A DNA stretch of 64,000 nt. Source: Actinomadura sp. 6K520. Its GTDB lineage: Bacteria; Actinomycetota; Actinomycetes; Streptosporangiales; Streptosporangiaceae. This document shows, piece after piece, positions 1-64,000 of the stretch (its first letter is position 1; each line of letters opens with the position of its first letter). The notes under the pieces are model-generated. The model did not search any database. It was not told where the DNA came from and saw only the letters and a list, made by a program, of their open reading frames with translations. The position numbers and the translations under genes were made by a program. Location of the stretch: NCBI RefSeq assembly GCF_004349245.1, contig NZ_SMLC01000003.1, forward strand, positions 62,001-126,000, written 5' to 3'.

Positions 1-2
1 TC

Positions 3-455
3 GCATCGACCACCGCCGCGGCCGCCCTCACCGTCGCCGTGACCGCCACCCCCGCTATGGCCTGGACGGCCGGTGACTTCACCGCCACGCTCAACGGCAC
101 GATGGTCATCGACGCGGGCATCGCCGCCGAGTGCACCGGCTCGACGCTGAGCGGCACCATCGACGCCAACGGCAACCTCACCATCACCTCCGCCTCGGTC
201 AGCGGCTGCGGCGTCACGGTCACGCCCAACAACCTGCCGTGGTCCGGCAGCCTCAACAACGGCGTCGCGAGCCTCAACGGCTTCTCGATGAGCGCCATCG
301 GCTGCACCTACGGCGGCAACCTGTCCGGCAGCTTCAGCGGCACCGACCTCCCGGTCACCGCCACGTTCGCCGACCAGACGGTCAACAAGACCAGCGGCTG
401 GCTGTGCCCGGGCTCCGCCACCGTCACCGCGACGTACGACTTCGCCGCGGCCTGA
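3..455 (+). CDS. Secreted hypothetical protein, 5' end outside window
   Basis: The frame is open from the window edge, so the true start lies upstream. The visible N-terminal residues are alanine-rich and hydrophobic and end in TPAMA before WTAGDF, which looks like the end of a Sec signal peptide with cleavage after AMA. The mature part is about 130 residues, rich in Gly, Ser, Thr and Asn, predicted all-beta, with four cysteines that could form two disulfides. I do not recognise a family; small secreted beta-sheet proteins of this kind are common in Actinomadura and Streptomyces. Function unknown. A double hairpin follows the stop codon. Confidence 0.6.
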   Translation, partial: ASTTAAAALTVAVTATPAMAWTAGDFTATLNGTMVIDAGIAAECTGSTLSGTIDANGNLTITSASVSGCGVTVTPNNLPWSGSLNNGVASLNGFSMSAIGCTYGGNLSGSFSGTDLPVTATFADQTVNKTSGWLCPGSATVTATYDFAAA

Positions 456-464
456 CCTCCGGTG

Positions 465-536
465 ACCGGCTCGGCCTGACGTCAGCCGAGCCGGTCCCAC
501 CACCGTGACCCCGGCCCCCACCCCGCCGGGGTCACG
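465..536. terminator. Tandem hairpin terminator
   Basis: Two perfect inverted repeats stand in a row after the stop at 455. The first has 11-bp arms (465-475 and 485-495, ACCGGCTCGGC). The second has 12-bp arms (504-515 and 525-536, CGTGACCCCGGC). There is no T-run, as is usual for intrinsic terminators of GC-rich actinobacteria. From 537 to 707 I see no gene; it is the space before the stop of the DUF397 gene, which reads toward it. Confidence 0.75.
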
Positions 537-707
537 GCACCGGAGACCGGATCGTGCCGCGGACGTGAGGGGGCCGGGCACTACCGACAACGGAGACTGT
601 CCCAGGAGGGGCGGCGCGCGGTGATGGCCGTGTGCATGGCAGGGGCCTCAATGTGACGAACCCCCGGCCGCATCTGGCCGAGGGCTCGCGGAGTCGAGCG
701 GGGGGCG

Positions 708-971
708 TCAGGTGAGGTCGTGCGCGCTGCTCTTGACCGAGCGGGTGAACGCCGACCATGCCGAGGCACTGAAGGTCAGCTTCGGCCCCTCCGGATCCTT
801 GGAGTCACGCACACCGACCATGGGGGCAAGGTCCGCCACCTCAACGCAGTCGCCGCCCTCATGGCCGCTGTAGCTGCTCTTACGCCAGAGACCTGCCACC
901 TCGACGCAGTTCCCCCCGGAATGGTCGCTGTAGCTGCTCTTACGCCAGTGAACGCTGGGCATGTCCTTCAT
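708..971 (-). CDS. DUF397 protein with duplicated core motif
   Basis: An 87-residue DUF397 protein. DUF397 proteins pair with XRE/DUF5753 regulators in actinomycetes (the BldB/WhiJ-type families) and are thought to act as their partners in developmental control. The signature WRKSSYS...GG-C-VEVA occurs twice in a row (residues about 9-28 and 29-48), followed once by the rest of the domain (VRDSKDPEGPKLTFSASAWSAF). Normal DUF397 proteins have one copy and about 60-70 residues. The ATG overlaps the stop of the upstream XRE gene (ATGA), so the two are translationally coupled. Confidence 0.9.
   Translation of the reverse strand: MKDMPSVHWRKSSYSDHSGGNCVEVAGLWRKSSYSGHEGGDCVEVADLAPMVGVRDSKDPEGPKLTFSASAWSAFTRSVKSSAHDLT
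835..954. repeat. 60-bp tandem duplication inside DUF397 gene
   Basis: Positions 835-894 and 895-954 are two copies of a 60-bp unit, identical over most of their length, for example both contain CGCTGTAGCTGCTCTTACGC. The 60-bp period is exactly 20 codons, so the duplication stays in frame and repeats the WRKSSYS-GG-C-VEVA motif of the DUF397 protein. The copies already differ at about ten positions, so this is not a very recent event. Confidence 0.9.
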
Positions 972-1765
972 AGGCTCTCCATGACAGCAGTTATCAAGGC
1001 TCGCGACTCGCCGACAGGCAGTGCGTAGCCTCTCAGCAAGTCATACCGTACGACATACTCGGGTACCCTCGTCGGCTGTTCAATGAGCATGCCCATTCCC
1101 GCTGACTCTGTGTAAGCGACATTTATGCCGTCGTTGAAGCCGAGAAGAGTGAAGCTTCCGGTCAGGCCGGGGTAGTAGCCCACGTCCTGTGGGACTACCT
1201 GGATCATCGTGTTGGGGCGCTCGCTTAGTTCCAGTAGAAAGCGGAGCTGCTCGCGCAGGACTGTCTTGTCGCCGACTACCCGCCGGAGGACTCCCTCATC
1301 GAGGGTGAACCACACATGAGGGCTGTCTTGCCTCGTAAGAATTTCCTGTCGCCTGAGTCGTTCTTGTACGAGTTCGTCAATGCTGGGGCCGTCGAGGGAC
1401 GCCATCATGGAACGAATGTAGTCCTCGGTTTGGAAGAGACCATTTACCAAGAGTGCCGAGTAGACCCTGACGGCATCAGCTTTCTTCTCGCGCTCCTGAT
1501 ACTCGACGAAGCCCGGCGGGAGAGTGGTCTGGACCTCGACTTCATTGGCGAGCTTCCAAAGGCGGTGAAATAGGCCGTCCGTCCTGAAGAAGGTATCGAG
1601 ATCTTGTGCGCTCTGTTCAGATACCTTGCGGCCGCTCTCCATCGTGCTGATCCACTGCGGGGTGCAGCCGAGAGCGTCGGCGAGCTCCTTGCCTGTAAGT
1701 CTGGCCTTGTCACGCATGCGGCGGAGTTCCGTGCCGAAGAAGGTGCGCGCTCGATTTTCACCCAT
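968..1765 (-). CDS. XRE-family regulator with DUF5753 (Scr1-type) domain
   Basis: A 265-residue regulator. Residues about 10-65 form a Cro/C1-type helix-turn-helix (LRRMRDKARLTGKELADALG, then WISTMESGRKVSEQ). Residues about 90-260 match the DUF5753 ligand- or partner-binding domain typical of actinobacterial Scr1-like proteins (YQEREKKADAVRVYSALLVNGLFQT, LRFLLELSERPNTMIQVVP). The start ATG has a GGAGG box six bases upstream. It is co-translated with the downstream DUF397 gene. Such pairs usually control development, antibiotic production or their own expression. Confidence 0.93.
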   Translation of the reverse strand: MGENRARTFFGTELRRMRDKARLTGKELADALGCTPQWISTMESGRKVSEQSAQDLDTFFRTDGLFHRLWKLANEVEVQTTLPPGFVEYQEREKKADAVRVYSALLVNGLFQTEDYIRSMMASLDGPSIDELVQERLRRQEILTRQDSPHVWFTLDEGVLRRVVGDKTVLREQLRFLLELSERPNTMIQVVPQDVGYYPGLTGSFTLLGFNDGINVAYTESAGMGMLIEQPTRVPEYVVRYDLLRGYALPVGESRALITAVMESL

Positions 1766-1803
1766 TTGGAGCCTCCGGGGAGTTGACCAGCGAGGGCTGG
1801 TTG

Positions 1804-1822
1804 AGTTGATCTTGGCTCAACT
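1804..1822. promoter_or_regulatory. Inverted repeat upstream of XRE gene
   Basis: AGTTGA (1804-1809) and TCAACT (1817-1822) form a perfect dyad with a 7-nt spacer in the divergent region between the XRE gene and the small gene at 1921. It could be an autoregulatory site for the XRE protein. This is inference from position and symmetry only. Confidence 0.35.
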
Positions 1823-1920
1823 TGACCGGCGGTGTGGAACGGTCACTGGCGCACTTTAACCCGGACCATGAGGCTGTTCGCAAACTTTTCGCCGCAACGA
1901 CAGACAACGAGGTCCCCGAC

Positions 1921-2175
1921 ATGTCAAAGAGGTCGATATCGAATAATTACGAAAAGACAGGGCAATTGCCCCCGATGTCCGATTGGCGGGGTGAGCGATT
2001 GGACGACGGATTCCGTGCGCACCGCCTCACCGGCCTGAGCGACTACCAGACGCTCAACGGCTGCCTGAACGAGGTGCGGGCGCAGGACGAAGGCGAACTG
2101 TGGCTGCTCTGCGACGCCCAGACCCGGCTGTCCGAGCGGATCGCTCTTGCCGAGTCCACGAGGAGGCGGCCGTGA
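1921..2175 (+). CDS. Small hypothetical protein, first of three
   Basis: About 84 residues, unknown function, containing SDWRGERLDDGFRAHRLTGLSDYQTLNGCLNEVRAQDEG split by ordinary helical sequence. The ATG at 1921 has GAGG eight bases upstream. The first 18 codons are AT-rich for this genome, so the in-frame ATG at 1975 is a real alternative; it lies just after a perfect 12-bp palindrome, GGGCAATTGCCC (1960-1971). The gene runs divergently from the XRE/DUF397 pair and its stop overlaps the next start. Confidence 0.6.
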   Translation: MSKRSISNNYEKTGQLPPMSDWRGERLDDGFRAHRLTGLSDYQTLNGCLNEVRAQDEGELWLLCDAQTRLSERIALAESTRRRP

Positions 2176-2486
2176 GCATTCCCGAGCACGAGTCCCCAGC
2201 CGTCGAGTCGTACGTGCGGTTGAAGGCGCTCGAAATGCACCTGAGGGCGCACGGCTTCACGACTCACCACGTGGCCGGAGGGCTGGTCGTCCGGAACACG
2301 ACGTCCACCGCGCGGACCTGCTGCGGAGCCCGAGGGGTCGCGGGCGACACCGTCACCTGCCGGCCTAACGAAGAGGACGGGAACCGCTACTGGTTCTTCA
2401 CGTCGTGGCAGCAGCCGATCGCCGAGTCCGAGCGCATCACCGACGCCCTGGTGATGATCAAGGGCTATCTGGGAGCCCCCGCTTGA
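2172..2486 (+). CDS. Small hypothetical protein, second of three
   Basis: A 104-residue protein of unknown function. The GTG start overlaps the stop of the preceding gene (GTGA) and has a perfect AGGAGG box at 2161-2166. The protein begins SIPEHESPAVESYVRLKALE and ends DALVMIKGYLGAPA. It carries two adjacent cysteines (TCCGAR) and one further cysteine. Small genes of this sort next to XRE/DUF397 pairs are frequent in actinomycetes; no domain recognised. Confidence 0.7.
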   Translation: MSIPEHESPAVESYVRLKALEMHLRAHGFTTHHVAGGLVVRNTTSTARTCCGARGVAGDTVTCRPNEEDGNRYWFFTSWQQPIAESERITDALVMIKGYLGAPA

Positions 2487-2683
2487 ACGCCTCGGCCTAC
2501 CGGGCTTGGCGGCCCAGCACGGCGGCCTACCTCGCCAAGCTGAGGCGCGAGTTCCCGGCTTTCGGCATCATCGCCGATCCGGACCGCCCCATATGGATGG
2601 CGGTCCGGGGCGATGACGTGTTCATCAGGGCCACGGACGGCTACGTCCTCCGCCAGCGGCTCCTGGAGATATCGGATCAATGA
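2483..2683 (+). CDS. Small hypothetical protein, third of three, TTG start
   Basis: A 66-residue protein of unknown function, basic at the N-terminus (NASAYRAWRPSTAAYLAKLR). The frame is open further upstream but that part reads as a shadow of the previous gene. A TTG overlapping the upstream stop (TTGA) is the natural coupled start. After it, 2684-2898 holds no gene and only an imperfect CCGGG/CCCGG dyad; it should contain the promoter of the Wadjet cassette. Confidence 0.55.
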   Translation: MNASAYRAWRPSTAAYLAKLRREFPAFGIIADPDRPIWMAVRGDDVFIRATDGYVLRQRLLEISDQ

Positions 2684-2898
2684 GCCTGGCCGGGCCGGCT
2701 ACCTGCTGCTGAAAGCGGCCGCGTAGACGGCGGCCGGGCTCGACCCGGTTCCCGGGGAAGTCTGTGCTCGTGCACTTCTGCGTTCTCCTGGTTCCTGCTG
2801 CGCCGCCCATCTCCAGATCTCCGTGCTGGAGAATTTCGCCGGGGGACATGCGTAGGCTCGATCCGTTCCCGTGAGTCGTGCCGAGAGGAGAGCGGGGG

Positions 2899-4437
2899 AT
2901 GGCGTTGCCGCGGGTGCCGGAAGGGATGTTCGACTTCACCACCACCGGGCTCGCGGACCTGCACACGGCGGTCATGTACGCGTTCGGGGAGGCGAACGAG
3001 CGGCTGGAGACGTCGCTGACGTTCGACCAGGTGCGGGAGCGGCTGCGGCAGGTCGGGTTCTACGCGCCCGTGGACGACGCCGGGCTGACGCGGGCGCTCG
3101 GGCAGCTCGCCTCGTGGGGGCTCCTCGACGTCGTGCAGAACCACGCCGGCAGCTACGCGACGGCCGAGGAGTACGAGCGGAAGAACCTCCAGTACTCGCT
3201 GACGCGCAAGGGCGAGGCGGCGTTCGCGGGGGTGCAGCACGCGCTGGCCGTGCTGAGTTCGTCCGGGGCGCTGCAGACGGCCGTGCTGGACGCGATCGCC
3301 GACCGGCTCGGGGAGTTGGGCGAGCTGCTCAAGGACGACGACCCAGGCGTGAACCGCAGGATCTTCACGACGCTGCAGGAGCTGGAGGGGCACCTCGACG
3401 CGCTGCGCAACAACACCAAATCGTTCAACGGCGAGCTGCAGCGGCTGATGCGGGCGGAGGGCGCCGACCTCACGACGTTCAACGACGTGAAGGGGGCGAC
3501 GGTCGCCTATCTGCAGGAGTTCGTCACCAACCTGGACATGCGCGCCGATGCGATCAGTGCCGCGCTAGAGGAGGTGGAGGTGCGCGGCGTGAGCGTCCTG
3601 CACGGCCGGGCGCTGGACGGCGCGGAGCTGCCGCCGCTGCAAGGTGACGACCCCGCGGTCGCGTGGCTGGCCGCGCGCAGGGCCAAATGGGATGGCCTCC
3701 TCCTGTGGTTCCGGCCGGAGGAGGGGACGCCACGGGTCCGGCAACTGCACGACGTGGCGCGACGGGCGATCGTGTCGCTGCTCCAGGTGCTCGACCGGAT
3801 CACCGAGTCGCGGCGGCGGTCGTCCAGCGCCGCGTCCGACTTCCGGACCTTGGCCCGGTGGTTCGCCAACGCGCCGTCCGAGGACGACGCCCACCGGCTG
3901 TGGGGGACGGCGTTCGGGCTGACGTCTGCGCGGCACGCCCACCTCGCCCACGCCGACGGCGAGCCCATCCCCACAGCGGCGAGCTGGGAGGAGACGCCGC
4001 CCGTGGAGGTGTCGGCGCTACTGCGCACCAGCGGGCGCACCGAGCGGGTGGGGCGGACGGCCAAGGTCCGCGACGTCCAGGCCCTGCGCGCCGAGCGGCG
4101 CGAGCGTGCCCGGCGAGAGCGGGCGGAGCTGGAGGCGGCCTGGCACCGGCTCGCCACCGACGGGGCGCTGCGGCTGTCGGCCTTCGGACGGGTCGAACAC
4201 GACACGCTGCGCCGGCTCCTGGACCTGATCGGCCGGGCCCTCGCGGCGCGTCCCGACTCGGACGGGCTGCGGCGGGCGCTCACCTCGGACGGCCGTATCG
4301 AGGTGCGGCTGTGGCCGCCCCCGGACGGCCGAACCGCGGAACTGCGCACGGCGAAGGGACGCCTCCAAGGCCCCGACTACCTGGTGGACATCCGCTTCCT
4401 CGCAGCCGGGCCGTTCCGCAGGGTGTCGGGCGCATGA
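2899..4437 (+). CDS. jetA: Wadjet-type JetA, DUF2397 (TIGR02677-like)
   Basis: A 512-residue protein matching the DUF2397/TIGR02677 pattern (TTGLADLHTAVMYAFGEANE near the N-terminus, winged-helix-like segments, then a long helical region). In Wadjet systems the JetA subunit is the kleisin-like or associated subunit of an SMC-type complex that recognises and removes plasmid DNA. I chose ATG 2899 because GGAG/GGGGG lies just upstream; a GTG at 2878 would add seven residues without a good ribosome site. It is the first gene of a four-gene operon and is linked to jetB by an 18-codon mini-ORF. Confidence 0.88.
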   Translation: MALPRVPEGMFDFTTTGLADLHTAVMYAFGEANERLETSLTFDQVRERLRQVGFYAPVDDAGLTRALGQLASWGLLDVVQNHAGSYATAEEYERKNLQYSLTRKGEAAFAGVQHALAVLSSSGALQTAVLDAIADRLGELGELLKDDDPGVNRRIFTTLQELEGHLDALRNNTKSFNGELQRLMRAEGADLTTFNDVKGATVAYLQEFVTNLDMRADAISAALEEVEVRGVSVLHGRALDGAELPPLQGDDPAVAWLAARRAKWDGLLLWFRPEEGTPRVRQLHDVARRAIVSLLQVLDRITESRRRSSSAASDFRTLARWFANAPSEDDAHRLWGTAFGLTSARHAHLAHADGEPIPTAASWEETPPVEVSALLRTSGRTERVGRTAKVRDVQALRAERRERARRERAELEAAWHRLATDGALRLSAFGRVEHDTLRRLLDLIGRALAARPDSDGLRRALTSDGRIEVRLWPPPDGRTAELRTAKGRLQGPDYLVDIRFLAAGPFRRVSGA

Positions 4438-4490
4438 GCGCAGCGAACCGGGGGGTGTGGGGGGTCGCCCCCCACGGGAGGCAGGCATGA
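4434..4490 (+). CDS. 18-codon bridging mini-ORF between jetA and jetB
   Basis: The ATG at 4434 overlaps the jetA stop (ATGA), and the mini-ORF's own TGA at 4488 overlaps the jetB ATG at 4487 (ATGA again). The predicted peptide is MSAANRGVWGVAPHGRQA. It contains a hairpin with 8-bp arms (GTGGGGGG 4457-4464, CCCCCCAC 4468-4475, loop TCG), followed at once by the jetB ribosome site. It may pass ribosomes from jetA to jetB rather than encode a working peptide. Expression is unproven. Confidence 0.35.
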   Translation: MSAANRGVWGVAPHGRQA

Positions 4491-5668
4491 GCAGGCTGAA
4501 GAACCAGCTCGCCCAGGCGGAGCGGGAAGAGATGGCGCGGGCGATCCGGCTGCTGCTCGGCCGGCCGCTGATCTCCATCCACACCGATCCGGACGACTTC
4601 GACCTCGTCCGCCGCCGCCATTCGGCGCTCGCGCCGTGGTTCGACTACTTCTGCGGCTGGCGGCTGCTCGTGGAACCTCGGCTCGGCTATGCCCGGCTGG
4701 TGAAGGTGCGGGGCGACGCCGATCCGTCCCGTCCGGCGCGGAGGCGGCGTTCCACCCGCGCGCCGTTCGACCGGCGCAGGTACACGCTGCTGTGCCTGGC
4801 CGCCGCCGAGGCCCTCGCCGCGCCGGTCACGACGATCGGCATGCTCGCCCAGCGGGTGGTGCAGGCGGCCGCCGCCGACGACGGCGTCCCGGCCTTCGAC
4901 CCCGTGCGGGGCGACGAGCGGGCCGCCTTCGTCGACGCGCTGAAACTGCTGGAACAGCACGGCGCCGTGACGGCCGTCGACGGCGCGACCGACGCCTTCC
5001 TCGACAGCGCCGAGGCCAAGGTCCTCTACCGGGTGGACGCGACGCGGGTCATCCGGCTGCTGTCGGCGCCCGTCGCGCCGTCGCGGCTGCCGGAGACGGA
5101 CTGGCCGGATCTCGGGGACCTGACCGTCGAGCGTCGCTACGGCTCCGACGACTCCACCGAGACGCAGCGGAACCTGTGGGCGAGGCATTCGCTGCTGCGC
5201 AGACTGCTGGACGACCCCGTCGTCTACCGCGACGATCTCAGCGAGGCCGAACTCGCCTACGCGGCCTCGCTGACCGGACGGCAGATCCTGCGCAGGGCGG
5301 CGGAGGAGGCGGGGCTGGAGTTCGAGGAACGCGCCGAGGGCTACCTGCTCGTCGACCCCGACGCCCTCGCCACCGACTCCAAGTTCCCCGACGACGGCAA
5401 CCACGCGAAGGTGGCCGCCCTCCTGCTGCTGGACGAACTCGTCAAAGCCGGGCCGCTGCCGATGGACGGGCTCGTGGACGAGGCCGCGCGCCTCCTTGCG
5501 AGCCGTCCGCGCTGGGCCATGGCGTACCAGTCCGAGGGCGGCACCGAGCGGCTCGCCAGCGACGCCCTTGCCGTCCTGACCGGGTTCGGGCTGGCGAGAG
5601 ATGAGGGCGGCTTCGTCCACGCCATGCCCGCCGCCCATCGGTACACCGTCAACCGCGAGGAGCCATGA
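4487..5668 (+). CDS. jetB: Wadjet-type JetB, DUF2398 (TIGR02678-like)
   Basis: A 393-residue protein with the DUF2398/TIGR02678 features: the N-terminal REEMARAIRLLLGRPLI segment, the central FDYFCGWRLLVEPRLGYARL and RRRYTLLCLAAAEALA stretches, and a winged-helix-like C-terminal half. In the Wadjet complex this position is filled by the kite-like partner of the SMC arms. The start ATG 4487 follows a GGGAGG box that abuts the 3' side of a hairpin, so translation may depend on ribosomes arriving from upstream. The stop overlaps the start of jetC (ATGA). Confidence 0.88.
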   Translation: MSRLKNQLAQAEREEMARAIRLLLGRPLISIHTDPDDFDLVRRRHSALAPWFDYFCGWRLLVEPRLGYARLVKVRGDADPSRPARRRRSTRAPFDRRRYTLLCLAAAEALAAPVTTIGMLAQRVVQAAAADDGVPAFDPVRGDERAAFVDALKLLEQHGAVTAVDGATDAFLDSAEAKVLYRVDATRVIRLLSAPVAPSRLPETDWPDLGDLTVERRYGSDDSTETQRNLWARHSLLRRLLDDPVVYRDDLSEAELAYAASLTGRQILRRAAEEAGLEFEERAEGYLLVDPDALATDSKFPDDGNHAKVAALLLLDELVKAGPLPMDGLVDEAARLLASRPRWAMAYQSEGGTERLASDALAVLTGFGLARDEGGFVHAMPAAHRYTVNREEP

Positions 5669-8600
5669 CCGTCACCGAACTCGTGCCCGCCGGGGCACCG
5701 CCTGCACGCTGGCGGCCCGTCCGCGCCGGGATCCTCAACGTCTGGCGGTACTACGACGAGGTCTTCGAGTTCCACAAGGGCCGGCTGCTGCTGCGCGGGC
5801 CCAACGGCAGCGGCAAGTCCAAGGTCCTCGAACTGCTGCTGCCGTATCTCCTGGACGCGAGCCTGAAACCCAGCCGCCTGTCCACGTTCGGCGGCAGTGA
5901 GCGGACCATGCACTGGAACCTCATGGGGGACGGCCACACCGGCAAGACCCGCGTCGGGTATGTCTGGCTGGAATTCGCCGACGGCCCCCGCCGGTTCACC
6001 TGCGGCGCCCGGTTGCAGGCCACCGCCAACACCAAGAACGTCACCGTCGCGTACTTCACCACGGAGCAGCGCGTCGGCGTCCCCGGCGGCCTGGCGCTCA
6101 CCGGCGACGCGGGCCAGCCCCTCACCCGCGCCCACCTCGCCGAGGCCATCGGGCAGCACGGGAAGGTGCACGAGTCGGCGGACGCCTACCGCACCACCGT
6201 CCGGCGGACCCTCTACGGCGGCCTCACCGAGCAGCGCTACGACTCGCTGCTCACCGCGCTGCGGCAGCTCCGCACCCCCAAGCTCTCCGAGCGCCTCGAC
6301 CCCGGCCTGCTGTCGGACCTGCTGTCCAGCGCGCTGCCGCCGCTCGGCGAAGGGGAGATCCACGAGATCGCCGAGGGGTTCGAGCGCCTCGACCGGCAGC
6401 GCGAGGACCTGCGGCGGCTGGACGGCCACGTCCAGGAGGCCGACCGCCTCGCCGCCCGCCAGCGCACCTACGCCCAGCGCGTCCTCCGCGCCGCCGCGGC
6501 CCGCCTCATCTCCGCGAGAACCGCGATGGGCCGCCTGACCGACGAGGCGAAGACCGGCCGCGCCGACTACGAACGCGCAGTCGCCGAGCACACGCGGGCG
6601 GCCGGGCTGCTGGAGGACGAGGAGAAACTCGCCAGGAGGCTCGGCGCCCGCCGTGAGGCCCTGCTGGAGAGCGACGCCTACCGCGCGGGCCGCGACCTCG
6701 CCACGCTGCGGGAGAGCGCCCGCAAGGCCGATGCGGCGGTGACGGAGAGCCGGAAGGTCGCCGAACGCCATGCGCAGGAGGCGCAGAGCCGCCGCGAAAC
6801 GGCCGACCGGGCCCTCTCGGACGCGTCCACACGGCGTTCGTTGACCGACCAGGCCGCCGAGGAGGCCGCCCGTGCCGCCGACCGGGCCGGCCTGGCGGCC
6901 GTCCATCGGGAGGCGGCCGACGCGATGCACGCCGCCATCGACGGTGAGACGCCCCGCGCGTCCGTACCCCCCGCCGTGGACGAGACGGCGGCGGACGCGG
7001 CGGCCCGGCGCGCACGGGACCTGATCCGGTCCGCCGCCGGGAGCCGGGAGGAGCAGATCGCGGACCTGAAGGAGGCGATCGACCGGCACCGGCGGGCGCT
7101 GGAGCGGCGCACCGAGGCGGAGACCGACCGGGACGCGAGCCGCGCCCGCCTGGAGGAGGCGACCGGGCGGCGCGACACCGCCCGCGCCGCCTACACCACG
7201 GCCCGGGACGGGCTCGCGGAAGAACTCGCCCGCTGGGCGCGGGCCTGCGTGCACCTCGCCGGACTCGACGGCGAGGCGCTGGCCGAGGCCGTCGAGGACG
7301 AGCGGGAATGCGACGAGATCGTGTTCGCGGCGCGGGCCCGGACGATCGAGCGGTTCGCCCAGGAGGAGGGCGAGCTGCGCATGCGGCGCGACGACGTCGC
7401 GGAACGGCTGGCCGTCCGGGAACGGGAACGCGAGGAGCTGAACCGGCGGCGGACGATCGCGCCGCAGCCGCTCCGGACGCGGCCCGCCGAACGCGGGGGC
7501 CGTCCCGGCGGACCGCTGTGGACGCTCGTCGCGTTCGCCGCCGACGTCGCCCCCGAGACCCAGGCGGGCATCGAGGCCGCGCTGGAGGCGGCGGGGATGC
7601 TGGACGTGTGGGTCATGCCGGACGGTTCGCTGCTCCGCGAGGAGCACGACGCGTTCGCGCCGCGTCTCCTCGCCCGTCCCGGCCCCGGCCCCAGCCTGGC
7701 CGACGTCCTGGTGCCCGAGCCGGACGCCGGGGTTCCGCCGGAGGTGCTGACGGGCGTGCTGGCGGGTGTCGCGTACGGCGGGACCGCGCTGGAGGCCGAC
7801 CACCTCGCCGCCGTCGGCGCGGACGGGTCGTGGCGGCTCGGCACCGTGACCGGCCGGTGGCGGAAACCCGAACCGGCGTTCATCGGCGCGACCGCACGCG
7901 AACGGGCGCGGCGCCGCCGCATCGGAGAACTGGACGCGGAGATCGACGCCCTCGGGCAGGAGGCCGCCGACTGCGACGAGGCACTCCGCGGCGTGGACGC
8001 CGCACGCGCCGCACTGCGGGCGGAACTCGGCGACCGGCCCCCGCACCGGCCGGTGATCGAGGCCGCGCGGGCGAGGGACGAGGCGGACCGGGCCGTGGCG
8101 CGGTGCGGCGACGAGCACGAGCGGGACGAGAAGCGGCTGCACGACCGCGAGAAGGCCGTGACCGCGGCGCTGCGGGACCTCACCGCGCTCGGCGCGGAGC
8201 ACGGGCTGCCCACGAACGATCAGGCGCTGGAGACGCTGGTGCGCGGTGTCCGCGACGCGCGGGAGACCGGGAACCGGTGGGTCGACCACTGCACGGCCCT
8301 GGTCGCCGCCCGCGTCCGTGCCGCCGACGCGGACCGGTCGGCCCGGGACTACGAGCGCACCGCCGCGGAGTCGCGGACCCGCGCGGTGGAGGCCATGGAG
8401 ACCGCCGCGGAACTCGCCGAGCGGGTGGCGACCATCGATGCCTCGATCGGTGCGGAGCACCGGCAGGTGCTGGACGGCCTGCGGGAGACCAAGGCCGAAG
8501 CCGACCGCTGCCGCGCCCGCTGCCAGGAACTCCGCGCCGAACTCGACGACCTCGGGACGCGCATCGGCGAGCTGAGAGCCACGGTCGCGGCGGCCGAGCG

Positions 8601-9813
8601 GGCGCGGGACGAGGCCGTCCGCGTGCGAGACGAGGTGGCCGAGCGGTTCCGGCATCTGGCCGGCGGGCATCTGGCGGCGGACGCCGGGCTCGACGTCTCG
8701 CTCGCCCCGGACGGCGGAGTGCAGGCCACGCTCGAATGCGCGCGTTCGGTCAGCGCGGCGCTGGACAAGACGCCGCATGAGCCGAAGAACGTGCGGGACG
8801 CGGAGGCCAGGCTGTCCGAGGCGATGCACCATGCGCGGGACGTCCTCGCTGACCAGGCCGACCTCGAACTCGTCCAGGACGACGACGTGCAGGTGCTCAC
8901 CGCCACCATGAACGGGGTGCGCGTCGGCGCGGCGGAGCTGAGCGCGGCCCTGCGCGCGGAACGCGACCAGCGGCGGCAGGACATCACCGACAAGGAACGC
9001 GACCTGTTCGACCGGACGCTCGCCGGGGACACGCGCAGGCACCTGGCCGACCGCATCCGGCAGGCGAACGACCTGGTCGAGGGCATGAACCGCCGGCTCG
9101 AACGCGTCCGGACGGCGTCGCGGGTGGCGGTCCGGCTGGTCTGGCAGGTGGACCCGCAGCAGAGCGCCGGGATACGCGCCGCCCGCGACCTGCTTCTGCG
9201 CGACCCGACCCGGCTGAACGAGGAGGACCGGGAGGCCCTGTACCGGTTCTTCCGCGACCGGGTGGAGGAGGCGCGGGCCGCGAACACGGCGGCGAGCTGG
9301 GAGGAGCAGCTCATGGAGGTGCTGGACTACACGGCCTGGCACCGCTTCACCGTCCGGCTCGAACGCGGCGACGGCAAGGGCTGGCAGGACCTCACCCGCA
9401 AGCTGCACGGCGCGCTGTCCGGCGGGGAGAAGGCCATCGCGCTGCACCTGCCGCTGTTCGCGGCGGTCGCGGCGCACTACCAGACCGATCCCCGCTGCCC
9501 CCGGTTCATCCTGCTCGACGAGGTCTTCGTCGGCGTGGACACCGCCAACCGGGGACAGGTCTTCGACCTGCTGGTGAACCTGGAACTCGACCTGGTCCTC
9601 ACGTCCGACCACGAATGGTGCGACTACCGCGAACTCGACGGCATCGCCATCCACCAGCTCATCACCGGCGACGGCGACGACGCCGTGACGACCGCCCGGT
9701 TCGTCTGGGACGGGCACCGCACGGAAGCCGCCGACAGTGAAGCCGCCGACAGTGAAGCCGCCGACAATGAAGCCGCCGACACCGAGACCATGGAAGGCGA
9801 CGCGCTCGCATGA
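5665..9813 (+). CDS. jetC: Wadjet-type JetC, SMC-like ATPase (TIGR02680-like)
   Basis: A 1382-residue SMC/MukB-like ATPase. The N-terminal Walker A is GPNGSGKS (residues 45-52). Two very long Arg/Glu/Ala-rich coiled-coil arms flank a central hinge region around residues 600-760. The C-terminal ATPase half has the signature LSGGE (1251-1255) and Walker B FILLDE (1281-1286). In Wadjet complexes this motor extrudes DNA loops and presents small circular DNA to JetD for cleavage. The length matches the TIGR02680 family. Both ends overlap neighbours by 4 bp. The last residues are an EAADS repeat tail, probably lineage-specific. Confidence 0.93.
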   Translation: MTVTELVPAGAPPARWRPVRAGILNVWRYYDEVFEFHKGRLLLRGPNGSGKSKVLELLLPYLLDASLKPSRLSTFGGSERTMHWNLMGDGHTGKTRVGYVWLEFADGPRRFTCGARLQATANTKNVTVAYFTTEQRVGVPGGLALTGDAGQPLTRAHLAEAIGQHGKVHESADAYRTTVRRTLYGGLTEQRYDSLLTALRQLRTPKLSERLDPGLLSDLLSSALPPLGEGEIHEIAEGFERLDRQREDLRRLDGHVQEADRLAARQRTYAQRVLRAAAARLISARTAMGRLTDEAKTGRADYERAVAEHTRAAGLLEDEEKLARRLGARREALLESDAYRAGRDLATLRESARKADAAVTESRKVAERHAQEAQSRRETADRALSDASTRRSLTDQAAEEAARAADRAGLAAVHREAADAMHAAIDGETPRASVPPAVDETAADAAARRARDLIRSAAGSREEQIADLKEAIDRHRRALERRTEAETDRDASRARLEEATGRRDTARAAYTTARDGLAEELARWARACVHLAGLDGEALAEAVEDERECDEIVFAARARTIERFAQEEGELRMRRDDVAERLAVREREREELNRRRTIAPQPLRTRPAERGGRPGGPLWTLVAFAADVAPETQAGIEAALEAAGMLDVWVMPDGSLLREEHDAFAPRLLARPGPGPSLADVLVPEPDAGVPPEVLTGVLAGVAYGGTALEADHLAAVGADGSWRLGTVTGRWRKPEPAFIGATARERARRRRIGELDAEIDALGQEAADCDEALRGVDAARAALRAELGDRPPHRPVIEAARARDEADRAVARCGDEHERDEKRLHDREKAVTAALRDLTALGAEHGLPTNDQALETLVRGVRDARETGNRWVDHCTALVAARVRAADADRSARDYERTAAESRTRAVEAMETAAELAERVATIDASIGAEHRQVLDGLRETKAEADRCRARCQELRAELDDLGTRIGELRATVAAAERARDEAVRVRDEVAERFRHLAGGHLAADAGLDVSLAPDGGVQATLECARSVSAALDKTPHEPKNVRDAEARLSEAMHHARDVLADQADLELVQDDDVQVLTATMNGVRVGAAELSAALRAERDQRRQDITDKERDLFDRTLAGDTRRHLADRIRQANDLVEGMNRRLERVRTASRVAVRLVWQVDPQQSAGIRAARDLLLRDPTRLNEEDREALYRFFRDRVEEARAANTAASWEEQLMEVLDYTAWHRFTVRLERGDGKGWQDLTRKLHGALSGGEKAIALHLPLFAAVAAHYQTDPRCPRFILLDEVFVGVDTANRGQVFDLLVNLELDLVLTSDHEWCDYRELDGIAIHQLITGDGDDAVTTARFVWDGHRTEAADSEAADSEAADNEAADTETMEGDALA
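9724..9783 (+). repeat. Four 15-bp repeats encoding EAADS-like tail
   Basis: Four head-to-tail 15-bp units (GAAGCCGCCGACAGT, twice exact, then two variants ending AAT and ACC) encode EAADS-EAADS-EAADN-EAADT near the JetC C-terminus. The unit is a multiple of three, so copy number can change without a frameshift. The encoded tail is acidic and likely disordered. Confidence 0.95.
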
Positions 9814-11039
9814 GCGTTCCCGATCGGCTCCGGGCGGCCGACCTGAGGCCACTGTGGGCGGAGTTGCACCGGCGGTTCTCCACGGGCGTCCAGGTCAGCC
9901 GGGTCACGCTCAAGGACCTGGACGACGCCCAGCGAGCCGCCTTGGCCGACCTCCTCGGGATGGACCGCTACCCGCCGGCCACGGTCTCGCTGTCCGTGGC
10001 GCGGTTGGACGCCGTCCTCCTGGAGATCTCCGGCTCCGACACTAGGACGGTCACCGAGGAGATACGCGGGCCCATCGGCGACCGGGCGCGCGACAGGAGA
10101 GAACAGGAGCGCGAGCGGGACGAGCTGTGGGCATGGCTGGAACGGCATCCCGTGGTCGCGGCCGAACCGGCGCTGCTCGGGTGGGTCGCGGACGTCCGGC
10201 GCCAGGGGCTCGTATCGGCGTCGGTCCCGGCCACGCGCGCCCTGCTCGAAAAGGCCCTCCGCGTGCTGGCGGCACTGCCGTCCGACGGACGGCCGCTCGC
10301 GTCGTTCGCCACCGACGTCCTGGGCGATTCGCACGCCCTGGACGACGGGCACCGCCTTACCGGCCTCGTTCTGCGTGCGCTGGCCGCGCTCCAGGGTGCG
10401 GCGCCGCCGGGAGACGCGCAGGAGCGCAGGGCGTTGTGGCAGGACGCGGGAGTCGAGTGCGACGCGTTGTCCACGACCGTCCTGGTCGCGGGCCTGAGAC
10501 CGCCCGGCCGGGGAGTACTGGCGCAGACTCTCCGGCTGTGGGCGGACGCAGGCCAGGCATCCGTGGTGACCCTCCAGCAGTTGAGCGACTCGCCCGATCT
10601 CCGGTTGGACGTTCCTGATGTGCGGGTGACCGAGAACCCCACCGTCCTCGCGCTCGCCCTGCGGCGGTTCGGGGATCGCTGCCCTCCGCTGGTGTGCTCC
10701 TCGGGCTGGCCGAACAGCGCCGTCATTCGCCTCCTGCGCGCGATCGGCCGCGATGGGACGGCGCTCCACTACCACGGCGATTTCGACGGTGAAGGTCTGC
10801 GGATCGCCGCTTATGTCATGGCCAAGACCCAGGCCAGGCCGTGGCGCATGTCGTCCAGCGACTACAAGGCGGCACTGGACGTGACGCCGGGGCCGCACCC
10901 GTCGCCGGGGCGGGTGACCGAGGCGCCCTGGGACGGCGGTCTGGCGCAGGCGTTGACGGCCTCCGGCGCCGCGATCCTGGAGGAGGCCGTGGCCGACGCC
11001 CTTCTGGCCGACCTGGGAGCGACCTCTCCGGGAAGCTAA
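9810..11039 (+). CDS. jetD: Wadjet-type JetD nuclease, DUF2399/TOPRIM (TIGR02679-like)
   Basis: A 409-residue protein of the DUF2399/TIGR02679 family, the nuclease subunit of Wadjet. The C-terminal part carries the TOPRIM acidic residues: Glu275 in VTENPTVL and Asp324/Asp326 in YHGDFDGEGL, the metal-binding set used by JetD and by topoisomerase/Spo11 folds to cut DNA. The N-terminal half is the DUF3323-like region that docks to the SMC complex (family knowledge). All catalytic residues are present and the frame is intact, so the cassette looks functional. Its start overlaps the jetC stop (ATGA). Confidence 0.9.
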   Translation: MSVPDRLRAADLRPLWAELHRRFSTGVQVSRVTLKDLDDAQRAALADLLGMDRYPPATVSLSVARLDAVLLEISGSDTRTVTEEIRGPIGDRARDRREQERERDELWAWLERHPVVAAEPALLGWVADVRRQGLVSASVPATRALLEKALRVLAALPSDGRPLASFATDVLGDSHALDDGHRLTGLVLRALAALQGAAPPGDAQERRALWQDAGVECDALSTTVLVAGLRPPGRGVLAQTLRLWADAGQASVVTLQQLSDSPDLRLDVPDVRVTENPTVLALALRRFGDRCPPLVCSSGWPNSAVIRLLRAIGRDGTALHYHGDFDGEGLRIAAYVMAKTQARPWRMSSSDYKAALDVTPGPHPSPGRVTEAPWDGGLAQALTASGAAILEEAVADALLADLGATSPGS

Positions 11040-11125
11040 CCGTCTGTCACTGATCGATTGCTTTGCGGGGTCGGCGGGGAAGGGTTCTTCGCGTTGGTGT
11101 CTGCGGCGCGGAGGCGATGCAATCG

Positions 11126-12661
11126 ATGAGTGAGATCTCGACACTGCCCACGACCGTCGTCCGGCCCGGTGACAAGCGGTATCCGGCGCTGAGCCGGGGG
11201 TTCAACCAGCGGTGGATCGCCGAGCCGGAGTACGTGCGGCTGGTGCGGACGCCCGAGGAGGCGCGGGCGGCGCTGGCGGAGGCGGTGCACGAGGTCGCGG
11301 TGGACCCGGAGCGGACGCGGATCACGGTGAAGTCCGGCGGGCACTGCTACGAGGACTTCGTCTGCGGTAAGGACGTGCGGGTCATCCTGGACGTCAGCCC
11401 CATGTGCGGGGTGTCCTACGACGGCGACATGCAGGCGTACTGCGTCGGGGCGGGGGCGACGAACTGGCACGTCTACAGCCATCTGTATCCGGTCAGCGGG
11501 AAGGCGCTGCCCGGCGGGTCCTGCTACTCGGTGGGGCTCGGCGGGCACATCCCGGCGGGCGGGTTCGGGCTGCTGTCACGTCAGCACGGGCTCACCGTCG
11601 ACTACCTCTACGCGGTGGAGGTGGCGGTGGTCAGGGCGGACAAGTCGGTCAAGCTCGTCGTGGCGAGGCGGGACGACGAGGACGAGCGCCTACGGGAGTT
11701 GCTGTGGGCGCACGCCGGGGGAGGGGGCGGGAACTTCGGTGTCGTGACCCGGTTCTGGTTCCGGGGGCTGCCCGAACCGCCGAAACAGGTGCTGCTGACC
11801 GCCCTCGCCTGGGACTGGAAGGACTTCACCAAGGACGAGTTCACCGCGCTCGTGACCGCGTACGGGGAGTACTTCCGCGACCATCAGGACGCGTCCACGG
11901 CGGCCGGCAAGCTGTTCGCACTGCTCAAGCTCAACCATGTGAGCAACGGCCAGATCGGGCTTCTCGCCCAGGTCGACGTGGACGACCCCGACGGGCCGCA
12001 GGCGATGACCGACTTCATCCAGGCCGTGGACGGCCGAATCGGGCCGGCGGCGACGAAAATGCGGTCGGTGATGGGCGAGCATTTCGTCCACATGGACATT
12101 CCCAGGGTGATGCCGTGGCTTACGGCCACCCAGACACTGAACGCGAGCGGGGAGAACCGCTGCGGGAAGTACAAGTCCGCCTACCTGCGGAAGCCGTTCA
12201 CCAGGCAGCAGATCGACGCGATGTGGGCCTACCTCGGCAAGGAGGAGTACACCGGCTACGTGAACAAGCAGGCGCTCATCCAGGTCGACTCCTACGGCGG
12301 CGCCATCAACCGGCCCCTGCACGACACGGCGGTGCGGCAGCGCGACTCCATCCTGAAGCTCCAGTACCAGGTCTACTGGACGAGGCACGACGCCCACGAG
12401 GACGACCACCTCGCGTGGATCCGCGACACCTACCGGGCGACGTTCGCCGGGACGGGCGGCGTCCCCATCGCCGGAGGCGACGTCACAGACGGTTGTTACA
12501 TCGGGTATCCGGACACCGACCTGGACGACGAGCGCTGGAACGGCTCGGGCCAGCCGTCGGCGACGCTCTACTACAAGGACGCCTACGCGAAACTGCAGGA
12601 GGTCAAGCGGTATTGGGATCCGCTGAACGTTTTCCGGCACGCGCAGTCGATCCGTCCATGA
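11126..12661 (+). CDS. Bicovalent FAD oxidoreductase, berberine-bridge-enzyme type
   Basis: About 511 residues. The PCMH FAD-binding domain carries both residues used for double FAD attachment in this family: His in KSGGHCYEDFV and Cys in PGGSCYSVGLGGHIPAGGFG. The C-terminal BBE segment is WDPLNVFRHAQSIRP. Relatives oxidise sugars or natural products (glucooligosaccharide oxidase, aclacinomycin oxidoreductase); the substrate here cannot be told. No signal peptide is evident. ATG 11126 is preferred to ATG 11117 because the GGAGG at 11110 is too close to the latter. No biosynthetic genes flank it. Confidence 0.88.
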   Translation: MSEISTLPTTVVRPGDKRYPALSRGFNQRWIAEPEYVRLVRTPEEARAALAEAVHEVAVDPERTRITVKSGGHCYEDFVCGKDVRVILDVSPMCGVSYDGDMQAYCVGAGATNWHVYSHLYPVSGKALPGGSCYSVGLGGHIPAGGFGLLSRQHGLTVDYLYAVEVAVVRADKSVKLVVARRDDEDERLRELLWAHAGGGGGNFGVVTRFWFRGLPEPPKQVLLTALAWDWKDFTKDEFTALVTAYGEYFRDHQDASTAAGKLFALLKLNHVSNGQIGLLAQVDVDDPDGPQAMTDFIQAVDGRIGPAATKMRSVMGEHFVHMDIPRVMPWLTATQTLNASGENRCGKYKSAYLRKPFTRQQIDAMWAYLGKEEYTGYVNKQALIQVDSYGGAINRPLHDTAVRQRDSILKLQYQVYWTRHDAHEDDHLAWIRDTYRATFAGTGGVPIAGGDVTDGCYIGYPDTDLDDERWNGSGQPSATLYYKDAYAKLQEVKRYWDPLNVFRHAQSIRP

Positions 12662-12823
12662 CGCACGGTGTGACGGGCGGCACATCACGTGGCGTGACGG
12701 ATCATCTCGCCTTTATTGCATTCAATGCCCAATACTTGCGGGTGTGACGACGGGGACAGTAGTTTCGTCGGGCGTATGGATGGGAGCATCGGGCCGCCGT
12801 GGCCCGGGCCGTCTGGGGAGTCC

Positions 12824-14077
12824 ATGAAGAAGCGTACCGACAGGAAGATCGCCATCGCGGGCACCGCGGCGGCGGCCGTGCTGCTGCCCGCCGTCATGGT
12901 CGGCCTCGCGCAGGCCGGCGTGGGCGTGCCGAAGAAGCTGTCGGACGCCGTCGGCGACTCCGAACCGGTGCCCTCGTTCGGCCCCGCGGCGCAGCCGTCG
13001 GCGCCGGGCGCCGCCGCGCAGCCGACGAAGTCGGCCAAGCCGGTCAAGCTGCCCGACGTGCCGACCGGGACCAACCCGTTCCAGACGGGCGGCGGCGGGC
13101 CCGCGCCCACCGACCCCGACACCAACGCCCGCAACCGCGGCCAGAAGCCGAAGCTGCCCGCGGGCGCCGGGTCCGGCAAGTACGCCAAGGCGCCCAACGG
13201 CGCCACCATCACCGGCGTCAAGAAGATCAACTCGCGGATCTTCGACGTCGAGATCGCGTCCCCCGCGCTCGGCGCGAAGGTGAAGACGCGCGTGATGGTC
13301 CCCAAGGGGTGGAGCGCGAACGCCACCAAGACGTGGCCGACCGTGTACGCCTTCCACGGCGGCAACAACAACTACACGTCCTGGACGAAGGACTCCGACA
13401 TCGAGCAGACCATCGGCCCGTACAACGCGATGGTCGTGATGCCCGAGGGCGGCTGGAACGGCTCCTACGCCAACTGGTACAACGGCGGCAGGGGCGGCAT
13501 CCCCGAGTGGGAGACCTTCCACATCCGCGAGGTCATCCCGCTGATGGAGCGCAACTTCCACGCCGGGGCGACCCGTGCCGCGATCGGCCTGTCGTCCGGC
13601 GGGCAGGGCGCGATGATCTACGCCGAGCGGCACCGCGGGACGTTCAAGTACGCCGCGTCCTACAGCGGCGCCCTCAACATCAGCGCACCCGGCATGCCGG
13701 CCATCCTCACGGCCATGAACCGGGAGTCGGGCATCTCGATCTGGGGTGACCCGATCACCGCGCGGAGCAACTGGCGCGAGCACGACGCGGCCGTCAACGT
13801 GGCCAAGCTCAAGGGCATCGGCGTCTACGTCTCGTCCGGCAACGGCGAGCCGGGGCCGTTCGACAGCCCGGACACGCCGCCGCACAACGCGGGCCGCATC
13901 GGCGAGCAGCTCTCCGGCGTGATGGCCGAGAACTTCGTCGCCGCCGCCAAGCAGGCGGGCGTCCCCGTCACCTCGCACCTGTACGGGCCGGGCATGCACA
14001 ACTGGAAGTACTGGAAGCGCGAGCTGAAGCGCAGCTGGCCCGCCATCGCGGCCGCCATCGGGGCGCGCAAGTCCTGA
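12824..14077 (+). CDS. Secreted antigen-85-like esterase (PF00756)
   Basis: 417 residues with a signal peptide (MKKRTDRKIAIAGTAAAAVL, hydrophobic core to about residue 28, cleavage near GLAQA) and a Pro/Ala/Lys-rich linker to about residue 120. The rest is an esterase D/antigen 85 fold: the VYAFHGGNNN oxyanion strand, the nucleophile elbow GLSSGGQGA and the late His in YGPGMHNWKYW. Antigen 85 proteins transfer mycolates, but this lineage makes none, so a secreted carboxylesterase is the safer reading. GGGGAG lies four bases before the ATG. Confidence 0.85.
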   Translation: MKKRTDRKIAIAGTAAAAVLLPAVMVGLAQAGVGVPKKLSDAVGDSEPVPSFGPAAQPSAPGAAAQPTKSAKPVKLPDVPTGTNPFQTGGGGPAPTDPDTNARNRGQKPKLPAGAGSGKYAKAPNGATITGVKKINSRIFDVEIASPALGAKVKTRVMVPKGWSANATKTWPTVYAFHGGNNNYTSWTKDSDIEQTIGPYNAMVVMPEGGWNGSYANWYNGGRGGIPEWETFHIREVIPLMERNFHAGATRAAIGLSSGGQGAMIYAERHRGTFKYAASYSGALNISAPGMPAILTAMNRESGISIWGDPITARSNWREHDAAVNVAKLKGIGVYVSSGNGEPGPFDSPDTPPHNAGRIGEQLSGVMAENFVAAAKQAGVPVTSHLYGPGMHNWKYWKRELKRSWPAIAAAIGARKS

Positions 14078-14108
14078 CCCCGCCGATTCACGTGTCCTGC
14101 GTCACGGC

Positions 14109-14126
14109 CGGCGATCGAGATCGCCG
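14109..14126. terminator. Short hairpin after esterase gene
   Basis: CGGCGATC and GATCGCCG form perfect 8-bp arms around GA, 32 bases after the esterase stop. This is a plausible terminator, or an operator for the DUF5954 gene that follows. Confidence 0.45.
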
Positions 14127-14159
14127 AATCGCGGGCGGCGCCACGCCGTCCCTGTGACG

Positions 14160-15140
14160 ATGGAGGGCATGGCAGGAAGCGATGGTGCGGCTCTCGCCGG
14201 TGATCTCCCCCCATCCCTGCCGGCCGGGGCGCGCCCGCCCCGGCTCGGCGACGAACTGGCGCGGCGGACCCGTCCCGTCGTCCTCTGGTACGGCTCCACG
14301 TACGGGGTGATGGAACAGGTCCCCGGCGGCTGGATGATGTCGGGAATGGAGCGGATGTCCCCGCAGGACGCCCGCGAGTCCCTCGCCTGGTGGTTCCGGA
14401 ACATGGTCCGGTTCCACTCCACCGGGGCGGACCACGCGGCCTACCGCGAAGGGGCCGCGCTCCTCGAACACGGGCACCTCGACGAGGTGACCGTGGCCGG
14501 GCGGGTGTTCCGCGTCGTCCGCGCCGACAGGTTCTGCCGGTTCGGCCCGGACGGACCCGAGCCGCCGCGGCCCACCGACCCCGACGACCTCCCCGAACCC
14601 CGCACCCGCCGCGATCCCGACCGGTTCGACCACGGCCTGCTGCCGCCCGCGCGGCCGATGAGCGGCGCGGAGCTGCTCGGCGAGCACGTCCCCGGCGGGC
14701 CCGGCGTCCCGTCCGAGGTCACCCGCGACGCCCGCCGTGCGCTGGCGACCCACCCCGGCGTCGTCCGCCTCGCCACCAGGTTCGCCGCCGCCGAGCGGGA
14801 GAACGGGACGTGGCCGCCGCACGGCCCCTTCCTGCACAGCCCCGCCCGCGTCCGCGACCACCTCGCCGCGTACTTTGACACGCTGGTGCCGAAGATGCTG
14901 CGGCCCTCCCCGGCCGTCCTCGCCGAGTACCGCGCCGCAGCCGCCCACCTCCGGGACGGGACGCGCCGCACCGAGGTCACCGTCCTCGGGCGGCTCTTCC
15001 GCGTGGTCCGCGTCGAGTACATCGTCCGCGCCGGGCCGGACGGCCCCGAGACCCCGCGGCCGTCCGACCGCGACCCCGAGGAGCTCCGCACCGGATCCGG
15101 GGAGTTCCGCGCGACGGGCCTCGCCGACGACGACCAGTAG
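14160..15140 (+). CDS. DUF5954 family protein with internal twofold repeat
   Basis: About 326 residues, function unknown. Two homologous halves are visible: DARESLAWWFRNM...VAGRVFRVVRADRFCRFGPDGPE and VRDHLAAYFDTLV...VLGRLFRVVRVEYIVRAGPDGPE, each followed by PPRP-T/S-D. This matches the DUF5954 proteins of Streptomyces and relatives as I remember them. It is cytoplasmic, with no signal or membrane segment. The start is uncertain: GTG 14154, ATG 14160 and ATG 14169 are all in frame and none has a well-spaced ribosome site. Confidence 0.75.
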   Translation: MEGMAGSDGAALAGDLPPSLPAGARPPRLGDELARRTRPVVLWYGSTYGVMEQVPGGWMMSGMERMSPQDARESLAWWFRNMVRFHSTGADHAAYREGAALLEHGHLDEVTVAGRVFRVVRADRFCRFGPDGPEPPRPTDPDDLPEPRTRRDPDRFDHGLLPPARPMSGAELLGEHVPGGPGVPSEVTRDARRALATHPGVVRLATRFAAAERENGTWPPHGPFLHSPARVRDHLAAYFDTLVPKMLRPSPAVLAEYRAAAAHLRDGTRRTEVTVLGRLFRVVRVEYIVRAGPDGPETPRPSDRDPEELRTGSGEFRATGLADDDQ

Positions 15141-15251
15141 GGCCGGTCCGCGGTGGCCGTCCGAAACATAGAAGGCGCTTGGTCGTTCTGCCGTCCGGAA
15201 ATTGCGCACGCCGACCTAGCGTGAAGGTATGCGAGCTGCGATAGGCGTGCC

Positions 15252-16061
15252 ATGCCCGAGGTGACCGAGTACCTCGCCGGGTTCCCGTCGTGGGTGGAGC
15301 TGGCCACTCCGGATCTGGAGGCGTCCAAGCACTTCTACTGCGAGGTGTTCGACTGGTACGCCTACACGCTGACCACCGGCGAGGTGGGGGAGTACGAGGT
15401 TTTCACCATCGGCGACGTCCAGGGCCCGGCGATCGGCGGGATGTACGAGCTCGTGGACGACACCCAGCAATCGTCCTGGACGGTCTACTTCCGCACCGAC
15501 GACCTCGACGCGTCGCTCGACCGGGTCCGCGCCGCCGGCGGCCAGGTGCTCGTGGAACCCGTGGACATCGCCGGCCTCGGCCGGCTGGCCCACTGTTCCG
15601 ACCCGCAGGGCGCCGACTTCGCCCTCTGGCGGGGCTACGACCTCAAGGGCGCCGAGGTGGTGGACGAGCCGTCCGCCCTGTGCTGGGTCGAGCTGTCGTC
15701 TCCCGACATCCACGAAGCCCGCCGCTTCTACGGCCGGGTGTTCGGCTGGGAGGCCGTCGACCGCGCCTACTACGTGCCCACCTACACCGAGTGGAAGGTC
15801 GACGGCCATTCCGTGGCGGGCATGGTCTCCCTGGAGGAACGGTGGGCGCCCGACACACCGTCCCACTGGGCCCCCTACTTCTGGGTCGCCGACTGCGCCG
15901 CCTTCGTCGAGCGCGCCGCCGAGCTGGGCGCGCACATCCACGTCCCGCCGACCGACATCGACCGCGGCCGCCTGTCCATCCTGACGGACCCCGCGGGCGC
16001 CCGCATCGCCGTCATCACCCCGAGCACCCCCGACGTGCACACCGCCAAGTCGGCCCCCTAG
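15252..16061 (+). CDS. VOC-family protein, two glyoxalase domains
   Basis: 269 residues made of two vicinal-oxygen-chelate domains. The first is residues about 8-125 (SWVELATPDLEASKHFYCEVF). The second is residues about 138-262 (CWVELSSPDIHEARRFYGRVF). It resembles the CFP30B-like VOC proteins widespread in actinobacteria, whose substrates are unknown; metal ligands are not fully conserved, so a binding rather than catalytic role is possible. Monocistronic. The 16062-16172 gap that follows holds nothing I can identify. Confidence 0.85.
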   Translation: MPEVTEYLAGFPSWVELATPDLEASKHFYCEVFDWYAYTLTTGEVGEYEVFTIGDVQGPAIGGMYELVDDTQQSSWTVYFRTDDLDASLDRVRAAGGQVLVEPVDIAGLGRLAHCSDPQGADFALWRGYDLKGAEVVDEPSALCWVELSSPDIHEARRFYGRVFGWEAVDRAYYVPTYTEWKVDGHSVAGMVSLEERWAPDTPSHWAPYFWVADCAAFVERAAELGAHIHVPPTDIDRGRLSILTDPAGARIAVITPSTPDVHTAKSAP

Positions 16062-16172
16062 AACCCGGCCCCGGAACCTCGACTCAAGACGAACCACCGG
16101 CCCCGCGGGCGCACACCTCGCCGTCACAACTCGCCGTCACAACCCCGCCACCCCGGCCTGAACGTCGCCAAA

Positions 16173-16664
16173 TCACTCCCTTGACACACCGGTCCGCCGA
16201 GCGCCCTGGGGCCAGATGACGTGTACGGCGACGCCCCGCCCCCGGGCGTGCTGGACTATCTCGGCGGTTCCGCCGCTGCCCTTGGCCGGGGTCCCGTCCC
16301 ATACGGCGATGAGATGGTCGACCCGGTCGAGCATCATCAGTCCCGCCTCCCGGTAGGGCCCAGGTCCAGGGAGGAGGTGTGGCAGCGCCCGTACCCGTGA
16401 GGCGTGTGCCTTCAGCTCCTCGAAGGCGTCCCGTGCCCGGGGCCCCAGCGCCGCGGCGTAGCCGGTGGCGGGGATGACGACGTCCAGACGCCCCCCGAGG
16501 CTCAGCACGGCGCGTGCGAAGATCTGGTCGGCTCCGGCGGCCAGGCAGGACACGCCCACGATGTCGCGTGTGCCGCGAGCCCGAAGCTCCCTGCGGATCG
16601 CTTCGTCCACCATGACGGTGGTCGGCTCGTCGAGATCCCGATGCCCGGTGATGGCGATCCGCAT
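16173..16664 (-). CDS. SLOG-domain nucleotide-sensor-like protein
   Basis: 163 residues with a Rossmann-like SLOG (SMF/DprA-LOG) fold: MRIAITGHRDLDEP at the N-terminus, SCLAAGADQIFA, and the phosphate-binding DHLIAVWDG...GSGGTAEIVQHA loop, analogous to the PGGxGT-E motif of LOG proteins. SLOG domains are proposed to bind or process nucleotide-derived ligands in bacterial conflict systems, often next to SLATT membrane effectors, which is the situation here. The start has a strong AGGGAGGT box. It lies downstream of the SLATT gene on the same strand, 88 bp away. Confidence 0.75.
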   Translation of the reverse strand: MRIAITGHRDLDEPTTVMVDEAIRRELRARGTRDIVGVSCLAAGADQIFARAVLSLGGRLDVVIPATGYAAALGPRARDAFEELKAHASRVRALPHLLPGPGPYREAGLMMLDRVDHLIAVWDGTPAKGSGGTAEIVQHARGRGVAVHVIWPQGARRTGVSRE

Positions 16665-16680
16665 AGACCTCCCTCCCTCC

Positions 16681-16716
16681 TCTTCCTGTGGCCGTTCGTC
16701 TTCCGGTGGCCGTTCG
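16681..16716. repeat. 18-bp tandem repeat between SLATT and SLOG genes
   Basis: TCTTCCTGTGGCCGTTCG (16681-16698) is followed directly by a copy with one change (16699-16716). It lies in the leader of the SLOG gene, ending a few bases before its ribosome site on the minus strand. It could be a paired protein site or simple slippage. Confidence 0.8.
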
Positions 16717-16752
16717 CCGCGGCCGCAGGATGGTTTCCACCAGGTCCGTGAT

Positions 16753-17631
16753 CTACACGTGGGAAGCCCACCAGAGGGTGTGCTCCCGGGATATCGCTTC
16801 CTCGACCTCGTCGACGAAGTGCGCCCACTCCGGGTCGGTGCCGGGCCACTCGACCCGTGAGGCGATCTCGGCGAGTTCCTGCGCTGCGATGCCGTACGCG
16901 GTGGCGAGTTGCTGATGCTGGCGCGTCTGCACCCAGGCGAGCCCGCCGGCCGCGATGGCGCCCACGATGCCCGGCAGGTCCAGGCCGAGCATCCCCACCG
17001 CGTTGAGGACGGCCGCGACCAGGCCGCACGCCTCCAGGGAGGCGAGGAAGACCGACCAGCGTGCGACGCTTCGCCCGTGCTGCGCTGAGCGGCGGGCGTA
17101 CCAGCGATACTGGTCTTCGATCCTGCCGGTCCGGTAGGCGCGCCTGCGCCCGTCGAGGTCCTGCGCGCGAAGCTCCCGCATCTCGTCGGTGACCTGGAGC
17201 CCGCCGTCGCCGTCGGCGTCGATGACCAGCGCACGCAGGTTGCCTCGAATGACCGAGAAGCGGTGCAGCAGCAGCGACTCGGCGGTGTGGTCGTCCTCGT
17301 CCACCCCGAAGGGCTGACCGCCCACCGCGAACCGCCACGCCAGAGTCTTGGCGGACTCCGCTGCCGCGCGCGCCTCGTACCACTGCCGGTCGGGACGTTC
17401 CGTCAGCAGGTAGACCTCGATGACCAGGCCCACGCCGAGTCCCGTGGCCGCCAGCAGCGCCGCCGCGTCGACCCTGCTCACCTCGAGGGTGAGCGTCCCC
17501 ATCACGGCGGCGGTGAGTAGCGCGACGAGTCGCATCCCGGTCGCGACGAGCAGCCTGTGCTGCCCGGTGACCGCACTGGTGTCCGCCGCCCGGAAAAGAG
17601 CAGGATAGTGTGATTCGGCAAGTGCCTCCAC
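16753..17631 (-). CDS. Double SLATT (DUF4231-like) 2TM effector protein
   Basis: 292 residues with two pairs of membrane helices: about 27-48 and 55-76, then about 191-214 and 219-236. Each pair is followed by a soluble helical stretch (WYEARAAAESAKTLAWRFAVGG; YGIAAQELAEIASRVEWP). This matches a tandem SLATT_3/SLATT_1 arrangement (DUF4231). SLATT proteins are predicted pore-forming effectors triggered by nucleotide-sensing partners such as SLOG or SMODS. The GTG start lacks a ribosome site. It is divergent from the Fxs operon across 350 bp. Confidence 0.75.
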   Translation of the reverse strand: MEALAESHYPALFRAADTSAVTGQHRLLVATGMRLVALLTAAVMGTLTLEVSRVDAAALLAATGLGVGLVIEVYLLTERPDRQWYEARAAAESAKTLAWRFAVGGQPFGVDEDDHTAESLLLHRFSVIRGNLRALVIDADGDGGLQVTDEMRELRAQDLDGRRRAYRTGRIEDQYRWYARRSAQHGRSVARWSVFLASLEACGLVAAVLNAVGMLGLDLPGIVGAIAAGGLAWVQTRQHQQLATAYGIAAQELAEIASRVEWPGTDPEWAHFVDEVEEAISREHTLWWASHV

Positions 17632-17981
17632 ACTTTGAGTGGAATGTCAGCTCTTGTCCGCGTCAAGGTTGTGTGTAGAAGTCCACAGTTACGAGATGTC
17701 CGACATTGGCCACCGGATCGTAGGATGTTGTGACCAGGGGACGGGCGCCGGAGCCGGTCCAATGAGGTGGGACCCGTGCGGCGACGTGATAACGGACGCG
17801 CCAAAAATGGAGACAATGAAACTGGATTGTGGCACGCTGCCGGGCGTGGAGGATTTCTGGTCCGCACAAAAGTTCGATGGTGCGGGACCCAAGGGGTCCC
17901 ATAACGCCGGTCCGCGCGATATCGGAACCCACGGACGGGCATACTGTCGCCACGCACTGTCACCCTGCCGGATGGATAACC
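17632..17981. other. 350-bp divergent intergenic region between SLATT gene and fxsA
   Basis: No convincing gene. Open frames on both strands here lack ribosome sites and actinomycete codon usage. The region is less GC-rich than its surroundings and should hold both promoters. It contains one perfect dyad (17884-17900) and a possible ECF-like GGAACC element near 17925 (weak). Confidence 0.6.
17884..17900. promoter_or_regulatory. Perfect dyad upstream of fxsA
   Basis: GGGACCC (17884-17890) and GGGTCCC (17894-17900) are separated by AAG, about 80 bases before the fxsA start. It may be an operator for the Fxs operon or the SLATT gene. Symmetry is seen; function is inferred. Confidence 0.4.
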
Positions 17982-18164
17982 ATGAATACTCTTGTTGATG
18001 AAGCGGGCGCAGCGGAACTCACCGACCTGCGGGAGCTGCCTCCGGAGGAGCTGGCGTTCGAGCCCGAGGCGATCGGCATCGTGGCGCGACTGACCAGAAC
18101 GGAAGAGGTCAACGGGGAGGGCTCAGAAGCCGTCCGGGTCGCGGCGTTCAACTCTTTCATCTGA
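17982..18164 (+). CDS. fxsA: FxsA, FxSxx-COOH ribosomal peptide precursor
   Basis: A 60-residue acidic peptide that ends exactly in F56-N57-S58-F59-I60, i.e. the FxSxx-COOH signature of this RiPP class. The leader is Glu/Leu-rich (DLRELPPEELAFEPEAIGIVARL), a typical recognition segment for radical SAM maturases. By precedent with Fxs-type enzymes, the maturase would join the Phe56 ring to the beta-carbon of Ser58 in a three-residue cyclophane. It lies 17 bp before fxsB. There is no cleavage protease or exporter nearby, so the product may stay in the cell. Confidence 0.88.
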   Translation: MNTLVDEAGAAELTDLRELPPEELAFEPEAIGIVARLTRTEEVNGEGSEAVRVAAFNSFI

Positions 18165-18181
18165 TATCAGATTACGCCGTC

Positions 18182-20449
18182 ATGCCTCCGTCAACACCGT
18201 TCCGGCAATTCGTGCTCAAGGTGCACAGCAGGTGCGACCTCGCATGTGACCACTGCTATGTATTCGAGCACGCCGACCAGAGTTGGCGGGGGCGTCCGGT
18301 CGCCATGGCCGTGCGCACGATGGAGCGCACGGCCGAGCGCATCGCCGAGCATGTGCGAGCCCACGGTCTCACGGAGGTCTGCCTGGTCCTGCACGGCGGA
18401 GAACCCCTGCTGGCCGGAGCAGGCCATCTGCGCGACCTTGCCATCGCCCTGCGGAAGCCGCTCAGCGGTATATGCGAGATCGACCTGCGGATGCACACCA
18501 ACGGCGTCCTGCTCGACCGGCGGTACTGTGAACTGTTCCGCGAGCAGAACATCAAGGTCGGCATCTCGCTCGACGGCGACCGGACGGCCAACGACCGGCA
18601 CCGCCGCTACCGGGACGGGCGCAGCAGCTACGACAAGGCCGTCCGCGCCATCGACCTGCTCCGCCGCGAGTATCCCGACCGCTACTCCGGGCTGCTGTGC
18701 ACCGTCGACGTCGCGAACGACCCGATCGCGGTTTACGAGGCGCTCATCGCGCACGCACCGCCCGCGATCGACTTCCTCTGGCCGCACCACACCTGGGACC
18801 GCCCGCCGCCCGCCGGAACCGGCGACTGGCTGAAGGCGGTCGCCGACCGGTGGCTCGACGACGGCCGGCCGGTCCCGGTGCGGATCTTCGACTCGATCAT
18901 CAGCACCGCACGGGGCGGCCCCGCCCTCACCGAGTCGCTCGGGCTGGAGGCCAGCGACCTGCTGGTCGTGGAGACCGACGGCGCCTACGAACAGGCCGAC
19001 TCCTTGAAGACGGCCTTCGACGGCGCCCCGGACACCGGGATGGACGTGTTCCGGCACTCGATCGACGACGTCGGGCGGCACGCGGGCATCGGGGCACGGC
19101 AGGGCGGGCTGGCGGCCCTGTGCGAGAAGTGCCGGGAATGCCCGGTCGTCGCCACCTGTGGAGGCGGGCTGTTCGCCCACCGGTACCGCGGTGACGGCAC
19201 CGGTTTCGCGAACCCCAGCGTCTACTGCGGTGATCTTCTCGCGCTGATCGGCCACGTCCAGGAGCGGACCACCCGCGCGCCGCACGTGCTGTCGCCTGCC
19301 GTGGTGCGGTCGGTGGCGACGGGGCACGGCGACAGGGCGGCGATCGCCCGGCTCGGGACCGCGCAGGCGATCGGCCGCCGGTCCCTGCTCGCGGCCGTCG
19401 GCGCCGCCACCGCCCCATCGGACGCCTGGGAGGCGATCAAGCGGATTGGGGCCGCGGACTCCGACGCCTACGACTGGGCGCTGTCGCACCCCTACGTGCG
19501 GGCCTGGGCCGTGGAACGGCTTCGCGCCCTGAACCGGCCGGGCGGCCCGGGACCCGCTCCGCAGCGGGACGACGGGCTGCTGGCCACCGTCGCATGCCTG
19601 GCCGCGGCCAGAGCGGCCGAGAATCTCACCCTGCCCGTCCCGGTGCGCGACGGCTCGGTCTACTTCCCGGGAATCGGACGTCACGAAGTGCCGGGGCGGC
19701 AGGAGACCAGGGTCCGCGTGGACGCCGGAAGCCTGGACGTGGAAGGCGCCACACGGTTCGACGCGGTGCGCCACCTGACGGCCGGCACGTTCACCGTGGC
19801 GCTCGACGACCTCGACCCGTTCCGCGGCTGCCACGACCACCCCGCCGCCGGGCGCCTGGACGCCGCGGCGTTCGCGCGGTGGCACGCCTTCTTCGAGGAG
19901 GCGTGGACGCTGCTGGAGAAGGAGTACGCGGAGTATGCACCCGCGATCTCCGAGGCGCTGACGACGATCGTCCCGCTCGACCCGCCCGCGTCCGGCGCCA
20001 GCGTCAGCTCGGCGGCGCGGGACGCCTATGGGTCGGTCGCGATCGCGCTGCCCGAGACCCCGGCGATGCTGTGCCTGCTGATCCTGCACGAGTTCCAGCA
20101 TGTGAAACTCGGTGCCGTCCTCGACTTCGCCGACCTCTACGACAAGGCCGACGACCGCCTGTACCACGCGCCCTGGCGCCAGGACCCGCGTCCCCTGGAG
20201 GGGCTCCTGCAGGGGACGTACGCGCACGTCGCCGTCGCCGACTTCTGGCTCCGGCGGGCGCGGGACCCGGATCCGGACACCGCCGCCGAGGCCGCCCGGA
20301 ACTTCGGCGACTGGTATCCGAAGACGCTGGCGGCGACCGGCGCGCTCCAGGACTGCGGGGCCCTGACCGGGCTCGGCGAGCAGTTCGTTGCGACGATGCG
20401 CCGGACACTGGAGTCCTGGGACGTTTCAGACCCGGGGCCGAAACGGTAA
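18182..20449 (+). CDS. fxsB: FxsB radical SAM/SPASM maturase with C-terminal HExxH domain
   Basis: A 755-residue peptide-modifying enzyme. The radical SAM cluster is C18-x3-C22-x2-C25 in SRCDLACDHCYVFEHADQSW. A SPASM-type cysteine set follows at about residues 315-352 (CEKCRECPVVATCGGG...VYC). The C-terminal half carries an intact HEFQH (636-640) in LILHEFQHVKL, then WRQDPRPLEGLLQGTYAHVAVADFW. Related fused proteins have been reported to form cyclophanes with the SAM domain and beta-hydroxylate with the 2-oxoglutarate/HExxH domain. Both activities are therefore predicted for FxsA. It is the second gene of the Fxs operon. Confidence 0.9.
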   Translation: MPPSTPFRQFVLKVHSRCDLACDHCYVFEHADQSWRGRPVAMAVRTMERTAERIAEHVRAHGLTEVCLVLHGGEPLLAGAGHLRDLAIALRKPLSGICEIDLRMHTNGVLLDRRYCELFREQNIKVGISLDGDRTANDRHRRYRDGRSSYDKAVRAIDLLRREYPDRYSGLLCTVDVANDPIAVYEALIAHAPPAIDFLWPHHTWDRPPPAGTGDWLKAVADRWLDDGRPVPVRIFDSIISTARGGPALTESLGLEASDLLVVETDGAYEQADSLKTAFDGAPDTGMDVFRHSIDDVGRHAGIGARQGGLAALCEKCRECPVVATCGGGLFAHRYRGDGTGFANPSVYCGDLLALIGHVQERTTRAPHVLSPAVVRSVATGHGDRAAIARLGTAQAIGRRSLLAAVGAATAPSDAWEAIKRIGAADSDAYDWALSHPYVRAWAVERLRALNRPGGPGPAPQRDDGLLATVACLAAARAAENLTLPVPVRDGSVYFPGIGRHEVPGRQETRVRVDAGSLDVEGATRFDAVRHLTAGTFTVALDDLDPFRGCHDHPAAGRLDAAAFARWHAFFEEAWTLLEKEYAEYAPAISEALTTIVPLDPPASGASVSSAARDAYGSVAIALPETPAMLCLLILHEFQHVKLGAVLDFADLYDKADDRLYHAPWRQDPRPLEGLLQGTYAHVAVADFWLRRARDPDPDTAAEAARNFGDWYPKTLAATGALQDCGALTGLGEQFVATMRRTLESWDVSDPGPKR

Positions 20450-20521
20450 AACTCCACATTTGACGGGCTGTAATCTTGCCGCTCCTGCCGCTATACATGA
20501 TGAAACCCCCGAGGGAGCGGC

Positions 20522-21718
20522 ATGGCGGGACGAAAGCAGGTGGAAGAGGCGCGCCCGCACTTCTTCCTGAGCTATGCCAGGCCGCGCTACCGGCCCGAGG
20601 ACAACGACCGCTGGGTAACCAAGTTCTTTAACGATCTCTGCCAGGACATAAGCCATGCTACGGGCGCACTTAATCCCGGTTTCATGGACAAGCAGATCGA
20701 CGTGGGCACCGAGTGGCCGGACCAGCTCGCGGACGCGCTGGCGAACTGCCGGGTCTTCGTCGCGCTGTTCTCCCCCGCCTACTTCACCAGCGAGTACTGC
20801 GGCAGGGAATGGGCGGCCTTCCTGAAGCGCTACCACGCGCAGACCGCCGGCCTGGACACCCCACCGGCGATCATCCCGGCGCTGTGGACGCGGATGGAAA
20901 TGACCGAGATCCCGGAATCGCTGCACAACCTGCAGAACATCCCGCCGGGGTTCCCGTCCGCCTACGGCAGCGAGGGCCTCTACGGGATCATGAAGCTGGG
21001 CCGGTTCCGCGAGCAGTACAAGGAGACCGTGCTGCGGTTGGCCACCGTCATCAAGGACCGGGCCGCCGAATGCGCCCTTCCCTTCAGCGAGGTCCCGGCG
21101 CTGGCGACGGTGCAGAGCCCGTTCGCGGGCGCGGCGCCCGGATCGCCGCGCCCGGCGATCCGGCTCACCCTGGCCGCGCAGGCGATCGGCCGGCTGCCGC
21201 CCGACCGGGACACCTACTACTACGGCCGGACGCCCCGCGAGTGGACACCGTTCCGCACCGAGAAGCACACGATGCCGATCGGCTCCTTCGCCAGGCAGGT
21301 GCTCAGCGAACTCGGTCACGACTCCATTCTCGCGAGCGCGGACGGGCCGCCGCAGGACCTCGGGGGCGCGCCCGGGCTGCTCGTCGTCGACCCGTGGGCG
21401 GTCAAGGACCGGGACATCGGCCAATGGCTCCGGGAGGTCGACCGGGACCCCGTCCAGGTCCTGGCCCCGTTCAACTACGAGGATCCGCAGACGGCGGAAT
21501 GCGCCGAGAAGCTCGGCGCGGACGTGGCGGAGGTACTGCCCCAGGCGGCCGCGCTGAAGGGCTCGGCGCCGCACGTCACCTCCGCCCCGGCGTTCCGCGA
21601 TGCGCTGCCCAAGGCCGCCCACGAGGCGCTCATGCGGCACCTGAAGACCACCGACGTGCACCCGCCGCAGGCCCCGCCCTCCACACCCCGGCGGCGGCTC
21701 CGGGACCCAGGGCCCTAG
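20522..21718 (+). CDS. fxsC: FxsC, TIR-like protein of the Fxs system
   Basis: 398 residues. The N-terminal TIR-like domain (residues about 12-140) begins PHFFLSYARPRY and contains LFSPAYFTSEYCGREW, where Ser90, Cys93 and Glu96 sit in the positions of the S-x-x-C-x-x-E motif of TIR NAD hydrolases. The C-terminal FxsC region (about 200-380) includes VDPWAVKDRDIGQWL and has no known activity. A GAGGGAG box precedes the ATG. The family occurs only with Fxs operons as far as I recall. Whether it is an active NADase is untested. Confidence 0.87.
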   Translation: MAGRKQVEEARPHFFLSYARPRYRPEDNDRWVTKFFNDLCQDISHATGALNPGFMDKQIDVGTEWPDQLADALANCRVFVALFSPAYFTSEYCGREWAAFLKRYHAQTAGLDTPPAIIPALWTRMEMTEIPESLHNLQNIPPGFPSAYGSEGLYGIMKLGRFREQYKETVLRLATVIKDRAAECALPFSEVPALATVQSPFAGAAPGSPRPAIRLTLAAQAIGRLPPDRDTYYYGRTPREWTPFRTEKHTMPIGSFARQVLSELGHDSILASADGPPQDLGGAPGLLVVDPWAVKDRDIGQWLREVDRDPVQVLAPFNYEDPQTAECAEKLGADVAEVLPQAAALKGSAPHVTSAPAFRDALPKAAHEALMRHLKTTDVHPPQAPPSTPRRRLRDPGP

Positions 21719-21732
21719 GCGAGGAGAACCCC

Positions 21733-24700
21733 ATGGCGAACAACGGAACCATCGTCACCTTCTACTCGTACAAGGGCGGCACCGGGCGGACGAGCGCGCT
21801 CGCCAACGTCGCCTGGATCATGGCCGCCGCCGGGCAGAAGGTCCTGGTCATCGACTGGGACCTGGAATCCCCGGGGCTGCACAAGTACTTCCATCCGTTC
21901 CTCGACCAGGACATCCTGACCTCGACGCCCGGGGTCATCGACATGCTCGACGAGTACTCCTGGGCGACGACGACCAGGCACGACGACGACCGGCGGGACT
22001 GGCATCGCGAGTACGCCCGGGTGCTGCGGCACGCGGTGACCCTGGACTGGGACTTCCCCGGGGAGGGGACGCTCGACTTCATCTCCGCCGGACGCCAGAA
22101 CAGGAACTACTCCTCGCTCACCCGCACCCTTGACTGGGACAACTTCTACGGGCGGCTCGGCGGCGGCCAGTTCTTCGACGCGCTGCGCGAGGACATGCGG
22201 CGGCACTACGACTACGTCCTGATCGACAGCCGCACCGGGTACAGCGACATCGCCGACATCTGCACGCTCCAGTTTCCCGACGTCCTGGTCGACTGCTTCA
22301 CGCTCAGCTACCAGAGCATCGACGGCGCCGCCGACATCGCCATGAACATCGACAGGCGCGACCATGTGCGGCCCATTCGCATCCTGCCGGTTCCCATGCG
22401 CATCGACTTCGGCGAGAACGCGAAGGTGGAGGCGGGCCGCGCGTACGCCCGCGCGCGTTTCGACCGCTTTCCGCGCGGCATGCCCCGGCAGGACGCGAAC
22501 GGCTACTGGCTCTCCATCGAGATTCCGTACCGGCCCTACTACGCCTTCGAGGAGACCCTCGCCACGTTCGGGGACGCGCCGGGCTCGCCGAACTCGATGC
22601 TCGCGGCCTTCGAACGGCTCACCAAGGTGATCACCGACGGGCGGGTGCGAGAGTACTCGCCCATCGACGAGGAACTGCGGCTCACCACCCTCGAACGGTT
22701 CACCCGGCGTGGCCCGGCGGAGATCTCCGACGTCCTCATCAGCTACGCCTCCGCGGACCGGCCGTGGGTCGACTGGATGGCGCTGGTGCTCGGCCGCGCC
22801 GGGTTCCGCGTCACCGCCCGCAGCGTCGACGCGGCGCCGTACGACATGCCGGACGAGGAGCCGGCCGGGTCCGACGAGCACACGATCGTGCTCGTCTCCC
22901 CCGACTCGGTGCAATCCCCGCAGGCGCAGCGGGTATGGGACGCGCTCGGCAGCCGCACCGCGGCCCCGCACCGCCGGCTGACGGTCGTCCGGGTCCAAGG
23001 CGCCGCGCTCGGCTCGGCGTTCAGCGACCGCGTCCCGCTCGACCTCACCGGGCAGGGGGAGAGCGGCGGCGCCGAGGACCTGGTGCGGGCGCTCGGCCGA
23101 CCCGGCTACAACTTCGACCACCCGGCTGAGCACTCCCGGGTCGGGCCGCGCTTCCCCGGCGCCGCCCGGACCGCGCCGGCCATCTGGAACGCAGACCGGC
23201 GCAACGCCGTGTTCACGGGCCGGGGTCGCCTCCTGGAGGCGATCCGGGACGAACTGCTCGGCACGACCCGGCGCATCGTCACGCCGTTGGCGCTGCACGG
23301 CCTCGGCGGTGTCGGCAAGACCCAGGTCGCCTTGGAGTACGCCCACCGGTTCAAGGCCGACTACGACCTCGTGTGGTGGATCAGCGCGCAGTCACCCGAC
23401 TCGATCCGGGTCGGTCTCGCCAACCTCGCCGAGCAGATGGAGTTGCGGGTCGGTGACCACCTCGCCGACGCCGCCGCGGCGGCGCTGGAGGCGCTGCGCC
23501 GCGGCGAGCCGACCTCCCGCTGGCTGCTCATCTTCGACAACGCCGACGACCCCGGGGAACTGGCGTCCTACCTGCCCGGTGGCGACGGGCACATCCTGAT
23601 CACCTCCCGCGACCCGGCCTGGACGCAGCTCGGCACGCCCCTGGAGGTGGACGTCTTCACCGAGAGCGAGGCCGCCGAGCATCTGACGCGCCGCGTCCAG
23701 GAGATCTCCGAAGAGAACGCGCGCAAGATCGGCAAGGCGCTCGGGCACCTGCCGCTGGCGATCGAGCAGGCCGCCGCCTGGCTCGCCTCGACGTTCATGC
23801 CGGCGAGCGAGTACCTGGACGAGCTGGAGCACGAGACCGCCTCCACGCTGGAGCGCAGCGGCGAGTCCTTCCCCCAGTCGGTGGCGATGACCTGGAGCGT
23901 CACGTTCCGGCAGCTGCGCGAGGCGTCCCCGGCGGCGGCCCGGCTGCTGGAGCTGCTCGCCTTCTTCTCCTCCGAGCCGATCGCGCTCGACCTGGTCTAC
24001 AGCAAGGAGGCGGCCCGCATCCTCGCCCGCCACGACGAGACGCTCCGCGACAAGCTGGTGATCGGCAAGCACGTCCGGGAGATCAGCCGGTTCGCGCTCG
24101 CCAAGGTCGACCAGGGCAACAATTCCATCCAGGTGCATCCGCTCGTCCAGGCCGTGATCCGGCACGGGCTGGCCCCGGACGTCGCCGAGGCGACCCGCCA
24201 CGACGTGCACAGGATCCTGCTGGGGGCCCGGCCGCAGCACGGCGACACCGACGATCCGGCCAACTGGCCGAACCTGGAGGAGATCCTGCCGCACGTGAAG
24301 CCCTCGGCCGCGGCGCAGTGCGACGACGAGGACGTGCGGCAGATGCTCACCGAGCTCGTCCGGTACCAGTGGAAGCGGGGCGAGTTCGACAGCGCGATGG
24401 CCGCCGGGCGGGAGCTGGCCGCCGAGTGGAGCGGCAAGCTCGGCCGCGACCACTGGCAGTGGCTGTTCCTCCAGTCGCAGATCGCCAACGTGCTGCGCTC
24501 GCAGGGGCGACTCGACGAAGCGTACGAGCTGGACAGCGAGGTGCTGCAGCGGCAGCAGCAGTCGGCCGCGCTCGGCCCGACGCACCCCCACACGCTCATC
24601 ACGGCGAGCAATCTGGCCGCCGACCTGCGGGCGAAGGGCAGGTTCCAGGAGGCGCTCGCCCTGGACAAGCGTACGTACGAGCAGGCCGCCGAGCCCTGGG

Positions 24701-25659
24701 GCGACGACCATCCGCGCACGCTGATGGTCGCGTACAACCTGGCACTCGACTACCGCCTCACCGGTGATTGGCACAGCGCCTACCGTTACGACAAGCACGC
24801 CTTGGAAGGGCGCCGCCTCCTCCTCGGCGAGAACCACCCCTACACGCTGTACTCCGAGTCGAACCTGGCGCGGGACCTGCGGGAGTCCGGGCACTTCGAC
24901 AAGGCCGTCGACATCCTCCGGGACGTGTACCGCAGATACCTGGACGTCATCGGCGACCAGATCCTCGACACGCTCCGCACCGGCAAGAGCCTCGCGCGTT
25001 CGCTGCGCAGGGCGGGTCTCCGGGAGGAGGCGCTGGTGCTGGCGGAGGAGATCTACGCCCGCTACCAGCGGTACTTCCCGGAGTCGCCGGACACGGTGCC
25101 CGCCGACCTGGAGGTCGCGGCCTGCATGTCCGATGCCGGCGACCTGGTCGGGGGCCGGGACCGCACCCGCGCCGCGCTGGCCAGGTACCGAAGCGTGATG
25201 GGCGACGACCACCCCTACACCGCGATGATCGAGAACAATCTCGGATACCACCTGCGCCGCACCGGCGACCTGGACGAGGCCTGCGAACGTTCGGAGCGGG
25301 CGTTGTCCGAACTCACCCGGATGCTGGGCCCCGAGCACCCGTTCGTCCCGCTCGCCGCGGACAACGTCACGAACTGCCTGGGCGACGCGGGGCGCTTCGC
25401 GGAGGCCGAGACGCGGGAGCGGGACGCGATGGTCATGCTGTCGCGGCTGCTGGGGGACGACCATCCCGACACCCACACCTGCCGGTCCAACCTGTCGATC
25501 ACCCTGGAGGGGATGGGCCGCGTCTCGGAGGCGAGAGAGCTGCGCGAGCGGGCGGTCGCCGGGCTGATGGTCCTCGCCGAGAGGCATCCGCACCCGGTCA
25601 TCGCGGAGGTCCAAGACGGTGTCCGCGTGGACCGGGACCTCGAACTACAGCCGCTCTGA
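21733..25659 (+). CDS. fxsT: FxsT, ParA-TIR-NB-ARC-TPR protein
   Basis: A 1308-residue multidomain protein. A MinD/ParA-like ATPase (1-300) has the deviant Walker A KGGTGRT (14-20). A TIR domain (about 331-460) starts DVLISYASADRPWVDW but has valine where the catalytic Glu is expected (SPQAQRVWD). An NB-ARC/STAND ATPase follows with P-loop GLGGVGKT (523-530) and DNADDPGELASYLP. From about 850 to the end are TPR repeats of the kinesin-light-chain type (HPHTLITASNLAADLR, HPYTAMIENNLGYHLR). STAND proteins oligomerise on ligand binding; the TPRs are the likely sensor. ATG 21733 follows GAGGAG. The 3' end overlaps the convergent hydrolase gene by 15 bp. Confidence 0.9.
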   Translation: MANNGTIVTFYSYKGGTGRTSALANVAWIMAAAGQKVLVIDWDLESPGLHKYFHPFLDQDILTSTPGVIDMLDEYSWATTTRHDDDRRDWHREYARVLRHAVTLDWDFPGEGTLDFISAGRQNRNYSSLTRTLDWDNFYGRLGGGQFFDALREDMRRHYDYVLIDSRTGYSDIADICTLQFPDVLVDCFTLSYQSIDGAADIAMNIDRRDHVRPIRILPVPMRIDFGENAKVEAGRAYARARFDRFPRGMPRQDANGYWLSIEIPYRPYYAFEETLATFGDAPGSPNSMLAAFERLTKVITDGRVREYSPIDEELRLTTLERFTRRGPAEISDVLISYASADRPWVDWMALVLGRAGFRVTARSVDAAPYDMPDEEPAGSDEHTIVLVSPDSVQSPQAQRVWDALGSRTAAPHRRLTVVRVQGAALGSAFSDRVPLDLTGQGESGGAEDLVRALGRPGYNFDHPAEHSRVGPRFPGAARTAPAIWNADRRNAVFTGRGRLLEAIRDELLGTTRRIVTPLALHGLGGVGKTQVALEYAHRFKADYDLVWWISAQSPDSIRVGLANLAEQMELRVGDHLADAAAAALEALRRGEPTSRWLLIFDNADDPGELASYLPGGDGHILITSRDPAWTQLGTPLEVDVFTESEAAEHLTRRVQEISEENARKIGKALGHLPLAIEQAAAWLASTFMPASEYLDELEHETASTLERSGESFPQSVAMTWSVTFRQLREASPAAARLLELLAFFSSEPIALDLVYSKEAARILARHDETLRDKLVIGKHVREISRFALAKVDQGNNSIQVHPLVQAVIRHGLAPDVAEATRHDVHRILLGARPQHGDTDDPANWPNLEEILPHVKPSAAAQCDDEDVRQMLTELVRYQWKRGEFDSAMAAGRELAAEWSGKLGRDHWQWLFLQSQIANVLRSQGRLDEAYELDSEVLQRQQQSAALGPTHPHTLITASNLAADLRAKGRFQEALALDKRTYEQAAEPWGDDHPRTLMVAYNLALDYRLTGDWHSAYRYDKHALEGRRLLLGENHPYTLYSESNLARDLRESGHFDKAVDILRDVYRRYLDVIGDQILDTLRTGKSLARSLRRAGLREEALVLAEEIYARYQRYFPESPDTVPADLEVAACMSDAGDLVGGRDRTRAALARYRSVMGDDHPYTAMIENNLGYHLRRTGDLDEACERSERALSELTRMLGPEHPFVPLAADNVTNCLGDAGRFAEAETRERDAMVMLSRLLGDDHPDTHTCRSNLSITLEGMGRVSEARELRERAVAGLMVLAERHPHPVIAEVQDGVRVDRDLELQPL

Positions 25660-26535
25660 GCGGTGGCCGCCCGGGCGGCTGAGCCAGGTCAGCACGTCCG
25701 GAAGGACGTTGAACGCCCCGAAGTGGGCGGAGCCGGACTGGACGACGACGGTCGAGGTCGGGATCCGGTCGGCCAGCCACCGGGAGTGCCCGGCGGGGGA
25801 GAAGGTGTCGTTCGCGCCGTGCCACAGCATCGTCGGGACGACGATGTCGCCGAGTTCGAACCCCCACGGCGCGCAGAAGGCGAGCAGGTCGTCGATCCAG
25901 CCGTCGGCGGACGTGCGGAACGCCTCCGCGAACGTCTCCAGCAGCATCCTGCGCATTCCCGCCTCCAGCACCACGCGGCGGTCCGACTGGGTGAGTCCGT
26001 CGTACAGGTTCGCGACGTGCTGCGCCGGGTCCGCGCGGATCCGGTCGGCGATCGAGCGCAGCCTGGCGGCCACGAGCGGCCCCTGGCCGCGGACGGCCAT
26101 GTACTCCCTGGTGTTGGACGGCGCCATGCCCGCGAACCAGTCCAGACCCTCTGCCTGCGCCGGCGCGAGCCCGACGAGAGCCGCGGCGCGGGTCGCCCGG
26201 CCAGGGAGCAGCGCCGCGCATGCGAGGGCGTGCGGGGCGCCGCCGGAGCGGCCGAGGACGGCGAATTTCTCCAGCTCCAGGACATCGGCGAGCAGCCCCA
26301 CGTCGGCTGCGACATCGGCGACGACGCGTCCGCTCATCCGGTCCGACCGGCCGTAGCCGGGCCGGTCGAAGGTGATGAGCCGGATCCCGAGCTGGTACAG
26401 GGCCATGGGCCGTGGAAGGGGACCGATCCTGCTGCCGGGCGTGCCGTGCAGCAGAAAGACCGGAAATCCGGTCGGGACCCCCCATTCCTCAACGGCGAGC
26501 TCTCGTCCGTCCGCAGCGTAAACGACCCTCGTCAA
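25645..26535 (-). CDS. Alpha/beta hydrolase
   Basis: 296 residues with the alpha/beta-hydrolase pattern: oxyanion LLHGTPGSR, nucleophile elbow GRSGGAPHALA, acid in WHGANDTFSP, and His in GSAHFGAF. It is similar to proline iminopeptidase or epoxide-hydrolase-like proteins; the substrate is unknown. I place the start at TTG 26535, because GGAGG lies six bases upstream and the protein then begins TRVVYAADGRELAVEEWG; the longer frame to 26604 has no ribosome site. It is convergent with fxsT and probably not part of that system. Confidence 0.87.
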   Translation of the reverse strand: MTRVVYAADGRELAVEEWGVPTGFPVFLLHGTPGSRIGPLPRPMALYQLGIRLITFDRPGYGRSDRMSGRVVADVAADVGLLADVLELEKFAVLGRSGGAPHALACAALLPGRATRAAALVGLAPAQAEGLDWFAGMAPSNTREYMAVRGQGPLVAARLRSIADRIRADPAQHVANLYDGLTQSDRRVVLEAGMRRMLLETFAEAFRTSADGWIDDLLAFCAPWGFELGDIVVPTMLWHGANDTFSPAGHSRWLADRIPTSTVVVQSGSAHFGAFNVLPDVLTWLSRPGGHRSERL

Positions 26536-26639
26536 GATCGTCCTCCGTCCCCCGGGATTCGCCGAGAAAGCTCCCGTCCCGCTTCTAACCGAACTTCTCC
26601 ACATACGTCAACGGGGGTAAGGGCGTGCTGACGAAGCGT

Positions 26640-27296
26640 CTATTCATCAGTGCCGTCGGCGGCGTGGAGGCGGGCCAGGAGGAGCAGGGTCAGTTCCTCG
26701 ATGAGGTCGTCGAGGGTGGCGTCGACCCAGCCGGCGTCCCAGTCGTGGAGCAGGCCGGTGATGCTGCCGGTGAAGGCGGCGGCGGCGATGCGGTAGTCGC
26801 GGTCGGCGATCTCGCCGCGGTGGGCGGCGGCGGCCGCCTCGGCGCAGATGAAGTCGAGCCAGCGGGCGCGGCGGGCGAGGCGCTGGCGCTCGATGCGGGG
26901 GCCGGCGCCGACGACCTCCACGAACGCGATGCGGATGCGGGCGCGGTCGGCGGTGATGCTCGCGGCGTAGGCGCGGAAGAGGTGGGCCGTGCGCTCGGCG
27001 AGGGGAAGACCCTCGACTTCCGGCAGGGCGGCGACCACGGCCTGCTCGGCGGTGTCGTTGACCTCCAGGTGGAGTTCGGCGAGGAGGTCTTCGAGGCCGG
27101 CGAACTCCTCGTAGAACTGGCGGGTGGACAGCCCGGCGGCCTCGCTGAGGGCCGCGACGGTGGTGCCGCGGTAGCCGGGGCCGCGGCCGAAGAGCTCCAG
27201 GCCCGCGTCGAGGAATCTGCGGCGGCGCTCGGCGCGCCGCTCGGTGGCCGATCTGCCGCCGTACCTGCCGGTCGGCGTTGCGCGCCTTCCTGCCAC
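26640..27296 (-). CDS. TetR-family transcriptional regulator
   Basis: 218 residues. The N-terminal helix-turn-helix (residues about 20-65) reads ERRAERRRRFLDAGLELF...TTVAALSEAAGLSTRQFYEEF. The C-terminal ligand domain is of TetR type. The GTG start has GGAGGGAG upstream. It is divergent from the secreted beta-propeller gene, and a TTAC-N6-GTAA dyad in the shared promoter region is a candidate operator, so it probably represses that gene and itself. Confidence 0.92.
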   Translation of the reverse strand: MAGRRATPTGRYGGRSATERRAERRRRFLDAGLELFGRGPGYRGTTVAALSEAAGLSTRQFYEEFAGLEDLLAELHLEVNDTAEQAVVAALPEVEGLPLAERTAHLFRAYAASITADRARIRIAFVEVVGAGPRIERQRLARRARWLDFICAEAAAAAHRGEIADRDYRIAAAAFTGSITGLLHDWDAGWVDATLDDLIEELTLLLLARLHAADGTDE

Positions 27297-27364
27297 GTCG
27301 CTCCCTCCGCGCCCTGGAACGGCATTTTCCCGCGAATGGGCCTTGTGTCGAGCGGCCTCTTGTC

Positions 27365-27378
27365 TTACCGTCCAGTAA
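27365..27378. promoter_or_regulatory. Candidate TetR operator
   Basis: TTACCGTCCAGTAA has TTAC/GTAA arms around six bases, in the 140-bp region between the divergent TetR and beta-propeller genes. Its position fits autoregulation; binding is not shown. Confidence 0.4.
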
Positions 27379-27436
27379 CCAAGTCAGAATACGGCCGTTT
27401 TCAGACTGGAGACCACCCCCCACTCAGGAGGTACTC

Positions 27437-28648
27437 ATGCCCTCCCTCAGTCTCCGGAGACCCGCCGCGCTGCTCGTGTGCGCCCTGCTGACGGCGGTGA
27501 CGGCGCTGGCCGGCGCCGTCCCCAGGGCGGATGCGGTGCAACTGCGGGACGTGATGGCCGTCGGCAACGGCCAGGGCGGCACCGTCAGCTTCATCGACAC
27601 CGCCACCTACGAGAACCTCGGCTCGCTCAACGTCGTCCCGGACCTGCAGGAACGACTGGACGCGATGAACCCGGTCGAGCGCATCGGCTACGAGGTCGTC
27701 AACAACATCCAGGGCTACCGCAAGCTCGTCGACGACATCGCGGTCTCCCCGGACGGCACGACCATCTACGTCTCGCGGGGCGTGCTGTCGGACGCCGTCG
27801 CGTTCGACATCGCGAGCAAGCGGATGCTGTGGCGGCGCAAGACCGAGGGGTTCAAGGCCGACCACGCGGCGCTGTCCCCGGACGGGACGAGGTTCGTCGT
27901 CAGCGCCACCACGGCGAGCAAGGCCGAGGTCATCGACACCGCGACCGGGCAACTGGTGTCGACCTTCGCCACCGGCAGCTACCCGCACGCCAACGACTAC
28001 TCGCCCGACGGGACGACCCTCTACAACTCCAGCATCGGCATCACCTCGCTGCCGAAGGCCCTCAACGGGCTGAAGGGGGCGAGGTCGGTCACCGCGGTGG
28101 ACGCGAACACCTACCGGCACCTGCGCACCTACCAGTTCGAGTACGGGATCCGCCCCGCGGTCTTCACGCGCGACAACAAGACGATGTACGCGCAGCTCTC
28201 CTACCTCAACGGGTTCGTCGAGTACGACCTCGCGGCCGGGAAGATCACGCGGACGGTGGAGATGCCGTTCAGCGAGCGGGGCGCGGCGCTGAAGCCCGAC
28301 GACTACCCGCAGAACTCCGCCCACCACGGCATGGCCATGAACGCCGACGAGAGCAAGCTCTGCATGGCGGGGACGATCGACGACTACGTCTCCATCGTGT
28401 CGCGGCCGGGGCTGGCCACGGACGGGACCGTCCACTACGAGCCCGGTGCGCTGCCGTACTGGACGCAGACCTCCCCGAACGGGCACGACTGCTACGTCTC
28501 GCTCTCCGAGAAGAACCAGATCTCGGTGATCGACTACCGGACGGCCCGCGAGGTCGCGCGCATCGACGTCGGCGACTACCCGCAGCGGGAGCGCGGCGCG
28601 AAGCTCACCCCGGAGGCCATCGGCTCACTGGACCCGTCCAACGGCTGA
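27437..28648 (+). CDS. Secreted YncE-like beta-propeller protein
   Basis: 403 residues. The signal peptide is MPSLSLRRPAALLVCALLTA followed by VTALAGAVPRADA, with cleavage probably after ADA. The mature protein is a beta-propeller of the YncE/YVTN type with repeats such as GGTVSFIDTATYENLG, ISPDGTTIYVSRG-like, LSPDGTRFVVSATTASKAEVIDTATG and NQISVIDYRTAREVARIDVGDYP. No catalytic residues are evident; such proteins bind or scaffold. AGGAGGT precedes the ATG. Divergent from a TetR gene. Confidence 0.85.
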   Translation: MPSLSLRRPAALLVCALLTAVTALAGAVPRADAVQLRDVMAVGNGQGGTVSFIDTATYENLGSLNVVPDLQERLDAMNPVERIGYEVVNNIQGYRKLVDDIAVSPDGTTIYVSRGVLSDAVAFDIASKRMLWRRKTEGFKADHAALSPDGTRFVVSATTASKAEVIDTATGQLVSTFATGSYPHANDYSPDGTTLYNSSIGITSLPKALNGLKGARSVTAVDANTYRHLRTYQFEYGIRPAVFTRDNKTMYAQLSYLNGFVEYDLAAGKITRTVEMPFSERGAALKPDDYPQNSAHHGMAMNADESKLCMAGTIDDYVSIVSRPGLATDGTVHYEPGALPYWTQTSPNGHDCYVSLSEKNQISVIDYRTAREVARIDVGDYPQRERGAKLTPEAIGSLDPSNG

Positions 28649-28692
28649 CCCCTCCCCGCGACCCGGCCTCGCGAACCGGCCCTCGCGAATCC

Positions 28693-28745
28693 GGCCACCG
28701 CGCGGCCCGCCGGCCTCCCACCCCACCGGCGGGCCCGCGGTGGCC
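28693..28745. terminator. GC-rich terminator hairpin
   Basis: A long stem with one bulge, GGCCACCGCG plus GGCCCGCCGG on one side and CCGGCGGGCC plus CGCGGTGGCC on the other, with a 12-nt loop. It stands 45 bases after the beta-propeller stop. Confidence 0.7.
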
Positions 28746-28832
28746 TCCGCGTTCCGGCGCCCGGTGCGGCTGCGGCTCAGCCGCCTTCTGCTCGACCAGA
28801 TCGGTTCCCGCCGGCACACCTAGTGTTCGCAG

Positions 28833-28846
28833 AATTGTTGACAATT
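28833..28846. promoter_or_regulatory. GntR-type operator over the galB -35 region
   Basis: AATTGT and ACAATT flank TG, a perfect 14-bp palindrome of the ATTGTNNACAAT type bound by FCD-class GntR regulators. It contains a consensus -35 hexamer TTGACA (28838-28843). It lies 30 bases before the galB start. A near copy is found at the start of the gntR gene (33121-33132). Confidence 0.6.
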
Positions 28847-28875
28847 TGGGCTACAAGGGCACACAGTGTGGTGCC

Positions 28876-29616
28876 ATGAGCGATACCGCCGCGCCCGGCC
28901 CCCTGCTCGTGATCAGCGCGCACGCCGGCGACTTCGTGTGGCGCGCCGCGGGCGCGATCGCCCTGGCCGCCGAGCGCGGCGACCGCGCGAAGGTGGTGTG
29001 CCTGAGCTACGGCGAGCGCGGCGAGTCCGCGAAGGCGTGGCGGGCGGGCAAGGGCCTGGCGGAGATCAAGGAGATCCGCAGGGGCGAGGCGGAGGCCGCG
29101 GCGGCCGAACTCGGCGCGGAGATCGAGTTCCTGGACGCCGGGGACTACCCGCTGGTCGAGTCGCGGCAGCTCGTGGACCGGCTCGTCCGCGTGTACCGGG
29201 ACTTCGCGCCGGCGGTGGTGCTCACGCACACCCTCGCCGACCCCTACAACGGCGATCACCCGGCGGCGGCGCGGATGGCGCTGCAGGCGCGGGTGCTGGC
29301 GCAGGCCATCGGATACGACGCGCCCGGCGAGCCGCTCGGCGCGCCGCCGGTGTTCTTCTTCGAGCCGCACCAGCCGGAGCAGTGCGACTTCAAGCCCGAC
29401 GTGCTGCTCGACATCACCCCGGTGTTCGAGCGCAAGCGCAGGGCCATGGAGTGCCTGCCCGCGCAGCAGCACATGTGGGACTACTACACCGACCTGGCCA
29501 AGCGCCGGGGCGTGCAGCTCAAGCGCAACGCGGGCCCGAACCTGGGGCTGCCGCACGACACGATGGCCGAGGCGTACGTCCGGCTGTACCCGCAGACGAC
29601 GGGGGTCCTGGCGTGA
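28876..29616 (+). CDS. galB: 4-oxalomesaconate hydratase, PIG-L/GalB family
   Basis: 246 residues. PIG-L/LmbE-type metal motif: ISAHAGDFVWR (His/Asp pair) and THTLADPYNGDHPAAARMA. GalB enzymes of this fold hydrate 4-oxalomesaconate to 4-carboxy-4-hydroxy-2-oxoadipate in gallate and protocatechuate-4,5-cleavage pathways. The call is supported by the next two genes, which code for the following aldolase and the preceding tautomerase. First gene of a four-gene operon with 4-bp overlaps; a probable GntR operator lies just upstream. Confidence 0.85.
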   Translation: MSDTAAPGPLLVISAHAGDFVWRAAGAIALAAERGDRAKVVCLSYGERGESAKAWRAGKGLAEIKEIRRGEAEAAAAELGAEIEFLDAGDYPLVESRQLVDRLVRVYRDFAPAVVLTHTLADPYNGDHPAAARMALQARVLAQAIGYDAPGEPLGAPPVFFFEPHQPEQCDFKPDVLLDITPVFERKRRAMECLPAQQHMWDYYTDLAKRRGVQLKRNAGPNLGLPHDTMAEAYVRLYPQTTGVLA

Positions 29617-30320
29617 GGACGGTCGTCGTCACGAACCCGCCGCGCGCCGACGCCGCGGCGGTGGACGCGCTGGCCGGGTTCGGCGTCGCGACCGTCCACG
29701 AGGCCATGGGGCGGACGGGCTTCCTCGGGCCGTCGATCCGCCCCGTGCACCTCGGTTCCCGCATCGGCGGGACGGCGGTGACCGTGCTGTCGTGGCCGGG
29801 CGACAACCTGATGATCCATGTCGCGGTCGAGCAGTGCCGGCCCGGCGACGTGCTGGTCGTGACGACCACGTCGCCGTCCACCGACGGGATGTTCGGCGAG
29901 CTGTTCGCGACCGCGCTCCAGCACAGGGGCGTGCGCGGTCTCGTCATCGACGCCGGCGTCCGGGACGTGGCGGAGCTGCACGCGATGGGCTTCCCGGTGT
30001 GGTCGGCGGCCGTGAGCGCGCAGGGGACGGTGAAGGCGACGCCCGGTTCGGTGAACGTGCCGGTGACGATCGGCGGGCGGACGATCCGGCCCGGCGACGC
30101 GATCCTCGCCGACGACGACGGGGTGCTGTGCGTCCCGCGCGGCGAGGTCGCGGGCGCGGTCGCCGCCGCGAAGGCGCGGGAGGAGAAGGAGACCGCGACC
30201 AGGGAGGCGTTCCGGCGCGGCGAGCTGGGCCTCGACCGCTACGGGCTGCGCGCCCGGCTGCCCGGGATGGGCATCGAGTACGTCGACTACGCCGAGTACG
30301 CGGGGTCCGAAGAGCCGTGA
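29613..30320 (+). CDS. galC: 4-carboxy-4-hydroxy-2-oxoadipate aldolase
   Basis: 235 residues of the RraA-like class II pyruvate aldolase family (LigK/GalC/ProA). Visible motifs are HEAMGRTGFLGPSIRPVH, the WPGDNLMIHVAVE strand, and the metal/active-site region RGLVIDAGVRDVAEL. It splits the tricarboxylic aldol to pyruvate and oxaloacetate and can decarboxylate oxaloacetate. The GTG start overlaps the galB stop. Its fused position with galB and galD makes the pathway assignment firm, although the ring-cleavage substrate is open. Confidence 0.88.
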   Translation: MRTVVVTNPPRADAAAVDALAGFGVATVHEAMGRTGFLGPSIRPVHLGSRIGGTAVTVLSWPGDNLMIHVAVEQCRPGDVLVVTTTSPSTDGMFGELFATALQHRGVRGLVIDAGVRDVAELHAMGFPVWSAAVSAQGTVKATPGSVNVPVTIGGRTIRPGDAILADDDGVLCVPRGEVAGAVAAAKAREEKETATREAFRRGELGLDRYGLRARLPGMGIEYVDYAEYAGSEEP

Positions 30321-31369
30321 GCACCGGTGTGCGCTGCATGCTGATGCGCGGCGGCACGTCCAAGGGCGCCTACCTCCTGGCCGGGGACCTGCCGTCCGAC
30401 CCCGGCGAGCGGGACGACCTGCTGCTGCGCGCCATGGGCACCCCCGACCCCCGCCAGATCGACGGGATCGGCGGCGCGCACCCGCTCACCAGCAAGGTCG
30501 CGGTCGTGTCCCGCTCGGCCGACCCGGACGCCGACGTCGACTACCTGTTCCTCCAGCTCGGCGTGGCGGAGCCGACGGTGTCCGACCGGCAGAACTGCGG
30601 GAACCTGCTCGCCGGAGTCGGGCCGTTCGCCGTCGAGCGCGGGCTGGTCGAGGCGGGCGGCGAGCGGACGAGCGTCCGCATCCGCATGGTCAACTCCGGA
30701 AGCGTCGCGACCGCGACGTTCCCGACGCCGGGCGGCGCCGTCCGCTACGCCGGGGACACCGCGATCTCCGGGGTGCCGGGGACCGCCGCCCCGGTCGTCC
30801 TGGACTTCGCGGAGACGGAAGGATCGGCCTGCGGGGCGCTGCTTCCCACCGGCCGTCTCCGCGACCTGATCGACGGCGTCGAGGTGACCTGCGTCGACAA
30901 CGGGATGCCGGTGGTGGTCGCCGCCGCGGCCGACCTCGGCGTCACCGGGTACGAGGGCCCGGACGAGCTGGGCGCGCTGGGCGACCGCGTCCAGGAGCTG
31001 CGGCTCCGGGCCGGCGAGCTGATGGGGCTCGGCGACGTCACCGCGGCCTCGGTGCCGAAGACCACCCTCGTCGCGCCGCCCCGCGACGGCGGGACGATCT
31101 GCACCCGCACGTTCATCCCGGTGCGCGTGCACACCTCGATCGGGGTGCTCGGCGCCGTCAGCGTCGCCACCGCCGTGCTGCTCGACGGCGCGGTCGGCCA
31201 CGACCTCGCCGAGCTCCCGCCGCCGGGCGCCCCCCTGGGCATCGAGCACCCGACCGGGCGCCTGGACGTGGCGGTCGAGCTGGACGGCACGGCCGTCCGG
31301 CGCGCCGGCGTCGTCCGGACGGCCCGCAAGCTCTTCGACGGAACAGTCTTCCCCCGGAGCGGACCATGA
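30317..31369 (+). CDS. galD: 4-oxalomesaconate tautomerase, PrpF family
   Basis: 350 residues with PrpF/GalD features: MLMRGGTSKGAYLL at the N-terminus (lysine in GGTSKG), GIGGAHPLTSKVAVVS, and the C-terminal VAPPRDGGTICTR-FIP. GalD isomerises keto and enol forms of 4-oxalomesaconate; PrpF proteins isomerise aconitate. Placement between the GalC and dioxygenase genes favours GalD. The GTG start overlaps the previous stop by 4 bp. Confidence 0.85.
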   Translation: MSTGVRCMLMRGGTSKGAYLLAGDLPSDPGERDDLLLRAMGTPDPRQIDGIGGAHPLTSKVAVVSRSADPDADVDYLFLQLGVAEPTVSDRQNCGNLLAGVGPFAVERGLVEAGGERTSVRIRMVNSGSVATATFPTPGGAVRYAGDTAISGVPGTAAPVVLDFAETEGSACGALLPTGRLRDLIDGVEVTCVDNGMPVVVAAAADLGVTGYEGPDELGALGDRVQELRLRAGELMGLGDVTAASVPKTTLVAPPRDGGTICTRTFIPVRVHTSIGVLGAVSVATAVLLDGAVGHDLAELPPPGAPLGIEHPTGRLDVAVELDGTAVRRAGVVRTARKLFDGTVFPRSGP

Positions 31370-32313
31370 CCATCAAGCACGAGATCGCGCACGTCGGCCA
31401 CGTCGAGCTGCTGACGCCCGAGCCGGAGAAGAGCCTGTGGTTCTTCACCCGCGTCATGGGCCTCACCGAGAACGGCGCCGAGGGCGACTCGGTGTACCTG
31501 CGGACCTGGGACGACTACGAGCACCACACCCTCAAGCTGACCGCGCACAGCACGTCCGGCATCCGGCGGACCGGGCTGCGCGCGTCGTCGCAGGAGGCGC
31601 TCGACCGCCGCGTCAGGGCGATCGAGGACGCGGGCCTCGGCATCGGCTGGCGCGACGGCGACCCGGGCATCGGCCCGACCTACGTGTTCCGCGACCCGGA
31701 CGGCCACGAGCTGGAGATCTACTGGGAGTCGGAGTGGTACGAGGCGCCGCCGGACCTGGCGCCGTCGCTGAAGAACCAGGCGCAGGCGTACCCCGCGAGG
31801 GGCGTGTGCGTCCGCCGCCTCGACCACGTCAACTTCCTGGCCGCCGAGGTCGAGCCGAGCACCGAGTTCCTGCGGGACGTGCTGGGCGGCCACCCCACCG
31901 AGCAGATCCGCCTGGACGACGGCACGATCGCCGGGCGCTGGGTCACCTTCACCAACAAGTCCTACGACCTCGTCTACACGCGCGACTGGACGCGCAGCAG
32001 CGGCCGCCTGCACCACATCGCGTTCGCGACCGACACCCGCGAGGACATCCTCCGCGCCGCCGACATCTTCCTCGACCACGGCGTCTTCATCGAGACGGGA
32101 CCGCACAAGCACGCCATCCAGCAGACGTTCTTCCTCTACGTCTACGAGCCGGGCGGCAACCGCGTCGAGCTGTGCAACGCGAGCGCCCGCCTGGTTCTCG
32201 CCCCCGACTGGAAGACCATCACCTGGACGGAGGCGGAGCGCGCGAAGGGCCAGGCATGGGGCCTGAAGACCATCGAGTCCTTCCACACCCACGGCACACC
32301 CCCCGTCAGCTAG
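31366..32313 (+). CDS. Extradiol ring-cleavage dioxygenase, type I (XylE-like)
   Basis: 315 residues, two VOC domains. The likely Fe(II) ligands are the two histidines in RRLDHVNFLA and RLHHIAFAT and the glutamate in GGNRVELCN, the order seen in catechol 2,3-dioxygenases. The family opens catecholic rings next to the diol. Its partners GalB/C/D handle 4-oxalomesaconate, which gallate-type pathways usually make with an unrelated LigB-type dioxygenase, so the substrate here is unclear: a carboxylated catechol or triol is my guess. Last gene of the operon, ATGA-coupled to galD. Confidence 0.85.
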   Translation: MTIKHEIAHVGHVELLTPEPEKSLWFFTRVMGLTENGAEGDSVYLRTWDDYEHHTLKLTAHSTSGIRRTGLRASSQEALDRRVRAIEDAGLGIGWRDGDPGIGPTYVFRDPDGHELEIYWESEWYEAPPDLAPSLKNQAQAYPARGVCVRRLDHVNFLAAEVEPSTEFLRDVLGGHPTEQIRLDDGTIAGRWVTFTNKSYDLVYTRDWTRSSGRLHHIAFATDTREDILRAADIFLDHGVFIETGPHKHAIQQTFFLYVYEPGGNRVELCNASARLVLAPDWKTITWTEAERAKGQAWGLKTIESFHTHGTPPVS

Positions 32314-33067
32314 AGAGGCGCTCCAGGAGGTCGCGGCTGGCGGTGGACATCGTGGGCGGGACGCCCAGCTCGTCCAGCATGGCCGCCGCGGCCTCCATCT
32401 CCGCGGCGCGGCGGACGGCATGCCGGTAGGTCCCGGTGACGAGCCGCTCCACGGTGGCGTCCCCGGCGGCCGCCAGCTCGTCGACGATGTTCTGCCGGAG
32501 CCAGTCCTCGCAGCCGGCCGCACGTGCCGCTTCCAGCGCCTCGACGACCGACCCGGCCAGGCCCTTGAAGAAGACGCTGCGGAGCAGCTTGCGGCCCGCG
32601 GCCTCCCCGGCCGCCGCGTCCATCACCTCGACGGACGCGCCGAGCGGCCCGAGCAGGGCGCGGACGTCCCCGGCGCCGTCGCCGCAGGCCAGCATCGGCG
32701 TGCGCAGCCCGCGCCCCGGCACCGGAGCCATGATCGCGACATCGGCGAACCGGACCCCGGCCGCTCTCGCGGCGGCGTCGAGCTCGCGCTTCAGCCCGGG
32801 CGACGCGGTGTTCAGGTCGGCCCAGACGACCCCGGCGCCGGCCGCGCCGACGCCCGCCCTGAGCGCCGCCGGGGCGTCATGGGAGCTGTTGACGCTCAGC
32901 ACCAGATCGGCCCCGGCGACGGCCTCGGCCTCGCTCCCGGCCGCCGTCATCCCGCCCGGCGCGGGCACCGCCGGGTCGTAGCCGCGCACCACCGCCCCGG
33001 CCGCGACGAGATCGCCGCCGATCGCGCCGCCCGCCTCGCCGAGCCCCAGGACCGCGATGGTCGGCAT
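32306..33067 (-). CDS. NAD(P)-binding 6PGDH-like dehydrogenase, DUF1932
   Basis: 253 residues. The N-terminal Rossmann fold starts IAVLGLGEAGGAIGGDL. The C-terminal helical domain is DUF1932-like (GRKLLRSVFFKGLAGSVVEALEAARAAG), with the lysine of the beta-hydroxyacid dehydrogenase family. The start has GAGGAGG upstream. It is convergent with the aromatic operon and divergent from gntR, with the 3' end overlapping the dioxygenase gene by 8 bp. It may oxidise a side-chain alcohol or semialdehyde in the same pathway; the substrate is unknown. Confidence 0.83.
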   Translation of the reverse strand: MPTIAVLGLGEAGGAIGGDLVAAGAVVRGYDPAVPAPGGMTAAGSEAEAVAGADLVLSVNSSHDAPAALRAGVGAAGAGVVWADLNTASPGLKRELDAAARAAGVRFADVAIMAPVPGRGLRTPMLACGDGAGDVRALLGPLGASVEVMDAAAGEAAGRKLLRSVFFKGLAGSVVEALEAARAAGCEDWLRQNIVDELAAAGDATVERLVTGTYRHAVRRAAEMEAAAAMLDELGVPPTMSTASRDLLERLSS

Positions 33068-33108
33068 ACTTGTCCTCCTCGGAGCCGCCGCTGCCTGAGC
33101 TACCTTAG

Positions 33109-33777
33109 ATGAGCGACAAAATTGGCGACAATCTCGGAGCGGCTGTGCGCGACGTGGCGGAGGGGATCCGCGAGGCGATCCTCAGCGGCGAGTTCGTGCC
33201 GAACCAGCGGCTGATCGAGGCCGATCTGTCCGAGCAGTTCGCCGCGAGCCGCGCCAGCGTCCGCGCGGCGCTGCTCGAACTGGCCAACGAGGGGCTGATC
33301 GAGCGCGTCCAGAACCGCGGCGCCCGCGTCCGTGCGGTCTCCCTCGCCGAGGCCGTGGAGATCACCGAGGTCCGCATGGTGATCGAGGGGCTGTGCGCCG
33401 CGAAGGCCGCCGAGCGCGTCACCGAGCGGGAGGCCGCCGGCCTGCGGGCGATCGGCGCGGAGATGGGCGACGCCGTCTCGTCCGGCGACGTACTCGGCTA
33501 CTCCCGGCTGAACGAGCGGCTGCACCGCCGCGTCCGCGAGATCAGCGGCCAGCGGACGGCCGCCGAGGTCCTGGAGCGGCTGCGCGCCCAGAACGTCCGG
33601 CACCAGTTCCGGCTCGCCATGCACCCGGGCCGCCCGCAGGAATCCCTCCCGCAGCACCTGGAGATCATCGAGGCGGTCTGCGCCCGCGACCCGGCGGCGG
33701 CCGAACGCGCCGCCCGGACCCACCTGCGCAGCGTCATCGAGACACTCGCCGAGATCGACCGCCGCCGCACTCCCTAG
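33109..33777 (+). CDS. GntR/FCD transcriptional regulator
   Basis: 222 residues: an N-terminal winged helix ([41 protein letters not shown]) and an FCD ligand domain with metal-binding histidines ([24 protein letters not shown]). Likely controller of the gal-type operon. Start unclear: ATG 33109 has no ribosome site, whereas GTG 33145 has GGAG six bases upstream. A candidate operator (33121-33132) would fall in codons 5-8 of the long form or in the leader of the short one, the latter fitting autoregulation better. Confidence 0.88.
33121..33132. promoter_or_regulatory. Second GntR-type operator at gntR start
   Basis: ATTGGCGACAAT matches the core of the galB operator (ATTGTTGACAAT) at ten of twelve positions, with identical ATTG and CAAT arms. 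Its place at the 5' end of gntR suggests autorepression. Confidence 0.5.
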
Positions 33778-33907
33778 GGACGGCCGCCCCCGCCTCCGGC
33801 CCGAAAAGCCTTCGCTCTCGCGTGTCCGCCGCCGTTACCGTCTCCCGTGCCGTGAAGGGACGATCTTGTCCGGCGGCGGTCGTCATCGAGAGAACGGGAG
33901 GATTCCG

Positions 33908-34052
<145 letters not shown>

Positions 34053-34057
<5 letters not shown>

Positions 34058-34087
34058 CCGGGGCCGCGTAACACGGCCCCGGTCAGC
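34053..34087. terminator. Bidirectional terminator, 14-bp stem
   Basis: GCTGACCGGGGCCG and CGGCCCCGGTCAGC form perfect 14-bp arms around a 7-nt loop. The stem covers the stop codons of both the fusA remnant and the convergent LysR gene. Confidence 0.85.
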
Positions 34088-35006
34088 TCCAGATCGTCAC
34101 GTACACCGGCGGGCGGAACCGGGACGGCGGGACGCCCGAGCCGGGGGAGCGCATGATGTGCAGGGCGTCGGCGGTGGCAAGGAAGCGTCGGAATGCGCCC
34201 GCCAGGGGCGGCCGGCGGTCCGGCGCCAGCGTCGTGGCGTGCCAGCGGATCTCCACGGGCGTGGCGGGGGTCGCGACGACGCGCAGCTCGCCGCGCTGCA
34301 CGCGCGGCGCGACCAGGTGCGCGAGCGCGACGGCGAGCCCGTCGCCGTCGGCGGCGGCCGCCCACGCGGCCGTCTGGTTCGGGTAGACGCGGACCCGGTC
34401 CTCGGGCACCTTCAGGCGGCGCAGCAGCAGGGACGTCGCGCTGCCCGGGTCGGTGCCGGACGGGTCCACCAGCCAGCGCGGGCGCGGGGCGGCGTGGACG
34501 CCGACGGCGACGAGGCTCGCGCGGAACACCGGCTCGCTGACGAGGCCGGGATCGTCGGCGAGGCGCGGGCCGAGCGCCACGTCCGCGAGGCGGTTGTGCA
34601 GCAGGACGGGCATCTCCCGCCCGGCCACCACGCCCGCGGCGCCCTCGACGTCGCGGGGGTGCCGGGCGGCGAACGCGTCCAGCAGCGGCGTCGCGACGAA
34701 CTCCGCGATCGCGGGAACGGCGATCACCCGCAGCGCCTCCGGGGCGCCGCGGGCGGCCCGCACGGCGCCCTCGGCCTCCGCGCCGAGCACCACCATCTGC
34801 GACGCGATCGGCAGCAGGCGGGCGCCGCCCTCGGTCAGCGTCATGCCGTCGCGGCCGCGGACGAGGAGCGGGTCGTCGAGGTGCTGCCGCAGCGCGGCGA
34901 GGGCCTGCGACACCGCCGGCTCGCTCACGTTCAGCGCCCGCGCCGCCTCCTTCACCGAGCCGAGCCGGGCGACGAGGACGAAGGCGCCGAGCTGCGTGAG
35001 GGTCAT
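34083..35006 (-). CDS. LysR-family regulator, divergent from cox genes
   Basis: 307 residues. The N-terminal LysR helix-turn-helix (LTQLGAFVLVARLGSVKEAARALNVSEPAVSQALAAL split by normal spacing) is followed by a LysR substrate-binding domain. Divergent orientation from coxMSL across 110 bp, as with cutR/coxR-type LysR genes in other carboxydotrophic actinobacteria, makes it the probable regulator of CO dehydrogenase. No clear T-N11-A site was found in the intergenic stretch. Confidence 0.92.
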   Translation of the reverse strand: MTLTQLGAFVLVARLGSVKEAARALNVSEPAVSQALAALRQHLDDPLLVRGRDGMTLTEGGARLLPIASQMVVLGAEAEGAVRAARGAPEALRVIAVPAIAEFVATPLLDAFAARHPRDVEGAAGVVAGREMPVLLHNRLADVALGPRLADDPGLVSEPVFRASLVAVGVHAAPRPRWLVDPSGTDPGSATSLLLRRLKVPEDRVRVYPNQTAAWAAAADGDGLAVALAHLVAPRVQRGELRVVATPATPVEIRWHATTLAPDRRPPLAGAFRRFLATADALHIMRSPGSGVPPSRFRPPVYVTIWS

Positions 35007-35116
35007 ACGCCGGTCCAGCCTCCCGGGCCACCCGTTAACCCTTCGCTTATTCGGGTGTTGTCCCAGCGTACGGGCAGAGTGAGAATCCGGTCACATCCCA
35101 CTTCGAGGGGGGCGTC

Positions 35117-35983
35117 GTGCAAGTACCGGCGAACTTCGAGTACGCGAAGGCGACGACCGTGGAGGAGACCCTCGCGCTGCTCGCCCGGCACGGGGACGAG
35201 GCGAGGGTGGTGGCGGGCGGCCACAGCCTGCTGCCCATGATGAAGCTGCGGCTGGCGCAGCCCGAGGCGCTCATCGACATCAACGACGTGACGGAGCTGT
35301 CCCGCATCCGGATCGAGGGCGGCATGCTGTGCGTGGGCGCGCTCGTCCGGCACGCCGAGCTGCTCGACTCGGCGGTCGCGGGCGAGCACTTCCCGATCCT
35401 GCACGACGCGGAGCGGGTGATCGCCGACCCGGTGGTCCGCAACCGCGGCACGGTCGGCGGCTCGCTGTGCCAGGCCGACCCGTCGGAGGACCTGTCGGCG
35501 GCGTTCGGCGCGCTGAAGGCGTCCGCGGTGATCCGCGGGCCGGAGGGCGAGCGGACCGTGTCCCTCCGGGAGTTCCACACCGGCCCCTACGAGACGGTCG
35601 TGGAGCCGGGCGAACTGCTCATCGAGCTGCGCTTGCCGATCAGGCCCGGCGGGTCGAGCGCCTACGAGAAGGTCGAGCGGCGGGTGGGGGACTGGCCGCT
35701 GGCCGCCGCCGGCGCCGCCCTCTGGCTGGACGGCGACCGGATCGCCGACGCCGGCATCGGGCTCACCGCCGTGCGGGCCGAGCACTTCGTCGCCCCCGAG
35801 GCGGAGGAGGTGCTGCGCGGAGCCGTCCCGTCCGAGGAGGTGTTCGCCGAGGCCGGACGGGTCGCCGCCGAGCACTGCGACCCCGGCTCCGACCAGCGGG
35901 GACCGGCCGACTACAAGCGGCACCTGGCCGGAGAGCTGACCACACGCGCGCTGCGCCGCGCCTACGGGAGGTTGCAGGCATGA
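35117..35983 (+). CDS. coxM: CO dehydrogenase medium (FAD) subunit CoxM
   Basis: 288 residues of the FAD-binding subunit family of molybdenum hydroxylases. FAD motifs are visible: VVAGGHSLLPMMKLRLAQP and the TVGGSLCQADPSEDL loop (residues about 112-127). GTG start with GAGGGGGG just upstream. It is the first gene of a coxM-coxS-coxL operon, the order typical of form I aerobic CO dehydrogenases. Electrons pass from the Mo site through the Fe-S subunit to this FAD and then to quinone. Confidence 0.9.
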   Translation: MQVPANFEYAKATTVEETLALLARHGDEARVVAGGHSLLPMMKLRLAQPEALIDINDVTELSRIRIEGGMLCVGALVRHAELLDSAVAGEHFPILHDAERVIADPVVRNRGTVGGSLCQADPSEDLSAAFGALKASAVIRGPEGERTVSLREFHTGPYETVVEPGELLIELRLPIRPGGSSAYEKVERRVGDWPLAAAGAALWLDGDRIADAGIGLTAVRAEHFVAPEAEEVLRGAVPSEEVFAEAGRVAAEHCDPGSDQRGPADYKRHLAGELTTRALRRAYGRLQA

Positions 35984-36461
35984 ACATCACCGTGACGGTC
36001 AACGGGCAGCCCTGCACGCGCGACGTGGAGCCGCGCCTGCTGCTCGTCCACTTCCTCCGCGACGAACTGGACCTCACCGGGACGCACTGGGGGTGCGACA
36101 CGTCCAACTGCGGGGCCTGCGTGGTCTGGCTGGACGACGTGCCGGTGAAGTCGTGCACGGTCCTGGCGGTGATGGCGTCCGGCAGGGAGGTCCGCACCGT
36201 GGAGGGACTGGAACGGGACGGCGAGCTCGACCCCGTCCAGCAGGGCTTCACCGAGTGCCACGGCCTCCAGTGCGGGTTCTGTACCCCCGGGATGATGATG
36301 ACGTCGCGGTGGCTGCTCGACCGCAGCCCCGACCCGACCGAGGCGGAGATCCGCGAGGCGCTGTCGGGGCAGATCTGCCGGTGCACCGGCTACGAGAACA
36401 TCGTCCGGTCCGTCCGCTGGGCGGCCGAGCACCCCGCCGAGAAGCCCGAGGAAGTGACCCC

Positions 36462-36465
<4 letters not shown>
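35980..36465 (+). CDS. coxS: CO dehydrogenase small (2Fe-2S) subunit CoxS
   Basis: 161 residues. Ferredoxin-like cluster C-x4-C-x2-C in WGCDTSNCGACVVW with the fourth Cys in VKSCTVL. The helical-domain cluster is CGFCTPGMMM and ICRCTGYENIV. Together these bind the two [2Fe-2S] centres of the xanthine-oxidase-family small subunit. The ATG overlaps the coxM stop (ATGA) and the stop overlaps coxL. Confidence 0.95.
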
Positions 36466-38884
<2,419 letters not shown>

Positions 38885-38891
<7 letters not shown>

Positions 38892-38924
38892 ACGACAGGA
38901 CGGACCCATGAACGACAGGACGGA
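38885..38924. repeat. Exact 20-bp tandem duplication at coxL/xdhC junction
   Basis: CCCATGAACGACAGGACGGA occurs twice without a mismatch (38885-38904, 38905-38924). The unit contains a start codon, so the duplication made two ATGs. Because 20 is not a multiple of three, the first ATG (38888, overlapping the coxL stop) now reads a 7-codon ORF (MNDRTDP) that stops in the second ATGA. Confidence 0.97.
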
Positions 38925-39654
38925 GACGTTGCGCACCCAGCGGACGCCCTACGTGCTGGCCACGGTCGTCCGCGCGGAGCGCCCGACGAGCGCGAAGACC
39001 GGCGACCGGGCGCTCGTGCTCCCCGACGGCACGATGGAGGGGTTCGTCGGCGGTGAGTGCGCCGAGTCGGCGGTGCGCGACCAGGCGCTCCGGCTCCTCG
39101 AATCCGGTGAGTCGACGCTGCTGCGCATCACCCCGGGTGCCGACTCGTCGCCGCTCGACGGGCTGGTCACGGTCACCAACCCGTGCCTGTCCGGCGGGAC
39201 GCTCGACGTGTTCCTCGAAACGGTGATCCCGCCCGCCCTCGTCACCGTGTACGGGGACGGGCCGGTCGCCCGCGCGCTGGTCGACGTCGGGCGCGCCGCC
39301 GGGTTCGACGCGCGGCCGGCCGGGACCGCCGACCCGCCCGGCCCGGACGCCGCGGCCGTCGTGGTCGCCACGCACGGACGGGACGAGGAGGCACTGCTCA
39401 CGGCCGCGCTGCGCGCCGGCGTCCCGTACGTCGGCCTGATCGCCAGCCGGAAACGGGGCGCGGCGGTCACCGCGTCCCTGGCAGGCGGCGACCGCGTGCA
39501 CACCCCGGCGGGCCTGGACATCGGCGCCCGCACGGCACCCGAGATCGCGCTGTCGGTGCTCGCGGAGATCCTGGCGCTGCGTCCGGGTCCGGCGCGGTCC
39601 CCGGCCGGATCTGACCCCGGCCGGTCCGAAGCGCACGACCACTGCTGCACCTGA
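38908..39654 (+). CDS. XdhC/CoxF-family maturation protein
   Basis: 248 residues. The N-terminal XdhC/CoxI domain reads RTPYVLATVVRAERPTSAKTGDRALVLPDG...FVGGECAESAVRDQALRLL. The C-terminal Rossmann part (VTVYGDGPVARALVDVGRAAGF; YVGLIASRKRGAAV) is also typical. Such proteins hold and sulfurate the Mo cofactor before insertion into CoxL. The C-terminus ends AHDHCCT. It is coupled to coxL through a 7-codon bridging ORF created by a duplication. Confidence 0.87.
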   Translation: MNDRTETLRTQRTPYVLATVVRAERPTSAKTGDRALVLPDGTMEGFVGGECAESAVRDQALRLLESGESTLLRITPGADSSPLDGLVTVTNPCLSGGTLDVFLETVIPPALVTVYGDGPVARALVDVGRAAGFDARPAGTADPPGPDAAAVVVATHGRDEEALLTAALRAGVPYVGLIASRKRGAAVTASLAGGDRVHTPAGLDIGARTAPEIALSVLAEILALRPGPARSPAGSDPGRSEAHDHCCT

Positions 39655-39676
39655 CGCGCACCGCCGCACCTGACGC

Positions 39677-39710
39677 GGCGAGGGGCCCGGCGGCCACCGG
39701 GCCCCTCGCC
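39677..39710. terminator. Bidirectional terminator, 14-bp stem
   Basis: GGCGAGGGGCCCGG and CCGGGCCCCTCGCC are perfect 14-bp arms with a 6-nt loop, between the convergent xdhC-like and doxX genes. Confidence 0.9.
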
Positions 39711-39718
39711 TCAAGGGA

Positions 39719-40153
39719 TCAGGTCGACGACACGGCCCGCACCGGTTCGGCGCGGCGGCGGGCGAGCGCCGAGTCCAGCGCCCACCTGCCCGGCCCGAGC
39801 ACCGCGATCAGCAGGAACGCCCAGCAGAACATCGCCGCGCTCTCGCCGCCGTTGCGCATCGGCAGCAGCCCGTCCGGCTGGTGCACGACGAAGTACGCGT
39901 ACGCCATCGAACCGGAGGCGAGCACGGCCGCGAGGCGGGTGAACAGGCCGGCCAGCACCAGCCCGCCGCAGACGAACTGGATGAGCGCCGCCCACCAGCC
40001 CGGCCAGGCGGCGAACTCCACCGCCTCGCCGCTGCCCCGGTTGCCGCCCAGCACACCGAACAGGGAGGCCGTCCCGTGGAACAGGAACAGCAGCCCGACG
40101 ACGGCGCGGAACAGCGCGAGCACCGGTTCGGTCAGCCGGTCCAGCGAGATCAT
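39719..40153 (-). CDS. DoxX-family membrane protein
   Basis: 144 residues with four hydrophobic helices (ALFRAVVGLLFLFHGTASLF; WWAALIQFVCGGLVLAGLF; LAAVLASGSMAYAYFVV; AAMFCWAFLLIAVLG). Matches DoxX/YphA-type proteins. The start ATG 40153 follows GGAGAG and overlaps the stop of the upstream secreted protein gene by 4 bp, so the two are one transcript. DoxX proteins are linked to redox or thiosulfate-quinone chemistry in some species; no specific role can be assigned here. Confidence 0.87.
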   Translation of the reverse strand: MISLDRLTEPVLALFRAVVGLLFLFHGTASLFGVLGGNRGSGEAVEFAAWPGWWAALIQFVCGGLVLAGLFTRLAAVLASGSMAYAYFVVHQPDGLLPMRNGGESAAMFCWAFLLIAVLGPGRWALDSALARRRAEPVRAVSST

Positions 40154-41103
40154 CTCTCCGCCACCCAGCCGGTCATGATGCCCATGACGTCCTTGAAGCC
40201 CTCCTCGGACGCCCGGTAGGACGCGGTGATCTTCAGGGTGTCGCCCCGGCCGATCCGGCCGATCGGGGTACCGCCGCACGACGGCATGTCGGAGATCTCG
40301 GCGTGGCCGTGGTGGTCGATGAACTCCGGCGTGCCGCCCTCCTCCGCCACGCTGCGGCACATGAGCTGCCCGGTGGAGGCGTTCTCGGTCTGCACCGCGA
40401 TGCCGCCGCGGTGCACGTGCCCGCGAATGTGGACGAGGTCGCCCGAGATGGTGGATCTCCACGTCCTGGACTTCTCGCTCTGCTGCGGCGGGGTGTCCCA
40501 GGTGGAGTCCAAGCAGCCGCCGACGTCCAGCCAGAGCGGGGTGACCGGCGTCATGCGCGAGTCGGACGCGGGCTGGTAGGTGAAGGTGAACTCGACGTAG
40601 GCGGTCTTCTCCTCATGCGCGTGGTTCATCAGGTCGGCGAGGAGCGTCCAGCGGTCGAAGGACCCGATCCGGAACCCGTACCCGGCCGGGAAGACGCTCT
40701 CCACCCGCTCGTTGCCGGACGCGAGCACCCGTTGCGGTCCGCCGCACACGGTGTCCCGCGCCGCCGAATTGAAGATCACCGCGTGGTGCAGCATCGGCCC
40801 GGTGTTGATGTTGGCGTTGCCGCCGTCGGGGTAGACGAGATTCGGCTTGAAGCCCGTGACATAGCAGTTCTCGCACGGCTTCTGGATGTTGAACTTGACC
40901 TGGTCCGGCAGCATTCCGTGCGCACCGCCGGCCGCCGCCGGAATGGTGTAGGGGCCGTATCGCAGCGTGACGGTCCGCGCGGCGCTTGCTGTCTGCGCGG
41001 GGGTGTCCTGGTTGGGGGCGGCCTGGGCGGTCGCGGGGAGCAGTGCGGTGCCGGCCAGCATCGTTGCGGCGCCGCAGACGACGAGGAATCTTCTGAGGGA
41101 CAA
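40150..41103 (-). CDS. Secreted copper type II monooxygenase-like protein
   Basis: 317 residues. I set the start at TTG 41103, which has AAGGAGGA six bases upstream and gives a clean signal peptide (SLRRFLVVCGAATMLAGTALL, cleavage near TAQA). The mature part has paired His in GPMLHHAVIFNS, an HxH in IRGHVHRGG and a His cluster in FIDHHGHAEI, plus several cysteines. This pattern recalls the Cu sites of peptidylglycine/dopamine hydroxylase-type proteins. Family assignment is tentative; a secreted metal-binding protein is certain enough. Operon with doxX. Confidence 0.6.
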   Translation of the reverse strand: MSLRRFLVVCGAATMLAGTALLPATAQAAPNQDTPAQTASAARTVTLRYGPYTIPAAAGGAHGMLPDQVKFNIQKPCENCYVTGFKPNLVYPDGGNANINTGPMLHHAVIFNSAARDTVCGGPQRVLASGNERVESVFPAGYGFRIGSFDRWTLLADLMNHAHEEKTAYVEFTFTYQPASDSRMTPVTPLWLDVGGCLDSTWDTPPQQSEKSRTWRSTISGDLVHIRGHVHRGGIAVQTENASTGQLMCRSVAEEGGTPEFIDHHGHAEISDMPSCGGTPIGRIGRGDTLKITASYRASEEGFKDVMGIMTGWVAER

Positions 41104-41575
41104 GGGTCTCCTCCTTGGGGAGCCGCGCCGAGCGGAAAACTGCGGCGCATTTTCTGCATGCGGCGGCAGACCGAAGTGTGAGGATTTCACGGATGATTCC
41201 GCGGCAATGCGGAAACGGTCGGCCGCGACGCCCCACACAGTGAACGACCCTCGATGTGATGTCAATTGTGCCTCGGCACAATTGCGCGTCGCGGACCGGT
41301 GAGCAGTAATTACGCCGAAACAACGGGAAGAAGACTGGTGATTTCGCCGATGTCACTGGCGGGGAGGGGCGGAGGGGGCGCGGACGCGGTGGCGCCGCCT
41401 CCCGCCGGCGCGCCGTCCGCCGAACGCCGTCCGGGCCGGCGCCTCGTCGGCTCCGGGTGTTGTGAACGGCGTCATCTCACCGACTCGCCACAAGTCGGCG
41501 CACTCGGTGAACCTTGGTGGCTAGGCTCTGTAGGCCGGGGCGCGGGCCCCGCGATCCGCGAGGGGGAGTGCGCAG
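41104..41575. other. 472-bp divergent intergenic region
   Basis: No gene seen; open frames that cross it are shadows of the biotin carboxylase gene and its antisense. GC is lower around 41140-41330. It holds the promoters of the secreted copper-protein operon (leftward) and the carboxylase-BsaP gene (rightward), and one 22-bp perfect dyad (41263-41284). Confidence 0.6.
41263..41284. promoter_or_regulatory. Perfect 10-bp-arm operator-like dyad
   Basis: CAATTGTGCC (41263-41272) and GGCACAATTG (41275-41284) are perfect inverted arms with a 2-nt centre. It lies 160 bases before the secreted-protein start and 290 before the carboxylase gene. It looks like a site for a dimeric regulator; the factor is unknown. 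Confidence 0.55.
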
Positions 41576-43114
41576 GTGTTCGAGTCCGTGCTCGTGGCGA
41601 ACCGCGGCGAGATCGCCGGCCGGATCATCCACACGGCGCGCGCGATGGGCATCAAGACCATCGCGGTGTACTCCGACGCCGACGCCGACCTGCCGTTCGT
41701 GGCGGAGGCGGACGAGGCCGTCCTGCTCGGCCCCGCCGACCCCGCGCGCAGCTACCTGAACGTCCCCGCGGTCCTGGAGGCCGCGCGCCGGACGAACGCG
41801 CAGGCCGTCCACCCCGGCTACGGTTTCCTCGCCGAGAGCGCCGCGTTCGCCCGTGCGGTCACCGACCACGGCCGCGTCTGGGTCGGGCCGCCGCCGCTCG
41901 TCATCGCCCGGATGAGCGACAAGATCAACGCGCGGAACCTGATGAAGGAGGCGGGCGTCCCCGTCGCGCCCGGCGTGTGGGAGCCCGTTCCCGACGCCGG
42001 CACGGCGGTCGAGGAGGCCCGGCGCATCGGCTACCCGGTGATGGTCAAACCCGCCGCGGGCGCCGGCGGCGTCGGCATGGCCGCCGCCCGCGACGAGGCG
42101 ACGCTGCGCGCGGCGTACGAGGCGGCCCGCACCGGCGCCGCCCGCCTGTTCGGGCAGGACGACATCCTCCTCGAACGCCACGTGGACGGCGCCCGGCACG
42201 TCGAGGTGCAGATCCTCGGCCTGAACGACGGCACCGTCGTGACGCTCGGCGACCGGGACTGCTCCGTCCAGCGCCGCTACCAGAAGGTCGTGGAGGAGGC
42301 CCCGTCGCCCGGCGTCCCCCCGGCGCTGCGCGAGCGGATGCTCGCCGCCGCCGTCCGCGCGGGCGAGGCGGTCGGCTACCGCGGCGCGGGCACCGTCGAG
42401 TTCCTCGTGGACCCCGCGGCGCAGGAGTTCTTCTTCCTGGAGCTGAGCACCCGCCTCCAGGTGGAGCACGCCGTGACCGAGCTGGTCACCGGCATCGACC
42501 TGGTCGAATGGCAGTTCCGCATCGCCGCGGGCGAGCCCGGCCCGTCCGCCGTCCCCGCGCCGCGGGGCCACGCCGTCGAGTTCCGCGTCTACGCCGAGGA
42601 CCCGCAGCGGTTCCTGCCCGTGCCCGGCGACATCAAGGTGTGGGAGGAGCCCGTCGGCGACGGCATCCGCATCGACGCCGGCTACGTCGAGGGCGACACC
42701 GTCACGCCCCACTACGCGATGCTGCTCGCCAAACTGTGCGTCCACGGCGACGACCGCGGACACGCGCTGAGCCGGGCCAGGGCCGCCCTCGACGCGTTCC
42801 GCATCGAGGGGCTCCCGACCAACCTGCCCTTCCTGCGGGAACTGCTCGACCGTCCCGAATTCGCGGGCGGCGCCTACGACACCGGGCTGGTGGCGCGCAT
42901 GCGCGGCGCCCCGCCGGTGGGCGGCGCCTACTGCGACAGGTGCGGGGAGCCCGCCGCCGGGCGCGACCACGGCGCGTGCCGCGAGGCCCGCCGGATGGAG
43001 CCGCCGCGCTACTGCCCGCACTGCCGCCGCCGCCTGGTCGTCCAGGTCACGCCCCTGGGCTGGACGGCCCGCTGCTCCGAGCACGGTGACCTGGAGCCGG
43101 ACCCCGGTCGCTAG
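41576..43114 (+). CDS. Biotin carboxylase fused to BsaP-like domain
   Basis: 512 residues. Residues 1-442 are a biotin carboxylase ([17 protein letters not shown]; Gly-rich ATP loop [47 protein letters not shown]) of normal length. Residues about 450-512 are a second module, YCDRCGEP...HGAC...[29 protein letters not shown], with Cys453, 456, 468, 480, 483 and 500. This matches my memory of BsaP, the small protein that supports biotin synthase in actinobacteria. GTG start with GGGGGAG upstream. No stop or ribosome site separates the modules. No biotinyl domain is present. Confidence 0.8.
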   Translation: [512 protein letters not shown]

Positions 43115-43632
43115 AACACCAGGACGTAGGTGAGCAGGAGCTTCACGCCGGGTGCGGGGACCCAGTCGCGGTCGGGGGTGCGGACGAACCCCATCCGCTC
43201 GTACATGCGCTGTGCACCGACCATGTTCGCCTGGGTCGACAGGCGCAGGCCGCGGAGTCCCGCCGCGCGGGCGCGGCCGACGCACGCCCGCACCATGGCG
43301 GTGCCCGCGCCCAGGCCGCGTGCCTTCTCCCGGACGGCGAGCATGCGGAACTCGGCCTCGTCCGGCCCGGCGATCTGGACGTAGGGGCTGCCGGGCCCGC
43401 AGTAGGCGACCGCCCCGACGACCTCGCCCCCGGACTCGGCGACGAGCAGGTCGGCCCGGGCGGCGCGGTCGGCGGCGTCCCGGAGCGTGCCGACGTAGGA
43501 GGACGTGGGCGACACCAGGCCGCCGTCCACGTAGACCTCCACGGTGAGGTCGCCGACCAGCTCGTACTCGTCCGGGCGGGCCGGGCGGACGGTGACCGGC
43601 CCGGAAGCCGGCTCGGAGAGCGGCTCAGACAC
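43111..43632 (-). CDS. GNAT-family acetyltransferase
   Basis: 173 residues with the GNAT core: VTVRPARPDEYELVGDL, the acetyl-CoA loop AVREKARGLGAGTAMVRACV (R-G-x-G-A) and the NMVGAQRMYERMGFVR C-terminal motif. The GTG start lies 8 bp inside the end of the ThDP enzyme gene upstream on this strand, so the two are co-transcribed. The 3' end overlaps the convergent carboxylase gene by 4 bp. The acetyl acceptor is unknown. Confidence 0.9.
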   Translation of the reverse strand: MSEPLSEPASGPVTVRPARPDEYELVGDLTVEVYVDGGLVSPTSSYVGTLRDAADRAARADLLVAESGGEVVGAVAYCGPGSPYVQIAGPDEAEFRMLAVREKARGLGAGTAMVRACVGRARAAGLRGLRLSTQANMVGAQRMYERMGFVRTPDRDWVPAPGVKLLLTYVLVF

Positions 43633-45298
43633 CGGTGGTCTTGCGGGGGTAGGAGACGTCCGGGTCGGTGGCGACGTTGACCAGGTACGGGACGCCCGAG
43701 TCGAACGCGCGGCGCAGCGCCGGCCCGATCTCGTCCGGGCGGGTGACGAGCTCCCCGGCGCCGCCGAGCGCCCGGACGACCTCGTCGTAGCGGCAGTGCG
43801 GCCGCAGCTCGGCGGCCACGTCGTAGCCGTACAGCATGCGCATCGGGTGCTTCTCCAGACCCCAGGAGCCGTTGTTGCCCACCACCATCACGACCGGCAG
43901 GCCGTGCCGCACCAGGCTATCGGCGTCCATGAGCGACAGCCCCGCGGCGCCGTCGCCGAGCAGCAGCACCACCTGCGCGGCGGGGCGGGCGAGGCGCGCG
44001 GCGATCGCGTAGCCGAGCCCGGTGCCGAGGCACCCGTACGGGCCGGGGTCGAGCCAGCGGCCGGGGCGCCGCGGCTCGATGTACTTGCCCGCGTACGAGA
44101 CGAAGTCGCCGCCGTCCCCGATCACCACGGCGTCGTCGTCGAGGACCTTGGACAGCTCCCCGTAGATCCGCAGCGGATGGATCGGGTCGGCGCCGGACGC
44201 GAGCAGGTCGATGTCGCCGGCGATGGCCGCGTAGGTGGCGTCGCGCAGGCTCTCCCGCCAGTCCCCGTACGTGCCCGGGGACACCCCCGCCTTCGCGCAG
44301 GCGGCGGTGAGGTCGGTGAACAGCAGGGACAGGTCCCCGGCCGCGGAGCCCGCCGGGCGGAGGTGCGGTACCAGCTGCGAGGGCGCGTCCGCGAGATGGA
44401 CGACCTTGGCGGTCCCGTCGCCGAACGAACCGTAGCCCAGGCGGAAGTCGAGCGGCGTCCCCGCGACGATGACGAGGTCGGCGTCCGCGAACGCGGCGCC
44501 CCTGGCGCGGGTGACGAGCAGGTCGTGCCCGGCGGGCAGGATGCCGCGCCCCTGCCCGTTGGCGACCACGGGCAGCCGCAGCTCCTCGGCGAACGCGCGG
44601 GCGGCCTCCTCGGCGCCGTCCATCCACACGTCCGAGCCGAGCACGAGGACGGGACGCCGCGCCGCCTTCAGCAGCTCGGCGACGCGGGCGAGCCGCTCCG
44701 GATCGGCGGGCCGCTCCGGCGGGTCGGGGATCTGCCCGGCGCGGGCCGGTCCGGCGGGGCCGAACAGGTGGTCCATGTGGACGTCGAGGAACACCGGGCC
44801 GCGGTGCGGGGCGGCGGCGGTCGTGAAGGCGCGGGCGAGGTCGGAGGCCAGCGTGTCCGGCCCGGTGGCGGTCATCGCCAGCTTGGTGACGGGCGCCAGC
44901 AGCGGCGGCTGGTCGAGTTCCTGCAGCGCGCCCGCGCCCCACCGGCCGAGCGGGGCGCGGCCGCCGAGCACGACGACCGGCGACCCGTTGAAGTGGGCGG
45001 TCGTGACGCCGCTGATGCCGTTGGTGACGCCCGGCCCGGCCGTCAGCACGGCCAGCCCCGTACGGCGGGTGAGCCGCGCCGTGGCCTCCGCCGCGAACAC
45101 GGCGGTCTGCTCGTGCCGGACGTCGAGGATGCGGGGGTCGGCCTCCGTCCCCGGCACGGTGCCGGTCCGCCCGCCGGTCTCGCCGACCGCGCCGTCGTAG
45201 AGCGGGAAGACGTGCCCGCCCGACAGCGTGAACATCGTTTCGACGCCGTGCCTGCGGATCTCCGCGATCGCCGTGTCACCACCGTGCCGAGCCGTCAT
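43625..45298 (-). CDS. Thiamine-diphosphate enzyme, acetolactate-synthase-like
   Basis: 557 residues with the three domains of the AHAS/oxalyl-CoA decarboxylase superfamily: a PYR domain with the catalytic Glu in RHEQTAVFAAEATARLT, a central domain (RRPVLVLGSDVWMDGA) and a PP domain with LLLGDGAAGLSLMDADSLVRHGLPVVMVVGNNGSWG (split; GDG...NN ThDP motif). No regulatory subunit is nearby, so it is probably not the biosynthetic IlvB. The start ATG is probably leaderless: a TACGGT -10 box lies six bases upstream, and next to it a TetR-type palindrome. Confidence 0.87.
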   Translation of the reverse strand: MTARHGGDTAIAEIRRHGVETMFTLSGGHVFPLYDGAVGETGGRTGTVPGTEADPRILDVRHEQTAVFAAEATARLTRRTGLAVLTAGPGVTNGISGVTTAHFNGSPVVVLGGRAPLGRWGAGALQELDQPPLLAPVTKLAMTATGPDTLASDLARAFTTAAAPHRGPVFLDVHMDHLFGPAGPARAGQIPDPPERPADPERLARVAELLKAARRPVLVLGSDVWMDGAEEAARAFAEELRLPVVANGQGRGILPAGHDLLVTRARGAAFADADLVIVAGTPLDFRLGYGSFGDGTAKVVHLADAPSQLVPHLRPAGSAAGDLSLLFTDLTAACAKAGVSPGTYGDWRESLRDATYAAIAGDIDLLASGADPIHPLRIYGELSKVLDDDAVVIGDGGDFVSYAGKYIEPRRPGRWLDPGPYGCLGTGLGYAIAARLARPAAQVVLLLGDGAAGLSLMDADSLVRHGLPVVMVVGNNGSWGLEKHPMRMLYGYDVAAELRPHCRYDEVVRALGGAGELVTRPDEIGPALRRAFDSGVPYLVNVATDPDVSYPRKTTGV

Positions 45299-45304
45299 GC
45301 ACGC

Positions 45305-45310
45305 ACCGTA
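45305..45310 (-). promoter_or_regulatory. -10 box for leaderless ThDP-enzyme mRNA
   Basis: TACGGT on the minus strand, six bases before the ATG at 45298, which would place the transcription start at the start codon. No ribosome site is present, in keeping with a leaderless transcript. Confidence 0.45.
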
Positions 45311-45311
45311 A

Positions 45312-45325
45312 CAAGCGAGCGCTTG
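45312..45325. promoter_or_regulatory. TetR-type operator palindrome
   Basis: CAAGCG and CGCTTG flank AG in a perfect 14-bp palindrome directly upstream of the -10 box of the ThDP-enzyme gene. A bound repressor would block the promoter. No TetR gene is adjacent, so the regulator would act from elsewhere. Confidence 0.55.
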
Positions 45326-45407
45326 CCCGCACAGTAGTCGTTAGGGTCTTGACGACGTCTGGGCGGACCATGTTGATTGGCGGGAGGCCGACCCCCGGAG
45401 GTGCCCG

Positions 45408-47084
45408 ATGCCGGTCCCGCGTTCGATCCTTGCCAGGCAGGACCTCACCGACCTGGACCTGGACGTCGTCGCCGGAGCGTGGCCGGACGACGTCCGCGGG
45501 CACTTCGTCGTGAGCACCTCCGACCAGCGGACCCGCCCACTGCACGCGTTCTTCGGCGACGGGATCATGGCCAGGCTGTCGCTCACCGCCGGTACCGACG
45601 GCGCGCCCCCCGGCCGGTTCGCCTGGCGCGCCCGCGTCCTCGACACCCCGTCGGTCCGGCTGCGCCGCAAGCGCCCCGACCTGTTCACCGCCGGGCCGGT
45701 CGGCACCGGCTCGCCCTGGGGGTTCGTCAACGCCGCCAACACCGCGCCACTGCCGTGGGGCGACCGGCTCTTCGCCACCTGGGACGCCGGCCGCCCGGTG
45801 GAGGTCGACCCCGTGACCCTGCGGTTCGTCGCCGAGGTCGGGCACCGCGACGACTGGAAACCCGCCATGGACCAGGCCGTCCTGCCGCTCGTCTCGACCA
45901 CCGCCCACCCGGTGGTGGACCCCGAGCGCGACTGCCTGTGGAGCATCAGCCGCGACGTGCTGACCGGCGCCGTCTCCGTCATCGGGTACGACGGGAAGGG
46001 ACCGCGCGTCCGGCGCTGGGAGGTCGAGGGCGCGGTGCTGCCGCAGGCCACGCACACCATCACCCAGACCCGCGACTGGCTCGTCCTCGCCGACACCGCC
46101 TACAAGATCGACCCCGAGGAGGTCTTCGGCGGGGAGCGGACCACCGCGAACAACCCCGACGGGCCCGTGCTGCTCATCCGCAAGGACGACCTCACCCCGG
46201 GGCGCGAAAGCGTCACCTGCAAGCAGTTCCGCATAGCCCCCGAGGTCAACCACTTCTACGCCCGCTACGACGACTCCGACGGCGTCCAGGTCGTGATGGA
46301 GCACAGCGAAGGCGTGGACATCGGAATGTACCTGCGCGAGGACGACATAGACGTCTACGGACGGCCGATCGACCCCGCCCTGCGCGGCATGTACTGCCAC
46401 GGCATGACGCCCGCGCTCACCACCGTCCTGCAGTTCGACCCGGAGAGCGGCCAGGTGCGGGAGCGTGCACGTGCCAGCGACCCGGAGCGGTGGTGGCAGG
46501 CCGAGCTGTCCGCCATCGACTGGAGCATCGAGGGCCAGACCGACCCAACCCGGCACCACCTCATCTACCTGGGCTTCCACCCCGAGGCCATCAACCAGCG
46601 GGCCCTGCGCAACTACGAGGGCCGCGTAGACCCCTCGCTGTTCCCCGCGGAGGAGACCCCGGCCGTCCTCGTCACCCACGACCGCGAAGACCTCAAGGCC
46701 CTGTCCGAATGGACGTTCGCACTGGACGACTACCCGACGTCCCCGTCGTTCGTTCCACGCGGCCGGGGCGGCAGCCGCTACGCGGGCACGAACCCCGGCG
46801 GGCACGAGGGATACCTGGTCGTGGCCGTCCACAACGACGACCGGTTCCGCGTGGAGCTGTTCGACGCCTCCGACGTGGGGCGCGGCCCCATCGCCGTACT
46901 GGCCCCGCCCAACGGCACGACAATGCCGTTCCTGATCCACTCGGCGTGGATGCCCGAAGCCCGCCCGGCCCCCGACCTGGAGCGCCACCGCTTCGCCGAC
47001 GACCTGGACGCCCGCCTCGACCAACTGGACCCCGACCTCGCCGCCACGGCCCGCGAGGTCGCCGCCGACCTCGACGCCCGCTAG
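45408..47084 (+). CDS. Carotenoid oxygenase (CCD/RPE65 family)
   Basis: 558 residues, a beta-propeller Fe(II) dioxygenase. Four histidine-bearing motifs expected for iron binding are seen: STTAHPVVD, LPQATHTITQTRDW, EVNHFYARYDD and MPFLIHSAWMP. CCDs cleave double bonds of carotenoids, apocarotenoids or stilbenes. No carotenoid biosynthetic genes are in the window, so the substrate is open. GGAGG precedes the ATG by about six bases. Divergent from the ThDP-enzyme gene. Confidence 0.88.
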   Translation: MPVPRSILARQDLTDLDLDVVAGAWPDDVRGHFVVSTSDQRTRPLHAFFGDGIMARLSLTAGTDGAPPGRFAWRARVLDTPSVRLRRKRPDLFTAGPVGTGSPWGFVNAANTAPLPWGDRLFATWDAGRPVEVDPVTLRFVAEVGHRDDWKPAMDQAVLPLVSTTAHPVVDPERDCLWSISRDVLTGAVSVIGYDGKGPRVRRWEVEGAVLPQATHTITQTRDWLVLADTAYKIDPEEVFGGERTTANNPDGPVLLIRKDDLTPGRESVTCKQFRIAPEVNHFYARYDDSDGVQVVMEHSEGVDIGMYLREDDIDVYGRPIDPALRGMYCHGMTPALTTVLQFDPESGQVRERARASDPERWWQAELSAIDWSIEGQTDPTRHHLIYLGFHPEAINQRALRNYEGRVDPSLFPAEETPAVLVTHDREDLKALSEWTFALDDYPTSPSFVPRGRGGSRYAGTNPGGHEGYLVVAVHNDDRFRVELFDASDVGRGPIAVLAPPNGTTMPFLIHSAWMPEARPAPDLERHRFADDLDARLDQLDPDLAATAREVAADLDAR

Positions 47085-47089
47085 CCCGG

Positions 47090-47116
47090 GTTCGCCGGTT
47101 CGCCGACCCGGCGAAC
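47090..47116. terminator. Hairpin between convergent genes
   Basis: GTTCGCCGG and CCGGCGAAC form perfect 9-bp arms around a 9-nt loop, just after the carotenoid oxygenase stop and before the convergent lipoprotein gene stop. Confidence 0.7.
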
Positions 47117-47131
47117 GTTCGTGGACGCCGC

Positions 47132-47929
47132 TCAGTCCAGGTCGCCGCAGGAGGACTCGCCGGGAAGGAGCGGGCGCAGGCGGACGGAGTACGTCGTCCC
47201 CTCGCTGCGCCACGCGGTCCCCGGGCGGGTCTCGGGGACCTTCGCCGAGGGGGCCAGCGTGCAGATGCCGCCCGCCGCCCGCACGCCGTCGCCGAGCGGG
47301 CCGAGCGGCCACGGCCTCGCGGTTCCGCCCCCGGTGATCTCACCCGCGAGGACCGCCGTCCGCTCCGGCGTGTACGGCCCCGGCGGGGCGGCCTGGTCGT
47401 CCGCGGGCCAACCGTCCGGGTCGAGGTGCTTGAGGAACATCGCCTCCCCGCTGCCCGGCCACCCCGGCTCGATGATCCTGGTCGTCGCGTCGCCCATCGT
47501 GACGACGGTGACGACCGCGTCCGCGATCTGGTCGGAGCCGACCGTGTGGGAGCGGTCGAAACCGGCCGCGCGGGCCCCGTCCAGCAGCCGCCGGAGCGCC
47601 CGCGGCTTCAGGCGGTACTGGGTGAGTTCCCGGTCCGGCGGCCGGCTGCCCGGCCGCTCGGCGGCGGCGATCGCGCGTCCCGAGGAGTAGAGGGAGAACT
47701 CGGGGAGGCTTCCCGGGCCGCCGATGCCCGCGATGCCGCCCGTCTTGCGCCACCGCAGCACGAGCCGCTCACCCACCGGTTCCCCGGGCGCGGACCGGGA
47801 CGCGGTCGGCGTGGCGGAGGGAGGCGGCGGCCCGGACGTCTCCGAGCCGCCGCATGAGGTCAGGGCCGTGCAGGACACCACGGCCGCGCAGGCGAGCACC
47901 GGGACCCGCCGGAGGTACGGACCGGCCAT
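47132..47929 (-). CDS. Predicted lipoprotein of unknown function
   Basis: 265 residues. The N-terminus is a lipoprotein signal peptide (YLRRVPVLACAAVVSCTALTSC) with the lipobox LTSC, Cys26 becoming the lipidated residue, followed by a Ser/Pro/Thr linker. The rest is a soluble domain with no family I know, containing one pair of cysteines near the C-terminus (GICTL, SSCGDLD). An upstream in-frame extension overlaps the divergent bioD promoter and is unlikely to be coding. Confidence 0.75.
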   Translation of the reverse strand: MAGPYLRRVPVLACAAVVSCTALTSCGGSETSGPPPPSATPTASRSAPGEPVGERLVLRWRKTGGIAGIGGPGSLPEFSLYSSGRAIAAAERPGSRPPDRELTQYRLKPRALRRLLDGARAAGFDRSHTVGSDQIADAVVTVVTMGDATTRIIEPGWPGSGEAMFLKHLDPDGWPADDQAAPPGPYTPERTAVLAGEITGGGTARPWPLGPLGDGVRAAGGICTLAPSAKVPETRPGTAWRSEGTTYSVRLRPLLPGESSCGDLD

Positions 47930-48036
47930 GGGGGTTGGACGGGCCGCCGCCCCACCGGGTTCCACGGCGCCGCCGGTACAAAGTCGGCCGCCGAAGACTG
48001 TGGGATCCGGTGACGTACCGCCCCGCGGCCCCGCGC

Positions 48037-48042
48037 TAGTGT
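48037..48042 (+). promoter_or_regulatory. -10 box for leaderless bioD mRNA
   Basis: TAGTGT, eight bases before the GTG start of bioD with no ribosome site between. Spacing fits initiation at or next to the start codon. Confidence 0.45.
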
Positions 48043-48050
48043 GCCGCCTT

Positions 48051-48776
48051 GTGAGTGTGCTCGTGGTCACCGGGACGTGTACGGGCGTGGGCAAGACCGT
48101 CGTCACCGCGGCGCTGGCCGCGGTCGCCGCCACGCGCGACGCGTCCGTCGCCGTCGTCAAACCCGGGCAGACCGGCGTCCGCGCCGGCGAGCCCGGCGAC
48201 CTCGACGCGGTCCGGCGCCTCGCGGGCCTCGACGACGTCCACGAGTTCGCCCGCTTCCCCGACCCGCTGTCGCCCGCCGCCGCGGCCCGCCGCGCCGGCG
48301 TCCCGCCCGTCCGGCTGCCGGAGGTGGCCGAGCGCGTCCGGGACCTGTCCGGCGACCGGCGGCTGGTGCTGATCGAGGGCGCGGGCGGCCTCCTCGTCCG
48401 CTACGACGACGAGGGCAACACGATCGCGGACCTCGCCCGCTGGCTGGGCGCCGCCGCCGTCGTCGTGACCCGCCCCGGCCTCGGCACCCTCAACCACACC
48501 GCCCTCACGCTGGAGGCGATGGCGCACCGCGGCGTGCAGCTCGCCGGCGTCGTCATCGGCGAGTGGCCGGCCGACCCCGACCTCGCGATGCGCAGCAACA
48601 TCCGCGACCTGGAGACCATCGCGGCCCGGCCGCTGGCGGGCGCGCTGCCCGCGGGCGCGGGCGCGCTGGACCCGGCGGAGTTCCTCCTGGCCGCGCACCG
48701 CGGCCTGGCCCCCTCGTTCGGCGGCGCCTTCGACGCCGCCGCCTTCCGCGACACCTTCGGCCCCGACAAGGAGTAG
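48051..48776 (+). CDS. bioD: Dethiobiotin synthetase
   Basis: 241 residues. P-loop GTCTGVGKT at the N-terminus, the substrate-carbamate region VKPGQTG, and LIEGAGGLLVRYDDEGNTIADLA. The enzyme makes dethiobiotin from 7,8-diaminopelargonate, CO2 and ATP. It is three bases from bioB, with which it forms an operon. bioF lies 3 kb away on the other strand, and bioA is not in the window. The GTG start is probably leaderless. Confidence 0.93.
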   Translation: MSVLVVTGTCTGVGKTVVTAALAAVAATRDASVAVVKPGQTGVRAGEPGDLDAVRRLAGLDDVHEFARFPDPLSPAAAARRAGVPPVRLPEVAERVRDLSGDRRLVLIEGAGGLLVRYDDEGNTIADLARWLGAAAVVVTRPGLGTLNHTALTLEAMAHRGVQLAGVVIGEWPADPDLAMRSNIRDLETIAARPLAGALPAGAGALDPAEFLLAAHRGLAPSFGGAFDAAAFRDTFGPDKE

Positions 48777-48779
48777 GAC

Positions 48780-49775
48780 GTGACAGACATCCTCGACGTA
48801 GCCCGCCGCCAGGTGCTGGACGAGGGCAGGGGCCTGTCCGCCGGCCAGGTCCTCGAATGCCTGACCCTCCCCGACGACCGGCTGGAGGACCTGCTCGCGC
48901 TCGCCCACGAGGTCCGGATGCGCTGGTGCGGGCCGGAGGTCGAGGTCGAGGGGATCGTGTCGCTGAAGACCGGCGGCTGCCCGGAGGACTGCCACTTCTG
49001 CTCGCAGTCCGGCAAGTTCGAGTCGCCCGTCCGCGCGGTGTGGCTGAACATCCCCCAGCTGGTCGAGGCGGCGAAGGAGACCGCGAAGACCGGCGCGACC
49101 GAGTTCTGCATCGTCGCGGCCGTCCGCGGCCCCGACGAACGCCTCATGGCACAGGTCCGCGACGGCATCAGGGCCATCAACGACGCCGTCGAGATCAACA
49201 TCGCGTGCTCGCTCGGGATGCTCACCCAGGAGCAGGTGGACGAACTGACCGCGATGGGCGTCCACCGCTACAACCACAACCTGGAGACGGCCCGCTCCCA
49301 CTTCCCGAACGTGGTCACCACCCACTCGTGGGAGGAGCGCTGGGAGACCCTCCGCATGGTCAAGGAGGCCGGAATGGAGGTGTGCTGCGGCGGCATCGTC
49401 GGGATGGGCGAGACCATCGAGCAGCGCGCCGAGTTCGCCGGCCAGCTCGCCGAGCTGGAGCCCGACGAGGTTCCGCTGAACTTCCTGGCGCCCCGCCCCG
49501 GCACCCCGTTCGCCGACCTCCCGCTGGTCGAGGGCACGGAGGCGCTGAAGACGATCGCCGCGTTCCGCCTCGCCCTGCCCCGCACCATCCTCCGCTACGC
49601 CGGAGGCCGCGAACTCACCCTCGGCGACCTCGGCACCCGCGAAGGCATGCTCGGCGGCATCAACGCCATCATCGTCGGCAACTACCTGACCACCCTGGGC
49701 CGCCCGGCGGAGCAGGACCTCGAACTCCTCACAGACCTACAAATGCCCATCAAGGCCCTAAGTCAGACCCTGTAG
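48780..49775 (+). CDS. bioB: Biotin synthase
   Basis: 331 residues. The radical SAM cluster is C67-x3-C71-x2-C74 in [20 protein letters not shown]. Further conserved cysteines (IACSLG, EVCCGGI) supply the auxiliary cluster that donates sulfur to dethiobiotin. The SAM-binding [28 protein letters not shown] region is present in two parts. In mycobacteria this type of BioB depends on the small protein BsaP, often encoded next to it; here no bsaP follows, and the only BsaP-like module is fused to the carboxylase at 41.6 kb. Confidence 0.96.
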
Positions 49776-50088
49776 GCTCCGGCCGCTCGTCCCCCAGGTC
49801 CTCCGATTCGGCCAGGCGTCGGTTCGCCTCCCATTCCACGCGGAGCTGTTCCGATCTCTCCTTGGCCTCCTCGGCCAGGACCCAGAAAGGCCGTGGGGGC
49901 TCGGCCCGAGGCGACTCCTGAATGGGGGGACGAGGTGCTCCGTCGATGCAGATATTGCCGCCGATGATCTCTACCTTGGCGCCTTCCTCTGCGTTGACGT
50001 ACTCCCAAAGCTCGCCGCTCTGCCAGAGGTTGATCGGCTTGTCCGGAAGTTCGATGCAATAGAACTGCCGTACGAGGTAGTAGGCCAT
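49750..50088 (-). CDS. Short Uma2-like N-terminal domain protein
   Basis: 112 residues. The segment [20 protein letters not shown] plus [11 protein letters not shown] aligns with the N-terminal strand region of the Uma2 protein encoded just upstream (YALWARGELDDFLHLPEGSR, AEIIGGEIVVS). The rest of the Uma2 nuclease fold is missing and replaced by a Pro/Glu-rich tail. GGAGGG lies seven bases before the ATG. It overlaps the 3' end of bioB by 26 bp in opposite orientation. It may be a shortened paralogue or an inhibitor-like partner. Confidence 0.6.
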
Positions 50089-50090
50089 AT

Positions 50091-50756
50091 TCAGGCCCTC
50101 CACGGCTTCCAGCCGTTGGTGTTGATCGCGACGTTGAAGGGCTCGGGTAGATGGATCGTCGCGCCGAAGTCCCAGGACTCTCGGTGCAGGTACGCGCTGG
50201 AGCCCTGGTCGGGGATCGAGTAGAGCGTCGTGCTCGCGACCTTCGGGTCCCGGTCGACGAGGAGGTAGTACGGGATTCCGACCCGAGCGTACCCCCACCA
50301 CTTGGTCGGCTTGCGCAGGTTCCTGTCTTGGCTCGGCGCCCTGTCGTAGATGGCCAGGTTCTTGGAGGTGACCTCCACGACCATTTCGATTTCGTCCGGG
50401 CTCAGGTTTACCTCTTCGGCCTCTCCTGCGGCCTCGAATACGCTTTCTTCTGCCACGATCAGGTCGGGGACGTAACCTTGCTCGAAGCTCACGAGGTTCA
50501 CGGTCATGACCTGTCGAGTGGTCCACGGGTAGGTCTTATCCGTGAACCTGGCCCTGTCGATCGCACTGGAGATGCGGTAAACGATATTTCCGTGGGCGAC
50601 GACGGGGGTGGGGGACACGACGATCTCTCCTCCGATGATCTCGGCCCGAGAGCCCTCGGGTAGGTGGAGGAAGTCGTCGAGTTCACCCCTCGCCCAGAGG
50701 GCGTAGGGCGTATCTGGAAGGGCTGCCTGGTAGGAGGGCAGCGTTTGGATGGTCAC
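50091..50756 (-). CDS. Uma2-family (DUF820) putative endonuclease
   Basis: About 221 residues of the Uma2/DUF820 restriction-endonuclease-like fold: AEIIGGEIVVSPTPVVAHGNIVYRIS, the PDLIVAEESVFE strand and the MVVEVTSKNLAIYDRAPSQDRNLRKPTKWWGYARVGIPYYLLVD core (in parts), which holds the PD-...-E-x-K-like acidic residues. These genes are greatly expanded in actinomycetes and their role is poorly known. GTG 50756 (AAGGA upstream) and GTG 50777 are both possible starts. Followed two bases later by the short Uma2-like gene. Confidence 0.83.
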   Translation of the reverse strand: MTIQTLPSYQAALPDTPYALWARGELDDFLHLPEGSRAEIIGGEIVVSPTPVVAHGNIVYRISSAIDRARFTDKTYPWTTRQVMTVNLVSFEQGYVPDLIVAEESVFEAAGEAEEVNLSPDEIEMVVEVTSKNLAIYDRAPSQDRNLRKPTKWWGYARVGIPYYLLVDRDPKVASTTLYSIPDQGSSAYLHRESWDFGATIHLPEPFNVAINTNGWKPWRA

Positions 50757-50881
50757 GTTCGGCGATCCTTCCCTCACGATCTGCTCCAGTCATCGTAGGG
50801 GAACGTGTGTTCGGTCCGTGCGTGAAACGTCGCACTCCGTCATGGTTCTGTGGTCGTGGCCGTCACGCGCCTGCGTGAAGG

Positions 50882-51685
50882 CTAGCGGCGGAGGCGGGTG
50901 ATGAACTTGTAGCGGTCGCCTCGGTAGAGGGACTGGGCCCATTCGACGGGCTGGCCGGTGGTGTCGAAGGCGTGGCGGGAGAGCAGGAGCATGGGGAGGC
51001 CGACGTCCACGCCGAGGAGCTGCGCGTCGTGGGGGGTGGCGAGGACGGTCTCGATGGTCTCCTCGGCCTCGGTCAGGTGGACGTCGTAGGCCGTGGCGAG
51101 CGTCTCGTACAGGGAGCGGTGGCGGGGGAGCTCGCGGCGCAGGCCGGGGAAGCGGCGGGCGGGGAGGTGCGAGGTGTCGATCGACATGGGCTCGCCGTCG
51201 GCGAGGCGGAGGCGGTGGACGCGCAGGACCCGGCCGCCGGGGCGGATGCACAGGAGGGTCGCCAGGCGCTCGTCGGCGCTGACGTAGCCGGCCTCCAGGA
51301 TGCGGGTCTCGGGGCGCAGCCCGTGGTGCCGCATGTCCTCGGTGTAGCTGACGAGCTGGAGCTCCTGCGACACCTTCGGTTTGGCGACGAAGGTGCCCTT
51401 GCCCTGGATGCGCTGCAGCCGGCCTTCCACGACGAGCTCGGCGAGGGCCTGGCGGACGGTGGTGCGGGACGTCTCGTACTTCTCGGCGAGGGTCCGCTCG
51501 GGGGGCAGCGGGCTGCCCGGCGGAAGCGACTGGATCAGCTCCACCAGCAGCTCTTTGAGCTTGTAGTACTTCGGGATGCGGGGGGCCTGGTTCGGGTGGC
51601 GCTTACCGACGCCGCCGAGTGAGGCCCGGTCGAATCCGTGCTCGAATCCACCCCCGTGCCGGGGCCCGCCCCTGACCTCCGTCAC
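50882..51685 (-). CDS. dasR: DasR-like GntR/HutC regulator (UTRA domain)
   Basis: 267 residues. The winged helix is VPKYY-type: [60 protein letters not shown]. The UTRA domain follows ([51 protein letters not shown]). Nearly every segment resembles Streptomyces DasR, the N-acetylglucosamine-responsive global regulator, as I remember it. GTG start with GAGGAG upstream. No GlcNAc uptake genes are close and I saw no DasR-type site here. The Gly/His-rich N-terminal extension is longer than usual. Confidence 0.8.
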
Positions 51686-51722
51686 GGCATCTCCTCACGT
51701 TCATCACCGGTTCTCCCCGATG

Positions 51723-52895
51723 TTATGCGTGCAGACTACGGGCGGTAGAGGACGCCACTTCGGCCAGGGCCGTCCCGAGGCGTGTGAGGTCCGCCTCGCC
51801 CAGCGTGGCGCGTGCGGTGAGGCGCAGGCAGGCGCGGCCCTTGGGCACCGACGGCGGGCGGAAGCAGCCGACGCGAAGCCCGTGCTCGGCGCAGGTCGCG
51901 GCCGCGCGGACGGCGGCGTGCGGCTCGCCGAGGTACACCGGGACGACGGCCGCGGCGGGCTCGGCGGTCTCCAGGCCGGAACCGGCCGCGAGCGCGGCGA
52001 TGCGCCGGGCGCGGTCGCGGGCGCGGGACGGCAGGCCGGGGTCGGCTTCGAGGACGTCGAGCGCGGCGAGCGCGGCGCCGGCGGCGGGCGGGTTCAGGCC
52101 GGTGTCGAAGATGAACGACCGGCCGGTGTCGACGAGGGTGTCGATGATCTCGGGCGCGCCGAGGACCGCGCCGCCCTGGGCCGCGAGCGACTTCGACAGC
52201 GTGAGGGTGAGGACCACGTCCGGTTCGCCCGCGAGGCCGGCGGCGTGCGCGGCGCCCCGGCCGCCGTCGCCGACGACGCCGAGCGCGTGCGCCTCGTCGA
52301 TCACCAGCAGCGCGCCGTGCGCCCGCGCGGCGCGGTGGAGGGCGCCCAGCGGCGCGAGGTCGCCGTCCACGGAGAACACGGCGTCGGTGACGACGACGGC
52401 CTCGTCCTCGTCGCGTTCGGCCAGCGCCCGCTCGACGGCGGCGGCGTCGCGGTGCGGGACGATCGCGACCCGGGACCGCGACAGGCGGCACGCGTCCACG
52501 ATGGAGGCATGGTTGACCTGGTCGGAGACGACGAGCGTGCCGGGCCCGGCGAGGGCGGTGACGGCGCCGAGGTTGGCGAGGAAGCCGGAGGAGAAGACGA
52601 GCCCGGCGGCGCTGCCGGTGAACGCGGCGAGCCGACGGTCCAGTTCGGCGTGCAGCTCGGTGGTCCCGGTGACGAGGCGCGACCCGGTGGAGCCGGTGCC
52701 CCACGCGCGGGCCGCGGCGACGGCCCCCTCGATCAGCCGCGGGTCGCCGGCGAGCCCGAGGTAGTCGTTGGACGCGAGGTCGGCGGGGCCGTCCGGACCG
52801 CCGGGGCGGGGGCGCAGCGTCCGGCGCAGCCCGGCCTCGGCGCGCCGCGCGGCCGCGTCCCGGAATCTGGCCAGGGGGTCTCGTCCTGCGGTCAT
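51723..52895 (-). CDS. bioF: 8-amino-7-oxononanoate synthase
   Basis: 390 residues of the alpha-oxoamine synthase family (PLP). Motifs: ASNDYLGLAGDPRL, GTGSTGSRLVTGTTELH, the PLP-stacking NHASIVDACRLS, VIDEAHALGVVGDGGRG and the Schiff-base lysine in TLTLSKSLAAQGG. It condenses pimeloyl-CoA or -ACP with alanine in biotin synthesis. The gene is separate from bioDB and on the other strand, next to the DasR-like gene. Start taken at ATG 52895, since an upstream in-frame extension is proline/glycine-rich shadow sequence. Confidence 0.92.
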   Translation of the reverse strand: MTAGRDPLARFRDAAARRAEAGLRRTLRPRPGGPDGPADLASNDYLGLAGDPRLIEGAVAAARAWGTGSTGSRLVTGTTELHAELDRRLAAFTGSAAGLVFSSGFLANLGAVTALAGPGTLVVSDQVNHASIVDACRLSRSRVAIVPHRDAAAVERALAERDEDEAVVVTDAVFSVDGDLAPLGALHRAARAHGALLVIDEAHALGVVGDGGRGAAHAAGLAGEPDVVLTLTLSKSLAAQGGAVLGAPEIIDTLVDTGRSFIFDTGLNPPAAGAALAALDVLEADPGLPSRARDRARRIAALAAGSGLETAEPAAAVVPVYLGEPHAAVRAAATCAEHGLRVGCFRPPSVPKGRACLRLTARATLGEADLTRLGTALAEVASSTARSLHA

Positions 52896-52969
52896 GCGGG
52901 AATCCTGCCAGGCCCCGCCGGGGCCGGGGGCGTGGCCCCGCACCGAACCGCATCGGCGATGATGGTGGC

Positions 52970-54631
52970 GTGCCTACCTTGGCGGATCTCGTCCGCGATC
53001 ACAGCGACCTCACCGAGGCCGACCTGGAGTGGCTGCACGCGCTGGTGTCCGACTGGCAGCTCCTCGCCGACCTGTCCTTCGCCGACCTGCTGCTCTGGGT
53101 GCCGCTGCGGTCGGCGGCCGCGCTGCCCGCCGAGGCGGCGGCCCGCGCGGGGCGCGGCCAGCGCGGCGCGCTCGACGCGGGCGCGACCGTGCCGGGCTGG
53201 GTGGCGATCGCGCAGATGCGCCCGACGACCGGCCCGACCGCCTACCCGGAGGACCTCGTCGGCAAGGTCGTCCGGACGGGACGCCGCGGCCTGATCGACG
53301 TGGCGTGGCGGGAGGGGCGCATCGTCCGGGAGGGCGACCCCGAGTGGGGCAGCGGCATCCCCGTCCGGGAGGAGTCGATCCCGGTGCGGCGCGGAGCCAA
53401 GATCCTCGGCGTGATCCAGCGCAGCACCAATCTCAGCTCGGCCCGCACCCCCAGCCGGCTGGAGCTGACCTACCTGCAGAGCGCCAGCGACCTCGCGACG
53501 ATGATCTCCGAGGGGCGGTTCCCGGTGCCGGGGGAGGAGCCGAACATGGTCCGCTCGCCGCGTGTCGGCGACGGGCTGATGCGGCTGGACCGCTCGGGCC
53601 GGGTCACCTACGCCAGCCCCAACGCGCAGTCGGCCTACCGGCGGCTCGGCTACCCGGCCGACCTGGTCGGCGAGTCGCTCGGCCAGATCACCGCGGACCT
53701 GTGCGACACGGGCGAGCCGATGGAGGAGGCGCTGAGCGTCGTCCTGTCCGGCCGGGCGCCCCGCGAGGTGGAGGTCGAGTCACGCGGGTCGATCATGCAG
53801 CTGCGGACGATCCCGCTGGTCGTCGGGGGGACGCGGATCGGCGCGGTCGTACTGTGCCGCGACGTGACCGAGCTGCGCTGGCGCGACCGGGAACTGCTGA
53901 CCAAGGACGCCACCATCCGGGAGATCCACCACCGGGTGAAGAACAACCTGCAGACGGTCGCGGCGCTGCTGCGGCTCCAGGCCCGGCGGCTGCAGATCCC
54001 GGAGGGCCGGGCCGCGCTGGACGAGGCGGTCCGGCGCGTGGGGTCCATAGCGATCGTGCACGAGACGCTGTCGCACACCCCCGACGAGCTGATCGACTTC
54101 GACGACATCGCCGACCGGGTGATCACGATGGCGGCGGAGGTGTCCACCCCCGAGACCAGGGTGGCGCCGAAGCGGACCGGGAGCTTCGGCGTCCTGCCCG
54201 CCGAGGTCGCGACGCCGCTGGCGATGGCGCTCACCGAACTCCTCCAGAACGCCCTGGAGCACGGCCTGGTGAACCGCTTCGGCACGCTGGAGGTCATCGC
54301 CCACCGCTACGGCGAGGGCGAGGTGCGCGACCGGGGCGGCGTGGAGGTCTGGGGAGAATGGCCGGAGGCCGGCGACCACGAGTCCCGCGGGACGCCCGCC
54401 GCCGACACCGGGGAACCCACCGGACGCCGCCTGGTCACGACCATCACCGACGACGGCGTCGGCCTCCCCGCCGACTTCGACGTGGAGGGCACCGACAGCC
54501 TCGGCCTGCAGATCGTCCGCACCCTGATCGTCGGAGAACTGGGCGGCCGCCTGGACTTCACTCCCCGCCCCGGGGGCGGCACCGAGGTGACGGTCGACAT
54601 CCCCCTGGACCACACCCACCGGCGTGTTTGA
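52970..54631 (+). CDS. pdtaS: PdtaS-like sensor histidine kinase (GAF-PAS-HisKA_2)
   Basis: 553 residues, soluble. A GAF-like domain (about 40-185), a PAS domain (about 198-300, GLMRLDRSGRVTYASPNAQSAY), then HisKA_2 with REIHHRVKNNLQTVAALLRL (His320/321) and an HWE/HATPase domain (ALTELLQNALEHGL; DDGVGLPADFD). This is the architecture of PdtaS, which phosphorylates the RNA-binding antiterminator PdtaR; PdtaR is not in the window. It lies tail to tail with whiB1, as in mycobacteria. GTG start, possibly leaderless (GATGAT six bases upstream). Confidence 0.9.
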   Translation: MPTLADLVRDHSDLTEADLEWLHALVSDWQLLADLSFADLLLWVPLRSAAALPAEAAARAGRGQRGALDAGATVPGWVAIAQMRPTTGPTAYPEDLVGKVVRTGRRGLIDVAWREGRIVREGDPEWGSGIPVREESIPVRRGAKILGVIQRSTNLSSARTPSRLELTYLQSASDLATMISEGRFPVPGEEPNMVRSPRVGDGLMRLDRSGRVTYASPNAQSAYRRLGYPADLVGESLGQITADLCDTGEPMEEALSVVLSGRAPREVEVESRGSIMQLRTIPLVVGGTRIGAVVLCRDVTELRWRDRELLTKDATIREIHHRVKNNLQTVAALLRLQARRLQIPEGRAALDEAVRRVGSIAIVHETLSHTPDELIDFDDIADRVITMAAEVSTPETRVAPKRTGSFGVLPAEVATPLAMALTELLQNALEHGLVNRFGTLEVIAHRYGEGEVRDRGGVEVWGEWPEAGDHESRGTPAADTGEPTGRRLVTTITDDGVGLPADFDVEGTDSLGLQIVRTLIVGELGGRLDFTPRPGGGTEVTVDIPLDHTHRRV

Positions 54632-54872
54632 TTGCATTGCTGTGCTTGTTTGCACTGCCCTTGGCGGTCAGGCGCCAGAGCGCCTTCCCTTCAACGGGCA
54701 ATGCGCGCGATCGCTGCATCGCTCCGGCTCGCCCCGGGGCTCGCTGCGCGATCAGGTTCCTCGCAGGCTCGGAACCTGCCTTCGGACGCGATCGCAGGTG
54801 TTGGGGTTGTCGCGGGGTTGCCGTGGTGGCTGATGTAGGTGCGCGCGGCGGTCGAGGATCGTGGGAGGGTGT

Positions 54873-55139
54873 TCAGCGCCTGACGCCCAGGGCGCTGCCT
54901 TGGGCACTTCGTGTCCTGCGGCGCTTGAGGGCGCGGCGTTCGTCTTCGCCCATGCCGCCCCAGACGCCCGAGTCCTGGCCGGACTCCAGGGCCCAGCGCA
55001 GGCAGGCGTCGGTCACGTCGCAGCGCCGGCACACCTGCTTGGCCTCTTCGATCTGCAGGATCGCGGGCCCGGTGTTGCCGATCGGGAAGAACAGCTCGGG
55101 GTCCACGTCACGGCAGGCTGCGCGGTGGCGCCAGTCCAT
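54873..55139 (-). CDS. whiB1: WhiB1-type Fe-S transcription factor
   Basis: 88 residues. The four cluster cysteines are C9, C37, C40 and C46, the same numbering as in mycobacterial WhiB1. The conserved turn is SGVWGGMGEDERRALKRR, with a basic C-terminal tail for DNA contact. WhiB1/WblE binds the primary sigma factor and reacts with NO through its [4Fe-4S] cluster. I start at ATG 55139, which has AAGGAG eight bases upstream. A perfect CRP-type site and a second dyad lie just upstream. The 54632-54872 gap after it holds no gene. Confidence 0.95.
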   Translation of the reverse strand: MDWRHRAACRDVDPELFFPIGNTGPAILQIEEAKQVCRRCDVTDACLRWALESGQDSGVWGGMGEDERRALKRRRTRSAQGSALGVRR

Positions 55140-55161
55140 GCGGTCCACTCCTTCGTCAGGT

Positions 55162-55178
55162 TGTGGAGCAACTCCACA
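55162..55178. promoter_or_regulatory. Dyad in whiB1 leader
   Basis: TGTGGAG and CTCCACA flank CAA, a perfect 7-bp-arm dyad between the CRP-type site and the whiB1 start codon, 23-39 bases before it. It could be a second operator or an mRNA hairpin. Confidence 0.5.
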
Positions 55179-55180
55179 TT

Positions 55181-55196
55181 TGTGAACGGTTTCACA
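55181..55196. promoter_or_regulatory. Perfect CRP/cAMP-type site upstream of whiB1
   Basis: TGTGA, six bases, TCACA: an exact match to the CRP consensus, centred about 49 bases before the whiB1 start codon. Regulation of whiB1 by the cAMP receptor protein is established in Mycobacterium tuberculosis, which supports function here. Confidence 0.65.
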
Positions 55197-55337
55197 TGTC
55201 GCGAACGCCCAGGTGGCGAGGGCCAGGTCCGGGGATGAATGTTCGGCGGCGCTGCGAGCGGGAGGCCGGCGACGTTGGGGCCCCTGTCTCGGATACGCAC
55301 TTTGAGCGTGTCAGGGGGGCGCGGGCAGGCGCAAGAC

Positions 55338-55359
55338 CTTTGAGAAAGGATTCTCAAAG
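55338..55359. terminator. 9-bp-arm dyad after lipid kinase gene
   Basis: CTTTGAGAA and TTCTCAAAG are perfect inverted arms around AGGA. The low GC is unusual for terminators here. It lies 93 bases beyond the kinase stop, so it may be a terminator or an operator of the whiB1 promoter region. Confidence 0.45.
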
Positions 55360-55451
55360 TATGGGTGTCGCATGTGTCACACCCGGAAGACGATCGTGTT
55401 ACTTGGCTCTCATCTGGAAGGCCATGAGACCGCACATTCTCGCGGCCGGGT

Positions 55452-56393
55452 TCAGATGACGACGCGTAGTGCCTTGGGAACGGACCGGAACGTCACGCTG
55501 TCCTGTTCGCCAAGGTAGTCGCCGTCCAGTTGGAAGGCCACCGGGTGCTCCGCGCGCAGCGTGACCTCCGAAGCGTCGTGCACGTTCACCACGTGCCTGC
55601 CCTGCAGGGGACGGGTACGGGCCGTGAGCATCTGCGCCACGGCCCCGAGCGTCGGGCCGATATCCAGGGAACGCATTCCGAACACGTCCAGCCCGCGCGA
55701 GAAGTTCGCCTTCGGACTCGGATTCACCGGGAGGCGATTCATGTACGTCCACGGCGACGTGTTCGAAATGAAGGCCAGGAACAGGCCCGGTTTCGGGGGG
55801 CGGCCCGGCTGCTCCAGGGTGAGTGTGGGGTGCCTCCGGTCGGTGCCGGTGAAGAAGTGCTGGATCGCCGTCCGCACATAGAGGGACGTGTAGGCGGTGG
55901 CGCCCGCGGCCCGGCGGCGCTCCACCTCCCGGACGACCTCGGCGTCCAGCCCGATGCCCGCGCAGAACGTGAAGTAGCGTTCGGCGCCGCCCGGATGGCA
56001 CGCGGTCGCGAGGCCGACCGTCCGGTGCCGGCCCGCGCGCAGCGCCTCCAGCACGGACTTCGTCGCGCCGACCGGGTCGGCGGGCAGGCCGAGCGTCTTG
56101 GCGAAGACGTTCGCGCTGCCGGACGGCAGTACCGCCAGCGCCGGCAGGCCGGGGGACGGCCCGTCCGTGAGGAGGCCGTTGACCGCCTCGTTCACGGTGC
56201 CGTCGCCGCCGAGCGCGATCACGACGTCGTAGCCGTGCACGGCGGCCTGGTGGGCCAGTTCGGTCGCGTGGCCGCGGTGGCCCGTCTCGGCGAGGACGAG
56301 GTCGAGGTCGCCGGAGAAGGCCCGCATCAGGATGTCGCGGGCCCGCCGGGAGGTGGAGGTCGCCTTGGGGTTGGCGATGAGCATGGCGCGCAC
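55452..56393 (-). CDS. Diacylglycerol kinase-family lipid kinase
   Basis: 313 residues. The DAGK catalytic domain has MLIANPKATSTSRRARDIL, the nucleotide loop VIALGGDGTVNEAVNGLL and LPSGSANVFAKTLGLP. The C-terminal beta-sandwich ends FQLDGDYLGEQDSVTFRSVPKALRVVI (split). Such enzymes phosphorylate diacylglycerol or related lipids at the membrane. I favour the GTG at 56393 as start, since a TACCCT -10 box stands six bases upstream and there is no ribosome site; ATG 56384 is the alternative. Confidence 0.9.
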   Translation of the reverse strand: MRAMLIANPKATSTSRRARDILMRAFSGDLDLVLAETGHRGHATELAHQAAVHGYDVVIALGGDGTVNEAVNGLLTDGPSPGLPALAVLPSGSANVFAKTLGLPADPVGATKSVLEALRAGRHRTVGLATACHPGGAERYFTFCAGIGLDAEVVREVERRRAAGATAYTSLYVRTAIQHFFTGTDRRHPTLTLEQPGRPPKPGLFLAFISNTSPWTYMNRLPVNPSPKANFSRGLDVFGMRSLDIGPTLGAVAQMLTARTRPLQGRHVVNVHDASEVTLRAEHPVAFQLDGDYLGEQDSVTFRSVPKALRVVI

Positions 56394-56399
56394 GGCGTC

Positions 56400-56405
56400 A
56401 GGGTA
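56400..56405 (-). promoter_or_regulatory. -10 box for leaderless lipid kinase mRNA
   Basis: TACCCT on the minus strand, six bases before the GTG at 56393, without a ribosome site. Confidence 0.45.
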
Positions 56406-56479
56406 TCGATCGTTCCGCGTGCGTTCGCCCGGCGTTCGCCTCGTCCTCGGGTGGGCGCCGGTCCGCTCCCCGGCGGGAG

Positions 56480-56485
56480 TAGGGT
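56480..56485 (+). promoter_or_regulatory. -10 box for leaderless membrane-protein mRNA
   Basis: TAGGGT, eight bases before the GTG at 56494, without a ribosome site. It is 75 bp from the divergent -10 box of the lipid kinase gene. Confidence 0.45.
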
Positions 56486-56493
56486 TTCGGGTT

Positions 56494-57015
56494 GTGTTGA
56501 AGCGTCGTCCCATCACCGTGCAGGCCGCCGCCGCCCTGGAGGCCGCGGAGGGCCTCGCCGCCCTCGGAGTCGGCGTCTTCACCGGCGTGGAGACGGCCAC
56601 CGGCGCCGCGGTCGACCCGGCCGGCGCGATCGGCGTGACCGTCCTCGCGCTCGCGGGCGGCCTCGGCATGCTCGCCTGCGCGCGGGGGCTGCTGCGCGCC
56701 GAGCAGTGGAGTCGCGCGCCCACGGTGCTGACGCAGTTCTTCGCCCTGCCGGTCGCGTGGTCGCTGTGGCAGAGCGGGCAGTCCGCGTTCGCCGTGCCGC
56801 TGGGCCTGGCCGCCATCCTCACGCTGATCACGGTCCTCAGCCCGCCCAGCACGGCGTGGCTCTTCGACGATCAGGACGAGGAAGAAGCCGAGGACGGGGG
56901 GCGGCCCGCCCGCGAACCCGAGGACTCCGCGGCGGGGGAGACGCCGTCCGGGGAACCGCGCTCGCTGGGGCGGCGCCTCATGGACCGGCTGAAAGAGCAG
57001 CCCACGAAGAAATGA
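56494..57015 (+). CDS. Four-helix membrane protein, unknown function
   Basis: 173 residues. Four hydrophobic segments: about 8-28 (AAAALEAAEGLAALGVGVFTG), 40-62 (GAIGVTVLALAGGLGMLACAR), 73-92 (VLTQFFALPVAWSLWQSGQS) and 95-113 (VPLGLAAILTLITVLSPPS). A charged cytoplasmic tail (DDQDEEEAEDGGRPAREPED, then basic residues) follows. Common in actinobacteria next to lipid kinase and sigma genes, with no assigned role. The GTG start is consistent with a leaderless message. Confidence 0.8.
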   Translation: MLKRRPITVQAAAALEAAEGLAALGVGVFTGVETATGAAVDPAGAIGVTVLALAGGLGMLACARGLLRAEQWSRAPTVLTQFFALPVAWSLWQSGQSAFAVPLGLAAILTLITVLSPPSTAWLFDDQDEEEAEDGGRPAREPEDSAAGETPSGEPRSLGRRLMDRLKEQPTKK

Positions 57016-57017
57016 TC

Positions 57018-57057
57018 CGGCGCCGAGGCCCGGGACGCCCCGGGGCGCTCGGCGCCG
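57018..57057. terminator. Bidirectional terminator
   Basis: CGGCGCCGAG and CTCGGCGCCG form perfect 10-bp arms around a GC-rich 20-nt interior that can fold further, between the convergent membrane-protein and sigma-factor genes. Confidence 0.75.
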
Positions 57058-57066
57058 TGCACCGCG

Positions 57067-57918
57067 TCATTCGTCCGCGGTGAGGCCCTCCCGCAGCTGG
57101 GCGAGGGTGCGGGCGAGCAGCCGCGACACGTGCATCTGGGAGATGCCCAGCTCCGCGGCGATCTGCGACTGGGTCATGTTGCCGAAGAACCGCAGCAGCA
57201 GGATCTTCTTCTCGCGGGCGGGCAGCTTCTCCAGCAGCGGCTTGAGGGACTCGCGGTACTCGACGCCCTCCAGCGACTCGTCGACCATGCCGAGCGAGTC
57301 GGCCACCGCGGGGGCGTCCTCGTCGCCGGAGTCGGGGGCGTCCAGGGACACGGTGGAGTAGGCGTTCGCCGACTCCAGGCCCTCCAGCACCTCCTCCTCG
57401 CTCATCTGCAGGTGCGCCGCCAGCTCGCTGACGGTCGGCGCCCGGCCCTCGCGCTGGGCGAGGTCGCTGATCGCCTTGGTCAGCGACAGCTTGAGCTCCT
57501 GCAGCCGGCGCGGGACGCGCACGGCCCAGCCCTTGTCGCGGAAGTGCCGCTTGATCTCGCCGACGATGGTGGGGGTCGCGTAGGTGGAGAACTCGACGCC
57601 GCGTTCCAGGTCGAACCGGTCGATCGACTTGATCAGGCCGATCGTGGCGACCTGGATCAGGTCGTCCAGCCACTCGCCGCGGTTGCGGAAGCGGCGGGCG
57701 AGGTACTCCACCAGCGGCAGGTGCAGCTCCACGAGCTGGTCGCGGATGCGCTGGCGCTCCGGGTCGCCCTCGGGAAGCTGGGAGAGCCGCTCGAACAGGG
57801 CACGCGCCCGCGCCCGGTCGGGGACCGCGCTCTCGGTGCGCTCGACGCTCACTTCCGGGCCCACCGGCTCCGTCGGCTGCCCCGCGGCCGTCTGCTCCGT
57901 GGTCGTCTTCTCCGTCAC
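57067..57918 (-). CDS. SigB/SigF/SigG-type RNA polymerase sigma factor
   Basis: 283 residues with regions 2 to 4: region 2 (DLIQVATIGLIKSIDRFDLERGVEFSTYATPTIVGEIKRHFRDKGW, in parts), region 3 (RAPTVSELAAHLQMSEEEV) and region 4 (LPAREKKILLLRFFGNMTQSQIAAELGISQMHVSRLL, in parts). This is the stress/sporulation sigma class of actinobacteria controlled by partner-switching. The GTG start overlaps the anti-sigma gene stop (GTGA), so antagonist and sigma are co-translated. No SpoIIAA-like anti-anti-sigma gene is present nearby. Confidence 0.94.
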   Translation of the reverse strand: MTEKTTTEQTAAGQPTEPVGPEVSVERTESAVPDRARARALFERLSQLPEGDPERQRIRDQLVELHLPLVEYLARRFRNRGEWLDDLIQVATIGLIKSIDRFDLERGVEFSTYATPTIVGEIKRHFRDKGWAVRVPRRLQELKLSLTKAISDLAQREGRAPTVSELAAHLQMSEEEVLEGLESANAYSTVSLDAPDSGDEDAPAVADSLGMVDESLEGVEYRESLKPLLEKLPAREKKILLLRFFGNMTQSQIAAELGISQMHVSRLLARTLAQLREGLTADE

Positions 57919-58343
57919 GGCGCCCCCGCCGTACCGCGCCGCTTCTGCAGCGTCACGGTGACCCGGTCATCGGCGCCCACCCGGGCGTCGACCTCACCCG
58001 CCAGTGACGAAAGGACCGTCCATGCGAAGGTGTCGCGGCTGGGTTCCTCCCCGTCCACGGTGAGCACGGACACGGAGATGCGCATGGCCTCCCCGGTCAG
58101 TTCGAACTCGCAGACGAGGTCGGTACCGGGCACCGCCTGTGCGAGCAGCATCGCGCACGCCTCGTCGACGGCGATGCGCAGGTCTTCTATCTCGTCCAGC
58201 GTGAAGTCCAGCCGGGCCGCGAGGCCCGCGGTGGCCGTCCGCAGCACGGACAGGTAGGCGCTCGCGGCGGGCAGCCGCACCGTCACCACGTCGCGGACGG
58301 ACAACTTCGTACTGGTCGGCATTGCAGCGGTTTCCTCGGTCAC
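57915..58343 (-). CDS. Anti-sigma factor, RsbW-like HATPase
   Basis: 142 residues with the RsbW/SpoIIAB GHKL fold: the N-box DLRIAVDEACAMLL and a shortened ATP lid region. It would bind and hold the downstream sigma factor. Start taken at GTG 58343, which has GAGGGAG four bases upstream; ATG 58322 is an in-frame alternative. The G1 motif typical of RsbW (DxGxG) is replaced by GEEPSRDTFAWTVL, so ATP binding may be weak. Confidence 0.87.
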   Translation of the reverse strand: MTEETAAMPTSTKLSVRDVVTVRLPAASAYLSVLRTATAGLAARLDFTLDEIEDLRIAVDEACAMLLAQAVPGTDLVCEFELTGEAMRISVSVLTVDGEEPSRDTFAWTVLSSLAGEVDARVGADDRVTVTLQKRRGTAGAP

Positions 58344-58509
58344 GTCACTCCCTCGCAGGATGGTCCCGCTGGTACCGAAACTACCGCCTGCCGAGCCCAC
58401 TCGGAGACTTCGCCGCGCGTGGCTTTCTCACCAATGTCCGCGCCGACGTCAACGAACGCGTCCCAAACCTCGGCGCGACGAGGCGTGCATCACGGGCGAA
58501 CGGGGCGGA

Positions 58510-58515
58510 TAACCT
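58510..58515 (+). promoter_or_regulatory. -10 box for leaderless GNAT mRNA
   Basis: TAACCT, six bases before the GTG at 58522, with no ribosome site. Confidence 0.5.
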
Positions 58516-58521
58516 GCTCGG

Positions 58522-58992
58522 GTGATCCGATCCGCGACCCCGGACGACGTTCCGGACATCATGCGCCTGATCCGCGCCCTGGCCGAATACGAGCGCGCCC
58601 TTCACGAGGTGAAGGCCACGGAGGAGCAGCTGCGCGACAACCTCTTCCGTGACGATCCCAGGGTCTTCGCCCACGTCGCCGAGCACGAGGGCAGGATCGT
58701 CGGGTTCTCGCTGTGGTTCCTCACGTTCTCCACCTGGAACGGCACGCACGGCATCTACCTGGAGGACCTGTTCGTCGAGCCGGACGCCCGCGGCCACGGG
58801 TACGGCAAGGCGCTCCTCATCGAACTCGCGCGGATCGCAGACGAACGCGGCTACGGCCGTGTGGAGTGGGCGGTCCTCAACTGGAATCGGCCGGCGATCG
58901 ACTTCTACGAGGCGCTCGGCGCCCGTCCCCAGGACGAGTGGACGGTGTACCGCCTCACCGGCGACACCCTCACCAAAGCCGCCCGCTTGTGA
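58522..58992 (+). CDS. GNAT acetyltransferase, diamine-acetyltransferase-like
   Basis: 156 residues. IRSATPDDVPDIMRLIRALAEYERA at the start, GIYLEDLFVEPDARGHGYGKALLIELARIA for acetyl-CoA binding (in parts), and RVEWAVLNWNRPAIDFYEALGARP at the end. This is the pattern of the SSAT-like GNAT group (spermidine/thialysine acetyltransferases). GTG start, probably leaderless. Monocistronic, ended by a 17-bp-stem terminator. Confidence 0.9.
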   Translation: MIRSATPDDVPDIMRLIRALAEYERALHEVKATEEQLRDNLFRDDPRVFAHVAEHEGRIVGFSLWFLTFSTWNGTHGIYLEDLFVEPDARGHGYGKALLIELARIADERGYGRVEWAVLNWNRPAIDFYEALGARPQDEWTVYRLTGDTLTKAARL

Positions 58993-59007
58993 AGGCCGCC
59001 CGGACGT

Positions 59008-59044
59008 AGCGGAGGCCCGGCCGGTGACCGGCCGGGCCTCCGCT
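59008..59044. terminator. Bidirectional terminator, 17-bp stem
   Basis: AGCGGAGGCCCGGCCGG and its perfect complement CCGGCCGGGCCTCCGCT are separated by TGA only, between the convergent GNAT and sodN genes. It is the strongest hairpin in the window. Confidence 0.93.
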
Positions 59045-59054
59045 CCCGGGTCCG

Positions 59055-59459
59055 TCAGCCCTGCTTGGTCTCCCAGAAGATCTTGTCGATCTCCGCGATC
59101 TTCGCGAGCAGGTCGTCGGCGACCTTGGTGTCCATGGTGGCCTTGGTGCCGCCGCCACCCCCGGCGAGCTTGGTCGCCTCGTTGAACAGCTGGTGGAGCT
59201 GCGGGTACTTCTCGAAGTGCGGCGGCTTGAAGTAGTCGGTCCACAGCACCCACAGGTGGTGCTTGACCAGCTCCGAGCGCTGCTCCTTGATCAGGATCGC
59301 CCGTGCGCGGAACTCGGGGTCCTCGTTGGCCGCGTACTTCTCAGTGATCGCCTTGACCGACTCGGCCTCGATCCGGGCCTGCGCCGGGTCGTAGACGCCA
59401 CACGGCAGGTCGCAGTGCGCGGAGACCTTCGTCTTCGGGCGCAGAAGCTTGAGCAACAC
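59055..59459 (-). CDS. sodN: Nickel superoxide dismutase
   Basis: 134 residues. A 14-residue propeptide (MLLKLLRPKTKVSA) precedes the nickel hook HCDLPCGVY, with His15 becoming the N-terminal Ni ligand after cleavage and Cys16 and Cys20 the thiolate ligands. The rest is the SodN four-helix bundle (KHHLWVLWTDYFKPPHFEKYP; IDKIFWETKQG). I use GTG 59459, which has AAGGGA seven bases upstream and gives the usual short propeptide; the frame extends to 59489. Divergent from sodX, its processing protease. Typically induced by Ni and repressed with FeSOD by Nur. Confidence 0.97.
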   Translation of the reverse strand: MLLKLLRPKTKVSAHCDLPCGVYDPAQARIEAESVKAITEKYAANEDPEFRARAILIKEQRSELVKHHLWVLWTDYFKPPHFEKYPQLHQLFNEATKLAGGGGGTKATMDTKVADDLLAKIAEIDKIFWETKQG

Positions 59460-59645
59460 CTGCTCATCCCTTCCCTCGTTGCGGATCATGCTCAGGTCAC
59501 CGACATTACCCTTGTGCCACCGGCCGCGTCCGGCCAGGGCGCTCGGTATTTCGGCCTAAGACCCGGACCGCGGCGCGGTCCGGAACCCTTCCAGCGGTGT
59601 TGATGCCCCTGACCGACGATCTATGCGGGCGGAACGAGGAGGATC

Positions 59646-60104
59646 ATGCGGATGCGCCCGGTGGTGCGCGGGCTCACCGGTGCGGTGCTCCCGCTCACGG
59701 CGGTGCTCGCGCTCGCGGGACTGCGGCGGCTGCGGGCCGTCGAGGTGACCGGGGACTCGATGCTGCCGGGGCTGCGGCCGGGCGACTGGCTGCTGGTGCG
59801 CGCCGGGGCGCGTCCCGTGCCCGGCGACGTCGTCGTCGCACGGCACCCGGAACGGCCGGAGCTCCTCATCGTCAAGCGCGCCGTCCGCGAGGACGGCGGC
59901 GGGTGGTGGCTGGAGAGCGACAACCAGGCGGCCGCGGGCCGGCGGGACAGCTGGGACTTCGGCGCCGTGCCCGGCCCGCTCGTCGTGGGCCGGGTCGTCG
60001 CCCGCTACTGGCCCCCGTCGCGCGCCGGGACGGTCACGCGTGGCGCGCTCGGACCGCAGGCGGCGGTCACGCCGCCCCGTCCGGCGCAGCGCTCGGAGCA
60101 GTAG
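59646..60104 (+). CDS. sodX: SodX, nickel SOD maturation peptidase
   Basis: 152 residues, S26 signal-peptidase-like. One N-terminal membrane helix (VVRGLTGAVLPLTAVLALAG), the nucleophile serine in VTGDSMLPGLRPGDWLLV, and the lysine in LLIVKRAVR. It removes the SodN propeptide to free the histidine ligand. GAGGAGG precedes the ATG. Divergent from sodN as in Streptomyces-type loci. Its 3' end overlaps the convergent CGNR gene by 100 bp. Confidence 0.93.
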   Translation: MRMRPVVRGLTGAVLPLTAVLALAGLRRLRAVEVTGDSMLPGLRPGDWLLVRAGARPVPGDVVVARHPERPELLIVKRAVREDGGGWWLESDNQAAAGRRDSWDFGAVPGPLVVGRVVARYWPPSRAGTVTRGALGPQAAVTPPRPAQRSEQ

Positions 60105-60568
60105 CGGCGCGAGCGGTTCGCGGTGGTGTCGAGGAACACCCGGCCGCAGCCCTCCGCCTTGCAGAGCCCGAACCGGCCGACGCCCTCGGCGGCGATCTCC
60201 GCGGCGAGGCCCATGGCGGTGCGCGCGGCATAACGGTCCGGTATCGAGCCGGACTCGTTGAAGTGCAGATGCCACCCCTGGCCGTCGTGGCGCGCGAGCT
60301 GCGGATGGACCGGGTGGTGGATGAGCAGCGTGTTGATGCGCTCGACGGCCTCGTCCTCGTTCCCGCGGGCGGCCGCGACGATGATCGCGCGGAGCTGGTC
60401 GCGCAGCGCGCGCATGGCGTCGAGCTCGCGGTGCGCGATCCGCCCCCCGAGATGCGGCCGGTGCGACAGCAGGGTCCGCAGCCCTTCGAGGTCGCGCAGG
60501 TCGTCCTCCTGGTCGCGCCGCGTGTTCACGAGGTCGACCGCCAGGTCTGCGTAAGACGCGAGGTTCAT
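60005..60568 (-). CDS. CGNR zinc-finger/ABATE-domain regulator
   Basis: 187 residues. N-terminal ABATE-type helical domain (DLAVDLVNTRR; AMRALRDQLRAIIVAAARG; GWHLHF) and a C-terminal treble-clef finger, CKAEGCGRVFLDTTANRSRRYCSERCAGR. The name-giving CGNR is CAGR here. These proteins are predicted stress-linked transcription regulators. The last 33 codons overlap sodX in opposite orientation, an unusually long convergent overlap; the tail after the finger (GGVTAACGPSAPR) is atypical. Confidence 0.85.
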   Translation of the reverse strand: MNLASYADLAVDLVNTRRDQEDDLRDLEGLRTLLSHRPHLGGRIAHRELDAMRALRDQLRAIIVAAARGNEDEAVERINTLLIHHPVHPQLARHDGQGWHLHFNESGSIPDRYAARTAMGLAAEIAAEGVGRFGLCKAEGCGRVFLDTTANRSRRYCSERCAGRGGVTAACGPSAPRVTVPARDGGQ

Positions 60569-60759
60569 AGGACCTCCTGACCGACTCGACCAGATTGGCC
60601 AAGAGTTATTCCCACGTGGCGGCGAACATACCTGCTCATGGCGAAAAAGTGCCCGTGGGCGGCGGCCGGCGTCGAACCGGCCGAAAGTACGACGCTCGCC
60701 GGCGCGAACCGTGCTTTCGGCCGGTGCTCCGGGGCGGCGCCATTACCGACGATGCCGTC

Positions 60760-61662
60760 ATGTCACATGAAGATCCGGTCCCTGTGCTGCAGGCCGAGGG
60801 ACTGACGAAGAGATACGGCCGCCGGGAGGCGCTGAGCGGAGTCGAGCTGCGCGTTCCGGCGGGTCGCGTCGTGGGGCTGGTAGGTCCGAACGGGGCCGGC
60901 AAGTCGACCCTGCTGAATCTGGCCTGCGGGCTGCTGGAGCCGACGACGGGCTCGCTGCGCGTGCTGGGCTCCAGGCCGGCGGCGAGCGCCGCGCACCTGG
61001 CCAGGGTCGGGTTCGTGGCGCAGAACACTCCGGTGTACCCGTCGTTCAGCGTGGCCGACCATCTGCGCCTGGGGGCGCGCCTGAACCCGTCATGGGACCG
61101 GGGGCTGGCCGAGCGGCGCATCGCGCAGGTCGGGCTGAACCCGGGCCAGAAGGCCGGACGGCTGTCGGGCGGGCAGCGCGCGCAGCTGGCGCTGACGATC
61201 GCCGCCGCCAAGCGCCCCGAACTGCTGATCTTCGACGAGCCGGCCGCCGCGCTGGACCCGCTGGCGCGGCAGGGGTTCCTGGCGAACCTGATGGAGTTCG
61301 TCGCGGAGCTCGGCGCCAGTGCCGTGTTGTCGTCGCACCTGCTCGGGGACATCGAGCAGGTCTGCGACCACCTCATCGTGCTGTGCGACTCGCGGGTCCA
61401 GGTCGCCGGCGACGTCCGCGACCTGCTGGCCTGCCATCACCGGCTGGTCGCGCCGGACGGCGATCCCGGTCGGCCGCCCGCGGGCGTCGAGGTCGTCCGG
61501 GCGGAGCACGGCGGCGCGCTGGTGCGCACCGGCCGCCCGCCGGCGGAGCTCCCGTTCCGAACCCGGCCGGTCACGCTCGAAGAGCTGGTGCTGGCGTACA
61601 TGGCCCGGGCGAACACGCCCGGCGCACGGTCCGGTGCCGTGGCCGGGGAGGGAGCGCGATGA
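60760..61662 (+). CDS. ABC transporter ATP-binding protein
   Basis: 300 residues. Walker A GPNGAGKSTLLNLACG, signature LSGGQRAQLALTIAAA, Walker B LLIFDEPAAALDPLARQ, and H-loop SSHLLGDIEQVCDH. The C-terminal extension of about 80 residues is typical of drug or antibiotic exporters of the YhaQ/NatA group. The start ATG 60760 has no evident ribosome site. It is coupled to a permease gene by ATGA overlap and precedes a two-component system that may control it. Confidence 0.93.
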   Translation: MSHEDPVPVLQAEGLTKRYGRREALSGVELRVPAGRVVGLVGPNGAGKSTLLNLACGLLEPTTGSLRVLGSRPAASAAHLARVGFVAQNTPVYPSFSVADHLRLGARLNPSWDRGLAERRIAQVGLNPGQKAGRLSGGQRAQLALTIAAAKRPELLIFDEPAAALDPLARQGFLANLMEFVAELGASAVLSSHLLGDIEQVCDHLIVLCDSRVQVAGDVRDLLACHHRLVAPDGDPGRPPAGVEVVRAEHGGALVRTGRPPAELPFRTRPVTLEELVLAYMARANTPGARSGAVAGEGAR

Positions 61663-62678
61663 TCTGGTTGAACTGGCGGCAGTTCCGCCTCCAGGCGCTC
61701 GCGGGCGCCGCCGGGCTCGTGCTCATCGCCGGCTACCTGCTGTACCTCGGGATGGACATCCGGGACGCCCACGGCGCCTACCGGTCCCGCTGCGCGGACG
61801 CCGCCGCCTGCGCCCAGGCGGAGATCCAGTTCCAGAGCACCTACCGGAACACGCTGCTGTTCCTGGCCGCCGGACTCGGGCTGATCCCCGTGGTCATCGG
61901 CGCGTTCTGGGGTGCGCCGCTGATCGCGCGGGAACTGGAGCTCGGCACCCACCGGCTGGTGTGGAACCAGAGCGTGACCCGCCGCCGCTGGCTGATCGGC
62001 AGGATGGCGTTCACCGGCCTCGCCGCCATGATCATGGCGGGCGCGGCGGGCCTGCTGCTCACCTGGGCGGCGGCCCCGTACGATCAGGTCGCCGCCGACC
62101 GGTTCGGGACGGTGGAGTTCGGGGCACGGAACATCGCCCCGATCGGCTACGCCTTCCTCGCCGTCGCCCTCGGCACCACCGTCGGCCTGTTCGTGCGCCG
62201 GACGCTGCCGGCGATGGCCATCACGGGCGCCGTCTTCCTGGTCGTCCAGTTCACGGTGCCGAACCTGGTCCGGCCGCACCTCATGCCGCCGGAGAAGACG
62301 TCCCTGCCGATGACCGCGCAGGCCATCAACCGGGCCAGGAGCCTCGGCAGTATCACCGGGGCCCCCGTCGTCGGCGGCCTGCAGGTGCCCGGGGCCCCCG
62401 ACGCGTGGATCAGCGAGACCAGCCCGCTGCGCACCCGGGACGGGCGGACGCTCAGCGAGAGGGCGTTCGCGCAGTGTCTGGACGCTCCGCCGAAGACCGG
62501 TGCGGGGGGCACGTTCGGTGACGCCGCGGTGTGCCTGGCCGCGCTCGATCTGCACGTTGACATCGAGTACCAGCCCGGCGGCCGCTACTGGTCGTTCCAG
62601 CTTGCCGAGACGGGGCTCTACCTGCTGACCGGCGCGTTCCTCACCGTCATCGCCCTGCGGCGCATCAGGCGTGCCTGA
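61659..62678 (+). CDS. ABC transporter permease
   Basis: 339 residues, six hydrophobic helices, among them LAGAAGLVLIAGYLLYLGMD, TLLFLAAGLGLIPVVIGAFW, AFTGLAAMIMAGAAGLLLTW, AFLAVALGTTVGLFV, MAITGAVFLVVQFTV and TGLYLLTGAFLTVIAL. A large extracytoplasmic loop lies between the last two. LIARELELGTHRLVWNQSVTRRRW is a conserved cytoplasmic segment of this permease family. Forms an exporter with the preceding ATPase; the substrate is unknown. Confidence 0.9.
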   Translation: MIWLNWRQFRLQALAGAAGLVLIAGYLLYLGMDIRDAHGAYRSRCADAAACAQAEIQFQSTYRNTLLFLAAGLGLIPVVIGAFWGAPLIARELELGTHRLVWNQSVTRRRWLIGRMAFTGLAAMIMAGAAGLLLTWAAAPYDQVAADRFGTVEFGARNIAPIGYAFLAVALGTTVGLFVRRTLPAMAITGAVFLVVQFTVPNLVRPHLMPPEKTSLPMTAQAINRARSLGSITGAPVVGGLQVPGAPDAWISETSPLRTRDGRTLSERAFAQCLDAPPKTGAGGTFGDAAVCLAALDLHVDIEYQPGGRYWSFQLAETGLYLLTGAFLTVIALRRIRRA

Positions 62679-62798
62679 CGCTGCCACGCCCGCCCACCGT
62701 GGCCGGCGGCACCGGGCGGCCACCGTGGTGGCGGCGGGACGAGTCCGGGACGCGCCAGGCGAGGATCCGTCCGCGTGCGACGCCGGACGGAGCATCGA

Positions 62799-62804
62799 TA
62801 GCCT
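62799..62804 (+). promoter_or_regulatory. -10 box for leaderless sensor-kinase mRNA
   Basis: TAGCCT, seven bases before the GTG at 62812, without a ribosome site. Confidence 0.45.
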
Positions 62805-62811
62805 GGCCGGC

Positions 62812-63957
62812 GTGACCGTTCCGGGTGGATGGGTCAGGGGCGTCTCCGTGGCCGGGCTCGGCGCCGTGTTCCTCGCGGCGATCGCCGTGCAGGCCGCCGC
62901 CATCGCGCAGACCTGGGGCGCCTGGTACTGGGTGCCGGGCGGCGTCTCCGCGGCGGCGGTATGCCTCCCGGCGCTGCTGGGGCCGCGCAGGCCGCTCCGG
63001 GCGGCGGCCGCGGGGCTCGGCCTCGCGGCGGCGGCCATCGCGGTCACCGGCCTGGCCGGCCCCGACCTTCCCGCCGAGCCCAGCCCGGCCATGACGCTGG
63101 GGCTGGCGGTGCTGACCGGCGCCGCGCTCCGGTCCCTTCGGCCGGTACCGGCCGCCGCGGTCGCGGGCGCCGGGCCGGTACTGATCATCGCCGGTCAGCT
63201 CGCCGCCGGGCCGCCGTCCGGCGGCCTCGCGGCGGTGACGGCGCTGGACGGCCTGGTCTGGCTGGCCGGCGTCGGCGCCGGCCTGTCGCTGCGGGTGCTG
63301 GACGCCCGGGCCCGCGCGTCCGCCGAGGAGGTGCGGCGGGCGGAGCGGCTGGAGCTGGCCCGGGAGCTGCACGACGTCGTGGCCCACCACATCACGGGCA
63401 TGGTGCTCCAGGCGCAGGGCGCCCAGGTGGTCGCGCGGCGCGACCCGGAGAAGGTGAGCGAGTACCTCGGTGAGCTGGAGGCCGCGGGGACCGACGCCCT
63501 GGCCGCGATGCGGCGGGTCGTGGGGCTGCTGCGCGACACCGGCGACGCGGCGCCGGCGTCCCCCGGGCCGGAGGGCCTCGGCGCGCTGGTGGAGCGCTTC
63601 CGCGGGCAGGGCCGGGAGGTGCGGCTGAGCATGCCGGACGGTGCCGAGTGGCCGCCGGAGGTGACCACCACCGTGTACCGCGTCACGCAGGAGGCCCTGA
63701 CGAACGTCCTGCGGCACGCCCCGAAGGCCCGGTCCGTCACGGTCACCGTCGGGCAGGGCGCGCGGCGCGTCACCGTCGAGATCGCCGACGACGCCCCGGC
63801 GGCCCAGGCCCGGCATCCGCAGCGCGGCGGGTACGGCCTGATCGGCATGCGCGAACGCGTCGAGGCGCTCGGCGGCACGCTGCGGGCCGGGCCGCGGCCG
63901 GGCGCGGGCTGGTCCGTGCGGGCGACCCTGCCCGTCCCCACCGGGGAGCCCCGATGA
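62812..63957 (+). CDS. Two-component sensor histidine kinase (HisKA_3)
   Basis: 381 residues. Four to five N-terminal membrane helices (to about residue 165), then the dimerisation/phosphoacceptor segment LARELHDVVAHHITGMVLQAQGAQ (in RELHDVVAHH the first His is modified) and a HATPase with YRVTQEALTNVLRHAPKA and GYGLIGMRERVEALGG. NarL/DesK-type kinase. I choose GTG 62812 over the longer frame from 62671, because the extension is hydrophilic shadow sequence and overlaps the permease. Stop overlaps the response-regulator start (ATGA). Confidence 0.92.
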   Translation: MTVPGGWVRGVSVAGLGAVFLAAIAVQAAAIAQTWGAWYWVPGGVSAAAVCLPALLGPRRPLRAAAAGLGLAAAAIAVTGLAGPDLPAEPSPAMTLGLAVLTGAALRSLRPVPAAAVAGAGPVLIIAGQLAAGPPSGGLAAVTALDGLVWLAGVGAGLSLRVLDARARASAEEVRRAERLELARELHDVVAHHITGMVLQAQGAQVVARRDPEKVSEYLGELEAAGTDALAAMRRVVGLLRDTGDAAPASPGPEGLGALVERFRGQGREVRLSMPDGAEWPPEVTTTVYRVTQEALTNVLRHAPKARSVTVTVGQGARRVTVEIADDAPAAQARHPQRGGYGLIGMRERVEALGGTLRAGPRPGAGWSVRATLPVPTGEPR

Positions 63958-64000
63958 CCATCTCGGTGCTGCTCGCCGACGACCAGGCGATGATCCGCCG
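63954..64000 (+). CDS. Response regulator, 3' end outside window
   Basis: Only the first 15 codons are present: MTISVLLADDQAMIR, the start of a receiver domain with the acidic pair DD. ATGA overlap with the kinase gene; together they form a NarL/LuxR-type two-component system, by family expectation. Confidence 0.85.
   Translation, partial: MTISVLLADDQAMIR

Follow-up and report, generated by a model that had tools for sequence, protein, structure and literature searches.

The window, by which we mean the whole stretch of 64,000 nucleotides of Actinomadura sp. 6K520 DNA analyzed here, contains a gene that joins a biotin carboxylase (BC) to a domain resembling BsaP. What does this domain do, why is it attached to a carboxylase, and how did the two come together? 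A BsaP is defined by being needed for the conversion of dethiobiotin to biotin and by binding iron or an Fe-S cluster. It was described in 2024 as the biotin synthase auxiliary protein, Rv1590, and the conserved cysteines of the M. tuberculosis protein are Cys44, Cys47, and Cys64 (PMC11099021, in the passages on this protein). The features of the window that concern us here are as follows.

41576-43114, + strand: BC-BsaP fusion gene, a single open frame of 512 codons with a GTG start
41576..42901, + strand: BC part, codons 1-442, assigned from Pfam domains and residue comparison with E. coli AccC
42902..42928, + strand: linker of 9 codons from the BC end to the BsaP match
42929..43087, + strand: BsaP domain, codons 452-504, with the pattern YCxxC...HxxC...YCxxC...RC and six cysteines, assigned from the NF052237 match
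43112..43114, + strand: stop codon TAG of the fusion frame
48051..48776, + strand: bioD, with a GTG start picked by eye before the P-loop GTCTGVGKT (first start of the ORF caller, 47724)
48780..49775, + strand: bioB, of the BsaP-dependent type by its replacements relative to E. coli BioB, with no bsaP behind it

A carboxylase and BsaP in one open frame

The sequence GAGGGGGAG is located 7 nt 5′ of the GTG start of the fusion gene. Using hmmscan, we found Biotin_carb_N, the ATP-grasp domain, and Biotin_carb_C (PF00289, PF02786, and PF02785) over residues 1 to 440 of the fusion, and the BsaP family of NCBIfam (NF052237) over residues 452 to 504 of the full protein, with 85.4 bits (E value, 1.8e-24; cut-off, 39). 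The fused module matched this profile over its full length (1 to 53), and the C-terminal piece alone scored 90.4 bits against the same cut-off. These scores bear out the first-pass annotation, which had described a single uninterrupted frame composed of a full-length BC and a six-cysteine BsaP-like module. The six cysteines were invariant in an alignment of 29 sequences from Actinomadura and its relatives, a set to which M. tuberculosis BsaP itself does not belong. A PDB sequence search with the BsaP profile returned no match up to an E value of 10, and a scan of 41300 to 43200 for the sigma-70 consensus gave none.

The first-pass annotation had also suggested looking for BsaP in the rest of the genome and for the same architecture in others. 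A profile search of the whole genome (G000; 8.19 Mb in 445 contigs, 97.2% complete) placed only the fusion above the cut-off, the runner-up match scoring 17.4 bits; a separate bsaP was not found in this assembly, which at such completeness might still lack a second copy. We then surveyed 65 Actinomadura genomes, taking the region around each BsaP match and following the frame of the BC. BsaP was matched in 56 of the 65, our genome counted, and BC and BsaP shared one frame in 3 of these 56, G000 included. The other two are A. livida JCM 3387 (G216) and a genome assembled as a single contig of 6.7 Mb (G085). The latter likewise shows only the fused BsaP, and its BC is 88% identical to that of G000. 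Because the fusion recurs in these two genomes, one of them a one-contig assembly, an artefact of assembly is a very unlikely source of it, and we rejected both chance and a sequencing or assembly error that removed a stop codon.

Several other large frames were considered as fusions and discarded. BsaP was part of a frame of more than 450 codons at 12 loci of the genus (G241, G235, G237, G239, G214, G210, G174, G220, G085, G216, G000, and G227), and only G000, G085, and G216 proved to be true fusions when the BC frame was followed. In G174, the BC has its own stop and is followed by the carrier gene BCCP and then by bsaP. The 420-codon frame of G179 differs from the BC frame.

BsaP and the type of biotin synthase

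In an alignment with E. coli BioB, the BioB encoded in the window shows the replacements S43E, R95E, C128A, Y149R, and S218E and retains C53, C57, C60, C97, C188, and R260 (E. coli numbering). The same five replacements are reported for BsaP-associated BioB in the part of PMC11099021 that treats these enzymes. Downstream of the fusion, bioD begins 4.9 kb away and bioB 5.7 kb away. The observation of the first-pass annotation that this bioB has no adjoining bsaP was correct, as the genome-wide BsaP search shows none behind it. The fused module thus resembles Rv1590 in its full-length match to NF052237, its conserved cysteines, and an accompanying BioB that carries the BsaP-associated replacements, and differs from it in being joined to a BC and in lying 5.7 kb from bioB instead of adjoining it. 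Adjacency is not strictly defining; in the account of gene order in PMC11099021, most, not all, bsaP genes are downstream of bioB.

A BioB 86 to 100% identical to that of the window accompanies BsaP in 55 of 56 genomes, and it was not detected in any of the nine genomes without BsaP (Fisher's P of 3e-10 for the 65 genomes, a value that is not corrected for relatedness). Among the 55 we counted G245, in which the gene is split across two contigs. The sole miss was G239, a draft of about 670 contigs that has BsaP and in which no BioB match was detected at an E value of 1e-30. In the nine genomes without BsaP (L279 to L287), only a BioB paralogue with 37 to 38% identity was found. In all nine, this paralogue shares R95, C128, and S218 with the E. 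coli enzyme and has N at position 43 and A at position 149; these genomes appear to represent a natural replacement of the BsaP-dependent synthase by an E. coli-like BioB. The 37 to 38% paralogue is present additionally in 16 of the 55 genomes with the BsaP-type enzyme. Each of the three fused genomes has one BioB match, and it is of the BsaP type. The genus therefore provides a natural genetic test of the role of BsaP: its genomes have either BsaP and a BsaP-type BioB, or show neither of these and have an E. coli-like BioB, with one draft as the exception.

Between G000 and G085, dN/dS was 0.35 for BsaP, 0.37 for the BC, and 0.18 for BioB; between G000 and G216, the value for BsaP was 0.41, calculated from few sites. 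Because the fused module is the only BsaP found, a BsaP-type BioB is present, and BsaP and this BioB co-occur, the module is very probably a working BsaP. We infer that it binds and activates BioB and that BsaP is made only as the fusion.

The neighbors of bsaP and the state of the carboxylase

To place the fusion in context, we compared bsaP loci in the phylum, the family, and the genus. A phylum sample of 396 genomes contained 36 with BsaP, our own included, and 29 of the 35 other loci were inspected. Outside the family of the window, bsaP was directly behind bioB on the same strand at 29 of 29 inspected loci, and a BioB-BsaP fusion was seen at none of the 29 phylum-sample loci. Among 200 genomes of the window's family (Streptosporangiaceae), 96 had a BsaP match, again counting our own. 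At the best 30 of these 96 loci, a BC was present within 1.5 kb in all 30 (two as short partial matches) and a BCCP in 26; nine of the 30 loci belong to the genus, and at three of the 30, bsaP and the BC-BCCP pair face each other. A further 40 family loci outside the genus had BCCP in 39 cases and BC in 33, with bsaP on the opposite strand in two of the 39. With G179 (L038) added, we inspected 62 of the 85 family genomes that have a match and do not belong to the genus. Within the genus, bsaP is downstream of the BC on the same strand in all 56 genomes that have it. The BsaP match begins less than 600 nt from the BC stop at 52 of the 53 unfused loci, with BCCP between the two genes in 9 of these; the sole exception is G213, at 1.8 kb. 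The BCCP that lies between BC and bsaP at most inspected family loci is a small protein of about 70 residues with the motif ESMKMEIPV, which we take to be TB7.3-like; neither the window nor the rest of this genome yielded a match to it. In summary, bsaP, BC, and BCCP are neighbors at nearly all inspected family loci, and the fusion therefore joins long-standing neighbors. In a Micrococcales MAG (L198:5140-8191), a BC-BCCP pair faces bsaP-bioB, a possible intermediate of bsaP relocation.

The BC part of the fusion has the full domain set of an AccC-type enzyme and agrees with E. coli AccC at 18 of 21 checked positions, including K116, K159, K238, E276, E288, R292, Q294, V295, E296, and R338. 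It differs from such an enzyme in the replacements G164A, H236Y, and N290S, in its C-terminal BsaP, and in that no standalone BCCP was found in the genome. All three fused BCs carry G164A, N290S, and either Y or T in place of H236. In E. coli BC, the replacement N290A cuts activity 250-fold, according to the section of PMC8667948 on this variant. H236N is common in Micromonosporaceae homologues, and position 236 is therefore tolerant. By these comparisons the fused BC is probably weakened; it may retain activity, as K238, R292, Q294, V295, E296, and R338 are intact in all three proteins.

Such changes are frequent in the genus. At the 40 loci outside it, 30 BC genes are fully covered, and each of these has 21 of 21 checked positions intact; of three partial ones, two are short only of positions that are not covered, and the third (L275) is a fragment that differs. 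Within the genus, at least one checked position is replaced in 49 of 56 BC genes, the most changeable being 290, 295, 236, 164, and 294. Meanwhile, K116, K159, E201, H209, E276, and E288 are kept in 56 or 57 of 57 BCs (the 56 of the genus and L038). For the BC, 494 pairs within the genus had a median dN/dS of 0.42; the 8 pairs whose genes are near-intact had a median of 0.26, and 21 pairs from elsewhere in the family had one of 0.15 (in each set, the pairs share branches). Within the fused clade, the dN/dS of the BC was 0.32 to 0.42, well below 1. The small standalone BCCP was found in 10 of the 65 genus genomes and not found in the other 55, the three fused genomes among them; our own genome has BCCP-like stretches inside larger frames. 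Two or more BC replacements (at least two of the checked positions) were present at 4 of 9 loci with an adjoining BCCP versus 39 of 47 without (P of 0.02, not corrected for relatedness). All 65 genus genomes, including the nine without a BsaP match, have a BC match that runs the length of the gene and is not interrupted by stops.

We interpret this pattern as relaxed constraint on the BC in the genus, where the gene would nevertheless be kept for a reason independent of BsaP, since it persists in nine genomes in which neither BsaP nor the BsaP-type BioB was found. Judged from its sequence, the BC is not a mere passenger, because its dN/dS is below 1, its frame is open in 65 of 65 genomes, and the ATP-site residues are conserved in nearly all. 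Here a BC lineage appears to be retained even though the carrier and parts of the active site are being lost.

Two further observations concern these genes. Among the Actinomadura BC genes at L036, L037, L039 to L046, and L085 to L129, the carrier gene is mostly lost and residues of the biotin/bicarbonate site are repeatedly changed. In the BC of G174 (L037:6306-7661), 10 of 21 checked positions are replaced, including C230, Q233, K238, and E288, and the frame is still open.

A proposed route from separate genes to a fusion

A TANNNT sequence shortly before the start of a gene can mark a leaderless promoter in actinobacteria. Of 50 unfused bsaP genes, 35 have such a box, its end 6 to 8 nt ahead of the start codon (for example, at L103, L118, and L124), compared to 0.63 expected by shuffling. 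These 50 are the unfused genus genomes with a recognized bsaP start; three more unfused genomes had none recognized. The box looks like a candidate leaderless-type promoter of unfused bsaP. It is missing in 15 of the 50 genes, and in several of these a Shine-Dalgarno-like word takes its place; none of the three fused genes has the box at the old bsaP start. The unfused relatives probably begin bsaP with GTG or TTG. In the three that are nearest on the tree (G240, G237, and G238), the BC stop overlaps the bsaP start by four bases, GTGA or TTGA, and there is no TANNNT box. An ATGA overlap is present in G228, which belongs neither to the fused genomes nor to these three relatives. In the nearest unfused relative, A. 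sp. GC306 (G240), the overlap of BC stop and bsaP start is GTGA and the junction is one base shorter.

A BC tree built with FastTree gave (G085,(G240,(G216,G000))), with supports of 1.0, 0.993, and 0.866, and the four genomes form one clade with support of 1.0. The fused state is not fixed in this clade, as G240, closest to the pair G000-G216, is unfused. By our count, two histories would be equal at two steps each, namely, a single origin with a re-split in G240, or two origins. The junctions suggest a series that leads from a private promoter through overlap to fusion, a preserved set of candidate steps from separate genes to a joined one; the tree leaves the order of the last steps free, with G240 either ancestral or re-split.

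Taking the fusion, its uniqueness in the assembly, the co-occurrence, the gene order, the absence of the box, and the overlap as they stand in the DNA, we consider it likely that the gene is a chimera that arose by stepwise capture. Its C-terminal domain would be the only BsaP of the cell and would serve the biotin synthase of the BsaP-dependent type whose gene lies 5.7 kb away, and its N-terminal BC, orphaned, relaxed, and probably weakened, would be mainly a carrier for BsaP expression. According to this model, bsaP, which lies beside bioB in other Actinobacteria, would have come to sit by the BC-BCCP pair in the window's family, and BCCP would then have been lost by most Actinomadura. In the fused clade, bsaP is also without the leaderless-type box common in the genus. 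With the bsaP start overlapping the BC stop, as in the near relatives, a one-base difference would have brought both into frame.

The same frame could give rise to two proteins, the full fusion and a small BsaP, with the fusion being incidental. The closest candidate internal starts are the ATG at 42899-42901 and the GTG at 42917-42919. In favor of a second product, the old bsaP GTG is still in frame in G000 and G216, all three fused genes have an in-frame ATG near the BC end, and the unfused relatives probably start bsaP at GTG or TTG. However, the GTG is gone in G085, and neither a TANNNT box nor any of six Shine-Dalgarno-like words is present in the 24 nt preceding ATG 42899 and GTG 42917, or preceding the ATG and the fused GTGs in the three fused genes. 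ATG 42899 belongs to the BC end in all 12 loci compared. We regard internal initiation as unlikely. A further reading, also rather unlikely, concerns the carboxylase part: with its carrier lost and its biotin/bicarbonate site changed but its ATP site almost invariant, the BC of the genus might be a pseudo-carboxylase, or a new type of ATP-grasp enzyme acting on some as yet unknown acceptor, and in the fused clade its ATP-binding domain, tethered to BsaP, might position, load, or regulate the iron protein that activates biotin synthase.

The BC subunit of a carboxylase is not the biotinylated part; the carrier is BCCP. This bears on the proposal of the first-pass annotation that the fusion could match biotin supply to the needs of the carboxylase, or direct Fe-S repair to BioB, and on a variant in which Fe-S repair is tethered to a protein that uses biotin. 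The long proximity of bsaP and the BC-BCCP pair would suit such a coupling, and, if the origin was single, the fusion has outlasted the divergence of the G085 and G000 BCs to 88% identity. Nonetheless, the coupling of supply to demand was not supported: no standalone BCCP turned up in any of the three fused genomes, the subunit that is fused is the nonbiotinylated one, with an altered active site that includes N290S, and the BC is kept in nine genomes without BsaP or the BsaP-type BioB. The maintenance of a relaxed BC independently of BsaP therefore disfavors coupling, which, like the Fe-S variant, we consider improbable, and stepwise capture is the better reading. Similarly improbable is a neutral accident of frame in which neither part functions as a fusion and BsaP is decaying. 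The single base that separates the overlap in G240 from the fusion would make such an accident easy, but the fusion is found in three species with six invariant cysteines and dN/dS of 0.35 to 0.41 for BsaP, BioB is retained, and no other BsaP was found.

The chimera thus represents a truly new arrangement of domains for a known helper, confined to a small clade, with fusion of neighbors as its ordinary origin; how the genes came together step by step, and how the carboxylase decayed, is of more interest than the proposed metabolic coupling. Among the papers that our searches of the open-licence literature listed, we found no carboxylase-BsaP fusion and no BsaP in such a domain context, in line with the view of the first-pass annotation that the fusion is undescribed. 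The relevant passages of PMC12915131 mention BsaP and contain no BsaP fusion. A BioB-BsaP fusion in Pseudonocardia has been published (PMC11099021, in its passages on domain fusions). As far as these passages describe it, BsaP is a domain of a larger protein there as well, but is joined to its own enzyme, whereas here it is joined to a subunit of a biotin-dependent carboxylase.

The interval between the fusion and bioD-bioB (43111-47084 of the window) encodes three further enzymes, namely, a GNAT acetyltransferase, a TPP enzyme, and a carotenoid oxygenase of the RPE65 type, and these genes recur in several relatives.
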